Assembly: GCA_944381435.1 (NCBI GenBank) | Contig: CALWLD010000001.1 | Span: forward strand, 1-64,000 | Direction of reading: 5' to 3' | DNA from: an uncultured Clostridia bacterium | GTDB taxonomy: Bacteria > Bacillota > Clostridia > Lachnospirales > CAG-274 | Length of the DNA stretch: 64,000 nt | Shown: one piece after another, positions 1-64,000 of the stretch | Layout of the letters: each line of letters begins with the position of its first letter | How positions within the stretch are numbered: the first letter of the stretch is position 1 | Position numbers and translations under genes: made by a program | The notes under the pieces: model-generated | Databases searched by the model: none | What the model was told of the DNA's origin: nothing | The model's input: the letters and a program-made list of their open reading frames with translations, nothing else

Positions 1-118
1 TTAAGGAAATATATTTTTATATAAAAACAAGTTTTTTAAAATTAAGGAAATATATTTTTATATAAAAACAAGTTTTTTAAAATTAAGGAAATATATTTTT
101 ATATAAAAACAAGTTTTT
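1..118. repeat. 41-bp tandem repeat, about 2.9 copies
   Basis: Units start at 1, 42 and 83. The first two are identical 41-mers and the third is cut after 36 bases. Each begins TTAAGGAAATATATTTTT and ends in a run of T and A. The array is truncated by the window edge, so the true copy number is unknown. It lies just upstream of murA and has no coding potential. Confidence 0.9.
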
Positions 119-192
119 ATATAAAAAATATTAAGTAACCAAAATATAGAACCCTTCATATTATAAAATATGAAATTTTTGGAGGGTTATAT

Positions 193-1452
193 ATGGGAAA
201 ATATATAATTGAGGGCAAAAATAAATTAAGCGGAGAAGTTTTTACAAGCGGTGCTAAAAACGCAGTGTTACCTATCCTTGCTAGCACTGTTTTAAATGGT
301 GGTATATGCGTATTAAAAAATGTACCTATGCTTTTAGATACATTTGTGGCTATAGATATTTTAAAAGATTTAGGTTGCAAGGTAGATTATAGCGAAAACA
401 CAGTTGTTATAAACTCTAAAGATATAAACAAAACACAAGTTAAAGAAGATTTAGTAAAAAAAATGCGTAGCTCTATAATATTTTTAGGTGCTTTGTTATC
501 AAGGTTTAAAGAGGCATCTATATCTTACCCTGGTGGTTGCAACCTTGGGAAAAGACCTATAGATTTTCATTTAGATGCTTTTAAAAATATGGGAATAAAC
601 ATAGAAGAAGATAACAACCTTATAAAAGCTAAAACAGATAATATAAAAGAAGCTGTTATTAATCTACCTTTTAAAAGCGTTGGAGCTACACAAAATGTTA
701 TTTTAGCATCTATATTTGTAAAAGGAAGAGTTGTTATAAAAAACTGTGCTAAAGAGCCAGAAATAATAGATATGGCTAACTTTTTAAATAAGCTAGGGGC
801 TAACATAAAAGGTGCAGGCACAGATGTTATTACTATAACAGGGGTAGATAAGCTAAAAGATTTTATAGAATATGAAATAATGCCAGATAGGATAGAGGCA
901 GGGACATTTTTATGTATGGCAGCTATAACAGATGGAAATGTAAAAGTTAAAAATATACCCCCTATCTATTTAAAAGCTTTAACTGATGTTTTACAAAAAA
1001 TAGGATATATAATAGAAGAAGACAAAAACTCTATAGCTATAAAGCAGGGAAATAATAAAAACCCTATAGATTTTTTAGAAACAAAGCCTTATCCATATTT
1101 TCCTACAGATTTACAACCTCAAATAATGAGCCTTTTAGCTACCATAAAAGGAACAAGCATTATAAAAGAAAATATATTTGAGGCAAGAGATAAACATATA
1201 AAAGAGCTTAATAAGCTAGGTTGCAATATATTAACAGATAAAGATATGTTTATTATAAATGGTGTTAAAAGTTTAAAAGGGGATACAGTTTTTTCTAAAG
1301 ATTTAAGAGGTGGGGCTTGTCTTATATGTGCAGGGCTTTTTGCAGAAGGTAAAACCATTGTAGAAGGAGCTTGTTATATAAACAGAGGTTATGAAAATTT
1401 AGATAAAAAGCTAAGCATTTTAGGTGCAAACATAAAATATATAAAAGATTAG
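193..1452 (+). CDS. murA: UDP-N-acetylglucosamine 1-carboxyvinyltransferase (MurA)
   Basis: MurA transfers enolpyruvate from PEP to UDP-GlcNAc, the first committed step of peptidoglycan synthesis in the cytoplasm. The 419-residue protein has the normal family length. The N-terminal substrate motif SGAKNAVLP puts Lys22 and Asn23 in place, and the loop PGGCNLGKRP carries the catalytic Cys116 that fosfomycin alkylates. The motif DRIEAGT is also present. The ATG follows GGAGGG (181-186) by 6 nt. It directly precedes divIB and then ftsZ, so it is the copy belonging to the division and cell-wall cluster. Firmicutes often carry a second paralogue; which one this is cannot be told from the window. 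Identification is secure. Confidence 0.97.
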   Translation: MGKYIIEGKNKLSGEVFTSGAKNAVLPILASTVLNGGICVLKNVPMLLDTFVAIDILKDLGCKVDYSENTVVINSKDINKTQVKEDLVKKMRSSIIFLGALLSRFKEASISYPGGCNLGKRPIDFHLDAFKNMGINIEEDNNLIKAKTDNIKEAVINLPFKSVGATQNVILASIFVKGRVVIKNCAKEPEIIDMANFLNKLGANIKGAGTDVITITGVDKLKDFIEYEIMPDRIEAGTFLCMAAITDGNVKVKNIPPIYLKALTDVLQKIGYIIEEDKNSIAIKQGNNKNPIDFLETKPYPYFPTDLQPQIMSLLATIKGTSIIKENIFEARDKHIKELNKLGCNILTDKDMFIINGVKSLKGDTVFSKDLRGGACLICAGLFAEGKTIVEGACYINRGYENLDKKLSILGANIKYIKD

Positions 1453-1461
1453 GTGAAACTA

Positions 1462-2175
1462 ATGAAAAAAATATACATTTATATTTTAATGGTTATAGCG
1501 TTAATAGCATTAGCTTTTATGCTATTAATGCTATCGCCTTGGCTTAACATAACAAATATTGAAATAGAAGGTTTAAAGACTTTAGATAAGGCTAACATTA
1601 CAAGAGAGCTAAAGCTTGATAAACCTACAAATATATTAAGCTTTAATAGCTTTATTGCTAAAAGAAGGCTAAATAACAACTATTATGTAGAAGATGTTAC
1701 CGTAGAAAAAAAACTACCTAACAGCATAACAGTTAGCATTAAAGAAAGGGAGATAGCAGGATATATCCCTTATGCTAATGAATATTTATATATAGATAAA
1801 GAAGGAAGAGTTTTAGATATTAAGCCAAACTATAAAGAGGCATTGCCTATGATTTATGGGCTAGAATTTGATAGCTTTACAATAGGTAAAAAGTTAGATA
1901 CTAACAACGATGAAGCTTTTTTAATAGTTATGGAAATAACAAATGCTATAAAAGATAAGGATAATTTAAAAAGCATAACAAAAATAGATGTAAGCCATTT
2001 ATCTGATATACATTTATATACAGAAAATATAGATGTTATATTAGGTGATAAGGAAGCATTAAATATAAAAATGAATACATTAAATGAAATATTAAAAGAA
2101 TTTAAACCAGAGGAAAAAGGTACATTATACATAGATGATATAAACAAATCCCCTGTATTTAGATATATTACTTAA
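1462..2175 (+). CDS. divIB: Cell division protein DivIB/FtsQ
   Basis: A short cytoplasmic tail is followed by one membrane segment (about residues 5-25). Next comes a POTRA-type domain starting near LNITNIEIEGLKTLD, then a beta domain of the FtsQ/DivIB type. Such proteins act outside the membrane in the divisome and bind FtsL/DivIC and FtsB partners. A GTG at 1453 is in frame immediately after the murA stop. I chose ATG 1462 because AGGTG (1451-1455) sits 6 nt before it and would be lost as a ribosome site if GTG were used. The length of 237 residues is typical for Clostridia. It is co-transcribed with murA. Confidence 0.88.
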   Translation: MKKIYIYILMVIALIALAFMLLMLSPWLNITNIEIEGLKTLDKANITRELKLDKPTNILSFNSFIAKRRLNNNYYVEDVTVEKKLPNSITVSIKEREIAGYIPYANEYLYIDKEGRVLDIKPNYKEALPMIYGLEFDSFTIGKKLDTNNDEAFLIVMEITNAIKDKDNLKSITKIDVSHLSDIHLYTENIDVILGDKEALNIKMNTLNEILKEFKPEEKGTLYIDDINKSPVFRYIT

Positions 2176-2278
2176 TATATTATAAAAAATGATAAAATTT
2201 GTAATAAAAATTTAATATTTATACTTGAAAATTTGTTAAAAAAAATATATACTATAAATAAAACTAATTTATAAAAGA

Positions 2279-2307
2279 TTGAAAAATTAAAATATATAGT
2301 ATATAAT
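2279..2307 (+). promoter_or_regulatory. Predicted sigma-A promoter of ftsZ
   Basis: TTGAAA at 2279-2284, a 17-bp spacer and a perfect TATAAT at 2302-2307 lie 42 bp before the ftsZ start. ftsZ therefore probably has its own promoter besides readthrough from divIB. Confidence 0.6.
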
Positions 2308-2348
2308 AGAAAGATAAGACAGAAATTATTGTTTAGGAGGGTTATATC

Positions 2349-3548
2349 TTGATAGGGTTAGAGAACATAAATAACGAAGAAGAGAAAATAATTGTTGTAG
2401 GCGTAGGTGGAGCTGGTAATAACGCCGTTGATAGAATGGTAGAATCTGGAGCATCTGATATAGATTTTATTGCTATTAATACAGATAGACAAGCTCTTAA
2501 CAAAAGCTTGGCTCAAAAAACTATTGTTATAGGAGAAAAATCTACACGTGGTCTTGGAGCAGGAGGTAACCCTGAAAAAGGAAGGCTTGCTGCAGAAGAA
2601 TCTAAAGATGAAATATCAGAAGCTATACAAGGTGCTGATATGGTTTTTGTTGCTGCTGGTATGGGCGGAGGCACAGGTACAGGAGCTGCTTCTGTTGTTG
2701 CAAACATTGCTAAAAGCCAAGGCATCTTAACAGTTGCTGTTGTTACAAAACCTTTCGAATTTGAAGGTAGAAAAAGAGCTTTAAATGCTATTGAAGGTAT
2801 AGAAAACCTAAGAGAAAATGTTGACACATTAATAGTTATACCTAACGAACGTATTTTAGATATTATAGAAGATGATGTTACTCAAATAGAAGCTTTCCAT
2901 AAAGTAGATGAAGTTTTAAAACAAGGTGTTACAGGCATTGCTAACATTATCAAAAATCCTTCTCAAATAAACGTAGACTTTGCCGATGTTACTACTATTA
3001 TGAAAGATAAAGGCTATGCTCATTTAGGTGTTGGGGAAGGTAGCGGTAAAAACAAAATACAAGATGCTGTAAACGAGGCTATCAATAGCCCTCTTTTAGA
3101 AACTTCTATAGATGGTGCTAAAAGCTTACTTGTTAACGTAGCAGGCGGTCCAGATTTAGCTCTTAAAGAAATAAACAGAGGTTTATCTAGCATTAGAGAT
3201 ATGCTTGATATATCTGCAAATATTATTTATGGTTCTTCTATAGAGGAAAACCTTAAAGATAAAGTTGTTATAACTATTGTTGCTACAGACCTTAAAGATG
3301 TTTGCGATGATAACACTACAAGTGCTATAAGCCAACCTATAAGCCAACCTATAAACCATACACCAAGCGTTAAACCTCAACATTTACAAGATGGCTTTTC
3401 AAATGTTACAGAGCAACAACCAGTTATAAATCATACACAAGAGCCTATATTTACTAATAATAATGATTATGGCTTAAACAGACAAAGCAATAACGAAAAT
3501 GAAGGTGGCAAATTAAACATACCTACATTTTTAAGAAAAAATAGATAA
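2349..3548 (+). CDS. ftsZ: Cell division protein FtsZ
   Basis: FtsZ is the tubulin-like GTPase that builds the cytokinetic ring. The 399-residue protein shows the N-terminal nucleotide fold ([15 protein letters not shown]), the tubulin signature GGGTGTG at 106-112 and the T7 synergy loop NVDFADV near 207-213. A variable Gln/Asn/Pro-rich linker follows, about residues 320-380. The C-terminal tail [12 protein letters not shown] is the usual docking peptide for FtsA, SepF or EzrA. The start is TTG, set by AGGAGG (2335-2340) 8 nt upstream. Identification is certain. Confidence 0.98.
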
Positions 3549-3554
3549 TAAATA

Positions 3555-3589
3555 AAAAAGGTTGTAGACTTTTTGTCTACAACCTTTTT
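3555..3589 (+). terminator. Terminator of ftsZ, formed by the end of element B1
   Basis: A 15-bp perfect stem (3555-3569 with 3575-3589) with a five-T loop ends in a run of T, 6 bases after the ftsZ stop codon. The same sequence motif, GGTTGTAGAC, forms the 5' end of the dispersed element B, so the element appears to supply the terminator. Confidence 0.85.
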
Positions 3590-3721
3590 GTGATTATTAG
3601 ATTCTTTGCTTTAAGGAAAGGTTTTTGTAATTATCTAAACCAACACCCCCTTATGTGGGCACACACCGCACCCAGTGAAATATGGCTTAAATTTTTGATA
3701 GGTATTTATTTTGTCTACAAC
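3560..3721 (+). mobile_element. Dispersed element B, copy B1
   Basis: This is a non-coding element of about 160 bp. The left end GGTTGTAGAC and the right end GTCTACAAC are inverted repeats of each other. Inside is the block AAGGTTTTTGTAATTATCT, shared with copy B2, followed by a C-rich core (3641-3675) around a weak GTGGG/CCGCAC dyad and then ATGGCTTAAATTTTTGA, also shared with B2. The resemblance to a miniature inverted-repeat element is my inference; no transposase is present. Confidence 0.7.
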
Positions 3722-3732
3722 TTTTTTATTAA

Positions 3733-3876
3733 TTATAATTAAGGTACGACTTAATTTTTAGCAATTTATAAAATTGATAAATTATTAAAATTTATATAAG
3801 GCTTTTTGTATTAAATTTTAGTTAAATAAATTTTAGGAGTGCCTGTTTTTGAATACAAAGTATTCAAAAAATTGAT
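3733..3876 (+). repeat. Dispersed repeat A, copy A1
   Basis: This AT-rich repeat abuts the right end of B1. It begins with the dyad AATTAAGGTACGACTTAATT, continues through an AAATTTATATA...GTATTAAATTTTA segment and ends with the dyad TTTGAATACAAAGTATTCAA followed by AATTGAT. At least six further copies occur in the window. No reading frame is conserved. Confidence 0.8.
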
Positions 3877-3896
3877 TTATTTTAAAATATTACATA

Positions 3897-4604
3897 TTAA
3901 AAACTCTCGTTAATAGATATATATTGTAGGCTATTTATCCTGCTTAACTTCCTTAAGGCTATTTGATAAAAAATGCTTGTATCTTTAATAGGTAAAATAT
4001 CTATTGCTTTGCATAGTTTATCATAGCTTTTTATTTCTTCTTCTATTGCCAAAAGTAAGCTAGATTTAAAAGGGATATTCATATTTATATTTAAAGGCTT
4101 TTCTTCAAAGCTTTCATTTTTCAAATTTTTATAATAATCTTTTAAGGCTAAACATTGGGATAAACAATCATTGCTAATATTTTCTATTTTTTCGCAAACC
4201 TTGTTATTTTCACATTTTTTTATTAAGTTTTTATAAAATATATGGCTGTTAGCCTCATCTTGTATAAAATCTTCTATATAATTTAAAATTTCTAAATTGT
4301 TTTCTTTTAAATTTATGTTAGTTACATTTTGTTTGTTTTTTTCTATGTTTTGCTGTATTTCTTCGTTTATTTTATCAAGCTCTTCTTGGGTTAAAGGTTT
4401 TAAAGTTATATCTGATGGTTGGTTGTTTTGGTTAAACCCATTGTTTATATAAGGGTTTTGTACATTGTTAAATCTATTGTCTATATAAGGGTTTTGTACA
4501 TTGTTAAATCTATTGTCTATATAAGGGTTTTGTATATTGTTAAATCTATTGTTTATATAAGGATTTTGCATATTATTAAATCTATTATTAAAAAATAAGG
4601 GCAT
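3897..4604 (-). CDS. Ferritin-like domain protein with N-terminal Asn-rich repeats
   Basis: I do not recognise a named family for this 235-residue protein. Residues 6-55 are four near-perfect 12-residue repeats of the pattern NRFNNVQNPYID, followed by an Asn/Gln-rich stretch. From about residue 70 the protein is helical. YIEDFIQDEANSHIFYKNL (109-127) resembles the first helix of ferritin-like, spore-coat-associated proteins common in Clostridia, and a paired Glu-rich helix (AIEEEIKSYDKL) follows. The ATG is set by AGGAGG (reverse of 4611-4616). No signal peptide is visible. A coat or surface-structure role is plausible but unproven. It is a single-gene unit facing ftsZ. Confidence 0.65.
   Translation of the reverse strand: MPLFFNNRFNNMQNPYINNRFNNIQNPYIDNRFNNVQNPYIDNRFNNVQNPYINNGFNQNNQPSDITLKPLTQEELDKINEEIQQNIEKNKQNVTNINLKENNLEILNYIEDFIQDEANSHIFYKNLIKKCENNKVCEKIENISNDCLSQCLALKDYYKNLKNESFEEKPLNINMNIPFKSSLLLAIEEEIKSYDKLCKAIDILPIKDTSIFYQIALRKLSRINSLQYISINESF
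4433..4591 (-). repeat. 36-bp in-frame minisatellite
   Basis: About four direct 36-bp units encode the 12-residue NRFNNVQNPYI(D/N) repeats. Neighbouring units differ by only a few bases, so copy number could change by slippage or recombination without breaking the reading frame. Confidence 0.85.
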
Positions 4605-4662
4605 AGCATACCTCCTGTTATTTGTTATATATAGTCTATGAAGATATGTAAAATTTGTTACA

Positions 4663-5436
4663 TTAATTTATGTAAACAGTTGTACCTTTTTCTATGTTTT
4701 CATAAAACCATTTTATATCTTCTATTTCCATACGAACACAACCATTAGAGCATCTTTGCCCTATTGTATCATCTATTATGTTTTTATCTTTATCCATAGC
4801 TACAGAATGATAAAGATAAGAATTGTTAAATCTAAGCCAATACATAGCACCGCTTTTAAGCCTTTCGCTATAAAACCATTCCCCTTTATCGCTTATTTTA
4901 AATACACCACGGGTTGTAGGAGATTCATTTACCCCTGTGCCACAAGGTATAGTTTTTATAAGGTGCCAGTTTTTATATTCTCCTTTAAAAATATATGTAA
5001 GTTGCCTATATATATCAGTAAATACTAAAAAATCTGTTTCGCTTTTAAGCTCTAGGCTATTTATATATGTTTCAAGCTCCTTATCTTTAAGCCTTTCATC
5101 ACTTGAAATAGGTGTTTCTGGTATATATAAATCTTCTCTTTTTAAGAAGCCTTCTATATTTAGCATATCATTTTTTACTAAATAAATTTTTCTTGTTTTA
5201 TCTTGTAAAATCTCTAGGTTAGTGCCTTTTTCTATGGTAGCTATTTTGGTTGTTAAATTTTCATCTAAATAAAGGTTACAGTCATTAAGAGCTGTTGCTA
5301 TAACAGGGGAGGGTATAATTTTTTGTTCTATATTATAAATGCTTGCAAGCACAGTGTTGTTTTTTTCATAAATAATAATAAATAAAAATAAGAAACTAGA
5401 TAAAATAAGCCCTATTTTAATAATCTTTTTTTCCAT
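4663..5436 (-). CDS. Membrane-anchored L,D-transpeptidase (YkuD domain)
   Basis: L,D-transpeptidases make 3-3 peptidoglycan crosslinks or attach proteins to the wall outside the membrane. This 257-residue protein has one N-terminal hydrophobic anchor (residues 7-24). An SH3-like region (about 45-110: YLDENLTTKIATIEKGTNLEI) is followed by a C-terminal YkuD domain from about 130. The catalytic region has His210 (LYHSVAM) and Cys233 in CSNGCVRM, matching the family pattern HX(14-22)(S/T)XGCX(R/N). The ATG lies after GGAGGAT on the minus strand. It runs alone, divergent from arsR. A role in spore cortex or vegetative wall cannot be chosen from sequence. Confidence 0.88.
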   Translation of the reverse strand: MEKKIIKIGLILSSFLFLFIIIYEKNNTVLASIYNIEQKIIPSPVIATALNDCNLYLDENLTTKIATIEKGTNLEILQDKTRKIYLVKNDMLNIEGFLKREDLYIPETPISSDERLKDKELETYINSLELKSETDFLVFTDIYRQLTYIFKGEYKNWHLIKTIPCGTGVNESPTTRGVFKISDKGEWFYSERLKSGAMYWLRFNNSYLYHSVAMDKDKNIIDDTIGQRCSNGCVRMEIEDIKWFYENIEKGTTVYIN

Positions 5437-5512
5437 ATTATCCTCCTTATAAGATTTATATTAAATTATATGGAAATTATATATTATCTATTACAAAAAA
5501 ACATATTTACAA

Positions 5513-5556
5513 ATATCGATATGACGTGTATTATATATCTATAATTATCGATATGA
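5513..5556 (+). promoter_or_regulatory. Candidate ArsR operator (paired TATCGATATGA sites)
   Basis: The motif (A/T)TATCGATATGA occurs at 5513-5524 and again at 5545-5556, 32 bp apart, each containing the palindrome ATCGAT. The second copy overlaps the arsR ribosome site. Position and symmetry fit autoregulation by ArsR; this is inference. Confidence 0.5.
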
Positions 5557-5566
5557 GGAGGTAGCT

Positions 5567-5860
5567 ATGTTTAAAGATTACAAAAAAAGTGCTGAAATAT
5601 TTAAGGCTTTTTGTGATGAAAGCAGGCTTAAAATTTTGGAAATATTATTAACAGGTGAAAAATGTAGCTGTGAAATGTGCGGAAATGATATATTAGAAAA
5701 GCTAGATATTAGCCAATCTACATTATCTCATCATTTAAAAATACTTGTTAATTCTAAAATAGTAAATGCTAGAAAAGAAGGCAAATGGACTCATTATAGC
5801 ATTAGCAAAGAAAATGTAGATTATGCTATTAGCCTTCTTAATGTATTAAAATCTAGCTAA
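5567..5860 (+). CDS. arsR: ArsR/SmtB-family metalloregulatory repressor
   Basis: This 97-residue winged-helix repressor is expected to leave DNA when As(III) or Sb(III) binds. The sensor motif EKCSCEMC supplies Cys33, Cys35 and Cys38, the same CXCXXC spacing as the ELCVCDLC motif of classical ArsR. It is followed by the recognition helix region ISQSTLSHHLKIL. The ATG is preceded by GAGGAGGT. It is the first gene of a three-gene unit with a permease and an arsenate reductase, which makes arsenic the most likely signal. Antimonite or bismuth are alternatives. Confidence 0.92.
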   Translation: MFKDYKKSAEIFKAFCDESRLKILEILLTGEKCSCEMCGNDILEKLDISQSTLSHHLKILVNSKIVNARKEGKWTHYSISKENVDYAISLLNVLKSS

Positions 5861-5870
5861 GAGGGGTATT

Positions 5871-6878
5871 ATGTTTAGCTTTATAGAAGAACAAATTTTA
5901 GGTATGAAATGGCTTAGTGTATTAATAGAAAATATGTTAAGCTTAATGGGGTTAGATATAAAAACAAAAATAGGAGAAAGCATACACTTTTTTATTTATG
6001 ATACAATAAAAATAATGCTTTTGCTATGTGTGTTAGTTTTTTCTATATCATATATACAAAGTTATTTTCCACCAGAACGTACAAAGAAAATATTATCTAG
6101 GTTTAAAGGGTTAGTTGCTAACACAATATCTGCAATTTTAGGCACAATAACCCCTTTTTGCTCTTGCTCATCTATACCTATATTTATAGGCTTTACAAAC
6201 GCAGGTTTATCTATAGGTAGCACGTTTTCTTTTTTAATATCATCACCTTTAGTAGATTTAGGTTCTATAATACTTTTAGCTAGCATATTTGGTTTTAAAA
6301 TAGCTATTACTTATGTTATATTAGGGGTTATATTAGCTATTATAGGTGGTTTTATAATAGAAAAATTTAAGCTAGAAAAATATATACAAAAAGATATGCT
6401 AAAAGGTAACTGCTCTTGTGGTTGTAAAAAAGAAGAAATACCAACATATACAAAAAAACAACGCGTTATATATGCTAAAAACGAAATGATAGCTACTTTT
6501 AAAAGCGTTTATTTATATATTTTAGTTGGTGTTTTAATAGGAGCTTTTATCCATAACTATATACCAGAAGATGTTATTCAAAAAATATTAGGAGAAGAAA
6601 ACATATTTTCTGTAGTTATTGCAACTATTGTAGGTATACCTATGTATGCTAGCACCTTTGGAACTTTACCTATAGCAGAGGCTTTATATGACAAAGGGGT
6701 GGGGATAGGAACTATACTTTCCTTTATTATGAGCATAACAGCATTGTCTTTACCATCTATGATTATGCTAAAAAGAGTTTTAAAAACAAAGCTTTTATTT
6801 ATATTTATTGGTATAGTAACTTTTGGTATAATAATTATAGGATATTTATTTAATATATTTGAAAAATTTTTAATATAA
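5871..6878 (+). CDS. arsP: ArsP/DUF318-type permease, probable arsenical efflux
   Basis: This 335-residue integral membrane protein has about eight hydrophobic segments. The conserved block FCSCSSIPIFIGFTNAGL and the following SSPLVDLGSI are typical of the PF03773 (ArsP/YraQ/SO_0444) permeases. A cytoplasmic Cys-rich loop CSCGCKKEE sits near residue 180. ArsP proteins export trivalent organoarsenicals, while related members are tied to other metals. Placement between arsR and arsC favours arsenic here. It starts 11 bp after arsR, so the two are co-transcribed. The symbol is a family-level assignment; the substrate is inferred. Confidence 0.78.
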   Translation: MFSFIEEQILGMKWLSVLIENMLSLMGLDIKTKIGESIHFFIYDTIKIMLLLCVLVFSISYIQSYFPPERTKKILSRFKGLVANTISAILGTITPFCSCSSIPIFIGFTNAGLSIGSTFSFLISSPLVDLGSIILLASIFGFKIAITYVILGVILAIIGGFIIEKFKLEKYIQKDMLKGNCSCGCKKEEIPTYTKKQRVIYAKNEMIATFKSVYLYILVGVLIGAFIHNYIPEDVIQKILGEENIFSVVIATIVGIPMYASTFGTLPIAEALYDKGVGIGTILSFIMSITALSLPSMIMLKRVLKTKLLFIFIGIVTFGIIIIGYLFNIFEKFLI

Positions 6879-6890
6879 AAGGAGAAAAAT

Positions 6891-7280
6891 ATGAAAAAAG
6901 TAGCGTTTATATGTGTTCATAATTCTTGTCGCTCTCAAATTGCAGAGGCTTTAGGAAAGCATTTTGGAAAAGATATTTTTAAAAGCTATTCTGCAGGCAC
7001 TGAGCTAAAACCTCAAATAAACCAAGATGCAGTTAGGCTTATGAAAGAAATATATAACATAGATATGGAAGAAACACAGTATTCTAAACTATACAATGAC
7101 ATAGAAGAACCAGATTTGTTAATATCTATGGGGTGTAACGTAGCTTGTCCTGTTTTAGATAAAGATTTTTATGCAAACTGGAAGTTAGAAGACCCAACAG
7201 GTAAAAGCGATGAGGAGTTTAAAAAGATTATATTTAAAATAGAAGAAAACATAAAAGAGCTTATAAAAGAATTATCATAA
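6891..7280 (+). CDS. arsC: Arsenate reductase, low-molecular-weight phosphatase type
   Basis: This 129-residue cytoplasmic enzyme reduces As(V) to As(III) for export. The phosphatase loop CVHNSCRS gives the CX5R site with Cys8 and Arg14. The second redox pair is Cys82 and Cys86 in MGCNVACP, where S. aureus ArsC has Cys82 and Cys89. The closer spacing is common in clostridial members. The motif EDPTGKS supplies the aspartate general acid. It is the last gene of the arsR operon, 12 bp after the permease. Thioredoxin is the expected reductant from family knowledge. Confidence 0.9.
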   Translation: MKKVAFICVHNSCRSQIAEALGKHFGKDIFKSYSAGTELKPQINQDAVRLMKEIYNIDMEETQYSKLYNDIEEPDLLISMGCNVACPVLDKDFYANWKLEDPTGKSDEEFKKIIFKIEENIKELIKELS

Positions 7281-7288
7281 AAATATAG

Positions 7289-7455
7289 AGGTTGTAGATG
7301 TTTTGCAATTTTAATATTTTAGAATAAAGGCAAGATAATATAAATCATCTATTCCACCCGCCACCCTTATTCTAGGGCTTTGCCCTAGAACCCTTTAATT
7401 ACTCAAATATTTATCATAGAAGTCTTTTAATAAATTTTAATATTATTTTATATAG
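7289..7455 (+). mobile_element. Dispersed element B, copy B5 (degenerate)
   Basis: It begins GAGGTTGTAGATG and contains a C-rich core, CCACCCGCCACCC. This is followed by the hairpin TAGGGCTTTGCCCTA and the tail GAACCCTTTAATTA, identical over more than 30 bases to copy B4 on the other strand. The right inverted end has decayed. Confidence 0.6.
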
Positions 7456-7460
7456 AGTTT

Positions 7461-7487
7461 AAGGCTATGGACAAAGTCCATAGCCTT
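7461..7487 (-). terminator. Terminator of the araC-type gene
   Basis: Arms AAGGCTATGGAC (7461-7472) and GTCCATAGCCTT (7476-7487) form a 12-bp stem with a three-base loop. The stem overlaps the stop codon of the AraC gene. The following minus-strand bases are AAACTCTATATAAAA, a weak U-tract. Confidence 0.6.
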
Positions 7488-8313
7488 ATGATATATGTAG
7501 CTTTTTATATTCCACAGGGGATAACCCATAATATTTTTTAAAGCTTTTACTAAAATGATAAGCATCTTCATAACCTACAATAGAAGATATTTCTTTAATG
7601 CTTAAATCTTTGTTTTTAAGGAGCAAATCTTTTGCGTTTTCAAGCCTTACTTTTATAAGGTAGTTTATAGGGGTTTCGCCTATTTCTTCTTTAAATACTT
7701 TAGATATATAAAAAGGGCTTAAATATAAATTTTTTGCAATTTGCTCAAGGGATATTTTCTCTGCAAAATGCTCGTGAAAATAAGATAACATTTCTTTGCT
7801 AATGTTAGATTTTTTGCTTTCAGAAGCTATGTTATTTTCTTGTTGTTTTTCTCTAATAGCTAGAAGAATAAACTGGGTAAGGTAAGATTGGAGCATAAAA
7901 TCTTTCCCTGTTTGCTCTAGGTTGTTTTCTTCTGTGATAAAATCTATTAGGTTAAGAAATTTTTTCCTTGATGATGCAGTTGTTTTAATAATAGGATATT
8001 CATTTAAAAACAAGGTGTTTTCTATCATATTATTAAATTTAAAATTAGAAAAGCCCATAAAAAATTCTAAACTTGGCTTTTCTGTAGACACAGGCATACC
8101 ATAATGAGTTTGCTCTGGGTTTATAAAAACAATATCACCTTCTTCTACATCGTAAGAAACATTATCTATGTTAAAAATAGCCTTACCAGATATAATATAA
8201 GCTATTTCCATATGGTTATGGCTATGTGTGTTTTCTTTATCTTGCCTTATGCCTTTAACGCAAAAAAGCATATTAGGGCTAAAATTTGTAAAATCTATGT
8301 TTGTTATGTGCAT
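7486..8313 (-). CDS. AraC-family transcriptional regulator with cupin sensor domain
   Basis: This is a 275-residue regulator. Residues 1-120 form a cupin-type sensor (HSHNHMEIAYIISGKAIFNI; then EGDIVFINPEQTHYG), which normally binds a small ligand. Residues about 175-275 hold two helix-turn-helix motifs of the AraC class (LSPFYISKVFKEEIGETPI and GYEDAYHFSKSFKKYYGLSP). It is divergently transcribed from the ABC exporter at 8575 across a 261-bp gap whose exporter promoter has a good -10 but no clear -35. That is the usual layout for an activator of the neighbouring operon. The ligand is unknown. Confidence 0.9.
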   Translation of the reverse strand: MHITNIDFTNFSPNMLFCVKGIRQDKENTHSHNHMEIAYIISGKAIFNIDNVSYDVEEGDIVFINPEQTHYGMPVSTEKPSLEFFMGFSNFKFNNMIENTLFLNEYPIIKTTASSRKKFLNLIDFITEENNLEQTGKDFMLQSYLTQFILLAIREKQQENNIASESKKSNISKEMLSYFHEHFAEKISLEQIAKNLYLSPFYISKVFKEEIGETPINYLIKVRLENAKDLLLKNKDLSIKEISSIVGYEDAYHFSKSFKKYYGLSPVEYKKLHIS

Positions 8314-8501
8314 AAAATCACCTACAATCTAAGTAAATATATTTTGCTATTTATATTATACTTTATAACATATAAATTGGCAATAAAATAAGAAAATATT
8401 AATATTATTGTAATAAAAGGGGATAAAGATAGCTTTAAGATTATATAAAATTATATTAAGATTACATAACAATATATTACATTATTAAAGCAAGAATGTA
8501 C

Positions 8502-8530
8502 ATTTTTTTTTACCAAAATAAGTTTATAAT
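8502..8530 (+). promoter_or_regulatory. Candidate activator-dependent promoter of the ABC exporter
   Basis: TATAAT at 8525-8530 lies 45 bp before the first exporter gene. The position 17 bp upstream holds ATTTTT, a poor -35 match. This fits control by the divergent AraC-type regulator but is only suggestive. Confidence 0.35.
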
Positions 8531-8574
8531 GTAGAGATAGATTATAACATTTTAACATAACAGGAGGGAATGCT

Positions 8575-10317
8575 ATGGAGTCTTTTAAGTGGTTTTATTC
8601 ATTTTTTAAACCCTATAAAAAAAGATATATTTTTGGCTTATTTTTAGTTACATTAGCTACGCTATTATCTTTTGTAAATCCTTATGTAATAGGTATTTTT
8701 GTAGATGATGTAATGCAAAACGGTAAGTTTGGAATGCTAAAATATGTTCTTATTGGCTTATTAGGGTCTACAGTGATAAAAACATCTTTAAGATGGAAAT
8801 ATTTAGTGTTATTTGAGCAATGCTCTCAAGATATTTTATACAATATGAGAGATAAAGTGTATAGAAAATTTATGAGGCAAGATTTTGCTTTTTTTAACCG
8901 TAACAGAACAGGGGATTTAATGTCTAGGCAGATAGGAGATATGGACGCTATTAGGCATTTTACAGCTACATTTTTTGCCATATACGAGGCTATCGTTTAT
9001 TTTGTTGTAGCCCTTATTATGTGCTTTACTGTAAATTTAAAAATAGGGCTTTATATGATAGCTGTGTTACCTTTTACCCTTATTTTAGCTCTTTTTCAAT
9101 TTAAACACGTAGAAAAATGCTTTGCTAAAATAAGAGATTGTTTTTCTAGCTTAAATGCTTTTGTGCAAGAAAACATTAGCGGTAACCGTATGGTTAGAGC
9201 TTTTGCTAAAGAAGATTATGAAATACAAAAATTTAATAAAGAAAACGAAGCTTATAGACAAAGCCAGCTAGAAGCTACAAGGGTATGGAGCAATTATATA
9301 CCTGTGTTTGAGTTTTTATCAAATGCTTTAACTGTTGTTTTAATGCTTGTAGGTGGTAAAATGGCTATAGATGGCAACATAACAACAGGTGATTTGGTTG
9401 TTGTTTATAACTATCTTTGGATGCTAAACTATCCTCTTAGAATGTCTGGCTGGTATATAAATGATACACAAAGGTTTTTAACATCGCTAGATAAAATACA
9501 TAAAACAATAAAAGATAAACCTAGCATAAGAAAACCTATAGAGGCGGTATCTAAACCAGATTTACACGGGGATATTGAATTTAAAAATGTATCTTATCAA
9601 CCTGAAGATGATGAAAACTTTGATATACTTAAAAACGTAAGCTTTTCTATAAAACAAGGGCAAACTTTAGGTATTATAGGGGCTACAGGTGCAGGTAAAT
9701 CTACTGCTGTAAACCTTTTATGCAGATTTTATGATGCAACAGAAGGGGAAATAACAATAGACGGCATACCTATAAAAGACATAGATATATATTGGCTTAG
9801 GGACAATATAGGTATGGCTATGCAAGATGTTTTCTTATTCTCTGATACAATAGAAGGTAACATTGCCTATGGCGACCCTGATTGTCCTTTTGAAAAGGTA
9901 GAATGGGCTGCTAAAACAGCAGGGGCTCACGATTTTATACAAAAAATGCCAGAAGGATACGACACAATAGTAGGTGAGCGTGGCGTTGGTTTATCTGGTG
10001 GGCAAAAGCAAAGGATATCCCTTGCAAGGGCTTTACTAAAAGAACCTTCTATCCTTATATTAGACGATACAACATCTGCTCTTGATATGGAAACAGAGCA
10101 TTTAATACAAGAAAACTTAAAATCTTTAGGTAAAAAATGTACTAAAATTTTAATTGCATATAGAATATCTTCTATTATGGAAGCAGATTTGATACTTGTT
10201 TTAGATAAAGGTAGAATTGTAGAACAAGGTACACACGAAGAGCTTTTAGCTAAAAAAGGTTATTATTACTCTGTATTCCATCATCAATACGGAGATTTTA
10301 GAGAAGGGAGGTTATAA
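8575..10317 (+). CDS. Heterodimeric ABC exporter subunit with degenerate ATPase site (BmrC-like)
   Basis: This 580-residue half-exporter has an N-terminal six-helix membrane domain (about 15-310) and a C-terminal nucleotide-binding domain. Walker A is GATGAGKST (near 369) and the signature LSGGQKQR (near 473) is intact. Walker B reads ILILDDTTSALD, with Asp where the catalytic Glu is expected, and the switch histidine is Tyr in LIAYRISSI (near 528). Those two changes mark the non-hydrolysing site of asymmetric exporters such as BmrCD and TM287/288. It is translated with its partner 2 bp downstream. A multidrug or peptide export role is likely; the substrate is unknown. Confidence 0.9.
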   Translation: MESFKWFYSFFKPYKKRYIFGLFLVTLATLLSFVNPYVIGIFVDDVMQNGKFGMLKYVLIGLLGSTVIKTSLRWKYLVLFEQCSQDILYNMRDKVYRKFMRQDFAFFNRNRTGDLMSRQIGDMDAIRHFTATFFAIYEAIVYFVVALIMCFTVNLKIGLYMIAVLPFTLILALFQFKHVEKCFAKIRDCFSSLNAFVQENISGNRMVRAFAKEDYEIQKFNKENEAYRQSQLEATRVWSNYIPVFEFLSNALTVVLMLVGGKMAIDGNITTGDLVVVYNYLWMLNYPLRMSGWYINDTQRFLTSLDKIHKTIKDKPSIRKPIEAVSKPDLHGDIEFKNVSYQPEDDENFDILKNVSFSIKQGQTLGIIGATGAGKSTAVNLLCRFYDATEGEITIDGIPIKDIDIYWLRDNIGMAMQDVFLFSDTIEGNIAYGDPDCPFEKVEWAAKTAGAHDFIQKMPEGYDTIVGERGVGLSGGQKQRISLARALLKEPSILILDDTTSALDMETEHLIQENLKSLGKKCTKILIAYRISSIMEADLILVLDKGRIVEQGTHEELLAKKGYYYSVFHHQYGDFREGRL

Positions 10318-10319
10318 AA

Positions 10320-12119
10320 ATGGCTAGAAATACTTACGAAATAGATGAAAATTTAGAAACCCCTTTTGATATAGAAAAGCTAAAAAGGATAGGAAAATAT
10401 GTAGCACCATATAAAAAGACAATAATATTAATATTATTTCTTATGGCTACATCTAGTATTGCAACAATGTATATACCTATCATATTTATGGATGCGATAG
10501 ATAAATCTATACCAAACAAAGATATGCAAGAGATAATAAGGCTTAGCATTTATATATTAGCTATATCTTTATATGTATCTATTGTTTTAAAAATAAGGTC
10601 TGTTGTTATGACGAAAATGGGGCAAGATATTGTTTTTGAAATAAGAAAAGATATTTTTGAACACGTACAAAAGCTACCTTTTACTTACTTTGATAACAGA
10701 CCTCACGGTAAAATACAAGTTAGGATAGTAAACTATGTAAACAACTTAAGTGATTTATTATCTACAGGTATTGTAAACGTTTTAACAGAGATAGGCTCGT
10801 TATTTTTTATAGTAGGCTTTATGTTTTATGTAAACGTTAGGTTTAGCATAATATGTATGCTTGGGCTTCCTATTTTATCTGGGCTTATATGGTATATACA
10901 ATCTAAACAACGTAAAGCTTGGCAAGAGGCTAGCAACAAACAATCTAACCTTAATGCTTATATATCAGAAAGTATAAACGGGGTTAGGATAACACAATCT
11001 TTTGTTAGAGAAAAAGAAAACAGACAAATATTTAACAGGCTTAGCAATAACTACAGAGATAGCTGGATGAAAGCAGTTAGATACAACTTCTTATTAGGCC
11101 CTGCTATTGAAAATATATCTGCTATAACAACTGCTGTTATTTATGTTTTAAGTGTTTACTGGGTAAGCGGTGGTTCTAGCGTTATAACAGCTGGTGCTGT
11201 AGTTGCATTTATATCTTATATAGGGCGTTTTTGGGCTCCTATAAATACCATTGCAAGCTTTTATAACAGCATTATAACGGCTATATCTTATCTTGAAAGA
11301 ATATTTGAAACTATAGATGAGCCTATTGATGTAAAAGATAGAGAAGATGCTACAGAAATGCCAGAAATAAAAGGCGAAGTTAGGTTTGATAATGTTTGCT
11401 TTGGATATGAAGAAGGGGTAAACATATTAAACGGCATTAGCTTTAAGGCAAACGTTGGTGAAAGCTTTGCTATCGTTGGACCTACAGGAGCAGGTAAAAC
11501 AACTATTGTAAATTTATTAAGTAGATTTTATAACATAAATTCAGGACATATTTATATCGATGATATAGACATAGAAAGCGTTACTATAAAATCTTTAAGA
11601 AGCCAAATGGGGGTTATGATGCAAGAAAGCTTCATATTCTCAGGCACTATAATGGATAACATAAGATATGGTAACCAAGAGGCAACAGATGAAGAGGTTA
11701 TAAAAGCGGCAAAGGTTGTATGTGCTCACGATTTTATAATGGCTATGGAAGATGGATATAACACTGTTGTAAAAGAACGAGGAAGTGGCTTATCGGCAGG
11801 GCAAAAGCAACTTATATCTTTTGCAAGAGCCTTGCTTGCAAACCCTAAAATTTTAATTCTTGATGAGGCTACATCTAGCATTGATACAGAAACAGAAATA
11901 GCTCTTCAAGAAGGCCTTAAAGAGCTTCTTAAAAACAGAACATCTTTTATTATAGCTCATAGGTTATCTACTATAAAAAATAGTACTTGTATTTTATACG
12001 TAGATAAAGGGCAAATAGTAGAACAAGGTTCTCACGATGAGCTTATTGCTAAAAAGGGTGCTTATTACAAGCTTTATATGTCTCAATATGAATTTTTGAA
12101 AAAGGAAGAAGAAAACTAA
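10320..12119 (+). CDS. Heterodimeric ABC exporter subunit with canonical ATPase site (BmrD-like)
   Basis: This 599-residue partner has a membrane domain (about 30-325) and an ATPase domain with Walker A GPTGAGKTT (near 387). The catalytic Glu is present in ILILDEATSSID and the switch His in IIAHRLSTI. Its signature motif is LSAGQKQL, with Ala replacing the second Gly. That altered signature faces the degenerate Walker site of the first subunit, so together the two genes encode one consensus and one degenerate ATP site. The gap to the upstream gene is 2 bp, indicating translational coupling. A bidirectional hairpin follows. Confidence 0.92.
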   Translation: MARNTYEIDENLETPFDIEKLKRIGKYVAPYKKTIILILFLMATSSIATMYIPIIFMDAIDKSIPNKDMQEIIRLSIYILAISLYVSIVLKIRSVVMTKMGQDIVFEIRKDIFEHVQKLPFTYFDNRPHGKIQVRIVNYVNNLSDLLSTGIVNVLTEIGSLFFIVGFMFYVNVRFSIICMLGLPILSGLIWYIQSKQRKAWQEASNKQSNLNAYISESINGVRITQSFVREKENRQIFNRLSNNYRDSWMKAVRYNFLLGPAIENISAITTAVIYVLSVYWVSGGSSVITAGAVVAFISYIGRFWAPINTIASFYNSIITAISYLERIFETIDEPIDVKDREDATEMPEIKGEVRFDNVCFGYEEGVNILNGISFKANVGESFAIVGPTGAGKTTIVNLLSRFYNINSGHIYIDDIDIESVTIKSLRSQMGVMMQESFIFSGTIMDNIRYGNQEATDEEVIKAAKVVCAHDFIMAMEDGYNTVVKERGSGLSAGQKQLISFARALLANPKILILDEATSSIDTETEIALQEGLKELLKNRTSFIIAHRLSTIKNSTCILYVDKGQIVEQGSHDELIAKKGAYYKLYMSQYEFLKKEEEN

Positions 12120-12134
12120 ATAAATATATAATAA

Positions 12135-12163
12135 AAAGGTTGTAGAAAAAATCTACAACCTTT
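12135..12163. terminator. Bidirectional hairpin after the ABC operon
   Basis: AAAGGTTGTAGA (12135-12146) pairs with TCTACAACCTTT (12152-12163). A U-tract exists in the minus-strand direction; in the plus direction the stem is followed by CAAACTG, so termination there is weaker. The stem shares its sequence with the end of element B. Confidence 0.6.
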
Positions 12164-12167
12164 CAAA

Positions 12168-12301
12168 CTGTAGACAAAATAATATCAAAACCTTCTACCA
12201 TAAACATTTAAGCAATTAAAGGGTTCTAGGGCAAAGCCCTAGAATAAGGGTGGTGGGTGGGTTTAGATAATTACAAAAAAATTGTCGACAAAGTCGACAA
12301 T
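12168..12301 (-). mobile_element. Dispersed element B, copy B4
   Basis: Read on the minus strand, it starts with the hairpin ATTGTCGACTTTGTCGACAAT (arms 12281-12289 and 12293-12301). It continues with TTTTGTAATTATCTAAACC and the C-rich block CCCACCCACCACCC, then the hairpin TAGGGCTTTGCCCTA, and ends TTTTGTCTACAG at 12168. Total length is 134 bp. Ends match copies B1 and B2. Confidence 0.75.
12281..12301 (-). terminator. Terminator for the gene at 12319, formed by element B4
   Basis: This is a 9-bp perfect stem with a three-base loop followed on the minus strand by seven U. It lies 17 bp past the stop of the membrane-protein gene, so the element end again doubles as the host terminator. Confidence 0.7.
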
Positions 12302-12318
12302 CTCAAAGTCTTCACCCT

Positions 12319-12846
12319 TTAGATTGTAACAAATAATAACACTATGCATTGAACCAAAGAAGAAATTAAAAAAGTAGGAGCAATTAAATTTTTCTTTTTT
12401 AAAAAGAATAACTTTGCATAAATGTTTCCAGATATTAAGCCTATAATAACTAATATAAAAGCAGATAATATTACACTTATGTTTGTACCTTTAATACCTG
12501 CTAATGCACCAACTAAAATACAAGGTAAAAAGATACTTATATAAGTTAGAACATTAACATATTTAGGGATAGCTAAAGGCTCATAAGCTTTGTTTGTATG
12601 TAAATATTTTTTATTAACAGCAAGGTTAAATGCTCTTTCAAAAAATGTATAAGTAAGGTTACAAACAGTACCATCTATTTCAAATTCATAATCTAAAAGT
12701 AATAAAAATTTATGTTGGTTTTTAAGGGTTATTTCTTTTTCGTCAATGGTAATTATAAAACTACCTTTTAAAGAGTTTAAATTGCATTTTATTGTATGAG
12801 AAACTCCATTTATATCAATATTAAATACTTTTTCAAATTTAAACAT
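12319..12846 (-). CDS. Uncharacterised membrane protein, three C-terminal helices
   Basis: I do not recognise this 175-residue protein. Residues 1-75 are predicted beta-rich and soluble (FEKVFNIDINGVSHTIKCN; then GSFIITIDEKEITL). Residues about 95-175 hold three or four hydrophobic segments, with a KKK turn (151-153) between the last two. The ATG is preceded by GGGAGGAT on the minus strand. It stands alone between the exporter operon and pdxS, which it faces away from. The arrangement suggests a small membrane sensor or stress protein, but no function can be assigned. Confidence 0.7.
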   Translation of the reverse strand: MFKFEKVFNIDINGVSHTIKCNLNSLKGSFIITIDEKEITLKNQHKFLLLLDYEFEIDGTVCNLTYTFFERAFNLAVNKKYLHTNKAYEPLAIPKYVNVLTYISIFLPCILVGALAGIKGTNISVILSAFILVIIGLISGNIYAKLFFLKKKNLIAPTFLISSLVQCIVLLFVTI

Positions 12847-12944
12847 AAAAATCCTCCCTATATTTATTTATAAAAATATGATAAATAATAATTTTTAGAA
12901 TGTCAATAAATCAATTAAAAAATTACAAAAAATTATAATAATTA

Positions 12945-12973
12945 TTGAAAATAAATATAATTAAGTTTATAAT
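12945..12973 (+). promoter_or_regulatory. Predicted sigma-A promoter of pdxST
   Basis: TTGAAA at 12945-12950, a 17-bp spacer and TATAAT at 12968-12973 lie 37 bp before the pdxS start codon. Confidence 0.65.
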
Positions 12974-13010
12974 ATAAGTTAGATAATTTTATATGAAAAG
13001 GAGAATAAAT

Positions 13011-13883
13011 ATGAACAATAGATACAAATTAAATTGCGAACTTGCACAAATGTTAAAAGGTGGCGTTATAATGGACGTTACAACACCAGAACAAGCTAAA
13101 ATTGCAGAAGAAGCAGGAGCTTGTGCTGTTATGGCTTTAGAAAAAATACCAGCAGATATTAGAGCTTGCGGTGGCGTTGCTAGAATGAGCGACCCTAAAA
13201 TGATAAAAGAAATACAACAAGCTGTTAGCATACCTGTTATGGCTAAAGTTAGAATAGGCCATTTTGTAGAAGCATCTTTATTAGAGGCTATAGAGATAGA
13301 TTACATAGACGAAAGCGAAGTTTTAACACCAGCAGATGATTGCTATCATATAGACAAAACAAAATACAAAGTTCCTTTTGTATGCGGTGCTAAAGATTTA
13401 GGTGAGGCTCTTAGAAGAATAGCAGAAGGTGCATCTATGATAAGAACAAAAGGTGAGGCAGGCACAGGAGATATTGTACAAGCAGTTAGACATATGCGTG
13501 CAATAAATTCAGAAATAAGACGCATACAAGCATTAAGAGAAGATGAGCTTTTTGACAATGCAAAAAGATTAGGTGTGCCTTATGAGCTTTTACTTTCTGT
13601 ATATAAAAATGGTAAATTACCTGTTGTAAACTTTGCTGCAGGTGGTATTGCAACGCCAGCAGATGCATCTTTAATGATGAACTTAGGCGCAGAAGGTGTT
13701 TTTGTTGGCTCTGGTATATTCAAATCAGGCGACCCTGCTAAAAGAGCAGCATCTATTGTAAAAGCAGTTACTAACTATCAAGACTATGAGCTTATAGCAA
13801 GGTTATCAGAAGATTTAGGGGAAGCTATGGTTGGTATAAACGAACAAGAAATAGAAATTTTAATGGCAGAAAGAGGCAAATAA
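13011..13883 (+). CDS. pdxS: Pyridoxal 5'-phosphate synthase, lyase subunit PdxS
   Basis: PdxS condenses ribose 5-phosphate, glyceraldehyde 3-phosphate and ammonia to PLP in a dodecameric TIM barrel. The 290 residues include Asp22 (GVIMDVTT), Lys79 (VMAKVRIGH) that binds the sugar, and Lys147 ([11 protein letters not shown]) that carries the intermediate. An in-frame ATG at 12993 was rejected because AAAGGAG overlaps it and sits correctly before ATG 13011. The stop codon shares one base with the pdxT start, so the two subunits are translationally coupled. Confidence 0.97.
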
Positions 13884-14458
13884 TGAAAATAGGTGTTTTA
13901 TGCTTACAAGGAGCTTTTATTGAACATATTAACATATTAAACAAGCTAGGGGCAGAAACCTTTGAAATTAGGCAAAAAAAGGATATAGAGCAAGATTTTG
14001 ATGGTATAGTGCTTCCTGGTGGAGAAAGCACCACTATGGGCAAGCTATTAAGAGAGCTTGATATATATGATACTTTATTTGAAGCTATAAAAAAAGGTGT
14101 ACCTGTTTTTGGTACCTGTGCAGGGCTTTTGCTCCTTGCAAAAGAAATAGATAATGACGACAGAAGGCATTTAGCTACCTTAAATATTGTAGCCAAAAGA
14201 AATGCTTACGGAAGACAGCTAGGAAGCTTTAACACTATAGAAAAATTTAACGGTAAAGACATACCAATGACTTTTATTAGAGCACCTTATGTTGATAGTG
14301 TAGGTGAAAATGTAGAAATATTATCTGTTGTTGATAACAAGATAGTTGCAGTTAGAGAAGGCAACCAGCTTGCTACAGCTTTTCACCCAGAGCTTACAGA
14401 TTGTTACGATGTGCATAAATATTTTATAGAAATGGTTAAGGAATATATTAAGAAATAA
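13883..14458 (+). CDS. pdxT: Pyridoxal 5'-phosphate synthase, glutaminase subunit PdxT
   Basis: PdxT is a class I glutamine amidotransferase that feeds ammonia to PdxS. The 191-residue protein has the oxyanion-hole motif LPGGEST (44-50), nucleophile Cys79 in FGTCAGL, and His168 and Glu170 in AFHPEL, completing the triad. Its start overlaps the pdxS stop by one base. Length and motifs match the family exactly. Confidence 0.97.
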   Translation: MKIGVLCLQGAFIEHINILNKLGAETFEIRQKKDIEQDFDGIVLPGGESTTMGKLLRELDIYDTLFEAIKKGVPVFGTCAGLLLLAKEIDNDDRRHLATLNIVAKRNAYGRQLGSFNTIEKFNGKDIPMTFIRAPYVDSVGENVEILSVVDNKIVAVREGNQLATAFHPELTDCYDVHKYFIEMVKEYIKK

Positions 14459-14479
14459 AGCTATAAAGGGGGTATAGAA

Positions 14480-16723
14480 ATGTTATTAAAAAATATAAAG
14501 CTAAAAGGCAAATTTTTAATAATGATTACTATTACAGTTATTTTGGTTGGGTTTATAGGTATGTTTGGAACAGATTCTGTGTATCGCTCTAAACAGATTG
14601 TAAGTACAGAGCTAGAAACCAACAAAGATACTATAGATAAGAGTATGAGTTCTATTAAAAATATAATAGAATTAAGGTTTACAACTTTTAGAGTAAATAA
14701 AGATTTAGATGAAAATTATACAAAACAAGATTATGATAAAGCTAGAGAAACAGTTAAAGAGGCATATATCAATGCTAAAGAACCTTTAGAGATTGCACTA
14801 GATAAGCTAGATAAAACATATGATAAAGATTTAAGAAGTTTAATAGAGCAGTGCATTGTAAAAATGGATGACTTCTATAATAATTTTATTATGTTTATAG
14901 ATTATCACGAGCAAGATAAATTCGAAGAAGCTAATAACCAAGAAAAAATAGCAGCACAGCTAGGTGAAGAATTATTTAATATTGCGTATGAGCTTCCTAA
15001 TGTAAACTTTTCAGAAATGATTTCTAACCTAGATGTAGTTTTAAAAGCTATGAATACAAAAACAATAATATTGTTATCAGCAACAATATTATGTATTGTA
15101 TTTAGCATTGTTTTTGGAAGATGGTTATCTAATTCTATAAGAAAACCTATAGATAAAATTAAAAATGCAGCTCAAATGGTATTAAAAGGCGACCTAAATG
15201 TTGATATAAGAACAAATAACACAGATGAGCTAGGAGAGCTTTCTAATGCTATAGCTAATATGTCTGGTACTATATTATGTATTATAGATGATATAAATAG
15301 CCTTTCAGAAAATTTAGAAAATGGTAATACATCTTATAGAATCAATGCAGAAAAATATAGCGGTGCTTTTAAAAATGCAACAGAAGCTATAAACACTGCT
15401 ACAAATGGTCTTGTACAAGATGCTTTATACATAGCAGATAACATTAAAGATATAGAAAAAGGTAATTTTAACAACAAAGTTAAAGAGCTTGCAGGAGATA
15501 AAGCTGTATCTACACAAGCTATTAAAAATGTACAGCTAACTTTACAAGCTTTATCTAAAGAAATAAACGGGCTTATTAATGCAGCCATAAACGGTGATTT
15601 AGAATATAAAATAGATAGCACACATTATAGCGGTGAATGGAAAGCAACTATTGATGGATTAAATACATTTGTTGAGGGCGTTGTTGCTCCTATTAAAGAA
15701 ACACAAAATGCTATTTATCAATTTTCTGTAGGTAATTTTGAGCATAGAATAACAAATAACTACAAAGGTGAATTTGAAAAAATTAAACAAACAGTAAACT
15801 ATACAGCAGAAACTGTAGGTTCTTACATATCAGAAATATCTAACATATTAAAAGGAATGGCACATAAAAATTTTGACGTTTCTATAGATAGGGAATATTT
15901 AGGAGATTTTAAGGCTATACAAGAATCTGTTAATTTAATAGTTAAAAACTTAAATGAGCTTACAAGAGATATTATATCTTCAGCAGAGCAAGTATCCGCA
16001 GGTTCTAGACAAATATCAGAATCTAGCGTATCTTTAGCAGAAGGAGCTACAGAGCAAGCAGAGGCTGTTGAAAAACTTAACAGCATTATACAAATTATAT
16101 CAGAACAAACTTTAGAAAATGCTAAAAACTCTAATAAGGCTAATGAGCTTGCAATGCAAACAAGAGAAAATGCCTCTAAAGGTAGTGAGCAAATGAACAA
16201 TATGCTTATGGCTATGGAGCAGATAAACGATGCATCTAACAGCATATCTAACATAATTAAAGTTATAGATGATATAGCTTTTCAAACAAACATTCTTGCT
16301 CTTAATGCAGCTGTAGAGGCAGCACGTGCAGGTGAGCACGGCAAAGGCTTTGCTGTTGTAGCAGAAGAGGTTAGAAGCCTTGCAGGCAGAAGCCAACAAG
16401 CAGCAAGAGAAACTACTGAGCTTATAGAAAGCTCTGTAGAAAAAGTAGGAGAAGGCTCTAGGATAGCTAACCAAACATCAGAGGCTCTTATATCTATTGT
16501 AAACCAGATAGAATCTATCTCTAGCCTTGTAGATTCTTGTGCTAAGTCTTCTAACGAACAAGAGATGTCTATATCACAAGTTGTTCAAGGTATAGAGCAA
16601 ATATCTAATATTACACAAAGAAATAGAGCTACTAGCGAAGGTTCAGCAGCAGCATCAGAAGAGCTTGCAAGCCAAGCAGAAGTTTTCCATACATCTGTTT
16701 CAGATTTCAAGCTAAAAGGATGA
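14480..16723 (+). CDS. Methyl-accepting chemotaxis protein with multiple HAMP domains
   Basis: This 747-residue chemoreceptor has a first membrane helix at about 13-30 and an extracellular helical-bundle sensor of roughly 160 residues. The second helix is at about 192-212, followed by a standard HAMP. Residues about 265-500 carry at least three more HAMP-like or linker units, each with a recurring GDLEYKI or GNFEHRI type motif before the next helix. The signalling domain has the hairpin tip [20 protein letters not shown]. No obvious C-terminal CheR-docking pentapeptide is visible. The ligand is unknown. It probably works with the CheA/CheW pair at 28-31 kb. Confidence 0.93.
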
Positions 16724-16791
16724 TAGCCAAGATATATTAATTGGTAAAAGCTTAGACTTTGGTAAATATTAATTTATAAATATAAATAAAT

Positions 16792-16825
16792 AAAAGCCAC
16801 TTTGAAAAAAATCAAAGTGGCTTTT
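16792..16825 (+). terminator. Terminator of the chemoreceptor gene
   Basis: AAAAGCCACTTTGA (16792-16805) pairs with TCAAAGTGGCTTTT (16812-16825), a 14-bp stem with a six-A loop and a U-rich 3' end. Confidence 0.85.
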
Positions 16826-16830
16826 ATTTA

Positions 16831-16911
16831 TTACAATTAAGGGACGACTTAATTAAATAAATTTTAGAAGTTTCTGTTTTTGAACACAAAGTATTCAAAA
16901 AATTGATAAAT
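16831..16911 (+). repeat. Dispersed repeat A, copy A2 (short form)
   Basis: It has the 5' dyad AATTAAGGGACGACTTAATT and the 3' dyad TTTGAACACAAAGTATTCAA but lacks the middle AAATTTATATA segment found in longer copies. Length is about 81 bp. Confidence 0.75.
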
Positions 16912-17047
16912 TGCAATTAAGGTATGACTTAATTTATTTAATTAAAATTTATATACGGTTTTTTGTATTAAATTTTAATTAAATAAGTTTTAGGAGTTCC
17001 TGTTTTTGAACGCAAAGTGTTCAAAAAATTGATAAATTGCAATTAAG
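16912..17047 (+). repeat. Dispersed repeat A, copy A3
   Basis: This full-length copy is directly joined to A2. It begins GCAATTAAGGTATGACTTAA and includes TTTATATACGGTTTTTTGTA and the dyad TTTTGAACGCAAAGTGTTCA. Another GCAATTAAG begins at 17039, as if a third unit had been lost. Confidence 0.8.
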
Positions 17048-17055
17048 ATGTTAAA

Positions 17056-17082
17056 AAGGCTATAGGCTTTGCCTATAACCTT
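17056..17082 (-). terminator. Terminator downstream of the SRP RNA
   Basis: AAGGCTATAGGC (17056-17067) and GCCTATAACCTT (17071-17082) form a stem with a U-tract on the minus strand, about 45 nt past the mature SRP RNA end. Confidence 0.65.
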
Positions 17083-17127
17083 AAGTTGTATATTTTACCA
17101 AAAAAGGATAAAATTAATATATAAAAT

Positions 17128-17393
17128 CCCGTGCATTTATCTTCGACAGACCTTTCCAAGCGTTACCTATATAGTTAGCTCAAGCCCAGCACCCTTACGG
17201 CACATAGAAAATCTTGTTTAGTGCTGCTTCCGTCAGGACCTGACACGGTTCACAAGCATCTATTGCGTAAGACTAGGCCGTCAACACTACTTGTACAGGG
17301 CAGACCTAAAAAAGGAAAGCCTTAGATAAACATCGTCCCTACTATAGCGGATTGTAGGTTACAAGGCACCGCTACCTCCCCAACTAGCACGAG
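17128..17393 (-). ncRNA. ffs: Signal recognition particle RNA, large (Alu-containing) type
   Basis: On the minus strand the RNA opens with CGTGCTAGTTGGGGAGGTAG, the Alu-domain start seen in Bacillus scRNA. It contains the helix 8 tetraloop region around GTCAGGTCCTGACGGAAGCA, where Ffh binds. It ends with complementary GATAAATGCACGGGA. The length of about 266 nt matches the large Firmicute form rather than the 4.5S form. The ends are estimated from pairing of the terminal CGTGC and GCACG, so each may be off by a few bases. A strong promoter lies just upstream. Confidence 0.95.
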
Positions 17394-17419
17394 AAACTTT
17401 AAAACATATTTACCATTAT

Positions 17420-17448
17420 ATTATAAATGTTGTTTTTAACTTTGTCAA
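17420..17448 (-). promoter_or_regulatory. Promoter of the SRP RNA
   Basis: On the minus strand, perfect TTGACA (17448-17443), a 17-bp spacer and perfect TATAAT (17425-17420) predict a start near 17413, about 20 nt before the mature 5' end. A consensus match is expected for an abundant stable RNA. Confidence 0.8.
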
Positions 17449-17477
17449 TGTAAAAATAAATTTAAAATTATACAATT

Positions 17478-18116
17478 TTAAACAATAAGCTCTCGATAAT
17501 CTGTTATATATTCTTCTATATAACCTTCTAAATCAGCTATAATGCTATGGTTAAATTTTAAATTATCGTATAGGAAAAACACTCTTAAGTTATTTTCTTT
17601 AGCTATTTTAATATTTTCTATACAGGTTTCAAACATTATTATGTTGTTATCATTTAGCTTTAAATAATCAATACAAGATTGATAAATATTTTCACTTTCT
17701 GTTAAATCTTTATCTAAAATTATATCAAATAAATCATAAACTTTGTTATTTTTTAAGCAAGGTTCATAAAAGGTTTTTTCACAAGTTGTAATTAATGCTG
17801 TTTTTATGCTGTTTTCTTTTAAAAATATAAGATAATCTAAAATACCGTTTTTTAAGTCAACATTATTCTTATATTCATCATAAGCCAATTTATTTAGCTC
17901 ATTAACTATATCATCACAGCTTTCCTCAACGCCATAAGACTTTTTTATATAGCTAGCTATTTCTAAAAAAGACATATTACCTACTAGGCTTTCGTAGTTT
18001 GTTGGTATATACAATTTTTTGTTTTTTAAAAAATTTCTAAAGGTTTTAGCTATAACATCTAAAGAATCTAGCACAGTATTATCTAGATTAAAAATAACAC
18101 CTTTATAGTCCACCAT
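17478..18116 (-). CDS. HAD-superfamily-like protein lacking the catalytic nucleophile
   Basis: This 212-residue protein has the HAD phosphatase fold of the phosphoglycolate phosphatase type, with a helical cap at about 20-80. Motif I normally reads DXDXT; here it is NLDNT, so the nucleophilic Asp is Asn10 (codon AAT) and only the second Asp (Asp12) remains. Motif II Thr is kept in LITTCEK. The acidic motif IV reads FETCIEN instead of GDS/GD-type. The product is probably not a phosphatase. It overlaps tadA by 14 bp, so the two are co-expressed. A binding or regulatory role is possible. Confidence 0.8.
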   Translation of the reverse strand: MVDYKGVIFNLDNTVLDSLDVIAKTFRNFLKNKKLYIPTNYESLVGNMSFLEIASYIKKSYGVEESCDDIVNELNKLAYDEYKNNVDLKNGILDYLIFLKENSIKTALITTCEKTFYEPCLKNNKVYDLFDIILDKDLTESENIYQSCIDYLKLNDNNIIMFETCIENIKIAKENNLRVFFLYDNLKFNHSIIADLEGYIEEYITDYRELIV

Positions 18117-18576
18117 TAAGTTTATCCTTTCTTCTAATATTTTTAAAGAAATCTTTCATAAGATTGCTACATTTTTCTTCTAAAATACCTTCTATAACCT
18201 CAACTTTATGGTTAAAGCTATCATTATTTACAATATTTAATATAGAACCACAACAACCAAACTTAGTGTTCTTTGCTCCAAAGATAACTTTATCTATTCT
18301 TGATTGCAAAATAGCACCAGAGCACATAGCACAAGGCTCTACAGTAACAAAAATGCTACAGCCTTCTAAACGCCAATCTTTTAAAACTTTGCAAGCTTTG
18401 TCTATAGCAATTATTTCTGCGTGTTTTAATGTGTTTTTCTCTATGTTACGCATATTATATGCTCTAGCAATTATTTCATTGTTATAAACTATTACACAAC
18501 CTATAGGCACTTCATCTATTTTATAAGCTTTTAGTGCCTCTTTATAGGCCTCTTCCATAAAAAAATTATAATCCAT
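18103..18576 (-). CDS. tadA: tRNA adenosine(34) deaminase TadA
   Basis: TadA converts adenosine to inosine at the wobble base of tRNA-Arg(ACG). The 157 residues include the zinc and proton-shuttle motif HAEIIA (His52, Glu54) and PCAMC with Cys82 and Cys85. Length is normal. It precedes the HAD-like gene and the SRP RNA, a neighbourhood like the tadA-scr-dnaX region of other Firmicutes. A cytidine or guanine deaminase is excluded by the PCAMCSGAI context typical of TadA. Confidence 0.95.
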   Translation of the reverse strand: MDYNFFMEEAYKEALKAYKIDEVPIGCVIVYNNEIIARAYNMRNIEKNTLKHAEIIAIDKACKVLKDWRLEGCSIFVTVEPCAMCSGAILQSRIDKVIFGAKNTKFGCCGSILNIVNNDSFNHKVEVIEGILEEKCSNLMKDFFKNIRRKDKLNGGL

Positions 18577-18622
18577 AATACACCTTCTATATTATTATAA
18601 AAAGCAAGGTTTTTCCTTGCTT

Positions 18623-19720
18623 TTATAATATATGTTTTATATAAAGTTCTTTTTCTTGTGATAAATCTATAAAACTATCATTTACTTTAACAATAGGTTT
18701 AGATAAATTAGCCTGATTTATAAATATAATCTCTGCCTCTCTGTTGTCAGATAACATAGCGTGGTTACCAACATAGGTATAAACTATATTTTGTAAAAAT
18801 GCTAATAACAGCTGGGTATCTAAAAGGTCATAGCTATTTTGCTCAAAGTTTCTTATAACTTCAAAAGGACAAATTTTAGGTCTATATACCCTATCAGCAG
18901 TCATTGCTTCATAAATATCACATATAGCAACAATTTTTGCAGTTGTAGCTATTCTATCGTCTTTTAAACCTAAAGGATATCCAGAGCCATCTATCTTTTC
19001 GTGATGCATTAAAACGCCAAGCTTTATTTCCTCTGGTATATCTAATTCTTTAACAAGGTTATATCCTAAAAAGGCGTGTTTTTTAATATGGTCATATTCG
19101 GAATCTGTTAGCTTTTCAGGTTTTTTGATAATGCTTTCATCTATTTGGGTTTTACCTACGTCGTGTAATATGCCTGCTACTGTAAGGTTTTTTAAATCTT
19201 CACCTTCATATCCAAGCCATAAACCAAAAAGATTGCATATAAGCCCTACATTTAAGCAGTGAGTATAAGTATGAACATCTTGTATTTTTAAATGACCTAA
19301 ATAAGAAAAAACATCAGTTTTACAGTTTACATTATCTATTATGTCTATAACCATATCATAAAGGTTATTTATTTCAACCCCAACCCCTTTACCAATGGCT
19401 ATAAATTGATTTTCTAGCTTTTCTATTTTTTGTTCATATTTGTTTTTAAATTCTTGAAATTCTTTTCTATCTTCTATACGTTCATATCCTTTATTTTCAA
19501 GTAAAACCGTTTTGCTAAAAGAGTCGTTATTAAGGTCTTCTTTATCAAAAACAGTTATAAATTTTATACCGCTATCTTCAAGCTTTGTGTAGTTTGTATC
19601 GCTTAACATAGTGTTTTTAGCTAATATAATAACACCGTTTGTACTTACAACATCTTTAGCTAAAATCATATTAGGTTTAGCATCTTTAACATTTAATTTT
19701 CGCGTTTTAAGACTTTGCAT
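18623..19720 (-). CDS. HD-GYP domain protein, probable cyclic-di-GMP phosphodiesterase
   Basis: This 365-residue cytoplasmic protein has a beta-rich N-terminal region of about 65 residues ([14 protein letters not shown], as seen before many HD-GYP domains), a coiled linker at about 75-110 and an HD-GYP domain at about 140-310. Metal-binding residues include His186-Asp187 (LHDVGK), His239-His240 and the GYP-bearing [11 protein letters not shown] (239-249). Such enzymes hydrolyse c-di-GMP to GMP or pGpG and can affect motility and biofilm. The ATG is preceded by GGGAGG. It forms a single-gene unit. Confidence 0.9.
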
Positions 19721-19942
19721 AAAAAACCTCCCTTTGTAACAATATGTATTTTAAACTAATTTGTATTTTAGATTGATATCTATTTATTATTTTTATAGTA
19801 TAACATTAAAGTAGGGCATTAATCAATAGTTTTATGTAAAATAATATAAAAAATAAGATAATATAAAAAAATAAAAATTTAGCTAGAAATTGTTTAATAT
19901 ATATTGTATTATATAATATATAAAATTTTAGGGGGTGTTTTT

Positions 19943-21136
19943 ATAAAATCAAAAGACTTTATAAAAAATAACAAGAAATATTTTAAGCTTGGCTTATGTT
20001 TAGTTTTGGTAGCTATAATTACAATAGTTTTTTATCGCTCATCATCAAGGCTTGATATATCTATCACCATAAAAGAAACAAAGGATATATTATCCCCTTT
20101 TATATATGGTATAGGCATAGCTTATGTTTTAAACACAGGGCTTAAATTTTTAGAAAACAAGGTTTTTAACAAAATAAAATATTTAGATGATAAGAAAAAT
20201 TTAAAAAGAGGCCTTTCTATAACGACAGCTTATCTTTTGGTATTTAGCTTTTTGATTTGGCTTATAAGCTATCTTATACCTGAAGTACAAAAAAGCATAT
20301 TAGATGTATCAGAATATTTTAAAAACTTTGATATAAATGAAGTTGATAAAATGTTAAGAAAAAGCATACCTGTAGAAGAAGAAATTGTTTCAGAAATATC
20401 TAGCTATGTAAGCAACTTATTAAAAAGCTTTTTAGAAGAATTTCCTACTTATGTAAAAAATTTATTGCCTAGCATAAAAAGCTTATTATCTAGCGTAAAA
20501 AACATAGTTGATGTTTTATTAAACGTGATAGTAGGTATTGTTGTATCCATTTATATATTATTTGATAAAGAGGCTATCGCTAAAAGAACAAAATTTATAT
20601 TATATGCTATTTTATCAAGAAAAACATCAAAAGGTTTAATAGAATTTTTTAAAGAGGCTAACTATACTTTTGAAAAGTTTTTTGTTGGCAAAATAATAGA
20701 TTCTACCATAATAGGTATAATATTTTTTGTAGGTGCAACATTACTAAAAGCTCCTTTTGCAATGCTTCTAAGCATAATAATAGGCGTTACTAATATGATA
20801 CCATTTTTTGGACCTTTTATAGGTGCAGTTCCTGTTATATTTATTACATTGTTATTTGACATAACAAACCCTTTAAAAGCGGTTTGGATAGGTATTTTTA
20901 TACTTTTATTACAACAATTTGATGGAAATATATTAGGGCCTAAAATATTAGGCGATTCTATAGGCATTAAGCCTATTGGAATAATCTTTTCAATAATTGT
21001 AGGTGGATATATGTTTGGGCCTGCTGGTATGTTTTTTGGTGTACCTATATTTGCTGTTATATTCTCTGCTTTTAATGATTTTATAGATAAAAAATACAAG
21101 AAAAAATATGGAGTTGGTAACAATGAGATATCCTAA
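19943..21136 (+). CDS. AI-2E family transporter (UPF0118)
   Basis: This membrane protein of about 397 residues has two N-terminal helices, a central amphipathic or coiled region at about 100-190 and five or more C-terminal helices. The motif GVTNMIPFFGPFIG, followed by LLQQFDGNILGPKILGDSIG, is diagnostic of the AI-2E/PerM family. Members have been linked to signal export or Na+/H+ antiport; the substrate here is unknown. The start is odd. The only strong ribosome site (TAGGGGGTG, 19929-19937) precedes an ATA at 19943, while the in-frame TTG at 19904 has none. The frame overlaps the next gene. Confidence 0.85.
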   Translation: MKSKDFIKNNKKYFKLGLCLVLVAIITIVFYRSSSRLDISITIKETKDILSPFIYGIGIAYVLNTGLKFLENKVFNKIKYLDDKKNLKRGLSITTAYLLVFSFLIWLISYLIPEVQKSILDVSEYFKNFDINEVDKMLRKSIPVEEEIVSEISSYVSNLLKSFLEEFPTYVKNLLPSIKSLLSSVKNIVDVLLNVIVGIVVSIYILFDKEAIAKRTKFILYAILSRKTSKGLIEFFKEANYTFEKFFVGKIIDSTIIGIIFFVGATLLKAPFAMLLSIIIGVTNMIPFFGPFIGAVPVIFITLLFDITNPLKAVWIGIFILLLQQFDGNILGPKILGDSIGIKPIGIIFSIIVGGYMFGPAGMFFGVPIFAVIFSAFNDFIDKKYKKKYGVGNNEIS

Positions 21137-22043
21137 AAATGCTAATTTTTTTATGTTCTTTTTAATGATATTTTATATATTTATAGGTAATTTCATTTCA
21201 AAGTTTATAGTGGTAAATATGCCCTTTTTATTAACGAGAGAAAATATATGGATATATCAATCTAGCATTGCTATTGTTTGCTTTATATTGCCTATATTTA
21301 TATATATAATTGTAAAAAAGATACCTTTTAAGGAGGTTTTCCCGCTAGAGAAAATAAGCCTTAAAAACATAGTTTTAATAATTTTTATAAGCTTTACTAT
21401 TCAGCCTATGCTCCAGTTTATAGGGAGCATTACAAATTTATTTTATGAAGACAAAGTATCAGGCAGTATATATGTAATTGCTAGCCTAGGTCTTCCTAAA
21501 GCCTTGTTTACTACGGCTATAGTGCCTGCTGTAACAGAAGAGCTAGCTTTTAGAGGTGTTATATTATCAGGGTTTAAAAAATCTGGTTTTTTAGCAGGTA
21601 TCTTAATGAGTAGCTTATATTTTGGGCTAATGCATTTTACGCTAACACAACTTTTTTATGCAATAGTTGCAGGGGTTATATTTGCATTTTTAGTTAAAGT
21701 AACAAAATCTATATATTCTAGCATATTAATGCATTTTATATTTAACGGAACACAAATGACACTTGCATATTTTACTATAAAATATGTACCTAACATAGAA
21801 CAGCAAATATCTAACATAAGCTACAGCGTAAAAGACTTAATATATCCTTTTATACAGTTTTTAGTTTCTTTACCTTTTTTAGCTTTATCTATATATTTAT
21901 TTATAAAAAATAACAAAAAAGAAATAGAAGAGATAAAAGCAGAAGAAGTAAGAAAGGTTGAAAAAGAAAATGTTTTCACTGTTTTCTTTTATGTCAACAT
22001 TATAGTTTATATAGCTTATATGTTATTTTTAAAAATGAAATAA
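21123..22043 (+). CDS. CPBP-family intramembrane metalloprotease (Abi)
   Basis: This polytopic protein of about 306 residues shows the three CPBP motifs: EELAFRGVI (motif 1, glutamates), FGLMHF (motif 2, His) and HFIFNG (motif 3). The family cleaves prenylated or hydrophobic substrates in the membrane and includes bacteriocin-immunity proteins; the target here is unknown. An ATG at 21108 is in frame, but GGAG (21110-21113) precedes ATG 21123 at good spacing. It overlaps the AI-2E gene by 14 bp, so translation is coupled. The C-terminal end has a charged segment and a last helix. Confidence 0.88.
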   Translation: MRYPKNANFFMFFLMIFYIFIGNFISKFIVVNMPFLLTRENIWIYQSSIAIVCFILPIFIYIIVKKIPFKEVFPLEKISLKNIVLIIFISFTIQPMLQFIGSITNLFYEDKVSGSIYVIASLGLPKALFTTAIVPAVTEELAFRGVILSGFKKSGFLAGILMSSLYFGLMHFTLTQLFYAIVAGVIFAFLVKVTKSIYSSILMHFIFNGTQMTLAYFTIKYVPNIEQQISNISYSVKDLIYPFIQFLVSLPFLALSIYLFIKNNKKEIEEIKAEEVRKVEKENVFTVFFYVNIIVYIAYMLFLKMK

Positions 22044-22048
22044 TAAAA

Positions 22049-22083
22049 TTTAAAGCCCTATTGAGCATCAATAGGGCTTTAAA
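22049..22083 (+). terminator. Terminator of the CPBP gene (copy 1)
   Basis: This 16-bp perfect stem, TTTAAAGCCCTATTGA with TCAATAGGGCTTTAAA, has a GCA loop. It starts 5 bp after the stop codon. Twenty-eight bases of it recur at 22247-22274 on the far side of element B2. Confidence 0.85.
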
Positions 22084-22246
22084 TTGTCGACAAAGTTGAC
22101 AATCTTTTTGTAATTTTTAAATTTTTTGGTTTAATGCAAGGTTTTTGTAATTATCTAAACCCACCCACCGCCCTATGCGGGGACACCCCGCACCCCGTGA
22201 GCTATGGCTTAAATTTTTGAAAAATATTTATTTTGTCTACAGTCTG
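22082..22246 (+). mobile_element. Dispersed element B, copy B2, flanked by duplicated terminator
   Basis: This is a 165-bp element. The left end is TTGTCGACAAAG inside the dyad ATTGTCGAC...GTTGACAAT, and the right end is TTTTGTCTACAGTCTG. Inside are AAGGTTTTTGTAATTATCT, a C-rich block and the hairpin GCGGGGACACCCCGC (22178-22192). The identical 28-bp direct repeats on both sides (22054-22081 and 22247-22274) are the host terminator hairpin. This looks like insertion with target duplication. Confidence 0.75.
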
Positions 22247-22271
22247 AGCCCTATTGAGCATCAATAGGGCT
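22247..22271 (-). terminator. Terminator copy 2, serving the SLOG gene
   Basis: This hairpin, AGCCCTATTGA with TCAATAGGGCT and a GCA loop, is identical in its core to the one at 22049. It lies 6 bp past the stop of the minus-strand gene at 22278, for which it is correctly placed, although no U-tract follows on that strand. Confidence 0.6.
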
Positions 22272-22277
22272 TTAGGT

Positions 22278-22814
22278 TTAAAATTTAATATGTTTATATT
22301 TTTCAATTTTTGGTACATCAATGATGATTACTTCTTTATTTTCTTTCATAGCATAGCTTAAAGTACTTCTTGTGCCACTTCTTTTAAATTTTAGGTTATA
22401 TACACCTAAAACAACGGTAGATTTATCTACAAGATATTTATTTCTTTTAAGATAACAATCTTCTGTATATTCTTCTTGTAATTTAATAATTTTGGTGCTA
22501 TTATCTAGTACATTTTTTAAACGTTTTTTATAGATTTCATTCCAGTTTTTATGGTGTTCATTACAAGGGATAACAGAAAAAAGGTTTATATCATTATATT
22601 TTTCTTTTAGTTGTATTACTATTTCAGCACACCATATATCAACTCCCATAGCACAACCAGTTAAAAAGTATTTAACACCATCTAAATATAGGTTTTCAAT
22701 TTCTTTTATTAGCATAGCTTTTAACCTAATACAATCTATATGCTCCTCATTGTTTTTAAAAGTAAATTTTTCAGGTCTGTGTCCTGTAAAAGAACAAACT
22801 TTAGTTGTATTCAT
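22278..22814 (-). CDS. SLOG-fold protein of the DUF1273/YpsA family
   Basis: This 178-residue protein opens with CSFTGHRPEKF, the nucleotide-binding glycine loop of DUF1273. It continues with FLTGCAMGVDIWCAE, the second phosphate-binding motif. The C-terminal third (VLGVYNLKFKRSGTRSTLSYA) completes the Rossmann-like fold. SLOG proteins bind or cleave nucleotide-derived ligands such as NAD or ADP-ribose, and several take part in conflict systems. YpsA itself affects cell division in Bacillus. It is divergently arranged with a ribbon-helix-helix gene, sharing a regulatory gap with a 19-bp perfect palindrome, so those proteins may control it. Confidence 0.88.
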   Translation of the reverse strand: MNTTKVCSFTGHRPEKFTFKNNEEHIDCIRLKAMLIKEIENLYLDGVKYFLTGCAMGVDIWCAEIVIQLKEKYNDINLFSVIPCNEHHKNWNEIYKKRLKNVLDNSTKIIKLQEEYTEDCYLKRNKYLVDKSTVVLGVYNLKFKRSGTRSTLSYAMKENKEVIIIDVPKIEKYKHIKF

Positions 22815-22847
22815 AATAAAACTCCTTTTTATGTTAACAATATTTTA

Positions 22848-22906
22848 TGTACTTAAAATAAGTACACTTTAACATTTTACATCATTTTGTACTTAAAATA
22901 AAGTCA
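22848..22906. promoter_or_regulatory. Candidate operator pair between the SLOG and RHH genes
   Basis: TGTACTTAAAATAAGTACA (22848-22866) is a perfect 19-bp palindrome. A second, imperfect copy starting TGTACTTAAAATAAAGT lies at 22888-22906, exactly 40 bp later. Tandem sites of this kind suit binding by a ribbon-helix-helix repressor and would overlap the promoters of both divergent genes. Confidence 0.6.
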
Positions 22907-22929
22907 TATTAAAAAAAGGAGATTTTTAT

Positions 22930-23103
22930 ATGAGTAAAGAAAAACATTTAGGTATTCGCATTGACAGTGAAATGCACTATAAAATAGGTTATATTTCAAA
23001 ATATGAAGGACGTTCTATAAATGGACAAATTAGATACTTATTAAATAAATGTATTAAAGAGTTTGAAGATGAAAATGGTAAGATAGAAATGGACAATGAG
23101 TAA
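22930..23103 (+). CDS. Small ribbon-helix-helix DNA-binding protein 1
   Basis: This 57-residue protein has an Arc/MetJ-like fold. A short strand, HLGIRIDSE, is followed by two helices, YKIGYISKYEGRSINGQIRY and LLNKCIKEFEDENG. AAGGAG precedes the ATG at good spacing. It is clearly homologous to the 60-residue protein encoded at 23225, with YEGRS and the E-N-G end conserved. It is divergent from the SLOG gene and is the most likely ligand of the palindromes in the shared gap. No toxin partner of classical type is visible beside it. Confidence 0.8.
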   Translation: MSKEKHLGIRIDSEMHYKIGYISKYEGRSINGQIRYLLNKCIKEFEDENGKIEMDNE

Positions 23104-23224
23104 CGTATATCTTAATTAAATATTTAATTTAAAATAATATGTGAAATATTAATTATTTTTAAAATACTTTTAATATATAAATTATAATAATATTATAATA
23201 TGCTAAAATATAGGGGAGTATTAT

Positions 23225-23407
23225 ATGAATGATGATTTACCTAGATACACTTTGAGGATTAATAGAGTTTTATTAGATAAATTAGAATATATTGCTAAAT
23301 ATGAGGGCAGAAGCAAAAATAAAGAAATTGAACAGTTGATTAAAAAGCGTATTTTAGAATTTGAAAAAGAAAACGGAGAAATAAACTTAAATAATCAAGA
23401 TTTATGA
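23225..23407 (+). CDS. Small ribbon-helix-helix DNA-binding protein 2
   Basis: This 60-residue paralogue of the protein encoded at 22930 has strand RYTLRINRVL, helix LDKLEYIAKYEGRSKNKEIE and helix LIKKRILEFEKENGEINL. The ribosome site is GGGGAG, 6 nt before the ATG. The 121-bp gap to the first RHH gene is AT-rich, so it may have its own promoter. Two such tandem repressor-like genes suggest a duplication, possibly allowing heterodimers. The target is unknown. Confidence 0.8.
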   Translation: MNDDLPRYTLRINRVLLDKLEYIAKYEGRSKNKEIEQLIKKRILEFEKENGEINLNNQDL

Positions 23408-23444
23408 TAAATATAAAGTTATTAAGTTAAATTATAGCAAAAAG

Positions 23445-23478
23445 CAACCTAAGATAAAAGTTTCAAGCTCTTAGGTTG
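23445..23478 (+). terminator. Hairpin after the RHH genes
   Basis: CAACCTAAGA (23445-23454) pairs with TCTTAGGTTG (23469-23478) across a 14-base loop. Only a short T run follows, so it is a moderate terminator. Confidence 0.5.
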
Positions 23479-23619
23479 TTTGGCAAAATAAACAAATGAG
23501 GGTAGCAACTAAAACAGTTTATCCATTTATATATTATTTGTAAATCTAATTTGTGTTTGTTATAAATTTTAAAATTATAGCTTGATTTAAAAAGTATAAT
23601 AAAAATTAATAATAAATAG

Positions 23620-23648
23620 TTGACATAAGAATATGTTTATGTTAATAT
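23620..23648 (+). promoter_or_regulatory. Promoter of the antisense antitoxin RNA
   Basis: Perfect TTGACA (23620-23625), a 17-bp spacer and TAATAT (23643-23648) predict a start near 23656. That is immediately before the 20-bp repeat and the terminator, giving a transcript of about 56 nt. Confidence 0.7.
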
Positions 23649-23657
23649 TATTATACA

Positions 23658-23677
23658 AAGATATTCAAAGGAATTCA
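23658..23677. repeat. 20-bp direct repeat, copy 1 (antitoxin side)
   Basis: AAGATATTCAAAGGAATTCA is repeated without mismatch at 23815-23834. Because the two RNAs run in opposite directions, each copy makes the other RNA complementary in trans. Confidence 0.9.
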
Positions 23678-23711
23678 AAAAAGCATAGGACCGTTACTCC
23701 TATGCTTTTTT
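23677..23711. terminator. Shared bidirectional terminator of the Fst-like locus
   Basis: AAAAAAGCATAGGA (23677-23690) and TCCTATGCTTTTTT (23698-23711) form a 14-bp stem with the seven-base loop CCGTTAC. A U-tract is present on both strands, so it ends both convergent RNAs and gives them complementary loops. Confidence 0.85.
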
Positions 23712-23723
23712 CTGTGTTTAGGC

Positions 23724-23825
23724 TTATTCGTTGCCTTTGTTATGTATGTTATCTAGCCACCTGCATATTAAATATGCCAACACACTTGCGATAACACTTT
23801 TTGCAATATCCATTAAGATATTCAA
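23724..23825 (-). CDS. Fst-like type I toxin peptide (33 residues)
   Basis: A TTG at 23825 follows GGGAGGTG (23840-23833) at ribosome-site spacing and opens a 33-codon frame. The peptide has a short N-terminus with M at 1 and 5, a single hydrophobic helix (DIAKSVIASVLAYLIC) and a polar tail beginning CRWLDN. Fst of pAD1 is also 33 residues with LM near the start and an ISRVLDEE segment at the same place. An ATG at 23813 is in frame but lies about 19 nt from the ribosome site. Fst-type peptides insert in and damage the membrane. Assignment rests on architecture plus short motif similarity. Confidence 0.72.
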   Translation of the reverse strand: MNILMDIAKSVIASVLAYLICRWLDNIHNKGNE

Positions 23826-23870
23826 AGGAATTCACCTCCCAACTGTTACCAGTATAGGTAAGGCAACGAA
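23728..23870 (-). promoter_or_regulatory. Long-range 5'-3' pairing element of the toxin message
   Basis: TTCGTTGCCTT (23728-23738) and AAGGCAACGAA (23860-23870) are perfect 11-bp inverted repeats near the two ends of the predicted toxin mRNA. Pairing would join the 5' leader to the end of the coding region. Several type I toxin messages use such a fold to stay inactive until processed. Confidence 0.55.
23815..23834. repeat. 20-bp direct repeat, copy 2 (toxin leader)
   Basis: This is identical to 23658-23677. In the toxin message it spans the bases right after the Shine-Dalgarno and includes the TTG start, so pairing with the antitoxin RNA would cover the start codon. Confidence 0.9.
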
Positions 23871-23887
23871 AACATATTAACATACAT

Positions 23888-23916
23888 AATATAAAAATTC
23901 AATACAAAAATGTCAA
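23888..23916 (-). promoter_or_regulatory. Promoter of the Fst-like toxin message
   Basis: On the minus strand, perfect TTGACA (23916-23911), a 17-bp spacer and TATATT (23893-23888) predict a start near 23881. The resulting RNA is about 200 nt; RNA I of pAD1 par is about 210 nt. Confidence 0.7.
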
Positions 23917-24009
23917 AAAATGTAATTTTTAGGAAATAATAAATTAAATAAAAATAGAATTAATTATAATAAATGGTTGATATATAAATATACTAGAGTA
24001 GATGAAATG

Positions 24010-24056
24010 CTCAAAAAATTGATTTTTGATTTATTAATAATTAAGGTATAAATTAA
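24010..24056 (+). repeat. Remnant of dispersed repeat A
   Basis: CTCAAAAAATTGATTTTTGA followed by ATAATTAAGGTATAAATTAA matches the 3' end and then the 5' end of repeat A with decay. It is probably a relic of two adjacent copies. Confidence 0.4.
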
Positions 24057-24095
24057 TATTTATAAAAAAATAGTAATAAAAATGTAAAAAAATGC

Positions 24096-24124
24096 TTGAC
24101 ATATTTATAATGTGCTGATATAAT
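24096..24124 (+). promoter_or_regulatory. Promoter of the tRNA-Val/tRNA-Met unit
   Basis: TTGACA (24096-24101), a 17-bp spacer and TATAAT (24119-24124), with a TGA extended -10, form a full consensus promoter 20 bp before the first tRNA. Confidence 0.85.
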
Positions 24125-24143
24125 ATTATTTGTTGTTAGATGT

Positions 24144-24216
24144 GGGAGCATAGCTCAGCTGGGAGAGCACTTGCCTTACAAGCAAGGGGTCACAGGTTCG
24201 AGCCCTGTTGTTCCCA
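24144..24216 (+). tRNA. tRNA-Val (anticodon TAC)
   Basis: The acceptor GGGAGCA pairs with TGTTCCC. The anticodon arm is TTGCCTTACAAGCAA with TAC at the centre, and the T arm reads CAGGTTCGAGCCCTG. The 3' CCA is not encoded; CTT follows the discriminator A, so a CCA-adding enzyme is needed. Confidence 0.95.
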
Positions 24217-24232
24217 CTTTACAATTTAATAT

Positions 24233-24306
24233 GGCGGAATAGCTCAGTTGGCTAGAGCACACGGTTCATACCCGTGGTGTCGGGGGTTCAAATCCCTCTT
24301 CCGCTA
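24233..24306 (+). tRNA. tRNA-Met (anticodon CAT)
   Basis: The acceptor GGCGGAA pairs with TTCCGCT with a G-U first pair, as in the Bacillus subtilis elongator tRNA-Met. The anticodon arm is ACGGTTCATACCCGT. A CAT anticodon could also mean tRNA-Ile2; overall similarity favours elongator Met. CCA is not encoded. Confidence 0.9.
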
Positions 24307-24312
24307 TCTTTT

Positions 24313-24341
24313 AAGGGTATAGGTTGTCTATGCCCTTTTTT
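24313..24341 (+). terminator. Terminator of the tRNA unit
   Basis: AAGGGTATAG (24313-24322) pairs with CTATGCCCTT (24328-24337) over a five-base loop, followed by a T run, 7 bp after tRNA-Met. Confidence 0.8.
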
Positions 24342-24423
24342 ATACCTTAATTAAATGCTTGAAAAAATACTTTTTTTATGGTAAAATAATTTGATTAAAA
24401 TTTATTAGAGAGTAGGAGAAATT

Positions 24424-26250
24424 GTGAACAAACGAGAAGATGTTAGAAATATAGCTATTATAGCTCACGTAGACCACGGCAAAACTACCCTTGTTGATGA
24501 ACTTTTAAAACAAAGTGGTACTTTTAGGTCTAATCAGGTTATTAGGGAAAGGGTTATGGACTCTGGAGATATTGAAAGAGAAAGAGGCATAACTATCCTT
24601 TCTAAAAATACATCTGTATATTATGAAGATAAAAAGATAAACATTGTAGATACACCAGGACACGCTGATTTTGGTGGCGAAGTTGAACGTGTTTTAAAAA
24701 TGGTAGATGGTGTTGTTTTAGTTGTAGATGCTTATGAAGGTGCAATGCCTCAAACAAAGTTTGTTTTAAAAAATGCTTTATCTTTAAAACTTCCTGTTGT
24801 TGTTTGTGTAAACAAAATTGACAAGCCAGAGGCAAGACCAGATGAGGTTGTAGATGAAATATTAGAGCTTTTCATAGAGCTTGATGCAACAGATGAACAG
24901 CTAGATGCTCCTTTTGTTTTTGCATCTGCCAAAGCTGGTAAAGCATCTATGGAGGCAGACAAGGCTATGGAAGCTAGCGATATGAAATGCCTTTTTGACA
25001 CAATAATAGATTATATACCTGCTCCTGTTGGTGATATGGAAGCAGGGGTTCAAATGTTAGTTACTACTATAGACTACAACGAATATGTAGGTAGAATAGC
25101 TATTGGTAAAGTGGAAAACGGTACTATAAGAGTAAACCAAGATGCTTGTGTTGTAAACTTTAACGACAAAGATAAAAACTACAAAGTGAAAGTAAACAAG
25201 CTTTATGAATATGAAGGGCTTGAAAGGGTAGAGGTTAAATCGGCAACGGTTGGTTCTATAGTTGCAGTTAGCGGTATACCTGATATACAAATAGGAGATA
25301 CTATTGCAAGCATTGAAAACCCAGAGCCTATTGAGGTTAACAAAATTTCAGAGCCTACAATAGCTATGACTTTTTCTGTTAATGATAGCCCGTTTGCTGG
25401 TATGGAAGGTAAATTTGTTACTAGCAGACATTTAAGAGATAGATTACAAAAAGAGCTTAACACAGACGTAAGCCTTAGGGTTGAAGAAACAGAAAGCGCA
25501 GATTCTTTTAAAGTTAGCGGTCGTGGAGAACTGCATTTATCTATATTAATAGAAACAATGCGTAGAGAAGGCTATGAGTTTCAGGTTTCACGCCCTGAAG
25601 TATTATTTAAAGATATAGACGGAAAACGTTATGAGCCTATGGAAATTGCAACTATAGATGTGCCTGAAGAGTTTGTAGGTAATGTTATAGAAAAGCTTGG
25701 CACAAGAAAAGGCGAAATGATAAATATGGTACCATCTAAAGGTGGTTACACAAGGTTAGAATTTAACATACCTGCTAGAGGGCTTATTGGCTATAGAAGT
25801 GAATTTTTAACTGATACTAAAGGTAATGGTATATTAAATACTATATTTAATGATTATGAAGAATATAAAGGTGAAATTGTTAGCCGTCCTCAAGGCTCTT
25901 TAATTGCCTTTGAATCGGGCGAGGCTGTAACTTACGGGCTTTATAATGCTCAAGAACGTGGCGATTTATTTATAGGTCCTGCTACAAAAGTATATTCTGG
26001 TATGGTTGTTGGTAGAAACGCTAGAAGCGGTGATATGGAAGTAAACGTTTGTAAAAAGAAACAACTTACAAACACCCGTTCTTCCGGTGCAGATGATGCC
26101 TTAAAATTAACACCTCCTATAAATATGAGCCTAGAAAAATGTATTGAATTTATAACTGATGATGAGCTTGTTGAGGTTACACCTGAAAACTTAAGAATAA
26201 GAAAGAAAATTTTAGATGCTAACCTTAGAAAAAAAGCTAACAAAAACTAA
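24424..26250 (+). CDS. typA: Ribosome-associated GTPase TypA/BipA
   Basis: This 608-residue translational GTPase is related to EF-G and acts in ribosome assembly and stress or cold adaptation. It has G1 [10 protein letters not shown]2 region RGITI, G3 [11 protein letters not shown] and G4 [10 protein letters not shown], then the EF-G-like beta-barrel and the BipA-specific C-terminal domain ([26 protein letters not shown]). The GTG start follows AGGAGA. It forms a single-gene unit downstream of the tRNAs. Identification is certain. Confidence 0.98.
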
Positions 26251-26278
26251 TTATAATTATTTTCAGAGATACTTTATT

Positions 26279-26312
26279 TTCAAACATAGGTGCAACTTAA
26301 TTATAACTAATT
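26279..26312 (-). repeat. Remnant of dispersed repeat A
   Basis: On the minus strand it reads ATAATTAAGTTGCACCTATG then TTTGAA, joining the 5' dyad of repeat A to its 3' dyad with the middle deleted. Confidence 0.4.
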
Positions 26313-26313
26313 A

Positions 26314-26340
26314 AAAAGAGCGGGAACAACCCGCTCTTTT
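26314..26340. terminator. Bidirectional terminator between typA and deoD
   Basis: AAAAGAGCGGG (26314-26324) pairs with CCCGCTCTTTT (26330-26340) over AACAA. T-rich on the plus side and A-rich before it, so it serves both convergent genes. Confidence 0.85.
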
Positions 26341-26388
26341 TGTGATAAATTTATTGTATATTTTTATAATGTATTACAAAAAATACAT

Positions 26389-27090
26389 TTAAGCCATAGA
26401 TAAAGCTATTTCCATCATTTTTGTAAAAGTTTTTTCACGTTTTTCAGCAGATATTTCTTCACCAGTCATTATATGGTCGCTAACTGTTAAGATACAAAGA
26501 GCGTTAGCACCAAGCCTTGCAGCATTTAGATAAAGAGCAGCAGCCTCCATTTCTACAGCTAAAACACCCATTTTAGCCCAAAGGTTATGTGCATCTTTAA
26601 ATTCTGAATAAAAAATATCGCTAGATAAAATATTGCCTATATGTACAGGTACATTTTTGCTATCTGCTATGTTTTTAGCTTTTTCTAAAAGAGCATAGCT
26701 ACAAGTAGGAGCGAAAGTTCCTGGTAATTGATATTGGCTTGCAAAGTTAGAATCGGTTGAAGCAGACATACCAAAAACTATGTCATATACTGCTAAGTCT
26801 TTGCTAAGTGCTCCACAAGAGCCTATCCTTATAAGGTTTTTAACGCCAAATGTTTTTATAAGCTCATAAGAATAAATACCTATGCTAGGCATACCCATTC
26901 CTGTTCCCATAACAGATATTTTTTTACCGTTATATGTGCCTGTGTATCCTAAAGCACCTCTTACAGCGTTAAATTGCACAGGATTTTCTAAAAAATTTTC
27001 TGCTATAAATTTTGCCCTTAAAGGGTCGCCTGGTAATAAAATTGTTTCTGCTATTTCGGCAGTTTGGTTAATATGTGGTGTATTTTTCAT
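26389..27090 (-). CDS. deoD: Purine-nucleoside phosphorylase DeoD type
   Basis: DeoD cleaves purine (deoxy)nucleosides with phosphate to free base and (deoxy)ribose 1-phosphate in nucleoside salvage. The 233-residue protein matches the hexameric bacterial class: LLPGDPLRAK (phosphate loop), GTGMGMPSIGIY, RIGSCGAL and EMEAAALY, with the catalytic Asp in TVSDHIMTGE. His5 (PHINQ) is also kept. The start is preceded by AAAAGGAG on the minus strand. No purine riboswitch is visible upstream. Confidence 0.96.
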   Translation of the reverse strand: MKNTPHINQTAEIAETILLPGDPLRAKFIAENFLENPVQFNAVRGALGYTGTYNGKKISVMGTGMGMPSIGIYSYELIKTFGVKNLIRIGSCGALSKDLAVYDIVFGMSASTDSNFASQYQLPGTFAPTCSYALLEKAKNIADSKNVPVHIGNILSSDIFYSEFKDAHNLWAKMGVLAVEMEAAALYLNAARLGANALCILTVSDHIMTGEEISAEKREKTFTKMMEIALSMA

Positions 27091-27297
27091 AAAAAATCAG
27101 CTCCTTTTATATTTTTTATTAAATTATATAATAAAAATGTATAAATTTCAATTAAAATAAAAATATAAAATTATAATAAACATTATAAATAAAAAATATA
27201 TAAAAAAACTATAAAATATATAAATAACTATCGACATATTTAATAATTTTATGTATAATTAATATAACCATTATAAAAAGAGAATTGGGTGATTTTA

Positions 27298-28110
27298 ATG
27301 CAACAAATATCTGATAAAGAATTTTCTATGATTAGTGCATATATAAAAAATAATTATGGTATAAGCCTAGCGTCAGATAAAAAGTCTCTAGTATATTCTA
27401 GGTTAAAAAATGTACTGGATAAAAAGGGTTTGAAGGATTTTACAGAATATTACAACTATTTAATACACGATAAAACAGGAGAAGCATCTATAACTTTTAT
27501 CGATAAAATTACAACAAACCATACATTTTTTATGCGTGAAGTAGACCATTTTGAATATTTAAAAGAAACGGTACTTCCATACATAGAAAATAGTGCAAAA
27601 GACAAAGATGTTAGAATTTGGTGTGCGGGGTGTTCATCAGGAGAAGAATCTTATACTTTAGAAATGATTTTAACAGATTATTTTAAAAACAAAGGAAACT
27701 GGGATACAGAGCTTTTAGCTACAGATATCTCTACAGAAATTTTAAAAAAAGCTATAAAAGGTGTTTATACAAAAGACCAAATAAAACCTTTAAGCGAAGC
27801 TTGGAAAAATAACTATTTTAAACCAATAAGCGATAGCAAAGTTACAGTTATAGACAGCATAAAGAAAAATATAACTTATAGAAAATTTAACTTGATGGAG
27901 CCTAAGTTTCCGTTTAAAAAGAAATTTCAAGTTATATTTTGCAGAAATGTTATGATATACTTTGACGATGATACAAGAACAAAACTTATTAAAAAGTTTT
28001 ATGATTCATCTGAAAAAGGGGCTTATCTTTTCATAGGGCATTCTGAAACCTTAAATAACATAGATACAGACTATGAATATGTTATGCCTGCAGTATATAG
28101 AAAAAAATAA
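27298..28110 (+). CDS. cheR: Chemotaxis protein methyltransferase CheR
   Basis: CheR methylates glutamates on chemoreceptors using S-adenosylmethionine. The 270-residue protein has an N-terminal helical domain (about 1-75) with TTNHTFFMRE and a SAM-binding domain with WCAGCSSGEESYTL and LATDIS. The later motif IFCRNVMIYF is typical of CheR. A GTG at 27289 is in frame, but GGGTGAT at 27287-27293 fits ATG 27298 better as its ribosome site. It heads the cheR-cheA-cheW-cheB cluster. Confidence 0.95.
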   Translation: MQQISDKEFSMISAYIKNNYGISLASDKKSLVYSRLKNVLDKKGLKDFTEYYNYLIHDKTGEASITFIDKITTNHTFFMREVDHFEYLKETVLPYIENSAKDKDVRIWCAGCSSGEESYTLEMILTDYFKNKGNWDTELLATDISTEILKKAIKGVYTKDQIKPLSEAWKNNYFKPISDSKVTVIDSIKKNITYRKFNLMEPKFPFKKKFQVIFCRNVMIYFDDDTRTKLIKKFYDSSEKGAYLFIGHSETLNNIDTDYEYVMPAVYRKK

Positions 28111-28224
28111 TAGTATAGTTTGATTTTTTTTGAAATTTTGTTATAATTATATTTAAGAGGATTTTTACAAATAATATTTCAAGATTAGAAATAAATTATT
28201 AATGACGGAAGGGATTGATTTTAG

Positions 28225-30537
28225 GTGGCGGATTTTTCAAGAGAATCTATGTTAGATATGTTTATATTTGAAATGAACCAACTTGTAGACCAATTAGAAC
28301 AGCTTATAATAGAGTGTGAAGATGGTTACTCGATGGATAATATTAATGAAATATTTAGAATAATGCACACTATCAAAGGCTCTGCAGCTATGATGATGTA
28401 TGAAAATGTTTCTAAAACAGCACACGCTATAGAAGACGTTTTCTTCTTTTTAAGAGAAGAAAACCCATCAGATGTAAACTATTCTAACCTTACAGATTTA
28501 GTTTTAGAAGGTATGGATTTTATAAAAAATGAGCTAGATAAAATAGCAGATTCTGGAGAGGCAGATACAGACCCTACAGAGGTTATTAAAAGAATAAAAG
28601 CTTTCTTAAGTGTTTTAAAAGGTGAAGAAGCTGAAGAAAAAACAGATAAAAACGAAAGTAAAGATGATAAAAAAGTAGAAAATGTACAAGCGTCTGTTGA
28701 TACATCAAACTTTGAAAATAAATTTGAATGTCATCTTTATTTTGAAGAAGAAAGCGGTATGGAAAACATAAGAGCTTTTAATGTTATAAACCATTTAAAA
28801 GACTTTGGTGAGGTTGTAAACACTATACCTAAAGAAGTTACAGATGAAAAATCAGAAGAAATTATTAAAAAAGAAGGTTTTAAGTTTGTTATAGCTACAG
28901 ATTTATCTTACGAACAAATACACGAAGCTATTAATTCTACTATATATTTAAAAAGCTTTGAGCTTAATCCTTATGTTTTAAGAAGATATAAAGCTACAAT
29001 ACATTTTGACGATGGTTGTGAAATGGAAAACGTTCGTTCTTATACAATTGTACATAACTTAGAATCTATTGCAGAAGATATATCTTATGAGCCACAAGAC
29101 GTTATATCAGAAGATTCTATAGAAATAATAAGAGATAAAGGGTTTAAAATAGAATTTTCTATTAATAAAGATTATGACGATGTACACGAAATGCTTAGCC
29201 AAACTGTGTTTTTAAAAAGTTTAAACCTTGAAGAGATAGAAATAAAAGAGGAAGTTAAAGAAGAGGTTAAAGAACAGCCTAAAGAAGAGGTTAAAGAACA
29301 ACCTAAAGAACAACCTAAAGAACAGCCTAAAAAGGCAAACGATAAAGCAAAAGAAAGTAACAGCAAAAAACAAGGCTCTTCTCAACAAATGATAAGCGTT
29401 AGCATAGGTAAGCTTGACCAACTGTTAAACCTTATGGGCGAGCTTGTTATATCAGAAGCTATGACTACCCAAAACCCAGACCTAGATGGCTTAGAGCTTG
29501 AAAACTTTAACAAATCGGCAAGACAGCTTAGAAAAATTATAAAAGATGTACAAGATAGCGTTATGAGTATGCGTATGGTAACTTTAGATGCTACCTTCTT
29601 TAAAATGCAAAGAATAGTTAGAGATATGTGTAAAGCTCTTGGCAAAAATATAGAGCTTATCATAGAAGGTAGAGATACAGAAGTTGATAAAAACATTATC
29701 GAACATATAGCAGACCCTCTTATGCACATAATAAGAAACTCTGTAGACCACGGTATAGAACTACCTGAAGACAGGGTTAAAGAAGGTAAAGATGAAAAAG
29801 GGGTTATTAAGCTAGAGGCTAGAAACTCTGGCGGAGAGATACTTATAAGCGTTAAAGATGACGGTGCTGGCATTAACAAAGAAAAAGTTATGGCTAAAGC
29901 TAAATCGGCAGGTATTCTTAAAAAACCAGAAGAAGAATATACAGATAGAGAAATATACCAGCTTATATTCCACGCAGGTTTATCTACAAAAGAAGCTGTT
30001 ACTAGCTATTCTGGACGTGGTGTTGGTATGGACGTTGTTACAGCTAACATAGAGGCAGTTGGAGGTAGCATTATTGTAGAAAGTGAACAAGGCTACGGCA
30101 CAACTACTATACTTAAAATACCTTTAACTCTTGCTATTATTGAAGGTATGTTAATTAGTATGGGTGGAAACAAATATACTATACCTATTGCTGCTATACA
30201 AGAAACATTTAAAACTAAAAAAGAAAACATATTCCTAGACCCAGACGGCAATGAAATGATAATACTTAGAGATGATGTATTTAACCTTGTTAGGTTATAT
30301 GACTTCTTTAATGCACCTACAGATATTAAAGATATAGAAGATGGTGTTGTTATTAGGCTTGAAATAGAAGGAAGAACTGTTTGCCTGTTTGTTGATGAGC
30401 TTATAGGAGAGCAACAGGTGGTTGTAAAAAGCATACCTAAATACATTAAAAAAGTAAAAGGTATAAGCGGTTGTACCCTTCTTGGAAACGGTGACATTTC
30501 TTTAATTATAGATGTTGCAGGATTTTATGACAACTAA
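28225..30537 (+). CDS. cheA: Chemotaxis histidine kinase CheA with tandem P2 domains
   Basis: CheA autophosphorylates and passes phosphate to CheY and CheB. Of its 770 residues, the P1 domain carries His48 in MHTIKGSAA. Two homologous P2-like units follow (about 170-252 and 254-337), both with the pattern (ESGMENIR/GCEMENVR)...(FNVINHL/YTIVHNL). A KEEVKEQPKEQ-rich linker (about 340-375) leads to the P3 dimerisation helices. The P4 kinase has HIIRNSVDHGIE, DDGAGI and GRGVGMDVV, and the P5 CheW-like domain ends the protein. It starts with GTG after GGAAGGGA. One P2 is usual, so the duplication is notable. Confidence 0.96.
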   Translation: MADFSRESMLDMFIFEMNQLVDQLEQLIIECEDGYSMDNINEIFRIMHTIKGSAAMMMYENVSKTAHAIEDVFFFLREENPSDVNYSNLTDLVLEGMDFIKNELDKIADSGEADTDPTEVIKRIKAFLSVLKGEEAEEKTDKNESKDDKKVENVQASVDTSNFENKFECHLYFEEESGMENIRAFNVINHLKDFGEVVNTIPKEVTDEKSEEIIKKEGFKFVIATDLSYEQIHEAINSTIYLKSFELNPYVLRRYKATIHFDDGCEMENVRSYTIVHNLESIAEDISYEPQDVISEDSIEIIRDKGFKIEFSINKDYDDVHEMLSQTVFLKSLNLEEIEIKEEVKEEVKEQPKEEVKEQPKEQPKEQPKKANDKAKESNSKKQGSSQQMISVSIGKLDQLLNLMGELVISEAMTTQNPDLDGLELENFNKSARQLRKIIKDVQDSVMSMRMVTLDATFFKMQRIVRDMCKALGKNIELIIEGRDTEVDKNIIEHIADPLMHIIRNSVDHGIELPEDRVKEGKDEKGVIKLEARNSGGEILISVKDDGAGINKEKVMAKAKSAGILKKPEEEYTDREIYQLIFHAGLSTKEAVTSYSGRGVGMDVVTANIEAVGGSIIVESEQGYGTTTILKIPLTLAIIEGMLISMGGNKYTIPIAAIQETFKTKKENIFLDPDGNEMIILRDDVFNLVRLYDFFNAPTDIKDIEDGVVIRLEIEGRTVCLFVDELIGEQQVVVKSIPKYIKKVKGISGCTLLGNGDISLIIDVAGFYDN

Positions 30538-30554
30538 CATAGGGGGATAGAAAA

Positions 30555-31016
30555 ATGGAAAACGAATTATATCAAAATATATCTGAAAATGATACTACTA
30601 AAAATAAATACTTAACATTTGTTGTAGATGATGAAATCTTTGGTATAGATATAAGCCACGTTATAGAAATTATACCTGTGCCTGCTATAACTTGGATGCC
30701 AGAAAATCCAGAGGCTATAAAAGGTATTATAAACCTTAGAGGCTCTATCATACCTGTTATAGACGTTAGAATAAGATTTAACAAAGAAGAAAGACCTTAT
30801 GATGAATTTACTTGTATAATTATTATAGAATATGAAGATAACCAAATAGGTATTATTGTAGATACAGTAAATGAAGTGCTATATATCCCTAAAGGGTTTA
30901 TATCTTCACCGCCTAATGCAAAGCTTAAATATCAAAACAAATTTATAAAGGCAATTGGTAAAATGAACGATGAAGTACAACTTTTATTAGACCTTGATAA
31001 ATTTTTATATTGCTAG
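30555..31016 (+). CDS. cheW: Chemotaxis coupling protein CheW
   Basis: CheW links chemoreceptors to CheA. The 153-residue protein is an SH3-like double barrel with VVDDEIFGIDISHVIEI and GIINLRGSIIPVIDVR (the receptor-contact arginine is kept) and GIIVDTVNEV. It lies 17 bp after cheA in the same operon, with its ribosome site AGGGGG. The length is typical. Confidence 0.96.
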   Translation: MENELYQNISENDTTKNKYLTFVVDDEIFGIDISHVIEIIPVPAITWMPENPEAIKGIINLRGSIIPVIDVRIRFNKEERPYDEFTCIIIIEYEDNQIGIIVDTVNEVLYIPKGFISSPPNAKLKYQNKFIKAIGKMNDEVQLLLDLDKFLYC

Positions 31017-31036
31017 ATATGGCTTTATAACTTATA

Positions 31037-31160
31037 ATCAATTTTTTGAATGATTTACGTTCAAAAACAGGTGCTTCTAAAATTTATTTAATTAAAATTT
31101 AATACAAAAAACGTATATAAATTTTAATTAAATAAATTAAGTTGTACCTTAATTGTAATT
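31037..31160 (-). repeat. Dispersed repeat A, copy A4 (inverted)
   Basis: This is a full-length copy in minus orientation between cheW and cheB. On the minus strand it begins AATTACAATTAAGGTACAAC and ends TTTTTTGAATGA...TTGATT. The 3' dyad is partly decayed (TTTGAACGTAAATCATTCAA). Confidence 0.8.
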
Positions 31161-31168
31161 AATAAAAT

Positions 31169-31195
31169 AGCTCTGATAAGGTAATTATCAGAGCT
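31169..31195. terminator. Hairpin between cheW and cheB
   Basis: AGCTCTGATAA (31169-31179) pairs with TTATCAGAGCT (31185-31195). There is no T-tract after it on the plus strand, so it may attenuate rather than end transcription into cheB. Confidence 0.5.
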
Positions 31196-31267
31196 TAAGT
31201 TGTAAATAAATTAATTAATATAAAATTTAAGCTTTACAAAAATAATTATTTAATTGGGGGGATATTT

Positions 31268-32260
31268 TTGAAACAAGCTAATATTATTTTATTTTCAAAA
31301 TCTTCACAATTTTTAAGTGTTACAAAGAAGACTTTAGAAAGCTATAAAATAAACGTAGAAGAATGTATTAAAAATTTAAAAGATATAAAAAAATATGCTA
31401 ATAATAAAAACAAAATATTCGTAGTACAGGTGCCATATAATGAAAAAGTAGAGGCAAGAGAAATAGTAGAGTTTTTCTCCAAAACTAACATTAACTGGAT
31501 ATGTGTTGGACAGGATAGTAGCATAAATTTTTTTGCTATGACAAAAGGTGCTATGGCTAATATCATTTTAAAGCAAATTCCTACTGCTACAGAATATAAA
31601 GTTTTTATAAAAGGGTTAGTTAGCAAGATAAACCAATCTGTAGAGATAGCTAGCATAATAAATGCAAAAACAATAAAAAGACGAGTAAATAAAGATTTTA
31701 AAAAAATAATAGCCATAGGTGCATCTACAGGTGGTACAGAGGCTGTACAATCTATACTTACATCATTAAATGAGGATATACCACCTATTGTGATTGTTAT
31801 ACATATGCCAGCAGGATTTACAAGAATGTATGCTAACAGGCTTAATGAACTTTGCAAAATGTATGTAAAAGAGGCAGAAGATGGGGATATGCTTAGATAT
31901 GGAGTGGTTTATTTAGCACCAGGGGGATATCATATGCGTGTTATTAAAAAGAGAGGTAAGCTATATATATCTTGCAAGGAAGAAACAAAAGTAAACGGGC
32001 ATATGCCTTCTGTAGATGTTCTCTTTGAAAGCATAGCTAAAGATGTTGCACCATATGTTGTTTCTGCTATATTAACAGGTATGGGCAATGATGGAGCTTT
32101 AGGTATGTTAAATATAAAAAATAAAGGGGGGTTTACCATAGGTCAAAGCAAAGAAAGTTGCGTTGTTTATGGTATGCCAAAGGTTGCAAACGAAATAGGC
32201 GGAGTTATGGTTCAGGCAGATTTAGAAGATATACCAAAAATAATAATGAAGAATATTTAA
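31268..32260 (+). CDS. cheB: CheB-type methylesterase with degenerate receiver domain
   Basis: CheB removes methyl groups from, and deamidates, chemoreceptors. The catalytic domain (about 145-330) is complete: Ser153 in GASTGGTE, His179 in IVIHMPAGFT and Asp275 in GMGNDGALG. The N-terminal 125 residues have receiver-like length, but the acidic pair after the first strand is replaced (IILFSKSSQF). The strand that should carry the phosphorylated Asp reads FVVQVPYN, without an acidic residue. Regulation by CheA phosphorylation is therefore doubtful. The start is TTG after GGGGGGAT. It is separated from cheW by repeat A4. Confidence 0.88.
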   Translation: MKQANIILFSKSSQFLSVTKKTLESYKINVEECIKNLKDIKKYANNKNKIFVVQVPYNEKVEAREIVEFFSKTNINWICVGQDSSINFFAMTKGAMANIILKQIPTATEYKVFIKGLVSKINQSVEIASIINAKTIKRRVNKDFKKIIAIGASTGGTEAVQSILTSLNEDIPPIVIVIHMPAGFTRMYANRLNELCKMYVKEAEDGDMLRYGVVYLAPGGYHMRVIKKRGKLYISCKEETKVNGHMPSVDVLFESIAKDVAPYVVSAILTGMGNDGALGMLNIKNKGGFTIGQSKESCVVYGMPKVANEIGGVMVQADLEDIPKIIMKNI

Positions 32261-32372
32261 AAATTTATTAAAATTTATATTGTATATATTAAAAAAAAGG
32301 ATTATAATATTATTTATAATAAATCATATTATAAAAGTAGAGTATATAATCTATTTTTTAAGGAGGATAAAA

Positions 32373-33374
32373 ATGAACTTTTTAGATGAAATTAAAAATC
32401 TTGCAAAAGCAGATAAAAAAACTATTGTTTTGCCAGAATCTTTAGAAATGAGAATTTTAGAGGCTACGCAAGAAATATTAAAAGAAGAGATAGCTAACAT
32501 TATATTAATAGGAAATAGAGAAGAAATATTAGCAAAAGCAGGTAGCCTAGATATATCTAAAGCTACAATAATAGACCCTGAAAATTATGATAAAATAGAT
32601 GTTTTAATAGATAAATTTGTAGAGCTTAGAAAAGATAAAGGTATTGATGAAGCTAAAGCTAGAGAAATACTTTTAAAAGACCCATTATATTTTGGTGTTT
32701 TATTAGTAAAATGTGATATAGCAGATGGTATGGTTGCTGGTGCTATTACATCTACAGCTAATGTTTTAAGACCATCTTTACAAATTATAAAAACAGCTCC
32801 TGGTGTTAAAACAGTTTCTGCTTTCTTTTTAATGATAGTGCCAAACTGTGAATATGGTGAGCACGGTGTGTTTGTATTTGGTGATTGTGGTTTATGCCAA
32901 AACCCTACAAGCCAAGAGCTTTCTGCCATTGCTAAAAGCTCTGCTGAGTCTTTTGAAAGCTTTACAGGTAAACAAGCAAGAGTTGCTCTTCTTTCACACT
33001 CTACAAAAGGTAGTGCAAGCCACCCTGATGTAGATAAAGTGTTAAAAGCTTTAGAGATTATAAAAGAAGAACATAAAGACCTTATCGTAGATGGTGAGTT
33101 CCAATTAGATGCTGCTATCGTTCCTGAAATTGCAAAAACAAAAGCACCAGATAGCCAAGTTGCAGGCACAGCAAACGTTCTTATCTTCCCAGATTTAGAC
33201 GCAGGTAATATCGGTTATAAATTAGTACAAAGATTTGCAAAAGCAGATGCTTATGGCCCTATAACTCAAGGCCTTGCAAAACCTGTAAACGACTTATCAA
33301 GAGGTTGTAGCCCAAGCGATGTAGTTGGGGTTGTAGCTCTTACAGCTGTTCAATCACAAAAAAGTAATAAATAA
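32373..33374 (+). CDS. pta: Phosphate acetyltransferase
   Basis: Pta converts acetyl-CoA and phosphate to acetyl phosphate. The 333-residue short form has the PTA_PTB fold with motifs DCGLCQNPT, SHSTKGSASHPDVDKV and GELQ-like DGEFQLDAA. An upstream in-frame ATG at 32280 would add 31 unlikely hydrophobic residues. AGGAGG at 32361-32366 fixes the start at 32373. It is followed 18 bp later by ackA, together making ATP and acetate by substrate-level phosphorylation. Confidence 0.97.
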   Translation: MNFLDEIKNLAKADKKTIVLPESLEMRILEATQEILKEEIANIILIGNREEILAKAGSLDISKATIIDPENYDKIDVLIDKFVELRKDKGIDEAKAREILLKDPLYFGVLLVKCDIADGMVAGAITSTANVLRPSLQIIKTAPGVKTVSAFFLMIVPNCEYGEHGVFVFGDCGLCQNPTSQELSAIAKSSAESFESFTGKQARVALLSHSTKGSASHPDVDKVLKALEIIKEEHKDLIVDGEFQLDAAIVPEIAKTKAPDSQVAGTANVLIFPDLDAGNIGYKLVQRFAKADAYGPITQGLAKPVNDLSRGCSPSDVVGVVALTAVQSQKSNK

Positions 33375-33392
33375 TTTTGGAGGTATATATAA

Positions 33393-34580
33393 ATGAAAGT
33401 TTTAGTATTAAATTGTGGTAGCTCTTCTTTAAAATATCAATTAATAGATATGTCAACAGAAACTCCTTTAGCTTCTGGTTTATGCGAAAGAATAGGTATT
33501 GACGGTAGACTTAAACATAAAGGCAAAGAAGTTTATGAAGTAGAACAAGAAATGAAAAACCACGAAGATGCAATAAAAATGGTTATAGACGCTTTATTAG
33601 ATGAAAAACACGGCGTTATATCAGATATTAAAGAAATAAATGCTGTTGGTCATCGTGTTGTACACGGTGGAGAACACTTTGCAAGCTCTGTAGTTATAAA
33701 CGATGATGTTATCAAAGCTATTGAAGATTGTATAGACTTAGCTCCTCTTCATAACCCTGCTAACTTAATGGGTATTAGAGCTTGTGAAAGCTTAATGCCT
33801 GGCGTATCACAAGTTGCTGTTTTTGATACAGCTTTTCACCAAACAATGCCAGAAAAAGCTTATCTTTACGGTATCCCTTATGAATTATACGAAAAATACA
33901 AAATACGTAGATATGGTTTCCACGGTACAAGCCATAAATATGTATCTGAAAGAGCAGCTAGCGTTTTAGGCAAAGATATTAAAGATTTAAAAATTATTAC
34001 TTGCCATTTAGGTAACGGTGGTAGCGTTGCTGCTATTAACGGTGGTAAATGTATGGACACAAGTATGGGCTTTACACCTCTTGAAGGTCTTGTAATGGGT
34101 ACTAGATGCGGTGATATAGACCCTGCTGTTGTATCATTTATTATGGAAAAAGAAGGCTTAGATAACAAACAAGTAGATGAGCTTATGAACAAAAAATCTG
34201 GTGTTTTAGGTTTATCTGGTGTATCTAGCGACTTTAGAGATATTGAAAACGCTGCTAAAGAAGGTAACAAAAGAGCTCAGATAGCTTTAGATACTTTCCA
34301 TTACAAAGTAGCTAAATATATTGGTGAATATACTTCTACTTTAAACGGCGTTGATGTTATTGTATTTACTGCAGGTCTTGGCGAAAACAGTAAAGATAGC
34401 AGAAAAGAAATTTGCAGTTATTTATCTTGGCTTGGTATTGAGCTTGATGATGAAAAAAACTCTAAAAGAGGCGAAGAGCTTGTTATATCTGTAGATAGCT
34501 CAAAAATCAAAGTTTTAGTTATACCTACAAATGAAGAATTAGTTATTGCAAGAGATACAAAAGAATTACTTGACAAATAA
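33393..34580 (+). CDS. ackA: Acetate kinase
   Basis: AckA transfers phosphate from acetyl phosphate to ADP. The 395-residue ASKHA-fold protein shows [13 protein letters not shown] at the N-terminus (Asn7, Ser10, Ser12), [15 protein letters not shown], the nucleotide motif [12 protein letters not shown] and the late motif FTAGLGENS. Ribosome site GGAGG. It is co-transcribed with pta. Identification is certain. Confidence 0.98.
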
Positions 34581-34676
34581 TAAATAAACCTTTATAATAT
34601 AGGTTGTGTTTTATGTAATTAATTTGGGTTTTTTACCTTAATTATTCATTTGTTCGTATAGAGCAGGAGTGTTTTT

Positions 34677-35174
34677 ATGAATATTAACGTTGATAGTCTT
34701 AATAGCGGGTTTAGCAAAGAGGTTAGTTTTGATGGTAATATCACCTTGCCTAAATCTTTAGTCTATCATAAAGATGTATATATACAAGGTAAAGGGGTTA
34801 TTACTAATTCTTACGGCAAATATACCTTTGAAGGAAGCATTTTAGCTAATGTAACCTTTAATTGTAACAGCTGCCTTAAAGAATTTAAAAAAGAGATAGC
34901 TTTTGATATGACAGAGGTTTTTTCTAAAGATATAGAAGATGACGATGAAATTTGGTTATTTTCTAGCAAAGATAATATTATACACTTAGAAGAACCTATA
35001 AAGACGAATCTTTTGCTTAATTTACCTATGAAGGCTCTATGTTCTGAGAACTGTAAAGGCTTATGCCATATTTGTGGGCATAACCTTAATGAAGGCGACT
35101 GTGGTTGCGATAGGGATTATATTGACCCTAGGTTTGAAAAATTTTTACATCTTTTTAATAACAAGGAGGTATAA
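34677..35174 (+). CDS. yceD: YceD/DUF177 family protein
   Basis: This 165-residue protein is of the DUF177 family, which almost always precedes rpmF and is linked to rRNA and ribosome biogenesis. A beta-rich N-terminal half includes NCNSCLKEFKKEIAFDMTEVF. The C-terminal half ends in a four-cysteine cluster, CSENCKGLCHICGHNLNEGD, typical of Gram-positive members. It is 2 bp from rpmF. Function beyond the ribosome link is not established. Confidence 0.93.
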   Translation: MNINVDSLNSGFSKEVSFDGNITLPKSLVYHKDVYIQGKGVITNSYGKYTFEGSILANVTFNCNSCLKEFKKEIAFDMTEVFSKDIEDDDEIWLFSSKDNIIHLEEPIKTNLLLNLPMKALCSENCKGLCHICGHNLNEGDCGCDRDYIDPRFEKFLHLFNNKEV

Positions 35175-35176
35175 CT

Positions 35177-35356
35177 ATGTCTATTTGTCCTAAAGGGAAA
35201 ATGTCTAAATCTAAAAGAGATAAAAGAAGAGCTCAAAGCTGGAAAATTTCTAGCCCTACATTAGTTAAATGTGGTAAATGTGGCGAATTAATGTTACGTC
35301 ATAGAGTTTGTAAATCTTGTGGTTCTTACAATAAAAGAACAGTTATTGAAGCTTAA
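35177..35356 (+). CDS. rpmF: 50S ribosomal protein L32
   Basis: This 59-residue protein begins MSICPKGKMSKSKRDKRRAQ and has the zinc-ribbon pairs CGKC and CKSC of the zinc-binding L32 form. AAGGAGG (35163-35169) precedes the ATG. It is too short for many gene-length cut-offs but is unmistakable, and its position after yceD is the conserved order. Confidence 0.97.
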   Translation: MSICPKGKMSKSKRDKRRAQSWKISSPTLVKCGKCGELMLRHRVCKSCGSYNKRTVIEA

Positions 35357-35373
35357 TAAAATTAAAGCTAAAA

Positions 35374-35395
35374 AGTGAAGGCTTTTGTATTCACT
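35374..35395 (+). terminator. rpmF terminator hairpin, copy 1 (lost T-tract)
   Basis: AGTGAAGGC...TTCACT forms a hairpin 18 bp after rpmF. It is followed by GGAGGTTGTAGAC, the end of element B3, not by T. A near-identical hairpin with the T-tract sits at 35699-35727, beyond the element. Confidence 0.6.
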
Positions 35396-35698
35396 GGAGG
35401 TTGTAGACTTTGTCTACAACCTTTTTGTTTGTTACAATTAAGGTACGACTTAATTTATTTAGGTAAAATTTATATATGGTTTTCTGTATTAAATTTTAAT
35501 TAAATAAATTTTAGGAGTACCTGTTTTTTAATATAAAGTATTCAAAGAATTGATAATTATTAGATTTTGGTCTTTAATGTAAGGTTTTGGAAATTATCTA
35601 AAACTACCACCACCATTATTTTGAGGAACTCCAAAGCCCTGTGACCTATCCCTTAAATTTTTTAATTGGATTTTAAATATTATTTTGTTTACAGCCTG
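35396..35698 (+). mobile_element. Dispersed element B, copy B3, interrupted by repeat A5
   Basis: The left end GGTTGTAGACTTTGTCTACA with CCTTTTTG is followed by repeat A5 (35432-35556). The B sequence then resumes with TTATTAGATTTTGGTCTTTA, the AATTATCTAAAAC block and a C-rich core, and ends TTTTGTTTACAGCCTG. Removing A5 leaves about 178 bp, close to B1 and B2. The terminator hairpin is present on both sides. Confidence 0.7.
35432..35556 (+). repeat. Dispersed repeat A, copy A5 (nested in B3)
   Basis: This full copy begins TTACAATTAAGGTACGACTT, passes through TTTATATATGGTTTTCTGTA and ends ATAAAGTATTCAAAGAATTG. Its position inside B3 shows that A arrived after B at this site. Confidence 0.8.
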
Positions 35699-35727
35699 AG
35701 TGAAAGCTTTTGTCTTCACTCTTTTTT
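35699..35727 (+). terminator. rpmF terminator hairpin, copy 2 (with T-tract)
   Basis: AGTGAAAGC...TTCACT (35699-35720) matches copy 1 at 20 of 22 positions and is followed by CTTTTTT. It is probably the original 3' part of the rpmF terminator, displaced by B3. Confidence 0.7.
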
Positions 35728-35731
35728 AGCT

Positions 35732-35765
35732 TTAATTAAGGTATAGCTTAATTTTTAATTAAAGC
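35732..35765 (+). repeat. Partial repeat A (A6)
   Basis: Only the 5' dyad is present (TTAATTAAGGTATAGCTTAA and TTTTTAATTAAAG). From here to 36089 the DNA is AT-rich and I see no gene, only the leader region of the next gene. Confidence 0.5.
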
Positions 35766-36089
35766 TTATAAAAATATTTGTTATAAAATAATATAAACAA
35801 TACTAGATACATTTTTAGGAAAAAAGGATATTTACATATAATAAAAGCAAAACAAGGGTTAATATTAGTATAAATATACCAAAATTGGTAATAACTAATT
35901 ATTTACAAATTGTTTACAATATAGTATCATAAATATAGATAAAGCAAACAACAAATAAAATATATACATATATGCTAAAATAAAAGCTAATAAATACTAC
36001 ATATAAAATAAAGAAATAATAGATAAAGCAAATAGGATACACTAAATGACATAACATAATAAACTATAAATTGAAAGGACTTATTTATT

Positions 36090-36740
36090 ATGAAAAGATT
36101 TTTAACATTAACTTTTGCTTTAACTTTATTTTCTACAGCAAGCGTATTTGGAGCAAGCTATAAAACAAACTCTATTTACGATTTTTTAACTATTAATGGA
36201 AAACCATTAAAAGACTACAACATAAACAACAACCAAAACAGCCAAAACAAGCCAAATGATGAAAATGATAACACAAACAATAAACCAGAAAACCCTTTAC
36301 CAGAACAACCAGAACAGCCAAACAAGCCACAAAGCCCATCAGAAGATGAAAACAACACAAACAGCTCTGTTTCTAGCATAGAACAAGAGGTTGTTAGGCT
36401 TGTTAACATTGAAAGACAAAAGGAAGGGCTAGCTCCTCTTAAGCTAGATACGAGCTTATCTAACGTGGCTAGGTTAAAATCTGAAGATATGAAGAAAAAA
36501 GGTTATTTTTCTCATACTTCACCAACTTATGGCTCACCTTTTGATATGTTAAAACAATTTAACATTACATATAAAACTGCTGGAGAAAATATTGCTAAAG
36601 GACAAAAAACTGCAAAAGCAGTTGTTGATGCGTGGATGAACTCAGAAGGACATAGAAGAAACATAATGAGCAAATCATTTACACATATTGGCGTTGGCTA
36701 TACGCCAAATTATTGGACACAATTATTTATATCTAAGTAG
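36090..36740 (+). CDS. Secreted CAP/SCP-domain protein (YkwD-like)
   Basis: This 216-residue exported protein has a signal peptide at 1-21 ending SVFGA. A low-complexity Asn/Pro/Gln/Glu spacer at about 45-92 (PLPEQPEQPNKPQSP) suggests passage through the wall. A CAP domain at 95-214 has VNIERQKEGL, YFSHTSPTYGSPFDM, AGENIAKGQ, MNSEGHRRNIM and HIGVGY. The CAP histidines and glutamates are kept. Bacterial CAP proteins are wall- or spore-associated, and their biochemical activity is unsettled. Ribosome site AAAGGA. It is transcribed alone with a strong terminator after it. Confidence 0.9.
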   Translation: MKRFLTLTFALTLFSTASVFGASYKTNSIYDFLTINGKPLKDYNINNNQNSQNKPNDENDNTNNKPENPLPEQPEQPNKPQSPSEDENNTNSSVSSIEQEVVRLVNIERQKEGLAPLKLDTSLSNVARLKSEDMKKKGYFSHTSPTYGSPFDMLKQFNITYKTAGENIAKGQKTAKAVVDAWMNSEGHRRNIMSKSFTHIGVGYTPNYWTQLFISK

Positions 36741-36810
36741 TAATTTTTCTTATACTTTTAAAGTATTAAAATTTGTTATTTATCCTCCTTTTACATAGAT
36801 AACAAATATA

Positions 36811-36861
36811 AAAAAGAACATAAAAGCTCACATATTTAGGTGAGACTTTTATGTTCTTTTT
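36811..36861. terminator. Terminator shared by the CAP and radical SAM genes
   Basis: AAAAAGAACATAAAAG (36811-36826) pairs with CTTTTATGTTCTTTTT (36846-36861), with an inner CTCAC/GTGAG stem. It has A/T tracts on both sides, fitting two convergent genes. Confidence 0.85.
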
Positions 36862-36867
36862 ATAATG

Positions 36868-37962
36868 CTAAAGCTTTAAAAGCTTATCTATTGCATAATC
36901 AAAAAATTTTTTATATGCATCACAATAGTAATTTATGCATAAATTACCATCTAAAGCTCTATCTCTATCACGCCTGCAACCACCACGGCATAGATTTAGC
37001 CATTTACATTTTTTACATTTTTCTTCTATCTTTGTAGAGTTTTCTATAAACATTATCTCCTGTCTGTTTTGATGTATTTTATGAAAATCATCTTGTAAAA
37101 GGTTGCCTATTTTATATTTATCTAAAACATAAAAATCACAAGGATAAACGCTACCGTCTGCTTCAACTACATTTTGTATATTGCACATACCAGCCATACC
37201 ACAAGCCTCAGGGGGATAACCTTTTAAAATACCAACTATGTTTTCAAAATACCTGTTATATACAAAATGGTTGTTAGTTATATCTTTATACCATAAATCG
37301 AACAGATTACATAAAAAATTGCCATATAGCTTAGGAGTTAAAGAATAATCTTTAAGCCTATAATCTCCTATAGGATTTAAGCAAGGAATATACTGTTGAT
37401 ATACTATATTATTTTCTTTATAAAATTTATATATTTTGTTAATATTTTTAGCAACCTGCGATGTTATAACTGTTAAAACATTAAACTCTACATTATGACT
37501 TTTTAAAAGATTGATTTTATCTAAAATAAGGTTATATGTAGGTTCATCATTTTTAGTTATCCTGTTTATATCGTTAGTTTCTTTTATACCATCTAAAGAA
37601 ATACCAACTAAGAAATTGTTTTTGGCTAAAAACCTAGCCCAGTTATCATCTAATAAATAACCATTTGTCTGTATAGAATAAGATATTTTTAAGTTTTTAG
37701 TGTTATATTTATTTACATATTCTATAACTTTTTCATAAAATTCAAGCCCTACTAACGTAGGCTCACCACCTTGAAACATAAAGCCACAGGTAGATACAGA
37801 AAAAGAAAGAGCTTTTTTAATAATTGTTTCTAAATTATCTAACTTCATAAAGCCATAAGAGGCAGTTTCTCTATTTTCTGCTATATCTTCATAAAAACAA
37901 TATTTACATTTGAAATTGCAACTACCAGAGGCAGGCTTTATTAATAAATTTATAGGATACAT
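36868..37962 (-). CDS. Radical SAM/SPASM protein, anaerobic sulfatase-maturase-like
   Basis: This 364-residue enzyme has the CX3CX2C cluster motif SCNFKCKYCFYE (Cys15, 19, 22) for the radical SAM 4Fe-4S. The N-terminus KPASGSCN and the FQGGEPTL motif (SAM contact) resemble anSME. The C-terminal SPASM domain has CGMAGMCN, then DGSVYPCDFY and CKKCKWLNLCRGGCRRDR, ligands for two auxiliary clusters. anSMEs oxidise a Cys or Ser to formylglycine; other SPASM enzymes modify peptides. No sulfatase or obvious precursor peptide is encoded nearby, so the substrate is open. It lies 9 bp after the DUF1189 gene. Confidence 0.85.
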   Translation of the reverse strand: MYPINLLIKPASGSCNFKCKYCFYEDIAENRETASYGFMKLDNLETIIKKALSFSVSTCGFMFQGGEPTLVGLEFYEKVIEYVNKYNTKNLKISYSIQTNGYLLDDNWARFLAKNNFLVGISLDGIKETNDINRITKNDEPTYNLILDKINLLKSHNVEFNVLTVITSQVAKNINKIYKFYKENNIVYQQYIPCLNPIGDYRLKDYSLTPKLYGNFLCNLFDLWYKDITNNHFVYNRYFENIVGILKGYPPEACGMAGMCNIQNVVEADGSVYPCDFYVLDKYKIGNLLQDDFHKIHQNRQEIMFIENSTKIEEKCKKCKWLNLCRGGCRRDRDRALDGNLCINYYCDAYKKFFDYAIDKLLKL

Positions 37963-37971
37963 ATTATTACC

Positions 37972-38745
37972 TTAGTTACTTTGTGTTTTATTTTTATTAT
38001 TGTTTGACATATTTTTTAATATAAATGTTAAATAAGCTATTACCATACCTACATAAATAAGAAGAGGCATAGGAAATGATAATAAAGAAAATACAAAGCT
38101 TAATATATAGGGCATTGTATTAACATATATTGTTAGCTTTAAAATATCCTTAAAAGTAAGCTTTAAGTTATATATTTTACAAGATAGGCTAACTAACACC
38201 GTAAAAACTAATAATGAGCCTATGTCCATAGCACTAAAAGATACTAATAATAACAAAAATGCAAATATGTTAGCTATATTTATCAAAAGCTTTATATTTG
38301 CTAAATCAGCTTTTTCGTTGATATTAAATGTTTCAAGGATAGGGGCTAACTGTACGTTTATATTTAATGTAGAAGATATAATGTATGTAGGGGTTACTTT
38401 TAATATAATATCATCTACATCTTTTTTGTCTTCTTCTGTTATAGCGTTATTTTCTTTATCATCATATATAAAAGTTATCCCTAAAGGAGTTTCAACTTTA
38501 GAATATTCATCAAAAACTACTTTGCTATTTTCAACTGTAAAATCAGGAACATATTTTTCTACAAAACTATCAAAGCCTTTTGTTTTTACATAATAAGAAA
38601 TGAACGGTATAGAAGAAAATATAACGTTAAATATTATTATAAAAAAAAGAGCATAAAATATAGCTTTAGAAAGCTTTGTTTTTAAAAGTTCTTGGTATTT
38701 ATCAAAGTCTAACATTGCAAGCTTTGCTTGTTTAAAAATATACAT
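37972..38745 (-). CDS. DUF1189 family membrane protein
   Basis: This 257-residue protein has one helix near 28-50, an extracytoplasmic domain of about 100 residues (TFIYDDKENNAITEEDKKDV) and four or five C-terminal helices. That layout is typical of DUF1189, found beside transport and wall genes in Firmicutes; no biochemical role is established. It is transcribed with the radical SAM gene and divergent from the giant surface-protein operon. The charged C-terminus (NNNKNKTQSN) is cytoplasmic by the positive-inside rule. Confidence 0.78.
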   Translation of the reverse strand: MYIFKQAKLAMLDFDKYQELLKTKLSKAIFYALFFIIIFNVIFSSIPFISYYVKTKGFDSFVEKYVPDFTVENSKVVFDEYSKVETPLGITFIYDDKENNAITEEDKKDVDDIILKVTPTYIISSTLNINVQLAPILETFNINEKADLANIKLLINIANIFAFLLLLVSFSAMDIGSLLVFTVLVSLSCKIYNLKLTFKDILKLTIYVNTMPYILSFVFSLLSFPMPLLIYVGMVIAYLTFILKNMSNNNKNKTQSN

Positions 38746-38941
38746 TTCTTCACCTCAAAAGTTATAAATTAAACCTTATTATAGCATATATAACAATTTT
38801 AAGCAACTTTTAAATAAATTTGTAAAAAATAAGTATAAAATTTTACTTAAAACTATTTTATTTTTTGTATTTTTACGATATAATATATATAATGTTTAAA
38901 AATAATAAATATATTAATATAATACTTTAGGAGGGTACTAG

Positions 38942-41900
38942 ATGAAAAAAATAACAGCAAAGATTTTGCTTATTGTTATGATATTTAATGCTATGTTAGC
39001 TAATATGACATTTAGCGTTTTTGCAAACAATAAGACAAAGGAAACAAGCAAAACTAACTTTACTTGGAACAAAGAAGCCACATTAAATGATAATTTAGAG
39101 CTTGTAGAAAGACCACAAGGTAGCGATGAGGTGCTTTTGGTATGGGATATAGAAAATCTTGCAGGAACACCTAATGATAATGGTACTTATACATTATCTT
39201 ATCCTATAGCAGATGGTAAAGAAATAAAGTTTAATATAAAAAGAATGAGCAATAAATCTCAAATTACATATAGTGTAAATGGTGATAATGCAGTAAATAA
39301 AGCTGATAAAAGCCTTACAATTTATAAAGAAGGTTCTTATTTACCTGCTAACACCAAAAACTTTCCAGATACAGAAACATTTAAGCTAGATAGTGTATAC
39401 CAAAGTAGCCAAGATGGTGATGCTAGAGCAGTTTCTTTTGAAATAGCAGAAAACGGTGGTGCATCTTTTAAATATAGGGGTAACACAGTTAAGTTTTTAT
39501 GGAAAAACGATAAAATGTATTTTGTTACAAATGCAGTAGCAAAGGGTAACATTTATCCTTTTACACTTAGCTATCAACGCGATACAGAAAATGGTGAAGA
39601 TAAAAAAGAGATATTTTTAGGTATAGATACAGTAAATGGGTTCTCTGTGCAACCTTTTGCTAATGCAGATGATGCTAATAATCCAAATGGTAAACTTGTT
39701 ATAGACCAAACAACAAGACCTATTAACGAATACCCAGGTAGTGATACAGTTGGAGTTACTATAAAATTTAATTCACCAAAAGAATGGAATGATACAAATA
39801 ATAAATATGAATTTATAACTGGTGAAACTGGAAATAATGAAAAGAAAGCTACAGAGGTAATATTTAACCTAGGACATAGCGACCCATCTAAAAAGGTACA
39901 AGTAAATATAAATAATATTTATGACCCAAATGGTGGTATAGTTATAGGGCCTACAGGCAATGCAGATGGGGAATATAAATATGATAAGGCAACCAATAGT
40001 GGTACACTTACATTGAAAAAATTACAACCTAGCACAATATTTAGCGATATATCAATATCAGCTGAAAGAAAGCTAGCTCCTTTTGAAACAATAGAGGCTG
40101 TTTTACCTATAGGTACTGTTTATACATATCCTAAATTTAAAATGATTGCTTTAGGTGAATCTGAATTTTATTTAGAAATTGAGCCTTATGAAGGTTATAA
40201 TGGTTATTATGTAGTACAACAAGGGCTACAACAGGGTACAATTAGCAAATGGGCAACTTATGAAGAAAAAAATCAAGGTAAAGATAAAATAATAATATCT
40301 GTACCTTTAGATGCTAATGCACCACAGGAAAAATATTTTAGAGTAGATTTTAGCTTTACACCTCCAGATTTAGATGCTAAAAATTTACCTTTTACATCTC
40401 AAATATTAAAATATAAGCCTTATTTAGAGGATATAGTTTTAGCTACTCCTAAAAACTTAAAAATAGTAAGTTCTAACATTGTTAAAAAAGATGAAGAACC
40501 TGAAAACTTATTTTTAACTTTAAAATGGGACATAGATAGTGAAAGTGTATTAGCTGGTATTATGAAAAATCATACTGATAATGATTTTAACATAGACTAT
40601 TTATTTTATAAAGGGATTAAACCAAATGAGCTTGAGCAAGATGACTTTTTAGGTGTAAACCTAGCTTTTACAAGCAAAGATATGGGTAGTATAAAAGATG
40701 GAATAAAATATTCTTTAAAGAAAGAATATACAGATTTAGGTATAGAGCTTGTAGAAGATAAAACATTTACTACAGAAAGACAAGAAATAGTAGGGAATAA
40801 AAAGAAAAACATATTAGAGGCTAACGTTACATTTAAAATACCTGTAACACATAAAGATGCAAATGATAAAGGTGTTTTAACTTATCCTGGTACATATTTC
40901 TTAGCCAACAAAGGTGAATATACTGTAAAACCTCAAAATGGAACAGAAGTAAAACATACTACAGGTTTATCTCTTCCTGTTACTCTTACATTAAATGGTA
41001 TACAAAAAATAGAAGTGCCAGCACCTCAAAATTTAAAAGTTTTAGAAGAAACTGTAGAAGAGAAAAAATTTAGCATAGAATATGACACATTAAAATATAA
41101 AGAAGAAAAAGACTTATTATATCTTTATAATGAAATTATGCTAAAAACTATCGGTAGAGAGCTTACAGAAGATTCTATAAAATATGATTTTTATATTACA
41201 CAAGATAAAGCTTTATTTGATGAACTTGTTAAATACTCTAAAGATAGCGAAATACCAACAAATATAAAAAATAAAATAAATACTTATAAAAATGAGCAAC
41301 CTATGACAGGTGACGGCATAACTATAGATTTAAAAAATAATAAAGGTGATAAAGGTAATTTATTAGATAGCTTAAGGAATAAAGGTATTGTACAAATATC
41401 TAACATAGGACAAGATGAAGAAATTAGCAAACAAAAAATAAATTTTGAAGGGCTAGATGAAAACGAAACATACTATGTTGTAGGAAGAACAAATGTTACA
41501 CCTTATGAAAAAGATGTAGCTTTAGATGATAAGAAAGATTTTTCTAAATTTTCTATATTAGTTACAGCTACAACTAAAAAGAATGAAGGTGAACCTGGTG
41601 AAAATGAAAAGGTACCACCAGCTCCTACTAAGTTTATAGCTAAAGATATAACATTAAATTCTGTTAATTTAATATGGGATAAGGTAAAAGATAACCTACC
41701 AGAAGGGCAAGACCCAAAATCTAAGCTAGAATATCAATTTATAAAAACAAGAGGGCAACAACTCCCTGATAGTTTCTTAAAATCTAAAGATAGTTATGTA
41801 AAAACTTGGGAAAGCTTATCTAATATAACTTATAAAGAAGGTTTAAAAACAAATGATAACAAGCTTTATGAATTTGATAAAGCAAACAACCAGTTTTTTG

Positions 41901-43834
41901 ATACAGAGGCATCTAAAGATAGATATGAATATATAAATTATGAAGGAACAGAAGGTAACATACAAGATAAGACATTATCTCCTAACCAAATATATTTTTA
42001 TTATATAAGAACTGTTAGGGTATCAGAAAATGGAGATGAGGCTTATTCTGTTTGGGTTCCTCTTACATTTACTACAAAAAATACAACAGGACCTACAAAC
42101 TTAAGAGTTGAGCCAAAGGCAGAATATAACAAAAAAAGTGAAGTTGTTATAAGCTTTGATATTCCTAAAATGGACACAGATCTTATAGGCAAAGAATATA
42201 ACTTACAATACTCTATAAAAGAAGATTTAGGTGATTGGAGCCAAGATACTACAATGCCTAAAGATAAGCTTACCTTTGCAGATAATGATGATGGCAAAAC
42301 AATGAAAGTTACATATAAAATAACAGGTTTAAAATCTGGAACTATGTATACTATACGTGTTAGAATGCTAAATATTCCTTTAAATGCACCGTCTATATAC
42401 TCTAATGAGGTTGAGCATAGAACAGATGATGATAATGATGATAACGATTATGACGAAGATGTAAATAACTGGCAAAATAATTTTAAAGACCAAATAGAAG
42501 ATTTAAAAAATCAACCTTATTGGTATGGAAAAGATACAACATCTAATACATTAGTTTATTATAGACCACAATATTTTGATAAAATAATAGCAACTACTAA
42601 CAATAGCATCATAGATTTAGCAGTTGGAAAAGGTGGTAGCTATAAAGAATATTATTTACCTGCTAGTGCAGTTATTAAGGCTTTTGATGAGAACAAAGGC
42701 TTTAAAATATCTTATAATGGAGCAGATGTTATATTTACATCTAAAGCTATAAACCCTTATGATAATGATGTTATCAAAAAAATGGCAGAAGAGATACAAT
42801 CTAAAGGTGGTAACATTAAAGATTACTTTGTTAAATTAACTATAGACTTTAAAAATAACAAATATATAATAGATGGCTCTGAGAGCTTAAGCCCTTCTGC
42901 TTTAATATCTGTTAGCATTGTAGGTACTAAAAATCTTATTACAGATTGGGATAGTGAAATGCTTTCTTATATAGATGAGCTTTTAGAAACTAAAGAATTT
43001 TCTAAAGATGTTAATAATAAAATACAAGATCTTATAAAAGATAAAACAGATAATAAAATAATGGTACAAGAAATAGGTAAAATAGTAGATAGCTTTAAAG
43101 CTAAGTTTGGTGATAACCTAGCTAAAAGCGTAAATAATCTATCTAGAAAAACAGAACATATACAGTATTTATCAGGAGATATTATTTATGCTTATTCATT
43201 ACCTACAGATGTTTCTGTATCAGGATATAAAAAAGGAGCTCAAGGCAATTGGATAAGTATTTTAGCAAAAGACTATCTAGGTAAAAAAGCTATTTATACT
43301 AGAGAAACAGGAGAATATATTTTTGCAGGCAAAAAGCTAGTTATAAACGGTGCAGGTAATTTACCAAACGGTAACCAAATGACAAATATTGTTGTAAAAT
43401 ATGGCTTAGATGACTTTTTAGGAAAAGATGGTAACATTAACTTAAAAGCACCAATGACTAGAAGACAAACTATAGGTTCTTTAGCAAGGATAGCAGGAGC
43501 TAGCAAAACTCAAGACCCTATTGAGTTTTTCAAAACAAAAGGTATTGTATTATCTACAAGAAATATGGATAATAACATTACATCAGAAGAAGCAGTTTAT
43601 CTTATAATGAAAGTTTATGAGCTAAAAAGTAGCACTAAACTAGAAACTGTTAAAATTAGAAACTATAACTTAACAAAAGATATAAAAAATATTAATAATA
43701 ATTATAAAAAACCTATACAGGTAGCTTTTGAAACAGGTATTTATAAAAACCCTAATATGAACCCTAAAGGTACAATAAGTGTGCAAGAGTTTTTACAAAG
43801 CCTTGTTAATATGTCTACTATGGTAGGTATGTAG
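38942..43834 (+). CDS. Giant secreted protein with fibronectin type III-like repeats (1630 residues)
   Basis: A signal peptide at 1-28 ends SVFA. The body is beta-rich. Fibronectin-III-like modules are clearest at about 695-880 (PAPQNLKVLEE), 895-1040 (PPAPTKFIAKDITLNSVNLI) and 1045-1150 (GPTNLRVEPKAEY ... SGTMYTIRVRML), then an acidic DDDNDDNDYDED hinge. The last 150 residues (APMTRRQTIGSLARIAG; ITSEEAVYLIMKVYEL) look like degenerate S-layer-homology repeats. No LPXTG motif is present. It is probably a surface-layer-like or adhesin protein. AGGAGG precedes the ATG, and it is followed 11 bp later by a second giant gene. Confidence 0.82.
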   Translation: MKKITAKILLIVMIFNAMLANMTFSVFANNKTKETSKTNFTWNKEATLNDNLELVERPQGSDEVLLVWDIENLAGTPNDNGTYTLSYPIADGKEIKFNIKRMSNKSQITYSVNGDNAVNKADKSLTIYKEGSYLPANTKNFPDTETFKLDSVYQSSQDGDARAVSFEIAENGGASFKYRGNTVKFLWKNDKMYFVTNAVAKGNIYPFTLSYQRDTENGEDKKEIFLGIDTVNGFSVQPFANADDANNPNGKLVIDQTTRPINEYPGSDTVGVTIKFNSPKEWNDTNNKYEFITGETGNNEKKATEVIFNLGHSDPSKKVQVNINNIYDPNGGIVIGPTGNADGEYKYDKATNSGTLTLKKLQPSTIFSDISISAERKLAPFETIEAVLPIGTVYTYPKFKMIALGESEFYLEIEPYEGYNGYYVVQQGLQQGTISKWATYEEKNQGKDKIIISVPLDANAPQEKYFRVDFSFTPPDLDAKNLPFTSQILKYKPYLEDIVLATPKNLKIVSSNIVKKDEEPENLFLTLKWDIDSESVLAGIMKNHTDNDFNIDYLFYKGIKPNELEQDDFLGVNLAFTSKDMGSIKDGIKYSLKKEYTDLGIELVEDKTFTTERQEIVGNKKKNILEANVTFKIPVTHKDANDKGVLTYPGTYFLANKGEYTVKPQNGTEVKHTTGLSLPVTLTLNGIQKIEVPAPQNLKVLEETVEEKKFSIEYDTLKYKEEKDLLYLYNEIMLKTIGRELTEDSIKYDFYITQDKALFDELVKYSKDSEIPTNIKNKINTYKNEQPMTGDGITIDLKNNKGDKGNLLDSLRNKGIVQISNIGQDEEISKQKINFEGLDENETYYVVGRTNVTPYEKDVALDDKKDFSKFSILVTATTKKNEGEPGENEKVPPAPTKFIAKDITLNSVNLIWDKVKDNLPEGQDPKSKLEYQFIKTRGQQLPDSFLKSKDSYVKTWESLSNITYKEGLKTNDNKLYEFDKANNQFFDTEASKDRYEYINYEGTEGNIQDKTLSPNQIYFYYIRTVRVSENGDEAYSVWVPLTFTTKNTTGPTNLRVEPKAEYNKKSEVVISFDIPKMDTDLIGKEYNLQYSIKEDLGDWSQDTTMPKDKLTFADNDDGKTMKVTYKITGLKSGTMYTIRVRMLNIPLNAPSIYSNEVEHRTDDDNDDNDYDEDVNNWQNNFKDQIEDLKNQPYWYGKDTTSNTLVYYRPQYFDKIIATTNNSIIDLAVGKGGSYKEYYLPASAVIKAFDENKGFKISYNGADVIFTSKAINPYDNDVIKKMAEEIQSKGGNIKDYFVKLTIDFKNNKYIIDGSESLSPSALISVSIVGTKNLITDWDSEMLSYIDELLETKEFSKDVNNKIQDLIKDKTDNKIMVQEIGKIVDSFKAKFGDNLAKSVNNLSRKTEHIQYLSGDIIYAYSLPTDVSVSGYKKGAQGNWISILAKDYLGKKAIYTRETGEYIFAGKKLVINGAGNLPNGNQMTNIVVKYGLDDFLGKDGNINLKAPMTRRQTIGSLARIAGASKTQDPIEFFKTKGIVLSTRNMDNNITSEEAVYLIMKVYELKSSTKLETVKIRNYNLTKDIKNINNNYKKPIQVAFETGIYKNPNMNPKGTISVQEFLQSLVNMSTMVGM

Positions 43835-43845
43835 GAGGTTAGTTT

Positions 43846-46800
43846 ATGAGGGCTAATCTAAATAGATATATTAGCTTTTTAATAGCTGTTATTATGCTTA
43901 TAGGCACAATGCCTTTAAGCATAATGGCAACACCACAAAAACACGTAAAAATAAGTACAATAAGGTCTGGAAACGCAAAAAAAGACCCAGCTTATTCTTT
44001 TACTTTAGAATGGAAAAACCCTATACCTTGGGGAGATGATACAGGCCACGACCCAAAGAAAATTAGGATAATAGAAAAAAATGCAACCGTAAATGGCACA
44101 GCAGAAACTTTACAAGAGGTAGATGCAAAATCAGAAAATGTATTGATAGATAGATCTAACTTAACATCGGGTAGTATATATGAATACAAGGCTATACCTT
44201 ATCATATGCACGTTAATGATAACGGAACAACAACCCAAGCACCTTATGACCCAACAACACCAGAAGATTTTGCACTTTTTATGACAGATATAAAAGTTGA
44301 TGCAAGAGGATATGGTAACACTTTAGAGGTTACATTTGATAACCCTACATATAATGGTAAAAACTTATTTACAGGATATAGAATATATTATCAACCAGGT
44401 GGTGCTAGCGTAGGTGAAGATGCCTTTAGGTCTTCTATAGATGTAAGCATAGATAATGAAGACTTAATACCATCTAAAGATGAAGCTAGAAATGTAAATA
44501 GGCTTACATATAAAATAACAAATGAAAACATAAAACCTTCTACCATTTATGCTGTAAAGGTTGAACCTTTATATAATAACGTAGAAATAAGAAAAGATGA
44601 TGTTTCTCAAATAGTAATAGATGGTAAAAGCAGAAAAATAGGTTTTAACTCTAAAAGGTTTGTTTCTTATAGAACAAATGATGCTTATGTATCTATACCT
44701 TTAATTGTTTTAGAAGATGGTAGCGAACATCTTAAGCTACAATGGGGAGATATAAGCGGTATAGCAACTATAGGAAGTATAGAAAAAATAGAGATTTTAT
44801 CAGGAGCTAACGAAGACCAAATAGAAAATATAATTGGTACTATACACGGACCTACAGACGTTATAAACATTAATAGCTGGCGTATAACCAAACCTACACA
44901 GGTTACATATTTTAAAATAAGATTTAAAATAAAAGGCGTAGATAAATTTGTAGAATCTGAAATAGCTATGTATGACCCTTCTATAGTTAATGTAACCCCT
45001 AACAAACCAGAAATTTATCCTAAAAACAATATAGCTAACAATAAGCCTGTTATAGATTTATATTGGGATACTTTTATGAGACCTCCATATAACAAAGATG
45101 AAGAGGCAAACGTTGACCAAAATGGACTAATATTTGATACAAACGTTGTATACGATGTATGGATAACAGATTCTTTAAATAACCTTAATAGGTTAGGCTT
45201 ACCTAAAATAATGAGCAAAGTGCCTGCTACAGACATAGATACAACTAATATACAAGATGTTAAAAATAAGGTTTTTTATAGCCAAATATCAAAATATGTA
45301 ACTATTGATGAAACAGGAGCTTTTATTGAAAAAGAGATAGCCGAAAACAAAACATACTATATAAAAATAGTTGCAACAAAACCTACATCAGATGGGCTTG
45401 GGCTAGAATCTTTACCAGCTGTTAGCCAAATATATGTGCCACCTGTTGGCGATATATCAAGACCAAAGGCTTTATCTAAACCACCTTTTAGAGTTAAAAA
45501 AGATGAAAACGGAAATGATGTTATAACACAAAATGAAATTACCGTACAATGGAACACTAACTGGTACGAGGTATACGATGATAAAACAGATAGCTGGTAC
45601 TCAAGCGCTGCACTTAGAGATGGAGAGCTTATTTATGGAAAAGATATAAAAGATACAGATAAGATAATATCTTTTTATGATAAAACATCAGAAGATGAGG
45701 TAAAAAGAGCATTTAGAGATGCAGGCTATGCTAACTGGGCTAACATAGTAGTTAGAAATATGGATATATCTGCTAAAGATATAAAATATGAAATGATAGT
45801 TTTACCTTTTGATGAGATAGAGCAAAGCGGAGGATATGAACAATATATAGAAAAGCTTTTACAATCTGAAAGTGAGCTATGGCAAGATATAAACCCTACA
45901 TTTACAGATGAAAAATATGCAGAATATTTAATTAGTAGTTTAAAAGAAAACACAATGTATGCAGTTTTATTAAGACCTTACAGAATACTTGCAGATGGTA
46001 AAAAAGATGCATACCCTACATATCTTTTAGCAACAACCCTTCCTAAAGATACAGATATAGATGTAACACCTACTATACCAACGTTATATGAAGTGGGAAA
46101 AACAGATACATCTATAGAAGTAGAATGGGAAAACTCAGGTAATAAGATAGTTTATGAGCTAGCTGTTGATGAAAATATGATAGACGACCCTTCTAAAGCT
46201 AATATGTTTATAGATAGCCAAACTATCAAAGATAATATGGTAAAATATAACAAAGAAGATGGACGAGAGTTTTTAAAATATAACATAAAACCTCTATTTC
46301 CAGATACAGGATATTATATATGGATTAGAGCTAAAGTAGAAGGAACAGATAAAACATCTGATTGGTCTACACCTCTTTATGTAAGAACAAACCCTATAGC
46401 TAAGCCAGAGCCACCTAGCGGGTTTGGCTTAGCATCAGAGAAAAGCTTATCTACATATAATACTAACAACAATACAGACTATAAACCTATCACAGATAAA
46501 TATTTAGTTTTAGAATGGCTTAGAGACCCAGAAGATTTACTTGAAGAGCCAAAGGCAGATGAAAAAGATACTGCAGAGCCTTTAATAGACCCTAACCTTA
46601 AAAAGACATATATGGTAAAATTTAATGAGCTTATAGCTAATAGATATTACTATACAAGAGCTAAAACTAAAGTATATGTATATAAAGGTACAGACAATGC
46701 TGTTGAAAAAGCCTATAGCTATATAATTCAGTTATCACCAAACCAAGATTTTAAAGATGCTATAGAAATAGAAATACCAACTATTGAACCTAAAGGTGAT

Positions 46801-48081
46801 AGAGTTTTAACAGCAGAATCAGACTGGACTACTACATTTAAGTATAGAACAAAATTTTCAACTGATGGTGGAGATTATGATGGAAACATAATAGATGATT
46901 TATATCCATTACCTACAGAAGATTTTGAAGTGTTATATGACTATCCTACAAAAACTCTAACATATAGATTTCGTTCTAACCAAAAAGATGCTAACGGAAA
47001 CGATGATAACTTGGTAGACCAAAGGTTTATAACAAAGCTTATAAACAATAAAGTTTATAACTATAATATAGACCTTACAAGCCATAACGGTTATGAAATA
47101 AAAAATAGAAAAGTAGAGATACCATATTCTATTATATCTGCTTTTGAGGAAAGAAAGATTGCTCTTAGCATAACAACAGGTGGTACAAGGTTTACCTTAA
47201 ACCCAGGCTTTTTAAATACGCCAGAGGTAAAAGCTATGGGCAAATTGGGAATGAACACAAGGGTTTTAATAGAGATAGCGCAAAACCCACAAGGCTTACC
47301 TGTTTTAAACCATAACCAAATTTATGGAACAACGCCAGAGCATATAAAAATGAGTATTAACAACAATGGTGTTTATAATTCTATTACATACACAGGTTCA
47401 GATATGGACGTAATGCTAAAGCTTAAAAACAGAAGCTTAACATTAGATAGTAACGTAGGTGCATATAGAAATATTAGTAATAATTTATGGGAAAGAATAC
47501 CTTCTACATATAGCAGTGAAACAGGTATCCATACAGTTAAAACTAATAGGTTAGGTAAATACACAACTATTTCTAATGGTGTAAACCAAACTAACATAAA
47601 CAGTAATAATGATATAAGCCTTATTACTAATGTTAATAGCAAGATTATATTTACAGACTTTACTAATATAAATACTAAAAATCCTATATCTGTTGTACAA
47701 TTTAATAATATTGTAGCAGGTGTGGCTAACAATAAAAAAGAAATATCTATAAATGGAGGCTTAACAGATGATGATTATAAAGCACTTAGTCAATCTGGTA
47801 TGCTGTTAAAAGGTTCTGTTGTAGGTAGAGAAGCAGGTATTAACACATTAGTTAAGCTTTATGAGATGAAAACTAAATCTAGGTTTGAACCTATAAATGA
47901 TATTAACTCAACACCTTATAAAGATATAAAAAATGCTAACAAAGCTTACCAACAAAACCTTATTAAAGCAGGAGATATTGGCTTTTATGGTGAGGCATCA
48001 TCTTCAAGACCTAAAGATGTAATGACTATAGAAGAGATGCTTTATATGGTAGATATTATATTAGCTGATTGTGGTTATTAA
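43846..48081 (+). CDS. Giant secreted protein with fibronectin type III-like repeats (1411 residues)
   Basis: A signal peptide at about 1-28 ends SIMA. Fibronectin-III-like modules recur, e.g. KKDPAYSFTLEWKNPIPWGD, NTLEVTFDNPTYNGKN, and DTSIEVEWENSGNKIVYELA with SDWSTPLYVRT. The last 120 residues (GREAGINTLVKLYEMK; MTIEEMLYMVDIILADCGY) match the degenerate S-layer-homology tail of the upstream protein, so the pair is related by domain shuffling or old duplication. There is no sortase motif. The ribosome site AGGAGG (43833-43838) overlaps the upstream stop, giving coupled translation. Function is inferred as cell-surface structure. Confidence 0.82.
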   Translation: MRANLNRYISFLIAVIMLIGTMPLSIMATPQKHVKISTIRSGNAKKDPAYSFTLEWKNPIPWGDDTGHDPKKIRIIEKNATVNGTAETLQEVDAKSENVLIDRSNLTSGSIYEYKAIPYHMHVNDNGTTTQAPYDPTTPEDFALFMTDIKVDARGYGNTLEVTFDNPTYNGKNLFTGYRIYYQPGGASVGEDAFRSSIDVSIDNEDLIPSKDEARNVNRLTYKITNENIKPSTIYAVKVEPLYNNVEIRKDDVSQIVIDGKSRKIGFNSKRFVSYRTNDAYVSIPLIVLEDGSEHLKLQWGDISGIATIGSIEKIEILSGANEDQIENIIGTIHGPTDVININSWRITKPTQVTYFKIRFKIKGVDKFVESEIAMYDPSIVNVTPNKPEIYPKNNIANNKPVIDLYWDTFMRPPYNKDEEANVDQNGLIFDTNVVYDVWITDSLNNLNRLGLPKIMSKVPATDIDTTNIQDVKNKVFYSQISKYVTIDETGAFIEKEIAENKTYYIKIVATKPTSDGLGLESLPAVSQIYVPPVGDISRPKALSKPPFRVKKDENGNDVITQNEITVQWNTNWYEVYDDKTDSWYSSAALRDGELIYGKDIKDTDKIISFYDKTSEDEVKRAFRDAGYANWANIVVRNMDISAKDIKYEMIVLPFDEIEQSGGYEQYIEKLLQSESELWQDINPTFTDEKYAEYLISSLKENTMYAVLLRPYRILADGKKDAYPTYLLATTLPKDTDIDVTPTIPTLYEVGKTDTSIEVEWENSGNKIVYELAVDENMIDDPSKANMFIDSQTIKDNMVKYNKEDGREFLKYNIKPLFPDTGYYIWIRAKVEGTDKTSDWSTPLYVRTNPIAKPEPPSGFGLASEKSLSTYNTNNNTDYKPITDKYLVLEWLRDPEDLLEEPKADEKDTAEPLIDPNLKKTYMVKFNELIANRYYYTRAKTKVYVYKGTDNAVEKAYSYIIQLSPNQDFKDAIEIEIPTIEPKGDRVLTAESDWTTTFKYRTKFSTDGGDYDGNIIDDLYPLPTEDFEVLYDYPTKTLTYRFRSNQKDANGNDDNLVDQRFITKLINNKVYNYNIDLTSHNGYEIKNRKVEIPYSIISAFEERKIALSITTGGTRFTLNPGFLNTPEVKAMGKLGMNTRVLIEIAQNPQGLPVLNHNQIYGTTPEHIKMSINNNGVYNSITYTGSDMDVMLKLKNRSLTLDSNVGAYRNISNNLWERIPSTYSSETGIHTVKTNRLGKYTTISNGVNQTNINSNNDISLITNVNSKIIFTDFTNINTKNPISVVQFNNIVAGVANNKKEISINGGLTDDDYKALSQSGMLLKGSVVGREAGINTLVKLYEMKTKSRFEPINDINSTPYKDIKNANKAYQQNLIKAGDIGFYGEASSSRPKDVMTIEEMLYMVDIILADCGY

Positions 48082-48120
48082 TAAATTAAGCTTTTGAGTA
48101 TTTTATTTAAAAATAATAAA

Positions 48121-48167
48121 AATACTAGAAGGGACACTTCATATAATGAAGTGTCCCTTCTAGTATT
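48121..48167 (+). terminator. Very strong terminator of the surface-protein operon
   Basis: This is a 22-bp perfect stem (48121-48142 with 48146-48167) with a three-base loop, 39 bp past the stop. T bases follow. This perfection is unusual among the terminators in the window. Confidence 0.85.
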
Positions 48168-48372
48168 TTAAATAATTTATAACGATAGTTATGATAAACT
48201 TGTGAAAATAATTTATAAACAAAGAGATGTTAAGTATTATATATTATAATTGGTTTATGTATGAATAGTAGAAAAAATCAATATTGTGTGTTATAATATT
48301 TATGTATTTTTTAGTATTATGTTAGCTCATATTAATTTTTATTTTATAAGGAATATTCAAGGAGAAATGATA

Positions 48373-49518
48373 ATGGTTACAAGATATATAGACGAAATTG
48401 TTAAAAGAAAATTATATGCAGAATCAATGGGTCGATGTATGAATCCAAGTTGTCAGCGAGAGCTGTTTTCTAAAAATGGTGACATAATTGAAAAGGCTCA
48501 TATTATTCCACATTGTGAAACAGCTGATAACTCATTTGAAAATTTAGTTTTGCTTTGTCCAAATTGCCATACAGAGTTTGATAAAAATGATGCATTTACA
48601 CCTGAAGAAGTTTTTAGATGGAAGGAAATTAGAAAAAAAGAATTAGAAAGTTTTTTTAGTAAAAAATATGACACGTTTGAGGATTTAAAAAAAGAGGTTG
48701 TTCCTATACTTGAGGAGAATAAAACTATTTACGAAATGTACTACTTAAACGATAATAAGACTTTGTGGGATAAATTTGAATATAAAATATTAGTTAATAA
48801 TAGAAAACTTAAAGCACTTTTTTTAGCAAATGATAATTTAATTCAACGACATCCAGAAAAATCCTACTCCAATTTGGCATATATTCAATCTTTTATATTG
48901 CACGCTGACGAATTTGAAGTAACTCGATTAGAAGGAGAAAAAATACGAGCAGCTCTTTTTCCAACAGAAATAAATTCAATGTTTGGAATTCACCCTGTGA
49001 AAGATTTTACTATTCCCTCTACTGAATCGTTGGAACTGTTAATTGATAAGTTAAAGGCACAAGATAAATACGAGGCTATAGGTATTGGTATTTACCATCC
49101 ATATATTCAGATGAATGTGGAAGGACAGTCAGTCAAAGTCTTTTTGGATGATACCCCAAGAGTTAGACAATTGTATTATGATTATGGTTGTTTTATGGGA
49201 GCAAAGGTTCGCTTGGAAAGCCTTAATTATGCTTTAAAATATATCCGTTCAAGAAATATTAGTTTTAATTTTTTATCTGACAACAATTTAAGAGAAATTT
49301 CTATAAAAGGTAAAAAAATGATTTTTGTTTATGAATATTGTTTGAGTCAATCACAATTAATATGTCTGGCTCCGGAAAAAAGTAGTCTTATTGTTAATCT
49401 ACATAACTGGAATGGAGAATGTTGTATATCCACTGAAGCATATATGTTGGCAGAGAATATGAATGTTCACTTGTTAACTATGGAAGATTTTTATAGATAT
49501 ATTAATGAAATCATGTAA
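48373..49518 (+). CDS. HNH endonuclease with uncharacterised C-terminal domain
   Basis: The 381-residue protein starts at ATG 48373, placed 8 nt after AAGGAG; earlier in-frame ATGs are too close to or before that site. Residues 15-75 are an HNH nuclease with structural zinc: Cys22 and Cys27, catalytic His43 (AHIIPHC), Asn57, then CPNCH (Cys62, Cys65, His66). Residues about 110-380 are a domain I do not recognise, ending NLHNWNGECCISTEA and LLTMEDFYRYIN. Codon use (CGA, CGC, GGA, TTG more often) differs from its neighbours, suggesting transfer. It overlaps a nucleotidyltransferase gene by 14 bp. A defence role is possible but unproven. Confidence 0.8.
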   Translation: MVTRYIDEIVKRKLYAESMGRCMNPSCQRELFSKNGDIIEKAHIIPHCETADNSFENLVLLCPNCHTEFDKNDAFTPEEVFRWKEIRKKELESFFSKKYDTFEDLKKEVVPILEENKTIYEMYYLNDNKTLWDKFEYKILVNNRKLKALFLANDNLIQRHPEKSYSNLAYIQSFILHADEFEVTRLEGEKIRAALFPTEINSMFGIHPVKDFTIPSTESLELLIDKLKAQDKYEAIGIGIYHPYIQMNVEGQSVKVFLDDTPRVRQLYYDYGCFMGAKVRLESLNYALKYIRSRNISFNFLSDNNLREISIKGKKMIFVYEYCLSQSQLICLAPEKSSLIVNLHNWNGECCISTEAYMLAENMNVHLLTMEDFYRYINEIM

Positions 49519-49813
49519 ATTAAATAGTCATATTATTGAGATAGTAAGAAAGCATATATTTTTGTTTGATTCTTTCAAACAGGTATTCTTATTCGGTTCC
49601 ATATTAAAGACAAACACAATTAATAATGATATTGATATATTAATTATATACGAAAAATACTCAAACAAAGTTGTCAATGATTTAATTATATTTTCAAATG
49701 AATTAGAAAAGGAAAGTGGTATGATAGTTGACATAACATCATTAAGTATTGAAGAAGAAAAAGAAACTAAATTTTTAGATAGGATTAAGCCTTATTATTT
49801 AAAATTAAAATAA
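49505..49813 (+). CDS. Minimal nucleotidyltransferase (MNT-like) protein
   Basis: This 102-residue protein is a stand-alone Pol-beta-type nucleotidyltransferase. The motif LFGSILKTNTINNDIDILII has the Gly31-Ser32 pair and metal ligands Asp42 and Asp44, with the third Asp76 in GMIVDITSL. Such minimal enzymes can transfer NMP groups to proteins or tRNAs; many are antitoxins paired with HEPN proteins. The partner here is an HNH protein instead, with overlapping reading frames (14 bp) that indicate coupled translation. No HEPN domain is evident. The substrate is unknown. Confidence 0.8.
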   Translation: MKSCKLNSHIIEIVRKHIFLFDSFKQVFLFGSILKTNTINNDIDILIIYEKYSNKVVNDLIIFSNELEKESGMIVDITSLSIEEEKETKFLDRIKPYYLKLK

Positions 49814-49832
49814 GCATACTAATAAAGAATTC

Positions 49833-49867
49833 GCTGAGTGATTTTCATTACACGAAAATCACTCAGC
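49833..49867. terminator. Terminator between the nucleotidyltransferase and NADH oxidase genes
   Basis: GCTGAGTGATTTTC (49833-49846) pairs with GAAAATCACTCAGC (49854-49867) over a seven-base loop, followed by TTGTTTT on the plus strand. Confidence 0.8.
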
Positions 49868-49903
49868 TTGTTTTATTAATTACTTGTTTAATGTAATCAT
49901 AGA

Positions 49904-51238
49904 TTACTTAGCAGTTAATGCTGCCATAGTAATATAGTTGTAAGGTTGGTTAAAGTGAGGTAAGAAGAAAATATCTAATAATTTTAATTTATCAATAGTA
50001 ACTTGTTCTTGGATAGCAAGAGAGAACATATGGATACCCATAGATATATCTTCTCTAGATGCCATTTGAGCACCTAATATTACTCTAGTGTTTTTATCAT
50101 AAACGATGCTTAATTTAACTTTATGGTTGTTATGCTCAATGAAAGCTGGTTTTTGTAAATCTTCAAATTCTGTAGCCACTGCGTCAAAGCCATTAGCTTT
50201 AGCTTTTTCTAAAGTAAGACCAGTAGATACCATATTAAGACCCCAAATGCTTATACCGTTAGAACCTTGTACACCGATGCTTTGGATATCTGTGCCACAA
50301 GCGTTATGAGCAGCAACTACACCAGAACGAACTGCATTTGTAGCTAAAGCGATATAGTTTGTATCGTTGATAGAGTTATCATATACAGTAGCACAATCAC
50401 CGATAGCATAAACATCTTTTATGCTAGTTTCTTGTCTTTTATTAACAAGGTATGCACCGTTTTTAAATAAAGCTAAATCGTTTTTACCAAGCTCATTGTT
50501 AGGTCTAAAGCCGATGCAAAGGATAACCATATCTGTTTTATATTCGTTTTTATCTGTAACGATGCCTTCAACTTTACCATTACCAGTTATTTTTTTAACC
50601 ATTTCGTTAAATACAACTTGTACACCGTTTGATTTTAAGTTTTCTGTCATTAAATCTGTAAATTCTTTATCATAATATCCAGATAAGCAAGTATCAGCAC
50701 AGTCGATGATAGTTATATCTCTACCGTTTCTTTTAAAGGCTTCTGCAAGCTCAACGCCTATATAACCTGCACCAACAACTGTAACGTGTTTTATGCTATC
50801 ATCTTTTAATTTTTCAATAACTTCTGCAGCGTTTTGGTATAATTTAACAAACTGTACATTTTCAAGATCCATACCTTCGATTTTTGGCTCAATAGGTAAA
50901 GAACCTGTTGCTAAGATAAGCTTGTCATAGCTTTGTTCTATTTTAGTACCTGCTTTATCTGTTGCACATACTTTTTTGTTTGCATAGTCTATACAGTCTA
51001 CTTTTGTTTCCATATAGATTTTAGCGCCTTTACCTTTTAAGATATCTCTGTTAGAGTAAAATAAGCCTTCAGGACCTGATATTTGTTTACCAATCCAAAG
51101 AGCCATACCACAACCTAAAAAGCTTATGTTGTTGTTAGAATCGAAAACTATTACCTCTTTATCTTTATAGTTATCAAGAATTGTGTTAATACATGCAGTA
51201 CCAGCGTGGTTAGCACCTACTACAACGATTTTTTCCAT
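49904..51238 (-). CDS. NADH oxidase, probably water-forming (Nox/CoA-disulfide reductase family)
   Basis: This 444-residue flavoenzyme has an N-terminal FAD-binding GxGxxG variant [11 protein letters not shown]. The redox-active Cys43 in SFLGCGMA is preceded by His11, the pair that defines water-forming Nox and related peroxidases. The NAD site is [15 protein letters not shown], and [10 protein letters not shown] is the second FAD motif. In anaerobes it scavenges oxygen; a CoA-disulfide or polysulfide reductase role cannot be excluded. GGAGGG (51251-51246) selects ATG 51238 over an in-frame TTG at 51253. It is a single gene. Confidence 0.9.
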
Positions 51239-51498
51239 AGTTAATCCCTCCAAAAAAATAAAATACGACTATATTATACTATATTACAAGGAATTACACA
51301 ATAACTATTGTTGTATAAAAAATAACAATTTTTAATAATGATTATTGTATAAAATTGTTAATATATGCTTTTATATTTTTAACAAAAAAAACATAAAAAG
51401 TATAAAAATTTTAGATAAATTTTACCTATTATTAAATTATAGAATAAAAAAGTAAAAATTTGACTATATTATTATTAAATATACAATGGAGGGTTTAT

Positions 51499-51774
51499 AT
51501 GGAAAATTTATTATTATTAAAAAAAGAAAAGAAAAATATAAAACAATTAGATACAGAAGCTACAGAAATATTACATTTTTTAGAAGATACGAAAAGAAAG
51601 CTAGAATATGCTGAGCTATGCTTAAACTTTGCAAGCGATGAAACATTAATAGATAGCATAATATATGAAATAATGTCTTTACAAAAGAAATATGATTATT
51701 TTTTAAAGCTAAGTAAGAAAAAAGGGATAGTTATAAATTTTCCTAATATTTTACAAAAATTTCCAGCATCTTAA
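51499..51774 (+). CDS. yaaL: YaaL/DUF2508 family protein
   Basis: This 91-residue helical protein (KKNIKQLDTEATEILHFLED; SLQKKYDYFLKL) is of the DUF2508 family. GGAGGG sets ATG 51499; the longer frame from 51460 lacks a ribosome site. In Bacillus the order recR-yaaL-bofA is conserved, and here bofA also follows at 11 bp. recR itself is not in the window. No molecular function is established. Confidence 0.82.
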   Translation: MENLLLLKKEKKNIKQLDTEATEILHFLEDTKRKLEYAELCLNFASDETLIDSIIYEIMSLQKKYDYFLKLSKKKGIVINFPNILQKFPAS

Positions 51775-51785
51775 GGGGGAAGGGT

Positions 51786-52031
51786 ATGTTTGATAATAAT
51801 TATATATATATAATGATTGGTATATTAATAGTTATTTTAACCCTATATAGCAAGATAGGAATTAAAATATTATTTAATGCTATTTTTGGGCTATTAGCTA
51901 TCTATATATTAAATATTTTGTTAAAAACTACAGGATTATATTTAAACTTAAATATATTTACAGGCATTTTCACAGGTATTTTAGGCATACCAGGAGTAAT
52001 TTGCCTTTACATATTAAAAATATTGTTATAA
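51786..52031 (+). CDS. bofA: BofA family protein (SigmaK-processing inhibitor homologue)
   Basis: This 81-residue protein has three hydrophobic segments and the closing motif GIFTGILGIPGVICLYIL typical of BofA. In Bacillus BofA holds the SpoIVFB protease inactive in the outer forespore membrane, delaying pro-SigmaK processing. In Clostridia the family is present although SigmaK control varies. It is directly downstream of yaaL, the conserved order. Co-transcription is near certain. Confidence 0.82.
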   Translation: MFDNNYIYIMIGILIVILTLYSKIGIKILFNAIFGLLAIYILNILLKTTGLYLNLNIFTGIFTGILGIPGVICLYILKILL

Positions 52032-52069
52032 AATACAAGTAGAGAATTTAGAAAAAAGAGGAAATAACA

Positions 52070-53098
52070 ATGGAAGATAAATTTTTACAAAATTTAGATA
52101 GACAGCTATTAAATAATAATTTCTATAAGTTAAATACAAATTTAGATAATAACATATATTTTAAAACTATAGGGACTAACGGTTATTTAGTTGTGCCTGT
52201 TTTAAAAGACGAAGAATATGAACAAATATTTAATAAGGTAGAAGCTTATGCAAATAATATTTTAAGCCAAAATAACCTAGCTAAGATGTTTGTGGTTAAA
52301 ATTTTAGCTAGTAAAAGCTTTGATGAAGAAGATAACAGCTTTTTTGATAAGGATATATTTTTAGATGAAAAGATAGTAAACATAAACTGGGGTGTAGATT
52401 TATCAAATAAAAAAATGATTTCAAAAGGTAAGCAACCTAATAAATTTTTACATATAGAAAAATACATAAAAAATTCCTTAAAATTAAAAGAAAAGGTTAA
52501 TCTTAATAGAAGAAATTATGTTTTGTCTGAAAATTGTAATATTACATATAACTTAATGTTTATTATAGCTGTAGTACATATAATTGTAACTATGGAGTTT
52601 CATAGAAGTGATATTATATATAGTTTTGGGGTATCACCTAGCTTATTTGCAGATAGACAAGAATACAGGTTATTTACATTTTTATTTTTACATTCAGGCT
52701 TAACACACCTTTTATCTAACCTTTTAAGCCTATATATATTTGGTACAAGGATAGAAAGATATTTAGGAAAAACAGCATTTTTATTAATATTTTTCATAGG
52801 TGGTTTTGCTAGTGGTATATTTAGTGTAATGTTTACAAAATCTTACTCTATAGGTGCAAGCGGTGCCATATTCGCCCTAGAAAGTGCTACACTTTATTTT
52901 TCTATAAAAGAAAAAGTTAAGCTAGACGGCATTGACTATTATACAATAGGCATAATGTCTGTAATAGGGATAATAGGTAGCTTTGCAGATGCTAGCATAG
53001 ATAACGCAGGGCATATAGGCGGGTTTTTAATGGGGCTTATAGTTTGCTTTATATATTATCACCTAGTTTATAAACGTTTAATAAATAGAAAAAATTAG
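52070..53098 (+). CDS. Rhomboid-family intramembrane serine protease
   Basis: This 342-residue protein has a cytoplasmic N-terminal domain of about 155 residues, as in YqgP (GluP), followed by six or seven membrane helices. Catalytic features are the HSGLTHLLSNLLSLYIFG loop, the serine in GASGAIFAL (near 264) and His in AGHIGGFLMG (near 315). YqgP-type rhomboids cleave membrane proteins and take part in quality control of transporters. It lies 38 bp after bofA and may share its transcript. Confidence 0.92.
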   Translation: MEDKFLQNLDRQLLNNNFYKLNTNLDNNIYFKTIGTNGYLVVPVLKDEEYEQIFNKVEAYANNILSQNNLAKMFVVKILASKSFDEEDNSFFDKDIFLDEKIVNINWGVDLSNKKMISKGKQPNKFLHIEKYIKNSLKLKEKVNLNRRNYVLSENCNITYNLMFIIAVVHIIVTMEFHRSDIIYSFGVSPSLFADRQEYRLFTFLFLHSGLTHLLSNLLSLYIFGTRIERYLGKTAFLLIFFIGGFASGIFSVMFTKSYSIGASGAIFALESATLYFSIKEKVKLDGIDYYTIGIMSVIGIIGSFADASIDNAGHIGGFLMGLIVCFIYYHLVYKRLINRKN

Positions 53099-53127
53099 AT
53101 TTATTTTATATAAAAAGGGCTATAGGG

Positions 53128-53187
53128 TTTATCTATTCCCACCCACAACCCTTTTATCTAGGGCTTCGCCCTAGAACCCTTTTAATT
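53128..53187 (+). mobile_element. Dispersed element B, truncated copy B6
   Basis: Only the core is present: TTCCCACCCACAACCC, the hairpin TAGGGCTTCGCCCTA and GAACCCTTTTAATTA. The right half is replaced by repeat A7, which begins at once. Confidence 0.6.
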
Positions 53188-53268
53188 ACGATTAAGGTAC
53201 GACTTGATTTTTAGCAATTTTAGGAGTGCCTTTTTTTGAATACAAAGTATTCAAAAAAAATTGATTTT
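53184..53268 (+). repeat. Dispersed repeat A, copy A7 (short form)
   Basis: It starts AATTACGATTAAGGTACGAC, skips the middle segment as A2 does, and ends with the perfect dyad TTGAATACAAAGTATTCAA and AATTGATTTT. Confidence 0.75.
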
Positions 53269-53304
53269 AGGCATAAAGCCTATGGTCTTTTGATGTTTAA
53301 AAAA

Positions 53305-53333
53305 TTGATTTTTGTAAAAAAATAGTATATAAT
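53305..53333 (+). promoter_or_regulatory. Promoter of metG
   Basis: TTGATT (53305-53310), a 17-bp spacer and TATAAT (53328-53333) lie 30 bp before the metG start. The -35 lies in AAAAAATTGATTTT, the same string that ends repeat A copies. Confidence 0.6.
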
Positions 53334-53363
53334 ATTATAAATATTTAATAATGGAGGAAAAAT

Positions 53364-55337
53364 ATGAGCAAAGGAAAATTTTATATAACAACACCTATTT
53401 ATTATACAAATAATTACTTACACATAGGCCATTCTTACACAACTATTGCAACAGATACAATGGCTAGATATAAAAAAATGAGAGGCTATGATGTAAAGTT
53501 TTTAACAGGTTCTGATGAACACGGGCAAAAAATAGAAGAAAGTGCAAAGCAAAAAGGCATATCCCCTAAAGAATATGTAGACCATATAACAAACCATATA
53601 AAAGATTTATGGAAGCTTTTAAACATAGACTATGACTATTATATAAGAACAACAGATGAAAAACATATAAAAACTGTACAAAAAATATTTAAGGATTTAT
53701 ATGATAAAGGTGACATATATAAAGGTCATTATGAAGGCTTATATTGTACACCTTGCGAAACATTTTTTACAGAAAGCCAGCTAAAAGACGGCAAATGTCC
53801 AGATTGTGGAAGAGAAGTTAAAAGTGTAAAAGAGGAAAGCTATTTCTTTAAGCTTAGCAAATATCAAGACAGACTTATTAAGCATATAGAAGAAAACGAA
53901 GACTTTATAAGCCCAGCATCTAGAAAAAACGAAATGTTAAACAACTTTTTAAGACCAGGCCTTGAAGATTTATGTGTATCAAGAACATCTTTTAAATGGG
54001 GTATACCTGTAGAATTTGACAAAGACCACGTAGTTTATGTTTGGATAGATGCTTTATCTAACTATATTTCTGCTCTTGGCTATGGCACAGACGATGACAG
54101 CGATTTTAAAAAATATTGGCCTGCTGATATACACGTTGTGGGTAAAGAAATAGTAAGGTTTCATACTATCATTTGGCCTGCTATGCTTATGGCTTTAGAT
54201 TTAGAGCTACCTAAACAAATATTTGGCCACGGTTGGTTGCTTATAGATGGTGGCAAAATGAGTAAATCTAAAGGAAACGTAGTAGACCCTAAAGTTTTAG
54301 TAGATAGATATGGGGTAGATGCTATTAGATATTTCTTACTTAGAGAGGTTGCTTTTGGACAAGATGGCAATTTTACAAACAAATCTCTTATTGAAAGAAT
54401 AAACTTTGATTTAGCAAACGATTTAGGAAATTTATTATCACGTACAGTTGGTATGATAGATAAATATTTTGGAGGAGCTTTACCTAGCTTTACCCCTACT
54501 GGTGATGAAAGCGAAAAAAATATTGAACAGTTTTCTTTAGATACTGTAACAAAAGTAGAAGAATATATGGACAAAATGCAATTTAGCAATGCATTAACAG
54601 AAATATGGAATTTTGTAAGACGTGTTAATAAATATATAGATGAAACAACGCCTTGGGTTTTAGCAAAAGATGAGGCAAACAATAATAAGCTTGCAAACGT
54701 TATGTATACCCTTGCTGAATCTTTAAGAATAATAAGCATACTTATAGCCCCTGCTATGCCTAACACGGCTAAAGCTATAGCTATGCAACTTTCTATCAAA
54801 GATGATAGCCTTTTAAGCTGGGATAGCAGTAAAAACTTTGGAACACTTCCTAAAGATTTAAAGGTTACAAAAGGAAATGTTATTTTCCCACGTATAGACA
54901 TAGAAAAAGAGCTAGAAGAGCTAGATGCTATGTTAGATGCTATAAGAGCTAAAGCAAATAACAATAATAAGGAAGAAACTAAAAAAGAAACAGAAGAAAA
55001 AGAGCAAATAACATTTGATGACTTTTTAAAATTAGATTTTAAAATCGGCGAAGTTTTAGAATGTGAAAAAATAAAAAAAGCTAACAAACTTTTAAAATCT
55101 AAAGTAAAAATAGGTGATAAGGTTGTACAGATTGTATCAGGCATTGCAAATTATTACACACCAGAAGAAATGGTAGGCAAACGTGTTGTTGTGCTTACAA
55201 ACTTAAAACCTGCTAAGCTATGTGGTGAAATATCAGAAGGTATGATTTTAGCTGCTAGTGATAATGATAACAACCTAAAAATAATAACTGTAGAAGATAG
55301 CGAAAACATTATTAAAAGCGGTGCGGAGGTAAAATAA
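53364..55337 (+). CDS. metG: Methionyl-tRNA synthetase
   Basis: This 657-residue class I enzyme has HIGH at 20-23 and KMSKS near 298. The zinc knuckle CTPCETFF...CPDCGR (about 128-152) is intact. A Lys/Glu-rich linker near 535-555 leads to a C-terminal tRNA-binding OB-fold domain (about 555-657, with KIGEVLECEKIKKANKLLKS), as in dimeric bacterial MetRS. No T-box leader is visible. The tatD start follows the stop codon directly, so they form an operon. Confidence 0.98.
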   Translation: MSKGKFYITTPIYYTNNYLHIGHSYTTIATDTMARYKKMRGYDVKFLTGSDEHGQKIEESAKQKGISPKEYVDHITNHIKDLWKLLNIDYDYYIRTTDEKHIKTVQKIFKDLYDKGDIYKGHYEGLYCTPCETFFTESQLKDGKCPDCGREVKSVKEESYFFKLSKYQDRLIKHIEENEDFISPASRKNEMLNNFLRPGLEDLCVSRTSFKWGIPVEFDKDHVVYVWIDALSNYISALGYGTDDDSDFKKYWPADIHVVGKEIVRFHTIIWPAMLMALDLELPKQIFGHGWLLIDGGKMSKSKGNVVDPKVLVDRYGVDAIRYFLLREVAFGQDGNFTNKSLIERINFDLANDLGNLLSRTVGMIDKYFGGALPSFTPTGDESEKNIEQFSLDTVTKVEEYMDKMQFSNALTEIWNFVRRVNKYIDETTPWVLAKDEANNNKLANVMYTLAESLRIISILIAPAMPNTAKAIAMQLSIKDDSLLSWDSSKNFGTLPKDLKVTKGNVIFPRIDIEKELEELDAMLDAIRAKANNNNKEETKKETEEKEQITFDDFLKLDFKIGEVLECEKIKKANKLLKSKVKIGDKVVQIVSGIANYYTPEEMVGKRVVVLTNLKPAKLCGEISEGMILAASDNDNNLKIITVEDSENIIKSGAEVK

Positions 55338-56099
55338 ATGTATTTTGAAAGCCACGCTCATTACGATGACAGACAATTTAACGAAGATAGAGACCAGCTT
55401 TTGTCAGATTTAAAAAATCATAACGTAGGCTATGTTGTAAACGTAGGTGCAGATATGAAATCATCTTATAAAAGCATAGAGCTTGCAGAAAAATATGACT
55501 TTGTATATGCAAGCGTAGGTGTGCACCCTCACGAAGCTAGCAAGGTTACAGATAAAGACTATGAAACATTAGAAAAATGGCTACAACATAAAAAGGTTGT
55601 AGCCTTAGGGGAGATAGGGCTAGATTTTTATTACGACCATTCCCCTAGAGATATACAACGTGAAGTTTTTACAAAACAGTTAAAAATTTGCGAAAATGTT
55701 ACAAAACCTGTAATAATTCATTCAAGAGAGGCAAGCCAAGAAGTTTTTGATATTATAAAAGCTAGCAAAGTAAGAAAAGGGGTTATACACGCTTATTCTG
55801 GTAGTTTAGAAATGGCATTAGACTATATAAAAATGGGATTTTATATAGGTATAGGAGGTGTTTTAACCTTTAAAAATGCCAATAAGTTATTAAAAGTAGT
55901 TGAAAATATACCTTTAGAGGCAATTTTGATAGAAACAGACTCTCCATATTTATCTCCAGTGCCTGTTAGAGGAACTAGAAATAATTCACAAAATTTAAAA
56001 TATATTGTTAAAAAAATTAGCGAAATAAAACAAATAGACGAAGAAAAAATCGAAAAAATAACATTACAATCGGCTAAAGATTTATTTTGTATAAATTAA
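55338..56099 (+). CDS. tatD: TatD-family metal-dependent deoxyribonuclease
   Basis: This 253-residue TIM-barrel hydrolase has metal ligands in ESHAHYDD, ALGEIGLDFYYDHSPR and IIHSREA, with a conserved HAYSGS and ETDSPYLSPVPVRG. TatD proteins are 3'-5' DNases with roles in DNA repair or turnover. It starts directly after metG without a gap, and the metG-tatD-yabE order is conserved in Firmicutes. The length is normal. Confidence 0.95.
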   Translation: MYFESHAHYDDRQFNEDRDQLLSDLKNHNVGYVVNVGADMKSSYKSIELAEKYDFVYASVGVHPHEASKVTDKDYETLEKWLQHKKVVALGEIGLDFYYDHSPRDIQREVFTKQLKICENVTKPVIIHSREASQEVFDIIKASKVRKGVIHAYSGSLEMALDYIKMGFYIGIGGVLTFKNANKLLKVVENIPLEAILIETDSPYLSPVPVRGTRNNSQNLKYIVKKISEIKQIDEEKIEKITLQSAKDLFCIN

Positions 56100-56205
56100 T
56101 CGAAAAAAAAGTGTTGCATAAATGTTACAAATGTGTTAAGATATTACGCAGGTGATATATTTTTTATTACGCCTATGTTAAAAAATTTTAATATAACTTA
56201 ATAAA

Positions 56206-56254
56206 CAGGTTTAATCAATAAGATTATATTCACAGCTTAAACCTGCATAGGAGG
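56206..56254 (+). promoter_or_regulatory. Leader hairpin at the ribosome site of the YabE-like gene
   Basis: CAGGTTTAA (56206-56214) and TTAAACCTG (56237-56245) form a 9-bp stem with a 22-base loop. The right arm ends 2 bases before AGGAGGA (56248-56254). A second near-repeat, ATTACGC, occurs at 56144 and 56166. It could modulate translation; it matches no riboswitch class I know. Confidence 0.4.
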
Positions 56255-56262
56255 AAATATTA

Positions 56263-57327
56263 ATGTTTAATAATTTATGTAACAAATTTTTTAAGGTTAC
56301 TAAAGCTAGAATGAAAAAAATAAATATGACTGTAAGTCTTGTTTTAATATTATCTACTTTTTGTGGTACTCTTACTGCTTTTGCAGAAGGGTTATATCAA
56401 GTTAGAGTAGTTATAGATGGCAAATGGCACGTTTATAACACAATGGATATGAAAGTATCTGAATTTTTAGATAAACAAAATATTAGATTACACGAAAAAG
56501 ATTTTGTTGATAAAAACTTAAATATGGTTATTAACCAAGATATGGTTATTAACATTAACACAGCAGAAGAAATTAAATTTTTAATAGATGATAAAAAAGA
56601 AGTATCTTTTACTACTAACCAAGCTAAAATAGGTACTGCTTTAAAAGAATTTAACCAAGAAACAAAACAAAATCTTTATTTAAACGAAGGGCAAAGCTCT
56701 GCTACCTCTATTAAAGACGGTATGGTTATAGAGGTTTCATCTTATAAAGAAGAAATAAAAACAGTAAAAGAAGAAATACCTTATGAAAGCAAAACTGTTG
56801 AAAACCCTAATTTACCAGAAGGTATGGTTAATGTAAAAACTAAAGGTCAAAACGGCGTTAAAGAGATAAAAGTTAAAGAAATTTACAAAGATGATAAATT
56901 ACAAAGCAAACAAGTTATAGAAGAAAAAGTAACAAAACAACCTGTTACAGAAGTTATAGAAAAAGGTACTAAAAAGAACACTATAAAAACTGAAAAAGGT
57001 ATATTTGTTATAGATAAAAAAATAAATATGAAATCTACAGCTTATACAGCGGGGCCAGAATCTACAGGTAAAAGCCCAGGCCATAAAGGATATGGCATAA
57101 CTGCATCTGGTATGAAAGCTCAAAAAGGCGTTGTTGCTGTAGATACAAGGGTTATACCTTTTGGCACAGAGCTTTATATAGAAGGCTATGGCTATGCTAT
57201 AGCAGGGGATACTGGCAGTGCTATAAAAGGTAATAAAATAGATGTATTTTTTGATAGCTACAGCGATGCTATACAGTACGGCGTTAAAAATGTAAACGTA
57301 TATGTATTAGGTGATAGGGTGGCTTAA
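56263..57327 (+). CDS. YabE-like cell-wall protein with DUF348, G5 and 3D domains
   Basis: This 354-residue exported protein has a signal peptide ending near 43 (TLTAFAEG) with an extended positively charged start. Residues about 45-100 are DUF348-like, about 165-250 a G5 domain (PYESKTVENPNLPEG ... GVKEIKVKEIY) and about 260-354 a 3D domain with the three Asp motifs (VAVDTRVIPFGTELYIEG, AGDTGSAIKG, KIDVFFDS). This is the architecture of Rpf/YabE-type muralytic proteins acting on peptidoglycan. Its place after tatD is as in Bacillus. It has its own leader and terminator. Confidence 0.88.
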   Translation: MFNNLCNKFFKVTKARMKKINMTVSLVLILSTFCGTLTAFAEGLYQVRVVIDGKWHVYNTMDMKVSEFLDKQNIRLHEKDFVDKNLNMVINQDMVININTAEEIKFLIDDKKEVSFTTNQAKIGTALKEFNQETKQNLYLNEGQSSATSIKDGMVIEVSSYKEEIKTVKEEIPYESKTVENPNLPEGMVNVKTKGQNGVKEIKVKEIYKDDKLQSKQVIEEKVTKQPVTEVIEKGTKKNTIKTEKGIFVIDKKINMKSTAYTAGPESTGKSPGHKGYGITASGMKAQKGVVAVDTRVIPFGTELYIEGYGYAIAGDTGSAIKGNKIDVFFDSYSDAIQYGVKNVNVYVLGDRVA

Positions 57328-57336
57328 TGATATATA

Positions 57337-57370
57337 AAAGGTTAGGAATTTTCCTAGCCTTTATTTTTTT
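57337..57370 (+). terminator. Terminator of the YabE-like gene
   Basis: AAAGGTTAGGAA (57337-57348) pairs with TTCCTAGCCTTT (57351-57362) followed by ATTTTTTTT, 10 bp past the stop. Confidence 0.85.
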
Positions 57371-57373
57371 TAA

Positions 57374-57486
57374 AATTAAGATATCACTTAATTTATCTAA
57401 TTAAAAATTTATATATTAGGGTTATTAAATGTTAATTAAATAAATTTTAGAAGTATGTATTTTTGAATATAAGGTATAAAAAAGAT
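57374..57486 (+). repeat. Dispersed repeat A, copy A8 (diverged)
   Basis: AATTAAGATATCACTTAATT opens the copy, TTAATTAAATAAATTTTAGA is in the middle and TTTTTGAATATAAGGTATAA ends it. All parts are in the usual order with more substitutions than other copies. Confidence 0.65.
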
Positions 57487-57626
57487 TATAGCTAAATAAT
57501 ATTTACTAAAATTTTAAAAAGTTGAAATTTATTATAAAATACTGTAAAATAATTATTATTGATATAATTTTTCACTATAGTGTTTTTATAAAAATTATGA
57601 TAAAATATAAATATAAGGAGCAATAA

Positions 57627-58442
57627 ATGGATAATGAAAAATGGGAAAATTTGACTATAAGTAATGATTTTATATTTGCAAAGTTAATGACAGATAAAGA
57701 AATATGTAAAGAGATAATAGAAAACTTGTTACATATAAAAATAAAAGATATAAAATATATACAGGAGCAAAAAACAATAAATATAAAATATGATGCAAAA
57801 AGTATAAGGTTAGATGTATATGTAGAAGCAGATGAAAAAATATATAACATAGAAATGCAGGTAGCAAACAAAAAAGATTTAGCTAAGAGAAGTAGATATT
57901 ATCAAGGGTTAATAGATTTAGATACAATAGAAAAAGGAGAAACATATAAAAGACTACAAGAAAGCTATGTAATATTTATATGTACATTTGACCCTTTTGG
58001 AGAAAAAATGCCAAAATATGAATTTAGATACTACTGTAAAGATAAAAAAGAGCTAGAGCTAAAAGATGAAACATACAAAATATTTTTTAATACAAAAGCA
58101 TCTGAAAAAGAAAAAGATGAAAATATAAAATCATTTTTAAAGTATGTAAACGGACAAAAAGAAAACAATAAATTTATACAAAAGATAGATGACAAAATAA
58201 GAAAAATAAAAAATAATAAAGAATGGAGGCAAGAATATATGACATTGTTAATGAGAGAAAAAGAAATAGCCGAAGAAAACTTTGAAAAAGGAATAAAAGA
58301 AGGAATAAAAGAAGGAATAAAAGAAGGAATAATAAACCAAATAAAAATATTAAAAGAGTTTAACATATCAAATGATGAAATAATAAAAAGAATAGTAAAA
58401 GACTATAAAATGACAGAAGAAGAAGCAAAAAGTTATTTATAA
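57627..58442 (+). CDS. Rpn/PD-(D/E)XK nuclease-family protein (transposase-like)
   Basis: This 271-residue protein starts NDFIFAKLMTDKEICKEIIE, typical of the Rpn family, which is also annotated as PDDEXK nuclease transposase. The active-site region is RLDVYVEADEKIYNIEMQVA, supplying D, E and Q of the PD-(D/E)XK core. The C-terminal third has FEKGIKEGIKEGIKEGI, a run of KEGI units encoded by 12-bp repeats, then a short helical tail. Rpn proteins are DNA nucleases that raise recombination in E. coli. It is flanked by repeat A8 and a strong terminator; no inverted repeats or target duplication are seen. Confidence 0.85.
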   Translation: MDNEKWENLTISNDFIFAKLMTDKEICKEIIENLLHIKIKDIKYIQEQKTINIKYDAKSIRLDVYVEADEKIYNIEMQVANKKDLAKRSRYYQGLIDLDTIEKGETYKRLQESYVIFICTFDPFGEKMPKYEFRYYCKDKKELELKDETYKIFFNTKASEKEKDENIKSFLKYVNGQKENNKFIQKIDDKIRKIKNNKEWRQEYMTLLMREKEIAEENFEKGIKEGIKEGIKEGIINQIKILKEFNISNDEIIKRIVKDYKMTEEEAKSYL

Positions 58443-58443
58443 A

Positions 58444-58488
58444 TTTAATAAGCCTAGTAGAAAATAAAAATCTACTAGGCTTATTAAA
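58444..58488 (+). terminator. Terminator of the Rpn-family gene
   Basis: The arms at 58444-58461 and 58471-58488 form an 18-bp perfect stem around AATAAGCCTAGTAGA, with a nine-base A-rich loop. It can act in both directions. Confidence 0.8.
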
Positions 58489-58531
58489 TTTAATATTTAT
58501 TTTATTTATTGAATTATTAATTAAATATAAA

Positions 58532-58843
58532 CTATAAAATAACCTCAAAAGGCCAATCTATAATACCACCAAATTCTAGTATATTTTTATAGCCTTTTTT
58601 AGCCATTATTGAAGAAGCATTTTTGCTTCTAACTCCACTTCTACAGTAAACAAGGATAGTTTCTTCTTTATCTGTAAAAACAGATTCCACCTTTTCTTCT
58701 ATTTCATCTAAAGGTAATAAAATAGCTTTATCTATGTGGCCTTCTTCAAACTCCTCTCTAGTTCTAACATCTAATATTTTACAATTTGTAGTGTCCATTA
58801 ATTTTTTAGCCTCTACGGCACTTATCATTTTAAAATTATTCAT
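58532..58843 (-). CDS. Rhodanese-like domain protein
   Basis: This 103-residue single-domain rhodanese has the CDC25-like entry motif DVRTREEFEEGHI, the active-site loop YCRSGVRS with Cys67, and the GY-rich C-terminal part. Such proteins carry a persulfide sulfur for sulfur transfer or cyanide detoxification; the partner is unknown. It begins 11 bp after the exoA-type gene and is probably in its operon. The ribosome site is GGAGG on the minus strand. Confidence 0.93.
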   Translation of the reverse strand: MNNFKMISAVEAKKLMDTTNCKILDVRTREEFEEGHIDKAILLPLDEIEEKVESVFTDKEETILVYCRSGVRSKNASSIMAKKGYKNILEFGGIIDWPFEVIL

Positions 58844-58853
58844 ATTTACCTCC

Positions 58854-59609
58854 TTATATATTAATATCTATACTTACAGGGCAATGGTCTGAGCCTAAAA
58901 TGTCTGTATGGATAGTAGCATCTATTAAGTTTTCCTTTAAATCATTAGATATAACATAATAATCTATACGCCATCCAGCATTTTTTTCTCTTGCCTTAAA
59001 GCGATAGCTCCACCAGCTATAAGCTCCTTCTTTATCAGGATATTTATATCTAAATGTATCTATAAAGCCACTATTTAATAAATTTTGAAATTTTTCTCGC
59101 TCTTCATCAGAAAAACCTGCATTTTTCCTGTTAGTTTTAGGATTTTTTAAGTCTATTTCATTATGTGCAACGTTTAAATCACCGCTATATATGACAGGTT
59201 TTTTATTTTTTAAGCTGTTAAGATATTCTCTTATATCATCTTCCCATTTCATACGGTAATCAAGTCTTTTAAGCTCTTCTTGTGCGTTTGGCACATAAGC
59301 TGTTACATAATAAAAGTTTTCAAACTCTAAAGTTATAAGTCTTCCTTCTGTGTTATGCTCTTCTATATCTAGGCCGTATATAACATTTATAGGTTTAACT
59401 TTTGTAAAAACAGCAACGCCAGAATAACCTTTCTTTTCAGCATAGTTCCAATACTGATAATATCCCTCTAGCTGAAGGTCAATTTGTCCTTCTTGTAATT
59501 TTGTTTCTTGTATTGAAAAGATATCTGCATCTATATCTTTAAAAAAATCTAAAAAGCCTTTTGTAACACAAGCTCTAAGCCCGTTTACATTCCAAGATAC
59601 CATTTTCAT
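58854..59609 (-). CDS. exoA: Exodeoxyribonuclease III (ExoA/Xth, AP endonuclease)
   Basis: This 251-residue enzyme of the EEP superfamily incises DNA at abasic sites in base excision repair. Visible residues are WNVNGLRACV (metal Asn), IQETKLQ (catalytic Glu), YVPNAQEELKRLDYRMKW, SGDLNVAHNEIDL (Asp/Asn) and the terminal GSDHCPVSI (Asp-His pair). The length matches B. subtilis ExoA. It precedes the rhodanese gene on the same strand. Confidence 0.96.
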   Translation of the reverse strand: MKMVSWNVNGLRACVTKGFLDFFKDIDADIFSIQETKLQEGQIDLQLEGYYQYWNYAEKKGYSGVAVFTKVKPINVIYGLDIEEHNTEGRLITLEFENFYYVTAYVPNAQEELKRLDYRMKWEDDIREYLNSLKNKKPVIYSGDLNVAHNEIDLKNPKTNRKNAGFSDEEREKFQNLLNSGFIDTFRYKYPDKEGAYSWWSYRFKAREKNAGWRIDYYVISNDLKENLIDATIHTDILGSDHCPVSIDINI

Positions 59610-59670
59610 TTTTTATCCTCCTATTTTTAGTTTGTCCTATTGATATATTGCTTAGTATATTGTATGTTTA

Positions 59671-61596
59671 TTATTTTAAGCCTTTTATTCTATTTAAAAA
59701 GGCATTAAAGCTAGCATCACTAGGCATTCTAAAATCTCCACGAGGAGAAAGAGAAACAGAGCCTACCTTTACACCATCTGGTAAACAAGAGCGTTTAAAC
59801 TGTTGTGTAAAAAATCTAATGTAAAATTTTTCTAGCCATTTTAAAATAGTTTCATCGTTATAGCTATCTTTAAATGCAATCTTTGCAAGGAAATATATTT
59901 TTTCAGGGCTATAGCTATATCTTATCATATTGTATAAGAAGAAATCGTGTAGCTCATAAGGGCCTACTATATCTTCTGTTATTTGAGCAATTTTACCGCT
60001 TTCATTAGGTGGTAAAAGCTCAGGTGATACAGGTGTATTTAATATATCAAGTAAAATTTCTGAAAGTTCATTATTTATACTTTTTGCAAAATATTCTATT
60101 AAATATCTAATTAAAGTTTTAGGGACAGAGCCGTTTACACCATACATACTCATATGGTCACCGTTATATGTTGCAAAGCCAAGAGCAAGCTCAGATAAAT
60201 CACCAGTTCCTATTACTATACCGTTATATTTATTTGATATGTCCATAAGGATTTGGGTTCTTTCTCTAGCTTGGCTGTTTTCATAAGTTACGTTATGAAG
60301 GTTAGTGTCGTGGCCTATATCTTCAAAATGTTTTAAAACGGCATCTTTTATATTAATTTCTAAAAGGGTTGTACCTATTATTTGGCATAGTTTTTTTGCA
60401 TTATTGTAAGTTCTATCTGTTGTGCCAAAGCAAGGCATAGTAACAGTTATTATGCCCTTTTTATCATAGCCTAAAAGCTCAAAACAACGGTTTATTACTA
60501 TTAAAGCATAGGTAGAATCTAGCCCACCAGATATACCTATTACTACATTTTTAATACCTATATGCTCAATACGTTTTTTAAGAGCATAAGCTTGTATATC
60601 TAATATTTCCTTACATCTAACAGCACGTTTTTCTTCATCTTTAGGTACAAAAGGCATAGGGTCTATATATCTATCTAGCGTAAAAGATATATCTTCCATT
60701 TTGTAAGGTACTATATGATATTTACCTACAGATTGTTCTGTTTTAAAAGATGTGTTTTTTCTTCTTTCGCTATTTATATATTCTAGGTCTATATCTCCAT
60801 ATATTATATTATTTTCGAAAAGGTTGCTCTCTTTTAAAAGCCTTCCATTTTCATATATTAAGTTATGCCCTGAAAAAACTAAATCTGTTGTAGATTCTCC
60901 ATATCCAGCATTTGCATACACATAGCCACAAATACATCTAGCAGATTGGTTTTTTATAAGCTCTTTTCTATAAATAGATTTTCCTGCTATTTCATTGCTA
61001 GCAGAAAGGTTAAAAATTACGTTAGCTCCGTTTAATACATAGTTTGAGCTAGGAGGGATAACGCTCCATAAATCTTCGCATATTTCTATTGCAAAGGTAA
61101 AGTTTGGTATATTTTCAACTTGAAATATACATTTTCCAAAGCAACTATGATAAAAGTTTAAATCTTTTAAATTTAAAAAGTTACTATTGTTATCTTCTAG
61201 TGTATTAAAATGTCTTTTTTCATAAAATTCGTTATAGTTAGGTATGTTTGTTTTAGGTACAATGCCTAAAACTTCTCCCTTATAAAAACATACAGCACAG
61301 TTATATAACTTGCCTAAATGCTCTATAGGCATACCTATTATACAAGTTATGTTTAAATCTTTAGTTTGTGATAAAATTTCTTTAAAAGCAAGCAAGCTAT
61401 CTTGTAGCAAACTATCTTGCAAAAACAAATCAGAACAAGTGTAACCTGTTATGCATAGCTCAGGAAAAGCTATTATATGGGTGTTATTTTTATATGCTTT
61501 TTTTATGTTTTCTATTATGCTTTTAGCGTTATAAAAACAATCAGCAACCTTAATATCTGGCGTAGCAGCAGCTACTCTAACAAATCCGTATTTCAT
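59671..61596 (-). CDS. nadE: Glutamine-dependent NAD+ synthetase
   Basis: This 641-residue two-domain enzyme amidates nicotinic acid adenine dinucleotide. The N-terminal nitrilase-type glutaminase has AFPELCITGY (Glu) and AIEICEDLW (nucleophile Cys). The C-terminal synthetase has the P-loop GISGGLDSTYAL, GTGDLSELALGF and the substrate loop near the end. The length fits the long bacterial form that uses glutamine directly. It is a single gene with ribosome site AAGGAGA. Confidence 0.96.
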   Translation of the reverse strand: MKYGFVRVAAATPDIKVADCFYNAKSIIENIKKAYKNNTHIIAFPELCITGYTCSDLFLQDSLLQDSLLAFKEILSQTKDLNITCIIGMPIEHLGKLYNCAVCFYKGEVLGIVPKTNIPNYNEFYEKRHFNTLEDNNSNFLNLKDLNFYHSCFGKCIFQVENIPNFTFAIEICEDLWSVIPPSSNYVLNGANVIFNLSASNEIAGKSIYRKELIKNQSARCICGYVYANAGYGESTTDLVFSGHNLIYENGRLLKESNLFENNIIYGDIDLEYINSERRKNTSFKTEQSVGKYHIVPYKMEDISFTLDRYIDPMPFVPKDEEKRAVRCKEILDIQAYALKKRIEHIGIKNVVIGISGGLDSTYALIVINRCFELLGYDKKGIITVTMPCFGTTDRTYNNAKKLCQIIGTTLLEINIKDAVLKHFEDIGHDTNLHNVTYENSQARERTQILMDISNKYNGIVIGTGDLSELALGFATYNGDHMSMYGVNGSVPKTLIRYLIEYFAKSINNELSEILLDILNTPVSPELLPPNESGKIAQITEDIVGPYELHDFFLYNMIRYSYSPEKIYFLAKIAFKDSYNDETILKWLEKFYIRFFTQQFKRSCLPDGVKVGSVSLSPRGDFRMPSDASFNAFLNRIKGLK

Positions 61597-61682
61597 AAAT
61601 CTTCTCCTTAATAAATTATTAATATTATTATACCATATATATAGAAAAAAATAATATTAAATTTTGTAAAAATAGAAGAATT

Positions 61683-61713
61683 TGTATAAAAATATAAAAT
61701 ATGTTGCATAAAA
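61683..61713 (+). promoter_or_regulatory. Possible SigmaG-type promoter of spoVT
   Basis: TGTATA (61683-61688), an 18-bp gap and CATAAAA (61707-61713) resemble the forespore SigmaF/G pattern. In Bacillus, spoVT is SigmaG-dependent. The match is weak in such AT-rich DNA. Confidence 0.3.
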
Positions 61714-61779
61714 AATCCTTTTATGATTAATACTAACATTGTCAAAAGCATATTAAAATTTTGATAAGGAGGAATTTTT

Positions 61780-62319
61780 TTGAAAGCAACAGGCATTGTA
61801 AGACGTATAGATGATTTAGGCAGAGTTGTTATACCTAAAGAAATAAGAAGAACTTTAAGGATAAGAGAAGGAGACCCTTTAGAAATATTTACAGATAGAG
61901 AAGGAGAAATTATATTAAAAAAATATTCGCCAATAGGCGAGCTTGGCAGTTTTGCTAAAGAATATGCAGAAAGCTTGGCTCAAAATGCAGGGCATATTGC
62001 TTGCATAGTAGATAAAGACCATATAATAGCAGTTAGCGGTGGAGGCAAAAAAGAACTTTTAGAAAAACATATAAGCAGTGATTTAGAAAATGTTATTAAC
62101 AAAAGAACTACGCATATAGCTAATAAAGAAGATAAAAACTTTGTTTCTATCACAGATGATGACAATATCTTATATAACCATCAGTTGATAACGCCTATTA
62201 TATCAGAAGGTGATGTTATAGGTGCAGTTTTGTTATTATCAAATGAAAAAAGAATGGGCGAGATAGAAGGTAAGCTTGCTCAAACTGCCGCAGGTTTTTT
62301 AGGTAAACAAATGGAGTAA
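61780..62319 (+). CDS. spoVT: Stage V sporulation protein T (AbrB family)
   Basis: This 179-residue forespore transcription factor has an N-terminal AbrB/MazE swapped-hairpin domain (1-50: GIVRRIDDLGRVVIPKEIRR). A GAF-like C-terminal domain (about 55-175; AGHIACIVDKDHIIAVSGGG) is typical of SpoVT and separates it from plain AbrB. It tunes SigmaG-dependent genes and spore germination. The start is TTG after AAGGAGGA. Its presence supports an endospore former. Confidence 0.94.
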   Translation: MKATGIVRRIDDLGRVVIPKEIRRTLRIREGDPLEIFTDREGEIILKKYSPIGELGSFAKEYAESLAQNAGHIACIVDKDHIIAVSGGGKKELLEKHISSDLENVINKRTTHIANKEDKNFVSITDDDNILYNHQLITPIISEGDVIGAVLLLSNEKRMGEIEGKLAQTAAGFLGKQME

Positions 62320-62336
62320 GGGGCCTTGCCCCTTAC
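62316..62336. terminator. Hairpin overlapping both convergent stop codons
   Basis: GTAAGGGGC (62316-62324) and GCCCCTTAC (62328-62336) include the stop codon of spoVT on one arm and that of the leucine-rich-repeat gene on the other. Neither side has a strong T-tract. Confidence 0.5.
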
Positions 62337-63715
62337 TTATTAATACTTTTTATATTTTTTAAATTATCTAAAAACTTAAAATTTGATATTTTATTGTTAG
62401 ATATATCAAGCTCTATAAGGTTTGTAAGATTTTGGATATAATCGGCATTTTGTATTTTATTGTTAGATACATTAAGCTTAACTAAATCAACAAGGTTTGA
62501 TATATAAGATATGTCTTTAATGTTATTAGAAGATACATCTAAAATTTTTAGGTTTTTAGGTTCTAGCACCTTTGGTATATTTTTTAATTTATTGCTTTGA
62601 AGGTTTAGAAATTCTAGGGTTTTAAAGTTTTCTAAAGAAATATCTTCTATAAAATTATCTGCCAAAGATATAAAAGATAGGTTATCTAGCTTGTTATTAA
62701 CATTAAAGCTTGATATGTTGTTATTATCTGCTAATATTATATGTATTTTAGGTAAATCATTACATATAGATAGGTTTTCTATATTATTAAAGGATACATC
62801 TATAAATTCTATATTTTTATTATGTTTTAAGCTATCTATGCTACATATAATATTTTGGTTTGCAATAAACTCTTTTAGGTTTTTCATATTTTTAACACAA
62901 GATATATCTTTTATATAGTTATTGCTTATATTTAAGTACATTAAATTTATATTATTTTTTATAGGCTTAATGTTAGATATTTTGTTTCCAGTTATATCTA
63001 GGTATTTTAGTGTGTTTGTAAGGTATAAAAAACTTATATCATTTATATTTAAGCTACATAGGATAAGTTTTTCAAGGTAATTTAGGGTTGAGATATATTT
63101 TATATCTTTTATATTGTTTTTAGTTGCATCTATTTCTTTTAAATTTTTATTATTTAAAATAGGCATTATATAGCTTATGTTGTTAAATGAAAAATCTATA
63201 GTTACTATAGATTTAGTGTTTTTAAGGGGCATAAGACTTTCTATTTTGTTATAAGATATATTAAGATAAGTAAGGTTTGTTAAGCTTTCTAGAAAATCTA
63301 TATTTTTTATGTTATTGTTGCTTATGTCTAAAAATTGTATATTTATCAAATCTTTTAAAGGGCTAAAATCGCTAACGCCACAGTTTTTAAGACCTAATGT
63401 ATCTAAGCTAGGTAGTTGTTTAAAAAAATCACAATATTTTTTAAATGTGTTATTATCTATTTGCCAACTTATAGCAATTATTTTTAAATTTAATAAATAA
63501 TTTTGTTTTTCTTTATCGGTAAATCCTGTGAAATTTTCATCGTCTTTAGGTTTTAGGCTAAAATACATTTGACTTTCTATATAGTTTTTTAATATTTCAT
63601 CAGGAAAATCTATAGATATTTTTAAAGTATTATCTTTTTTGGATAAACTTTCGTTATAGGTATTTGTGCTAATTTTTTTAAAGAGTTTATTTATTAAATT
63701 ATTAAAAATGCCCAC
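62333..63715 (-). CDS. Leucine-rich repeat protein (SDS22/internalin-type repeats)
   Basis: This 460-residue protein has an N-terminal region of about 100 residues without recognised fold, then about fifteen 22-residue LRRs of the pattern LxxLxxLDISNNxIxNIxxL (for example NIQFLDISNNNIKNIDFLES). No signal peptide, membrane helix or sorting motif is present, so it is probably cytoplasmic, unlike secreted internalins. LRR stacks bind proteins; the partner is unknown. The start follows GGGAGGG. It is convergent with spoVT and divergent from the AbgT gene. Confidence 0.85.
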   Translation of the reverse strand: MGIFNNLINKLFKKISTNTYNESLSKKDNTLKISIDFPDEILKNYIESQMYFSLKPKDDENFTGFTDKEKQNYLLNLKIIAISWQIDNNTFKKYCDFFKQLPSLDTLGLKNCGVSDFSPLKDLINIQFLDISNNNIKNIDFLESLTNLTYLNISYNKIESLMPLKNTKSIVTIDFSFNNISYIMPILNNKNLKEIDATKNNIKDIKYISTLNYLEKLILCSLNINDISFLYLTNTLKYLDITGNKISNIKPIKNNINLMYLNISNNYIKDISCVKNMKNLKEFIANQNIICSIDSLKHNKNIEFIDVSFNNIENLSICNDLPKIHIILADNNNISSFNVNNKLDNLSFISLADNFIEDISLENFKTLEFLNLQSNKLKNIPKVLEPKNLKILDVSSNNIKDISYISNLVDLVKLNVSNNKIQNADYIQNLTNLIELDISNNKISNFKFLDNLKNIKSINK

Positions 63716-63910
63716 TTTAAGCCCTCCCTTTTTTTGTGATTATATTCATTATAAGTTTATATTATAAAAAAGTCAAATACAACTGTATAAATTGCAAGAA
63801 ATATAATAAAAATACAAAAAATAAATATTTTTATGTTGTACATCTATATAAAAATTAGTATAATTATAAAATAAAAAATTATATTATACACTTTTTGAAA
63901 GGAGAAAAAT

Positions 63911-64000
63911 ATGAGCAAAAAAGAAAATGTCAAGAAAAAATCTTCTTTTTTTGATAAATTTTTAAATGGTATAGAAGTTGCAGGAAATAAGCTTCCTCAT
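63911..64000 (+). CDS. AbgT-family transporter, N-terminal fragment
   Basis: Only 30 codons lie in the window. The start MSKKENVKKKSSFFDKFLNG followed by IEVAGNKLPH matches the beginning of AbgT (p-aminobenzoyl-glutamate/antimetabolite) transporters, which continue with P-(V/F)-TLF. GGAG precedes the ATG by 7 nt. The gene is cut by the window end, so nothing further can be said. Confidence 0.7.
   Translation, partial: MSKKENVKKKSSFFDKFLNGIEVAGNKLPH

Follow-up and report, generated by a model that had tools for sequence, protein, structure and literature searches.

A probable gene-less IS1182-type element flanked by copies of its target hairpin in an uncultured Clostridia genome

Results

The window analyzed here, a stretch of 64,000 nucleotides from an uncultured Clostridia bacterium, contains two identical hairpins between a pair of convergent genes, one encoding a CPBP/Rce1-like protease (21108-22043, + strand) and the other a YpsA-type SLOG protein (22278-22814, - strand). 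As an earlier note on this DNA had stated, the 28-bp sequence AGCCCTATTGAGCATCAATAGGGCTTTA at 22054-22081 recurs exactly (28/28) at 22247-22274, with 165 bp between the copies; we list the pair, without strand, as a target-site duplication. The note also took both copies for the terminator of this intergenic region, and both do fold as strong hairpins between the convergent genes: -23.6 kcal/mol (z -7.6) for the left copy with its flanks (full stem 22047-22085) and -18.3 kcal/mol (z -4.2) for the right copy. Within the window the hairpin core, GCCCTATTGAGC, occurs in these two flanks and nowhere else.

The intervening 165 bp (22082-22246, + strand), element B2, correspond to a non-autonomous IS1182-type element (MITE), as judged from BLAST against the whole genome and from ends in common with intact IS1182 elements. 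The interior holds no open reading frame of at least 60 amino acids in the ORF listing, and an Rfam scan of the window recovered only the SRP RNA and two tRNAs, with no match at the gathering threshold inside B2. Folded as DNA, the whole of B2 does slightly better than shuffled sequences (z -2.1). A reading of the body as a structured RNA is disfavored by this value and by the variation of bodies among subfamilies and genera, where ends and insertion mode stay constant. The GC-rich core of the B2 subfamily body, CCCACCCACCGCCCTATGCGGGGACACCCCGCACCC (22160-22195, + strand), is common to many copies and replaced in other subfamilies; the minus strand of 22160-22182 reads GGGCGGTGGGTGGG, a possible quadruplex-forming run that many copies retain.

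The ends of B2 had been described as inverted repeats found also in three other places in the window (B1, B3 and B4). Related ends are indeed present there, but the repeats are imperfect, TTGTCGACAAAG (22084) and TTTTGTCTACAG (22231) agreeing at 9/12 positions by eye, and the right end runs further than was thought, to ...CTACAGTCTG at 22246. The right terminal inverted repeat, TTTTGTCTACAGTCTG, lies at 22231-22246 (+ strand) with CTG as its outer end; reverse-complemented, it reads CAGACTGTAGACAAA, the terminal sequence of an intact IS1182 element in genome G105, described below. The left terminal inverted repeat (22082-22104, + strand) is itself a hairpin, AATTGTCGACAAAGTTGACAATC, that is, AATTGTCGAC AAA GTTGACAATC, with a fold of -8.4 kcal/mol. 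It is followed by T5 at 22105-22109 and is without the usual leading CAG/GAG triplet.

Among the four window copies, only B2 and B4 have a duplicated hairpin. B4 (35396-35698, + strand) is a longer relative of 303 bp with the same right end and an extra, unrelated repeat inside; it lies after rpmF between the target hairpins agtgaaggcttttgtattcact (35374-35395) and agtgaaagcttttgtcttcact (35699-35720), both listed without strand and 20/22 identical. B1 (3571-3720, + strand) is a family member directly 3' of ftsZ with no clear separate hairpin duplication. For B3 (12168-12293, - strand), a member with another body type, no duplicated hairpin was found; its left flank resembles a half-hairpin (aaagggtgaagactttGAG) and its right hairpin is different, so that B3 could be a stem-loop-deleting insertion of the IS1272 kind. 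Also near terminators is another intergenic repeat of roughly 150 bp, acaattaaggtacgacttaattt...ttttaggagtgcctgtttttgaatacaaagtattcaaaaaattgattta, which occurs in the window at about 3730-3900 and 35430-35570, at further loci (L012, L003, L008, L181 and L182) and in congeners. Its hairpin, aattaaggtacgacttaattta, is the target duplication at C16:39299.

The genome (2.16 Mb, 38 contigs, 98.8% complete) holds many more copies. BLAST of the B2 region returned 59 places, several of them fragments of a single copy, and a search for the right-end pattern TATTTTGTCTACAGTCTGA that allowed 3 mismatches matched 47 places, as against 2 for the reversed-pattern control. We put the family at about 40-45 right-end places, some of those with 3 mismatches being chance matches. 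Most copies have the B2 right end, and the same ends go with several bodies, among them the B2 type, whose core is CCCACCCACC...GCGGGGACACCCCGC, and a CTAGGGCTTCGCCCTAGAACCC type. The typical left end is (C/G)AGATTGTCGACAAAG, which with the reverse-complemented right end makes terminal inverted repeats. The family thus has what is expected of MITEs: elements that are short, as B2 is, present in dozens of places and without a transposase gene, with target-site duplications and element-free sites in relatives. Seven congeners have 0-3 matches each, and this suggests that the family has expanded recently in the present lineage. Where ORFs could be classified on both sides by simple ORF calling, 43/45 right ends adjoin the 3' end of at least one neighbor; 24 of these 45 lie between convergent ORFs and 2 between divergent ones, a placement that fits terminators as targets.

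The earlier note had called for a genome-wide list of copies with their flanks, and this list reveals the duplication as a pattern beyond chance. At each of 48 right-end places (the 47 pattern places and B1) the sequence that follows the right end was matched to the 450 bp that precede it, and a direct repeat scoring at least 13 (13-32 bp), mostly a hairpin, flanks 28/48. Flanks paired from different copies gave a control median of 9 and a 95th percentile of 14, a tail made heavy by the resemblance among terminators in this genome. The flanking hairpins vary between copies and are identical or nearly so on both sides of each copy, as in C4:40604 (28/28), C1:138701 (29/29), C9:26615 (22/22) and C7:10900 (31/32), besides B2; examples of the repeats are AAGGCTATAGATAAAAATCTATAGCCTT (28/28) and TAATGCTATAGGCTTTGCCTATAGCATTT (29/29). 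Usually the repeat follows directly on the right-end CTG and, on the other side, reaches as far as the element's left end. About 20/48 right-end places show no clear duplication.

When the flanks were rejoined around one copy of the repeat, a hairpin resulted at 30/31 strong-repeat sites from this genome and other genera, compared with 15% of random window pieces passing the same hairpin score; targeting of palindromes or hairpins, a trait reported for some IS1182-family members, is thus seen here. The repeat midpoint lies at most 2 nt from the hairpin dyad in 28/31 sites (counted by hand from the offset table), and therefore the duplication follows the hairpin. Repeat length is 21-32 bp at nearly all sites and tracks hairpin length. 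Removal of a stem-loop with no duplication, as by IS1272, is not the mode seen at the duplicated sites, where whole hairpins are mostly what is repeated.

The left terminal repeat, a 10-3-10 hairpin followed by T-runs, appears to be maintained as a hairpin. Across 24 distinct copies, 92% of stem cells are paired, as against 19-48% when the alignment is slid, a percentage biased upward by the choice of sequences as hairpins with at least 8 pairs. Cells changed on both sides number 24 vs 8.4 in shuffles, with a score of 0.323 vs 0.133; this excess of two-sided change is the more informative part, although relatedness among copies can also raise it. With a hairpin for its left end, the element is itself a potential target. 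Composite or nested copies occur at C5:35495-35872 (L046/L018), C7:19928-20277 (L045) and C20:29783-30024 (L044), apparently from insertion into or beside the hairpin end of another copy. Five copies are without the left terminal repeat: C12:19526 (L012), C16:42831 (L020), C7:10900 (L072), C6:63724 (L071) and C7:63912 (L065). In these, the target hairpin's T-run passes straight into an internal T-run of the body, and they may have arisen by deletion between T-runs or by another mode of insertion.

Sites without the element were sought in the congeners and a sister species, with one genome per species. In the region after rpmF that holds hairpin-B4-hairpin in this genome, six congeners (G001, G002, G004, G005, G006 and G007) show a strong terminator and lack the element; as the hairpins vary in sequence from species to species, the comparison establishes the absence of the element and a single terminator, not an identical hairpin. 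After ftsZ, the site of B1, a hairpin without an element is present in four congeners (G001, G003, G005 and G006). For the B2 locus, a CPBP protein search of genome contigs gave two related loci, one of them usable at the 3' end: the sister-species CPBP locus (62% identity), with one hairpin, no element and a different downstream gene. One terminator in relatives (rpmF, CPBP) thus stands against two hairpin copies here, the arrangement the earlier note had proposed looking for; we observed neither of the two outcomes it had named as counting against its reading, namely relatives that all carry the element between unrelated hairpins, or a duplication shared where the element is absent.

Similar elements extend beyond the genus. 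The pattern TTTKTCKACAGTCTGA occurs in 18/48 genomes of the family, at up to 39 places per genome, while the reversed control gave none. The bodies are unrelated to that of B2, and most intact copies carry their own hairpin on both sides, as in the layout ATGTAAATAAGTTTTTTATTTACAT, CAGCGTGTCGACAAAG...CTACAGTCTG, ATGTAAATAAGTTTTTTATTTACAT; these copies also show that the outer ends of the element are CAG...CTG. Where the right end is exact and the sequence upstream is long enough (27 loci), 16/27 repeats exceed the 99th percentile of the control (15), and in most the repeat is a whole hairpin of 20-32 bp. Five genomes with 13-39 exact element ends each (G020, G044, G047, G048 and G049) gave no match to NCBIfam transpos_IS1182 (NF033551), and in these genomes the number of elements does not look tied to the presence of a transposase.

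The same ends and the same duplication are found with intact IS1182 elements of related genomes. In G105 (L194), from another family of the order, a 1.65-kb insertion sequence with perfect ends (CAGACTGTAGACAAAG...CTTTGTCTACAGTCTG) carries an open frame of 488 aa whose product is related to the G012 transposase, and the 22-bp hairpin AAGAGACCATTTATGGTCTCTT stands exactly on both sides. In G012 (L117), one 25-bp hairpin occurs three times, in the order hairpin-IS1182-hairpin-MITE-hairpin; the transposase scores 416 bits against NF033551 (cut-off 270) and matches DDE_Tnp_1_6 and DUF772. In G015 (L128, L123), an IS1182 element split over two contigs has the 29-bp hairpin AAATGAGCTACTAATTTAGTAGCTCATTT outside each end. 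The G105 and G015 elements have the end sequence of the B2 family. The direct-repeat search at IS1182 loci found G012 only, and anchoring on end pairs added G105.

Other IS1182 copies are arranged differently. Those in G184 (L192), G163 (L193), G119 (L197) and G043 (L165) are flanked by two different hairpins, one at each end; possible explanations are recombination among copies, an error of assembly, insertion between two terminators or another insertion mode. The G024 copy has a hairpin at one end only. Searches with NF033551 and PF13751 found no IS1182 transposase in the B2 genome, for all its high completeness, or in the seven congeners, where a weak fragment in G007 is the sole trace; PF13751 matched 1/14 control genomes, and the search with it may be weak. 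We therefore infer the mobilizing enzyme from the end sequence.

Discussion

The earlier note explained this locus by a mobile element that takes a terminator as its insertion site and leaves the hairpin duplicated, and the family of copies, the copy-specific repeats and the element-free sites in relatives all support this explanation. What that note missed is the identity of the ends as IS1182 ends, the same duplication by intact IS1182 elements in related genomes, and the terminator-like hairpin at the left end. B2 is very probably a gene-less IS1182-family MITE, presumably mobilized in trans and inserted at a terminator hairpin by a shape-directed process in which the whole hairpin was duplicated. 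The enzyme moving B2 in trans would be a DDE transposase of the IS1182 type that is no longer found in the B2 genome, and it may select the bidirectional CPBP/SLOG terminator hairpin by its shape, as a cruciform or a single-strand fold. Each 3' end of the element would then be joined to one target strand, at opposite hairpin feet, in a staggered strand transfer, and gap repair would copy the whole hairpin to both sides of the element.

The variety of hairpins around copies with constant ends suggests that hairpin shape, not sequence, marks the insertion site. Most DDE transposases make a target duplication of near-fixed length that is set by the protein, and ISfinder gives variable direct repeats (0-60 bp) for IS1182. 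Since the duplication here is mostly 21-32 bp, tracks the hairpin and is centered on its dyad, it appears to be the shape of the target that determines where both cuts fall. Alternatively, an IS1182-type MITE may be guided by sequence or A/T content, or may insert via single-stranded DNA at the replication fork, the hairpin merely marking a permissive place. The first base of most repeats is A, and since terminators have A-rich and T-rich runs at their feet, a purine or A preference at the foot could help to set the ends. However, a sequence rule alone would not be expected to yield repeats that follow hairpin length and center on the dyad at nearly all sites, and we consider this alternative rather unlikely.

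An origin of the two terminators in local tandem duplication or in gene conversion, with the 165 bp as plain intergenic sequence or an RNA gene native to the site, is highly improbable. Terminators in this genome are often alike (GTGAAGACAAAGTCTTCAC and variants) and convergent genes often have two of them, but the 165 bp recurs genome-wide with constant ends between different hairpins, congeners have orthologous sites without it, intact insertion sequences behave alike, and the element has no Rfam match at the gathering threshold. For the family as a whole, copy-specific duplications at unrelated loci refute tandem duplication. It is likewise hardly credible that the hairpin belongs to the element, which would then be a hairpin-body-hairpin unit inserted without duplication: the left end is a hairpin with covarying stems, but the outer hairpins differ entirely between copies and are locus-specific, while the inner ends are constant. 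Palindromes and terminators are also targets of IS200/IS605, IS110/IS1111 and group IIC intron systems, but a relative of these (an IS200/IS605-type TnpA, an IS110/IS1111-type system or a group IIC intron) is a most improbable agent here, as they are not known to make a long target duplication, the B2 ends match IS1182 elements base for base, and no Rfam match was found in the element. One account describes REP sequences as targeted by IS elements (PMC1525189).

For a gene-less element inserted by an IS1182-type enzyme at terminators, the gene-end position probably does little harm and leaves a terminator on both sides of the insertion, which may help to explain how about 40 copies have accumulated. 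The arrangement also suggests an annotation rule, in which an identical hairpin pair around an insert of 130-300 bp flags such elements; Rfam did not detect them here.

Hairpin targeting by IS1182-family elements and IS1182-type MITEs are already published. In the open-licence literature, a scope with the main IS reviews outside it, we found no report of whole-hairpin duplication by an IS1182 element or MITE, nor any of the MITEs described here. The insertion sequences of G105, G012 and G015 are like B2 in whole-hairpin duplication (22, 25 and 29 bp) and in the terminal inverted repeat, which for G105 is CAGACTGTAGACAAA; they differ in size (1.5-1.65 kb where complete), in having a transposase gene and in belonging to other genera, G105 to another family. 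MITEPye1 of Paracoccus yeei has ends that match the IS1182 family, 4-bp direct repeats and 1-3 copies per chromosome (PMC11578231). Both it and the B2 family are IS1182-type-ended MITEs, whereas MITEPye1 is low-copy and no hairpin duplication is reported for it. The pneumococcal SPRITE, RUP and BOX repeats can be likened to the B2 family by description only: as portrayed in one account, they are small intergenic repeats, one class of them terminator-like, that cluster and insert into one another (PMC10969869). Their hosts are different, and the portions of that account that bear on this likeness mention no hairpin-sized target duplication (PMC10969869).

The closest precedent is IS1272/TnSha1 of Staphylococcus, an IS1182-family system that targets hairpins and terminators without sequence specificity and inserts just 3' of genes (PMC4923244, PMC5678879); the earlier note was right that IS families with such targets are known. 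By the literature assignment the transposase family is the same as that implicated here, as are the hairpin or terminator targets and the gene-end insertions. The difference lies in the fate of the stem-loop, which is deleted or replaced with no target duplication in IS1272/TnSha1 and duplicated whole here. The 2017 study of IS1272 drew three outcomes in its Fig. 13, with whole-hairpin duplication as hypothetical pathway 6b (PMC5678879), and the pattern here is what pathway b of that model predicts. Somewhat more tentatively than for B2 itself, we favor the broader view that in this IS1182 clade and its MITEs the target fold sets both strand-transfer points, making these elements a natural stem-loop-duplicating branch of the IS1272 model. 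If so, the size of the duplication is the size of the hairpin, each insertion makes one terminator into two, and the hairpin end that the element brings with it is a new target. The duplicating mode would then complement the stem-loop deletion of IS1272, and the pathways of the model could be compared within one transposase family.
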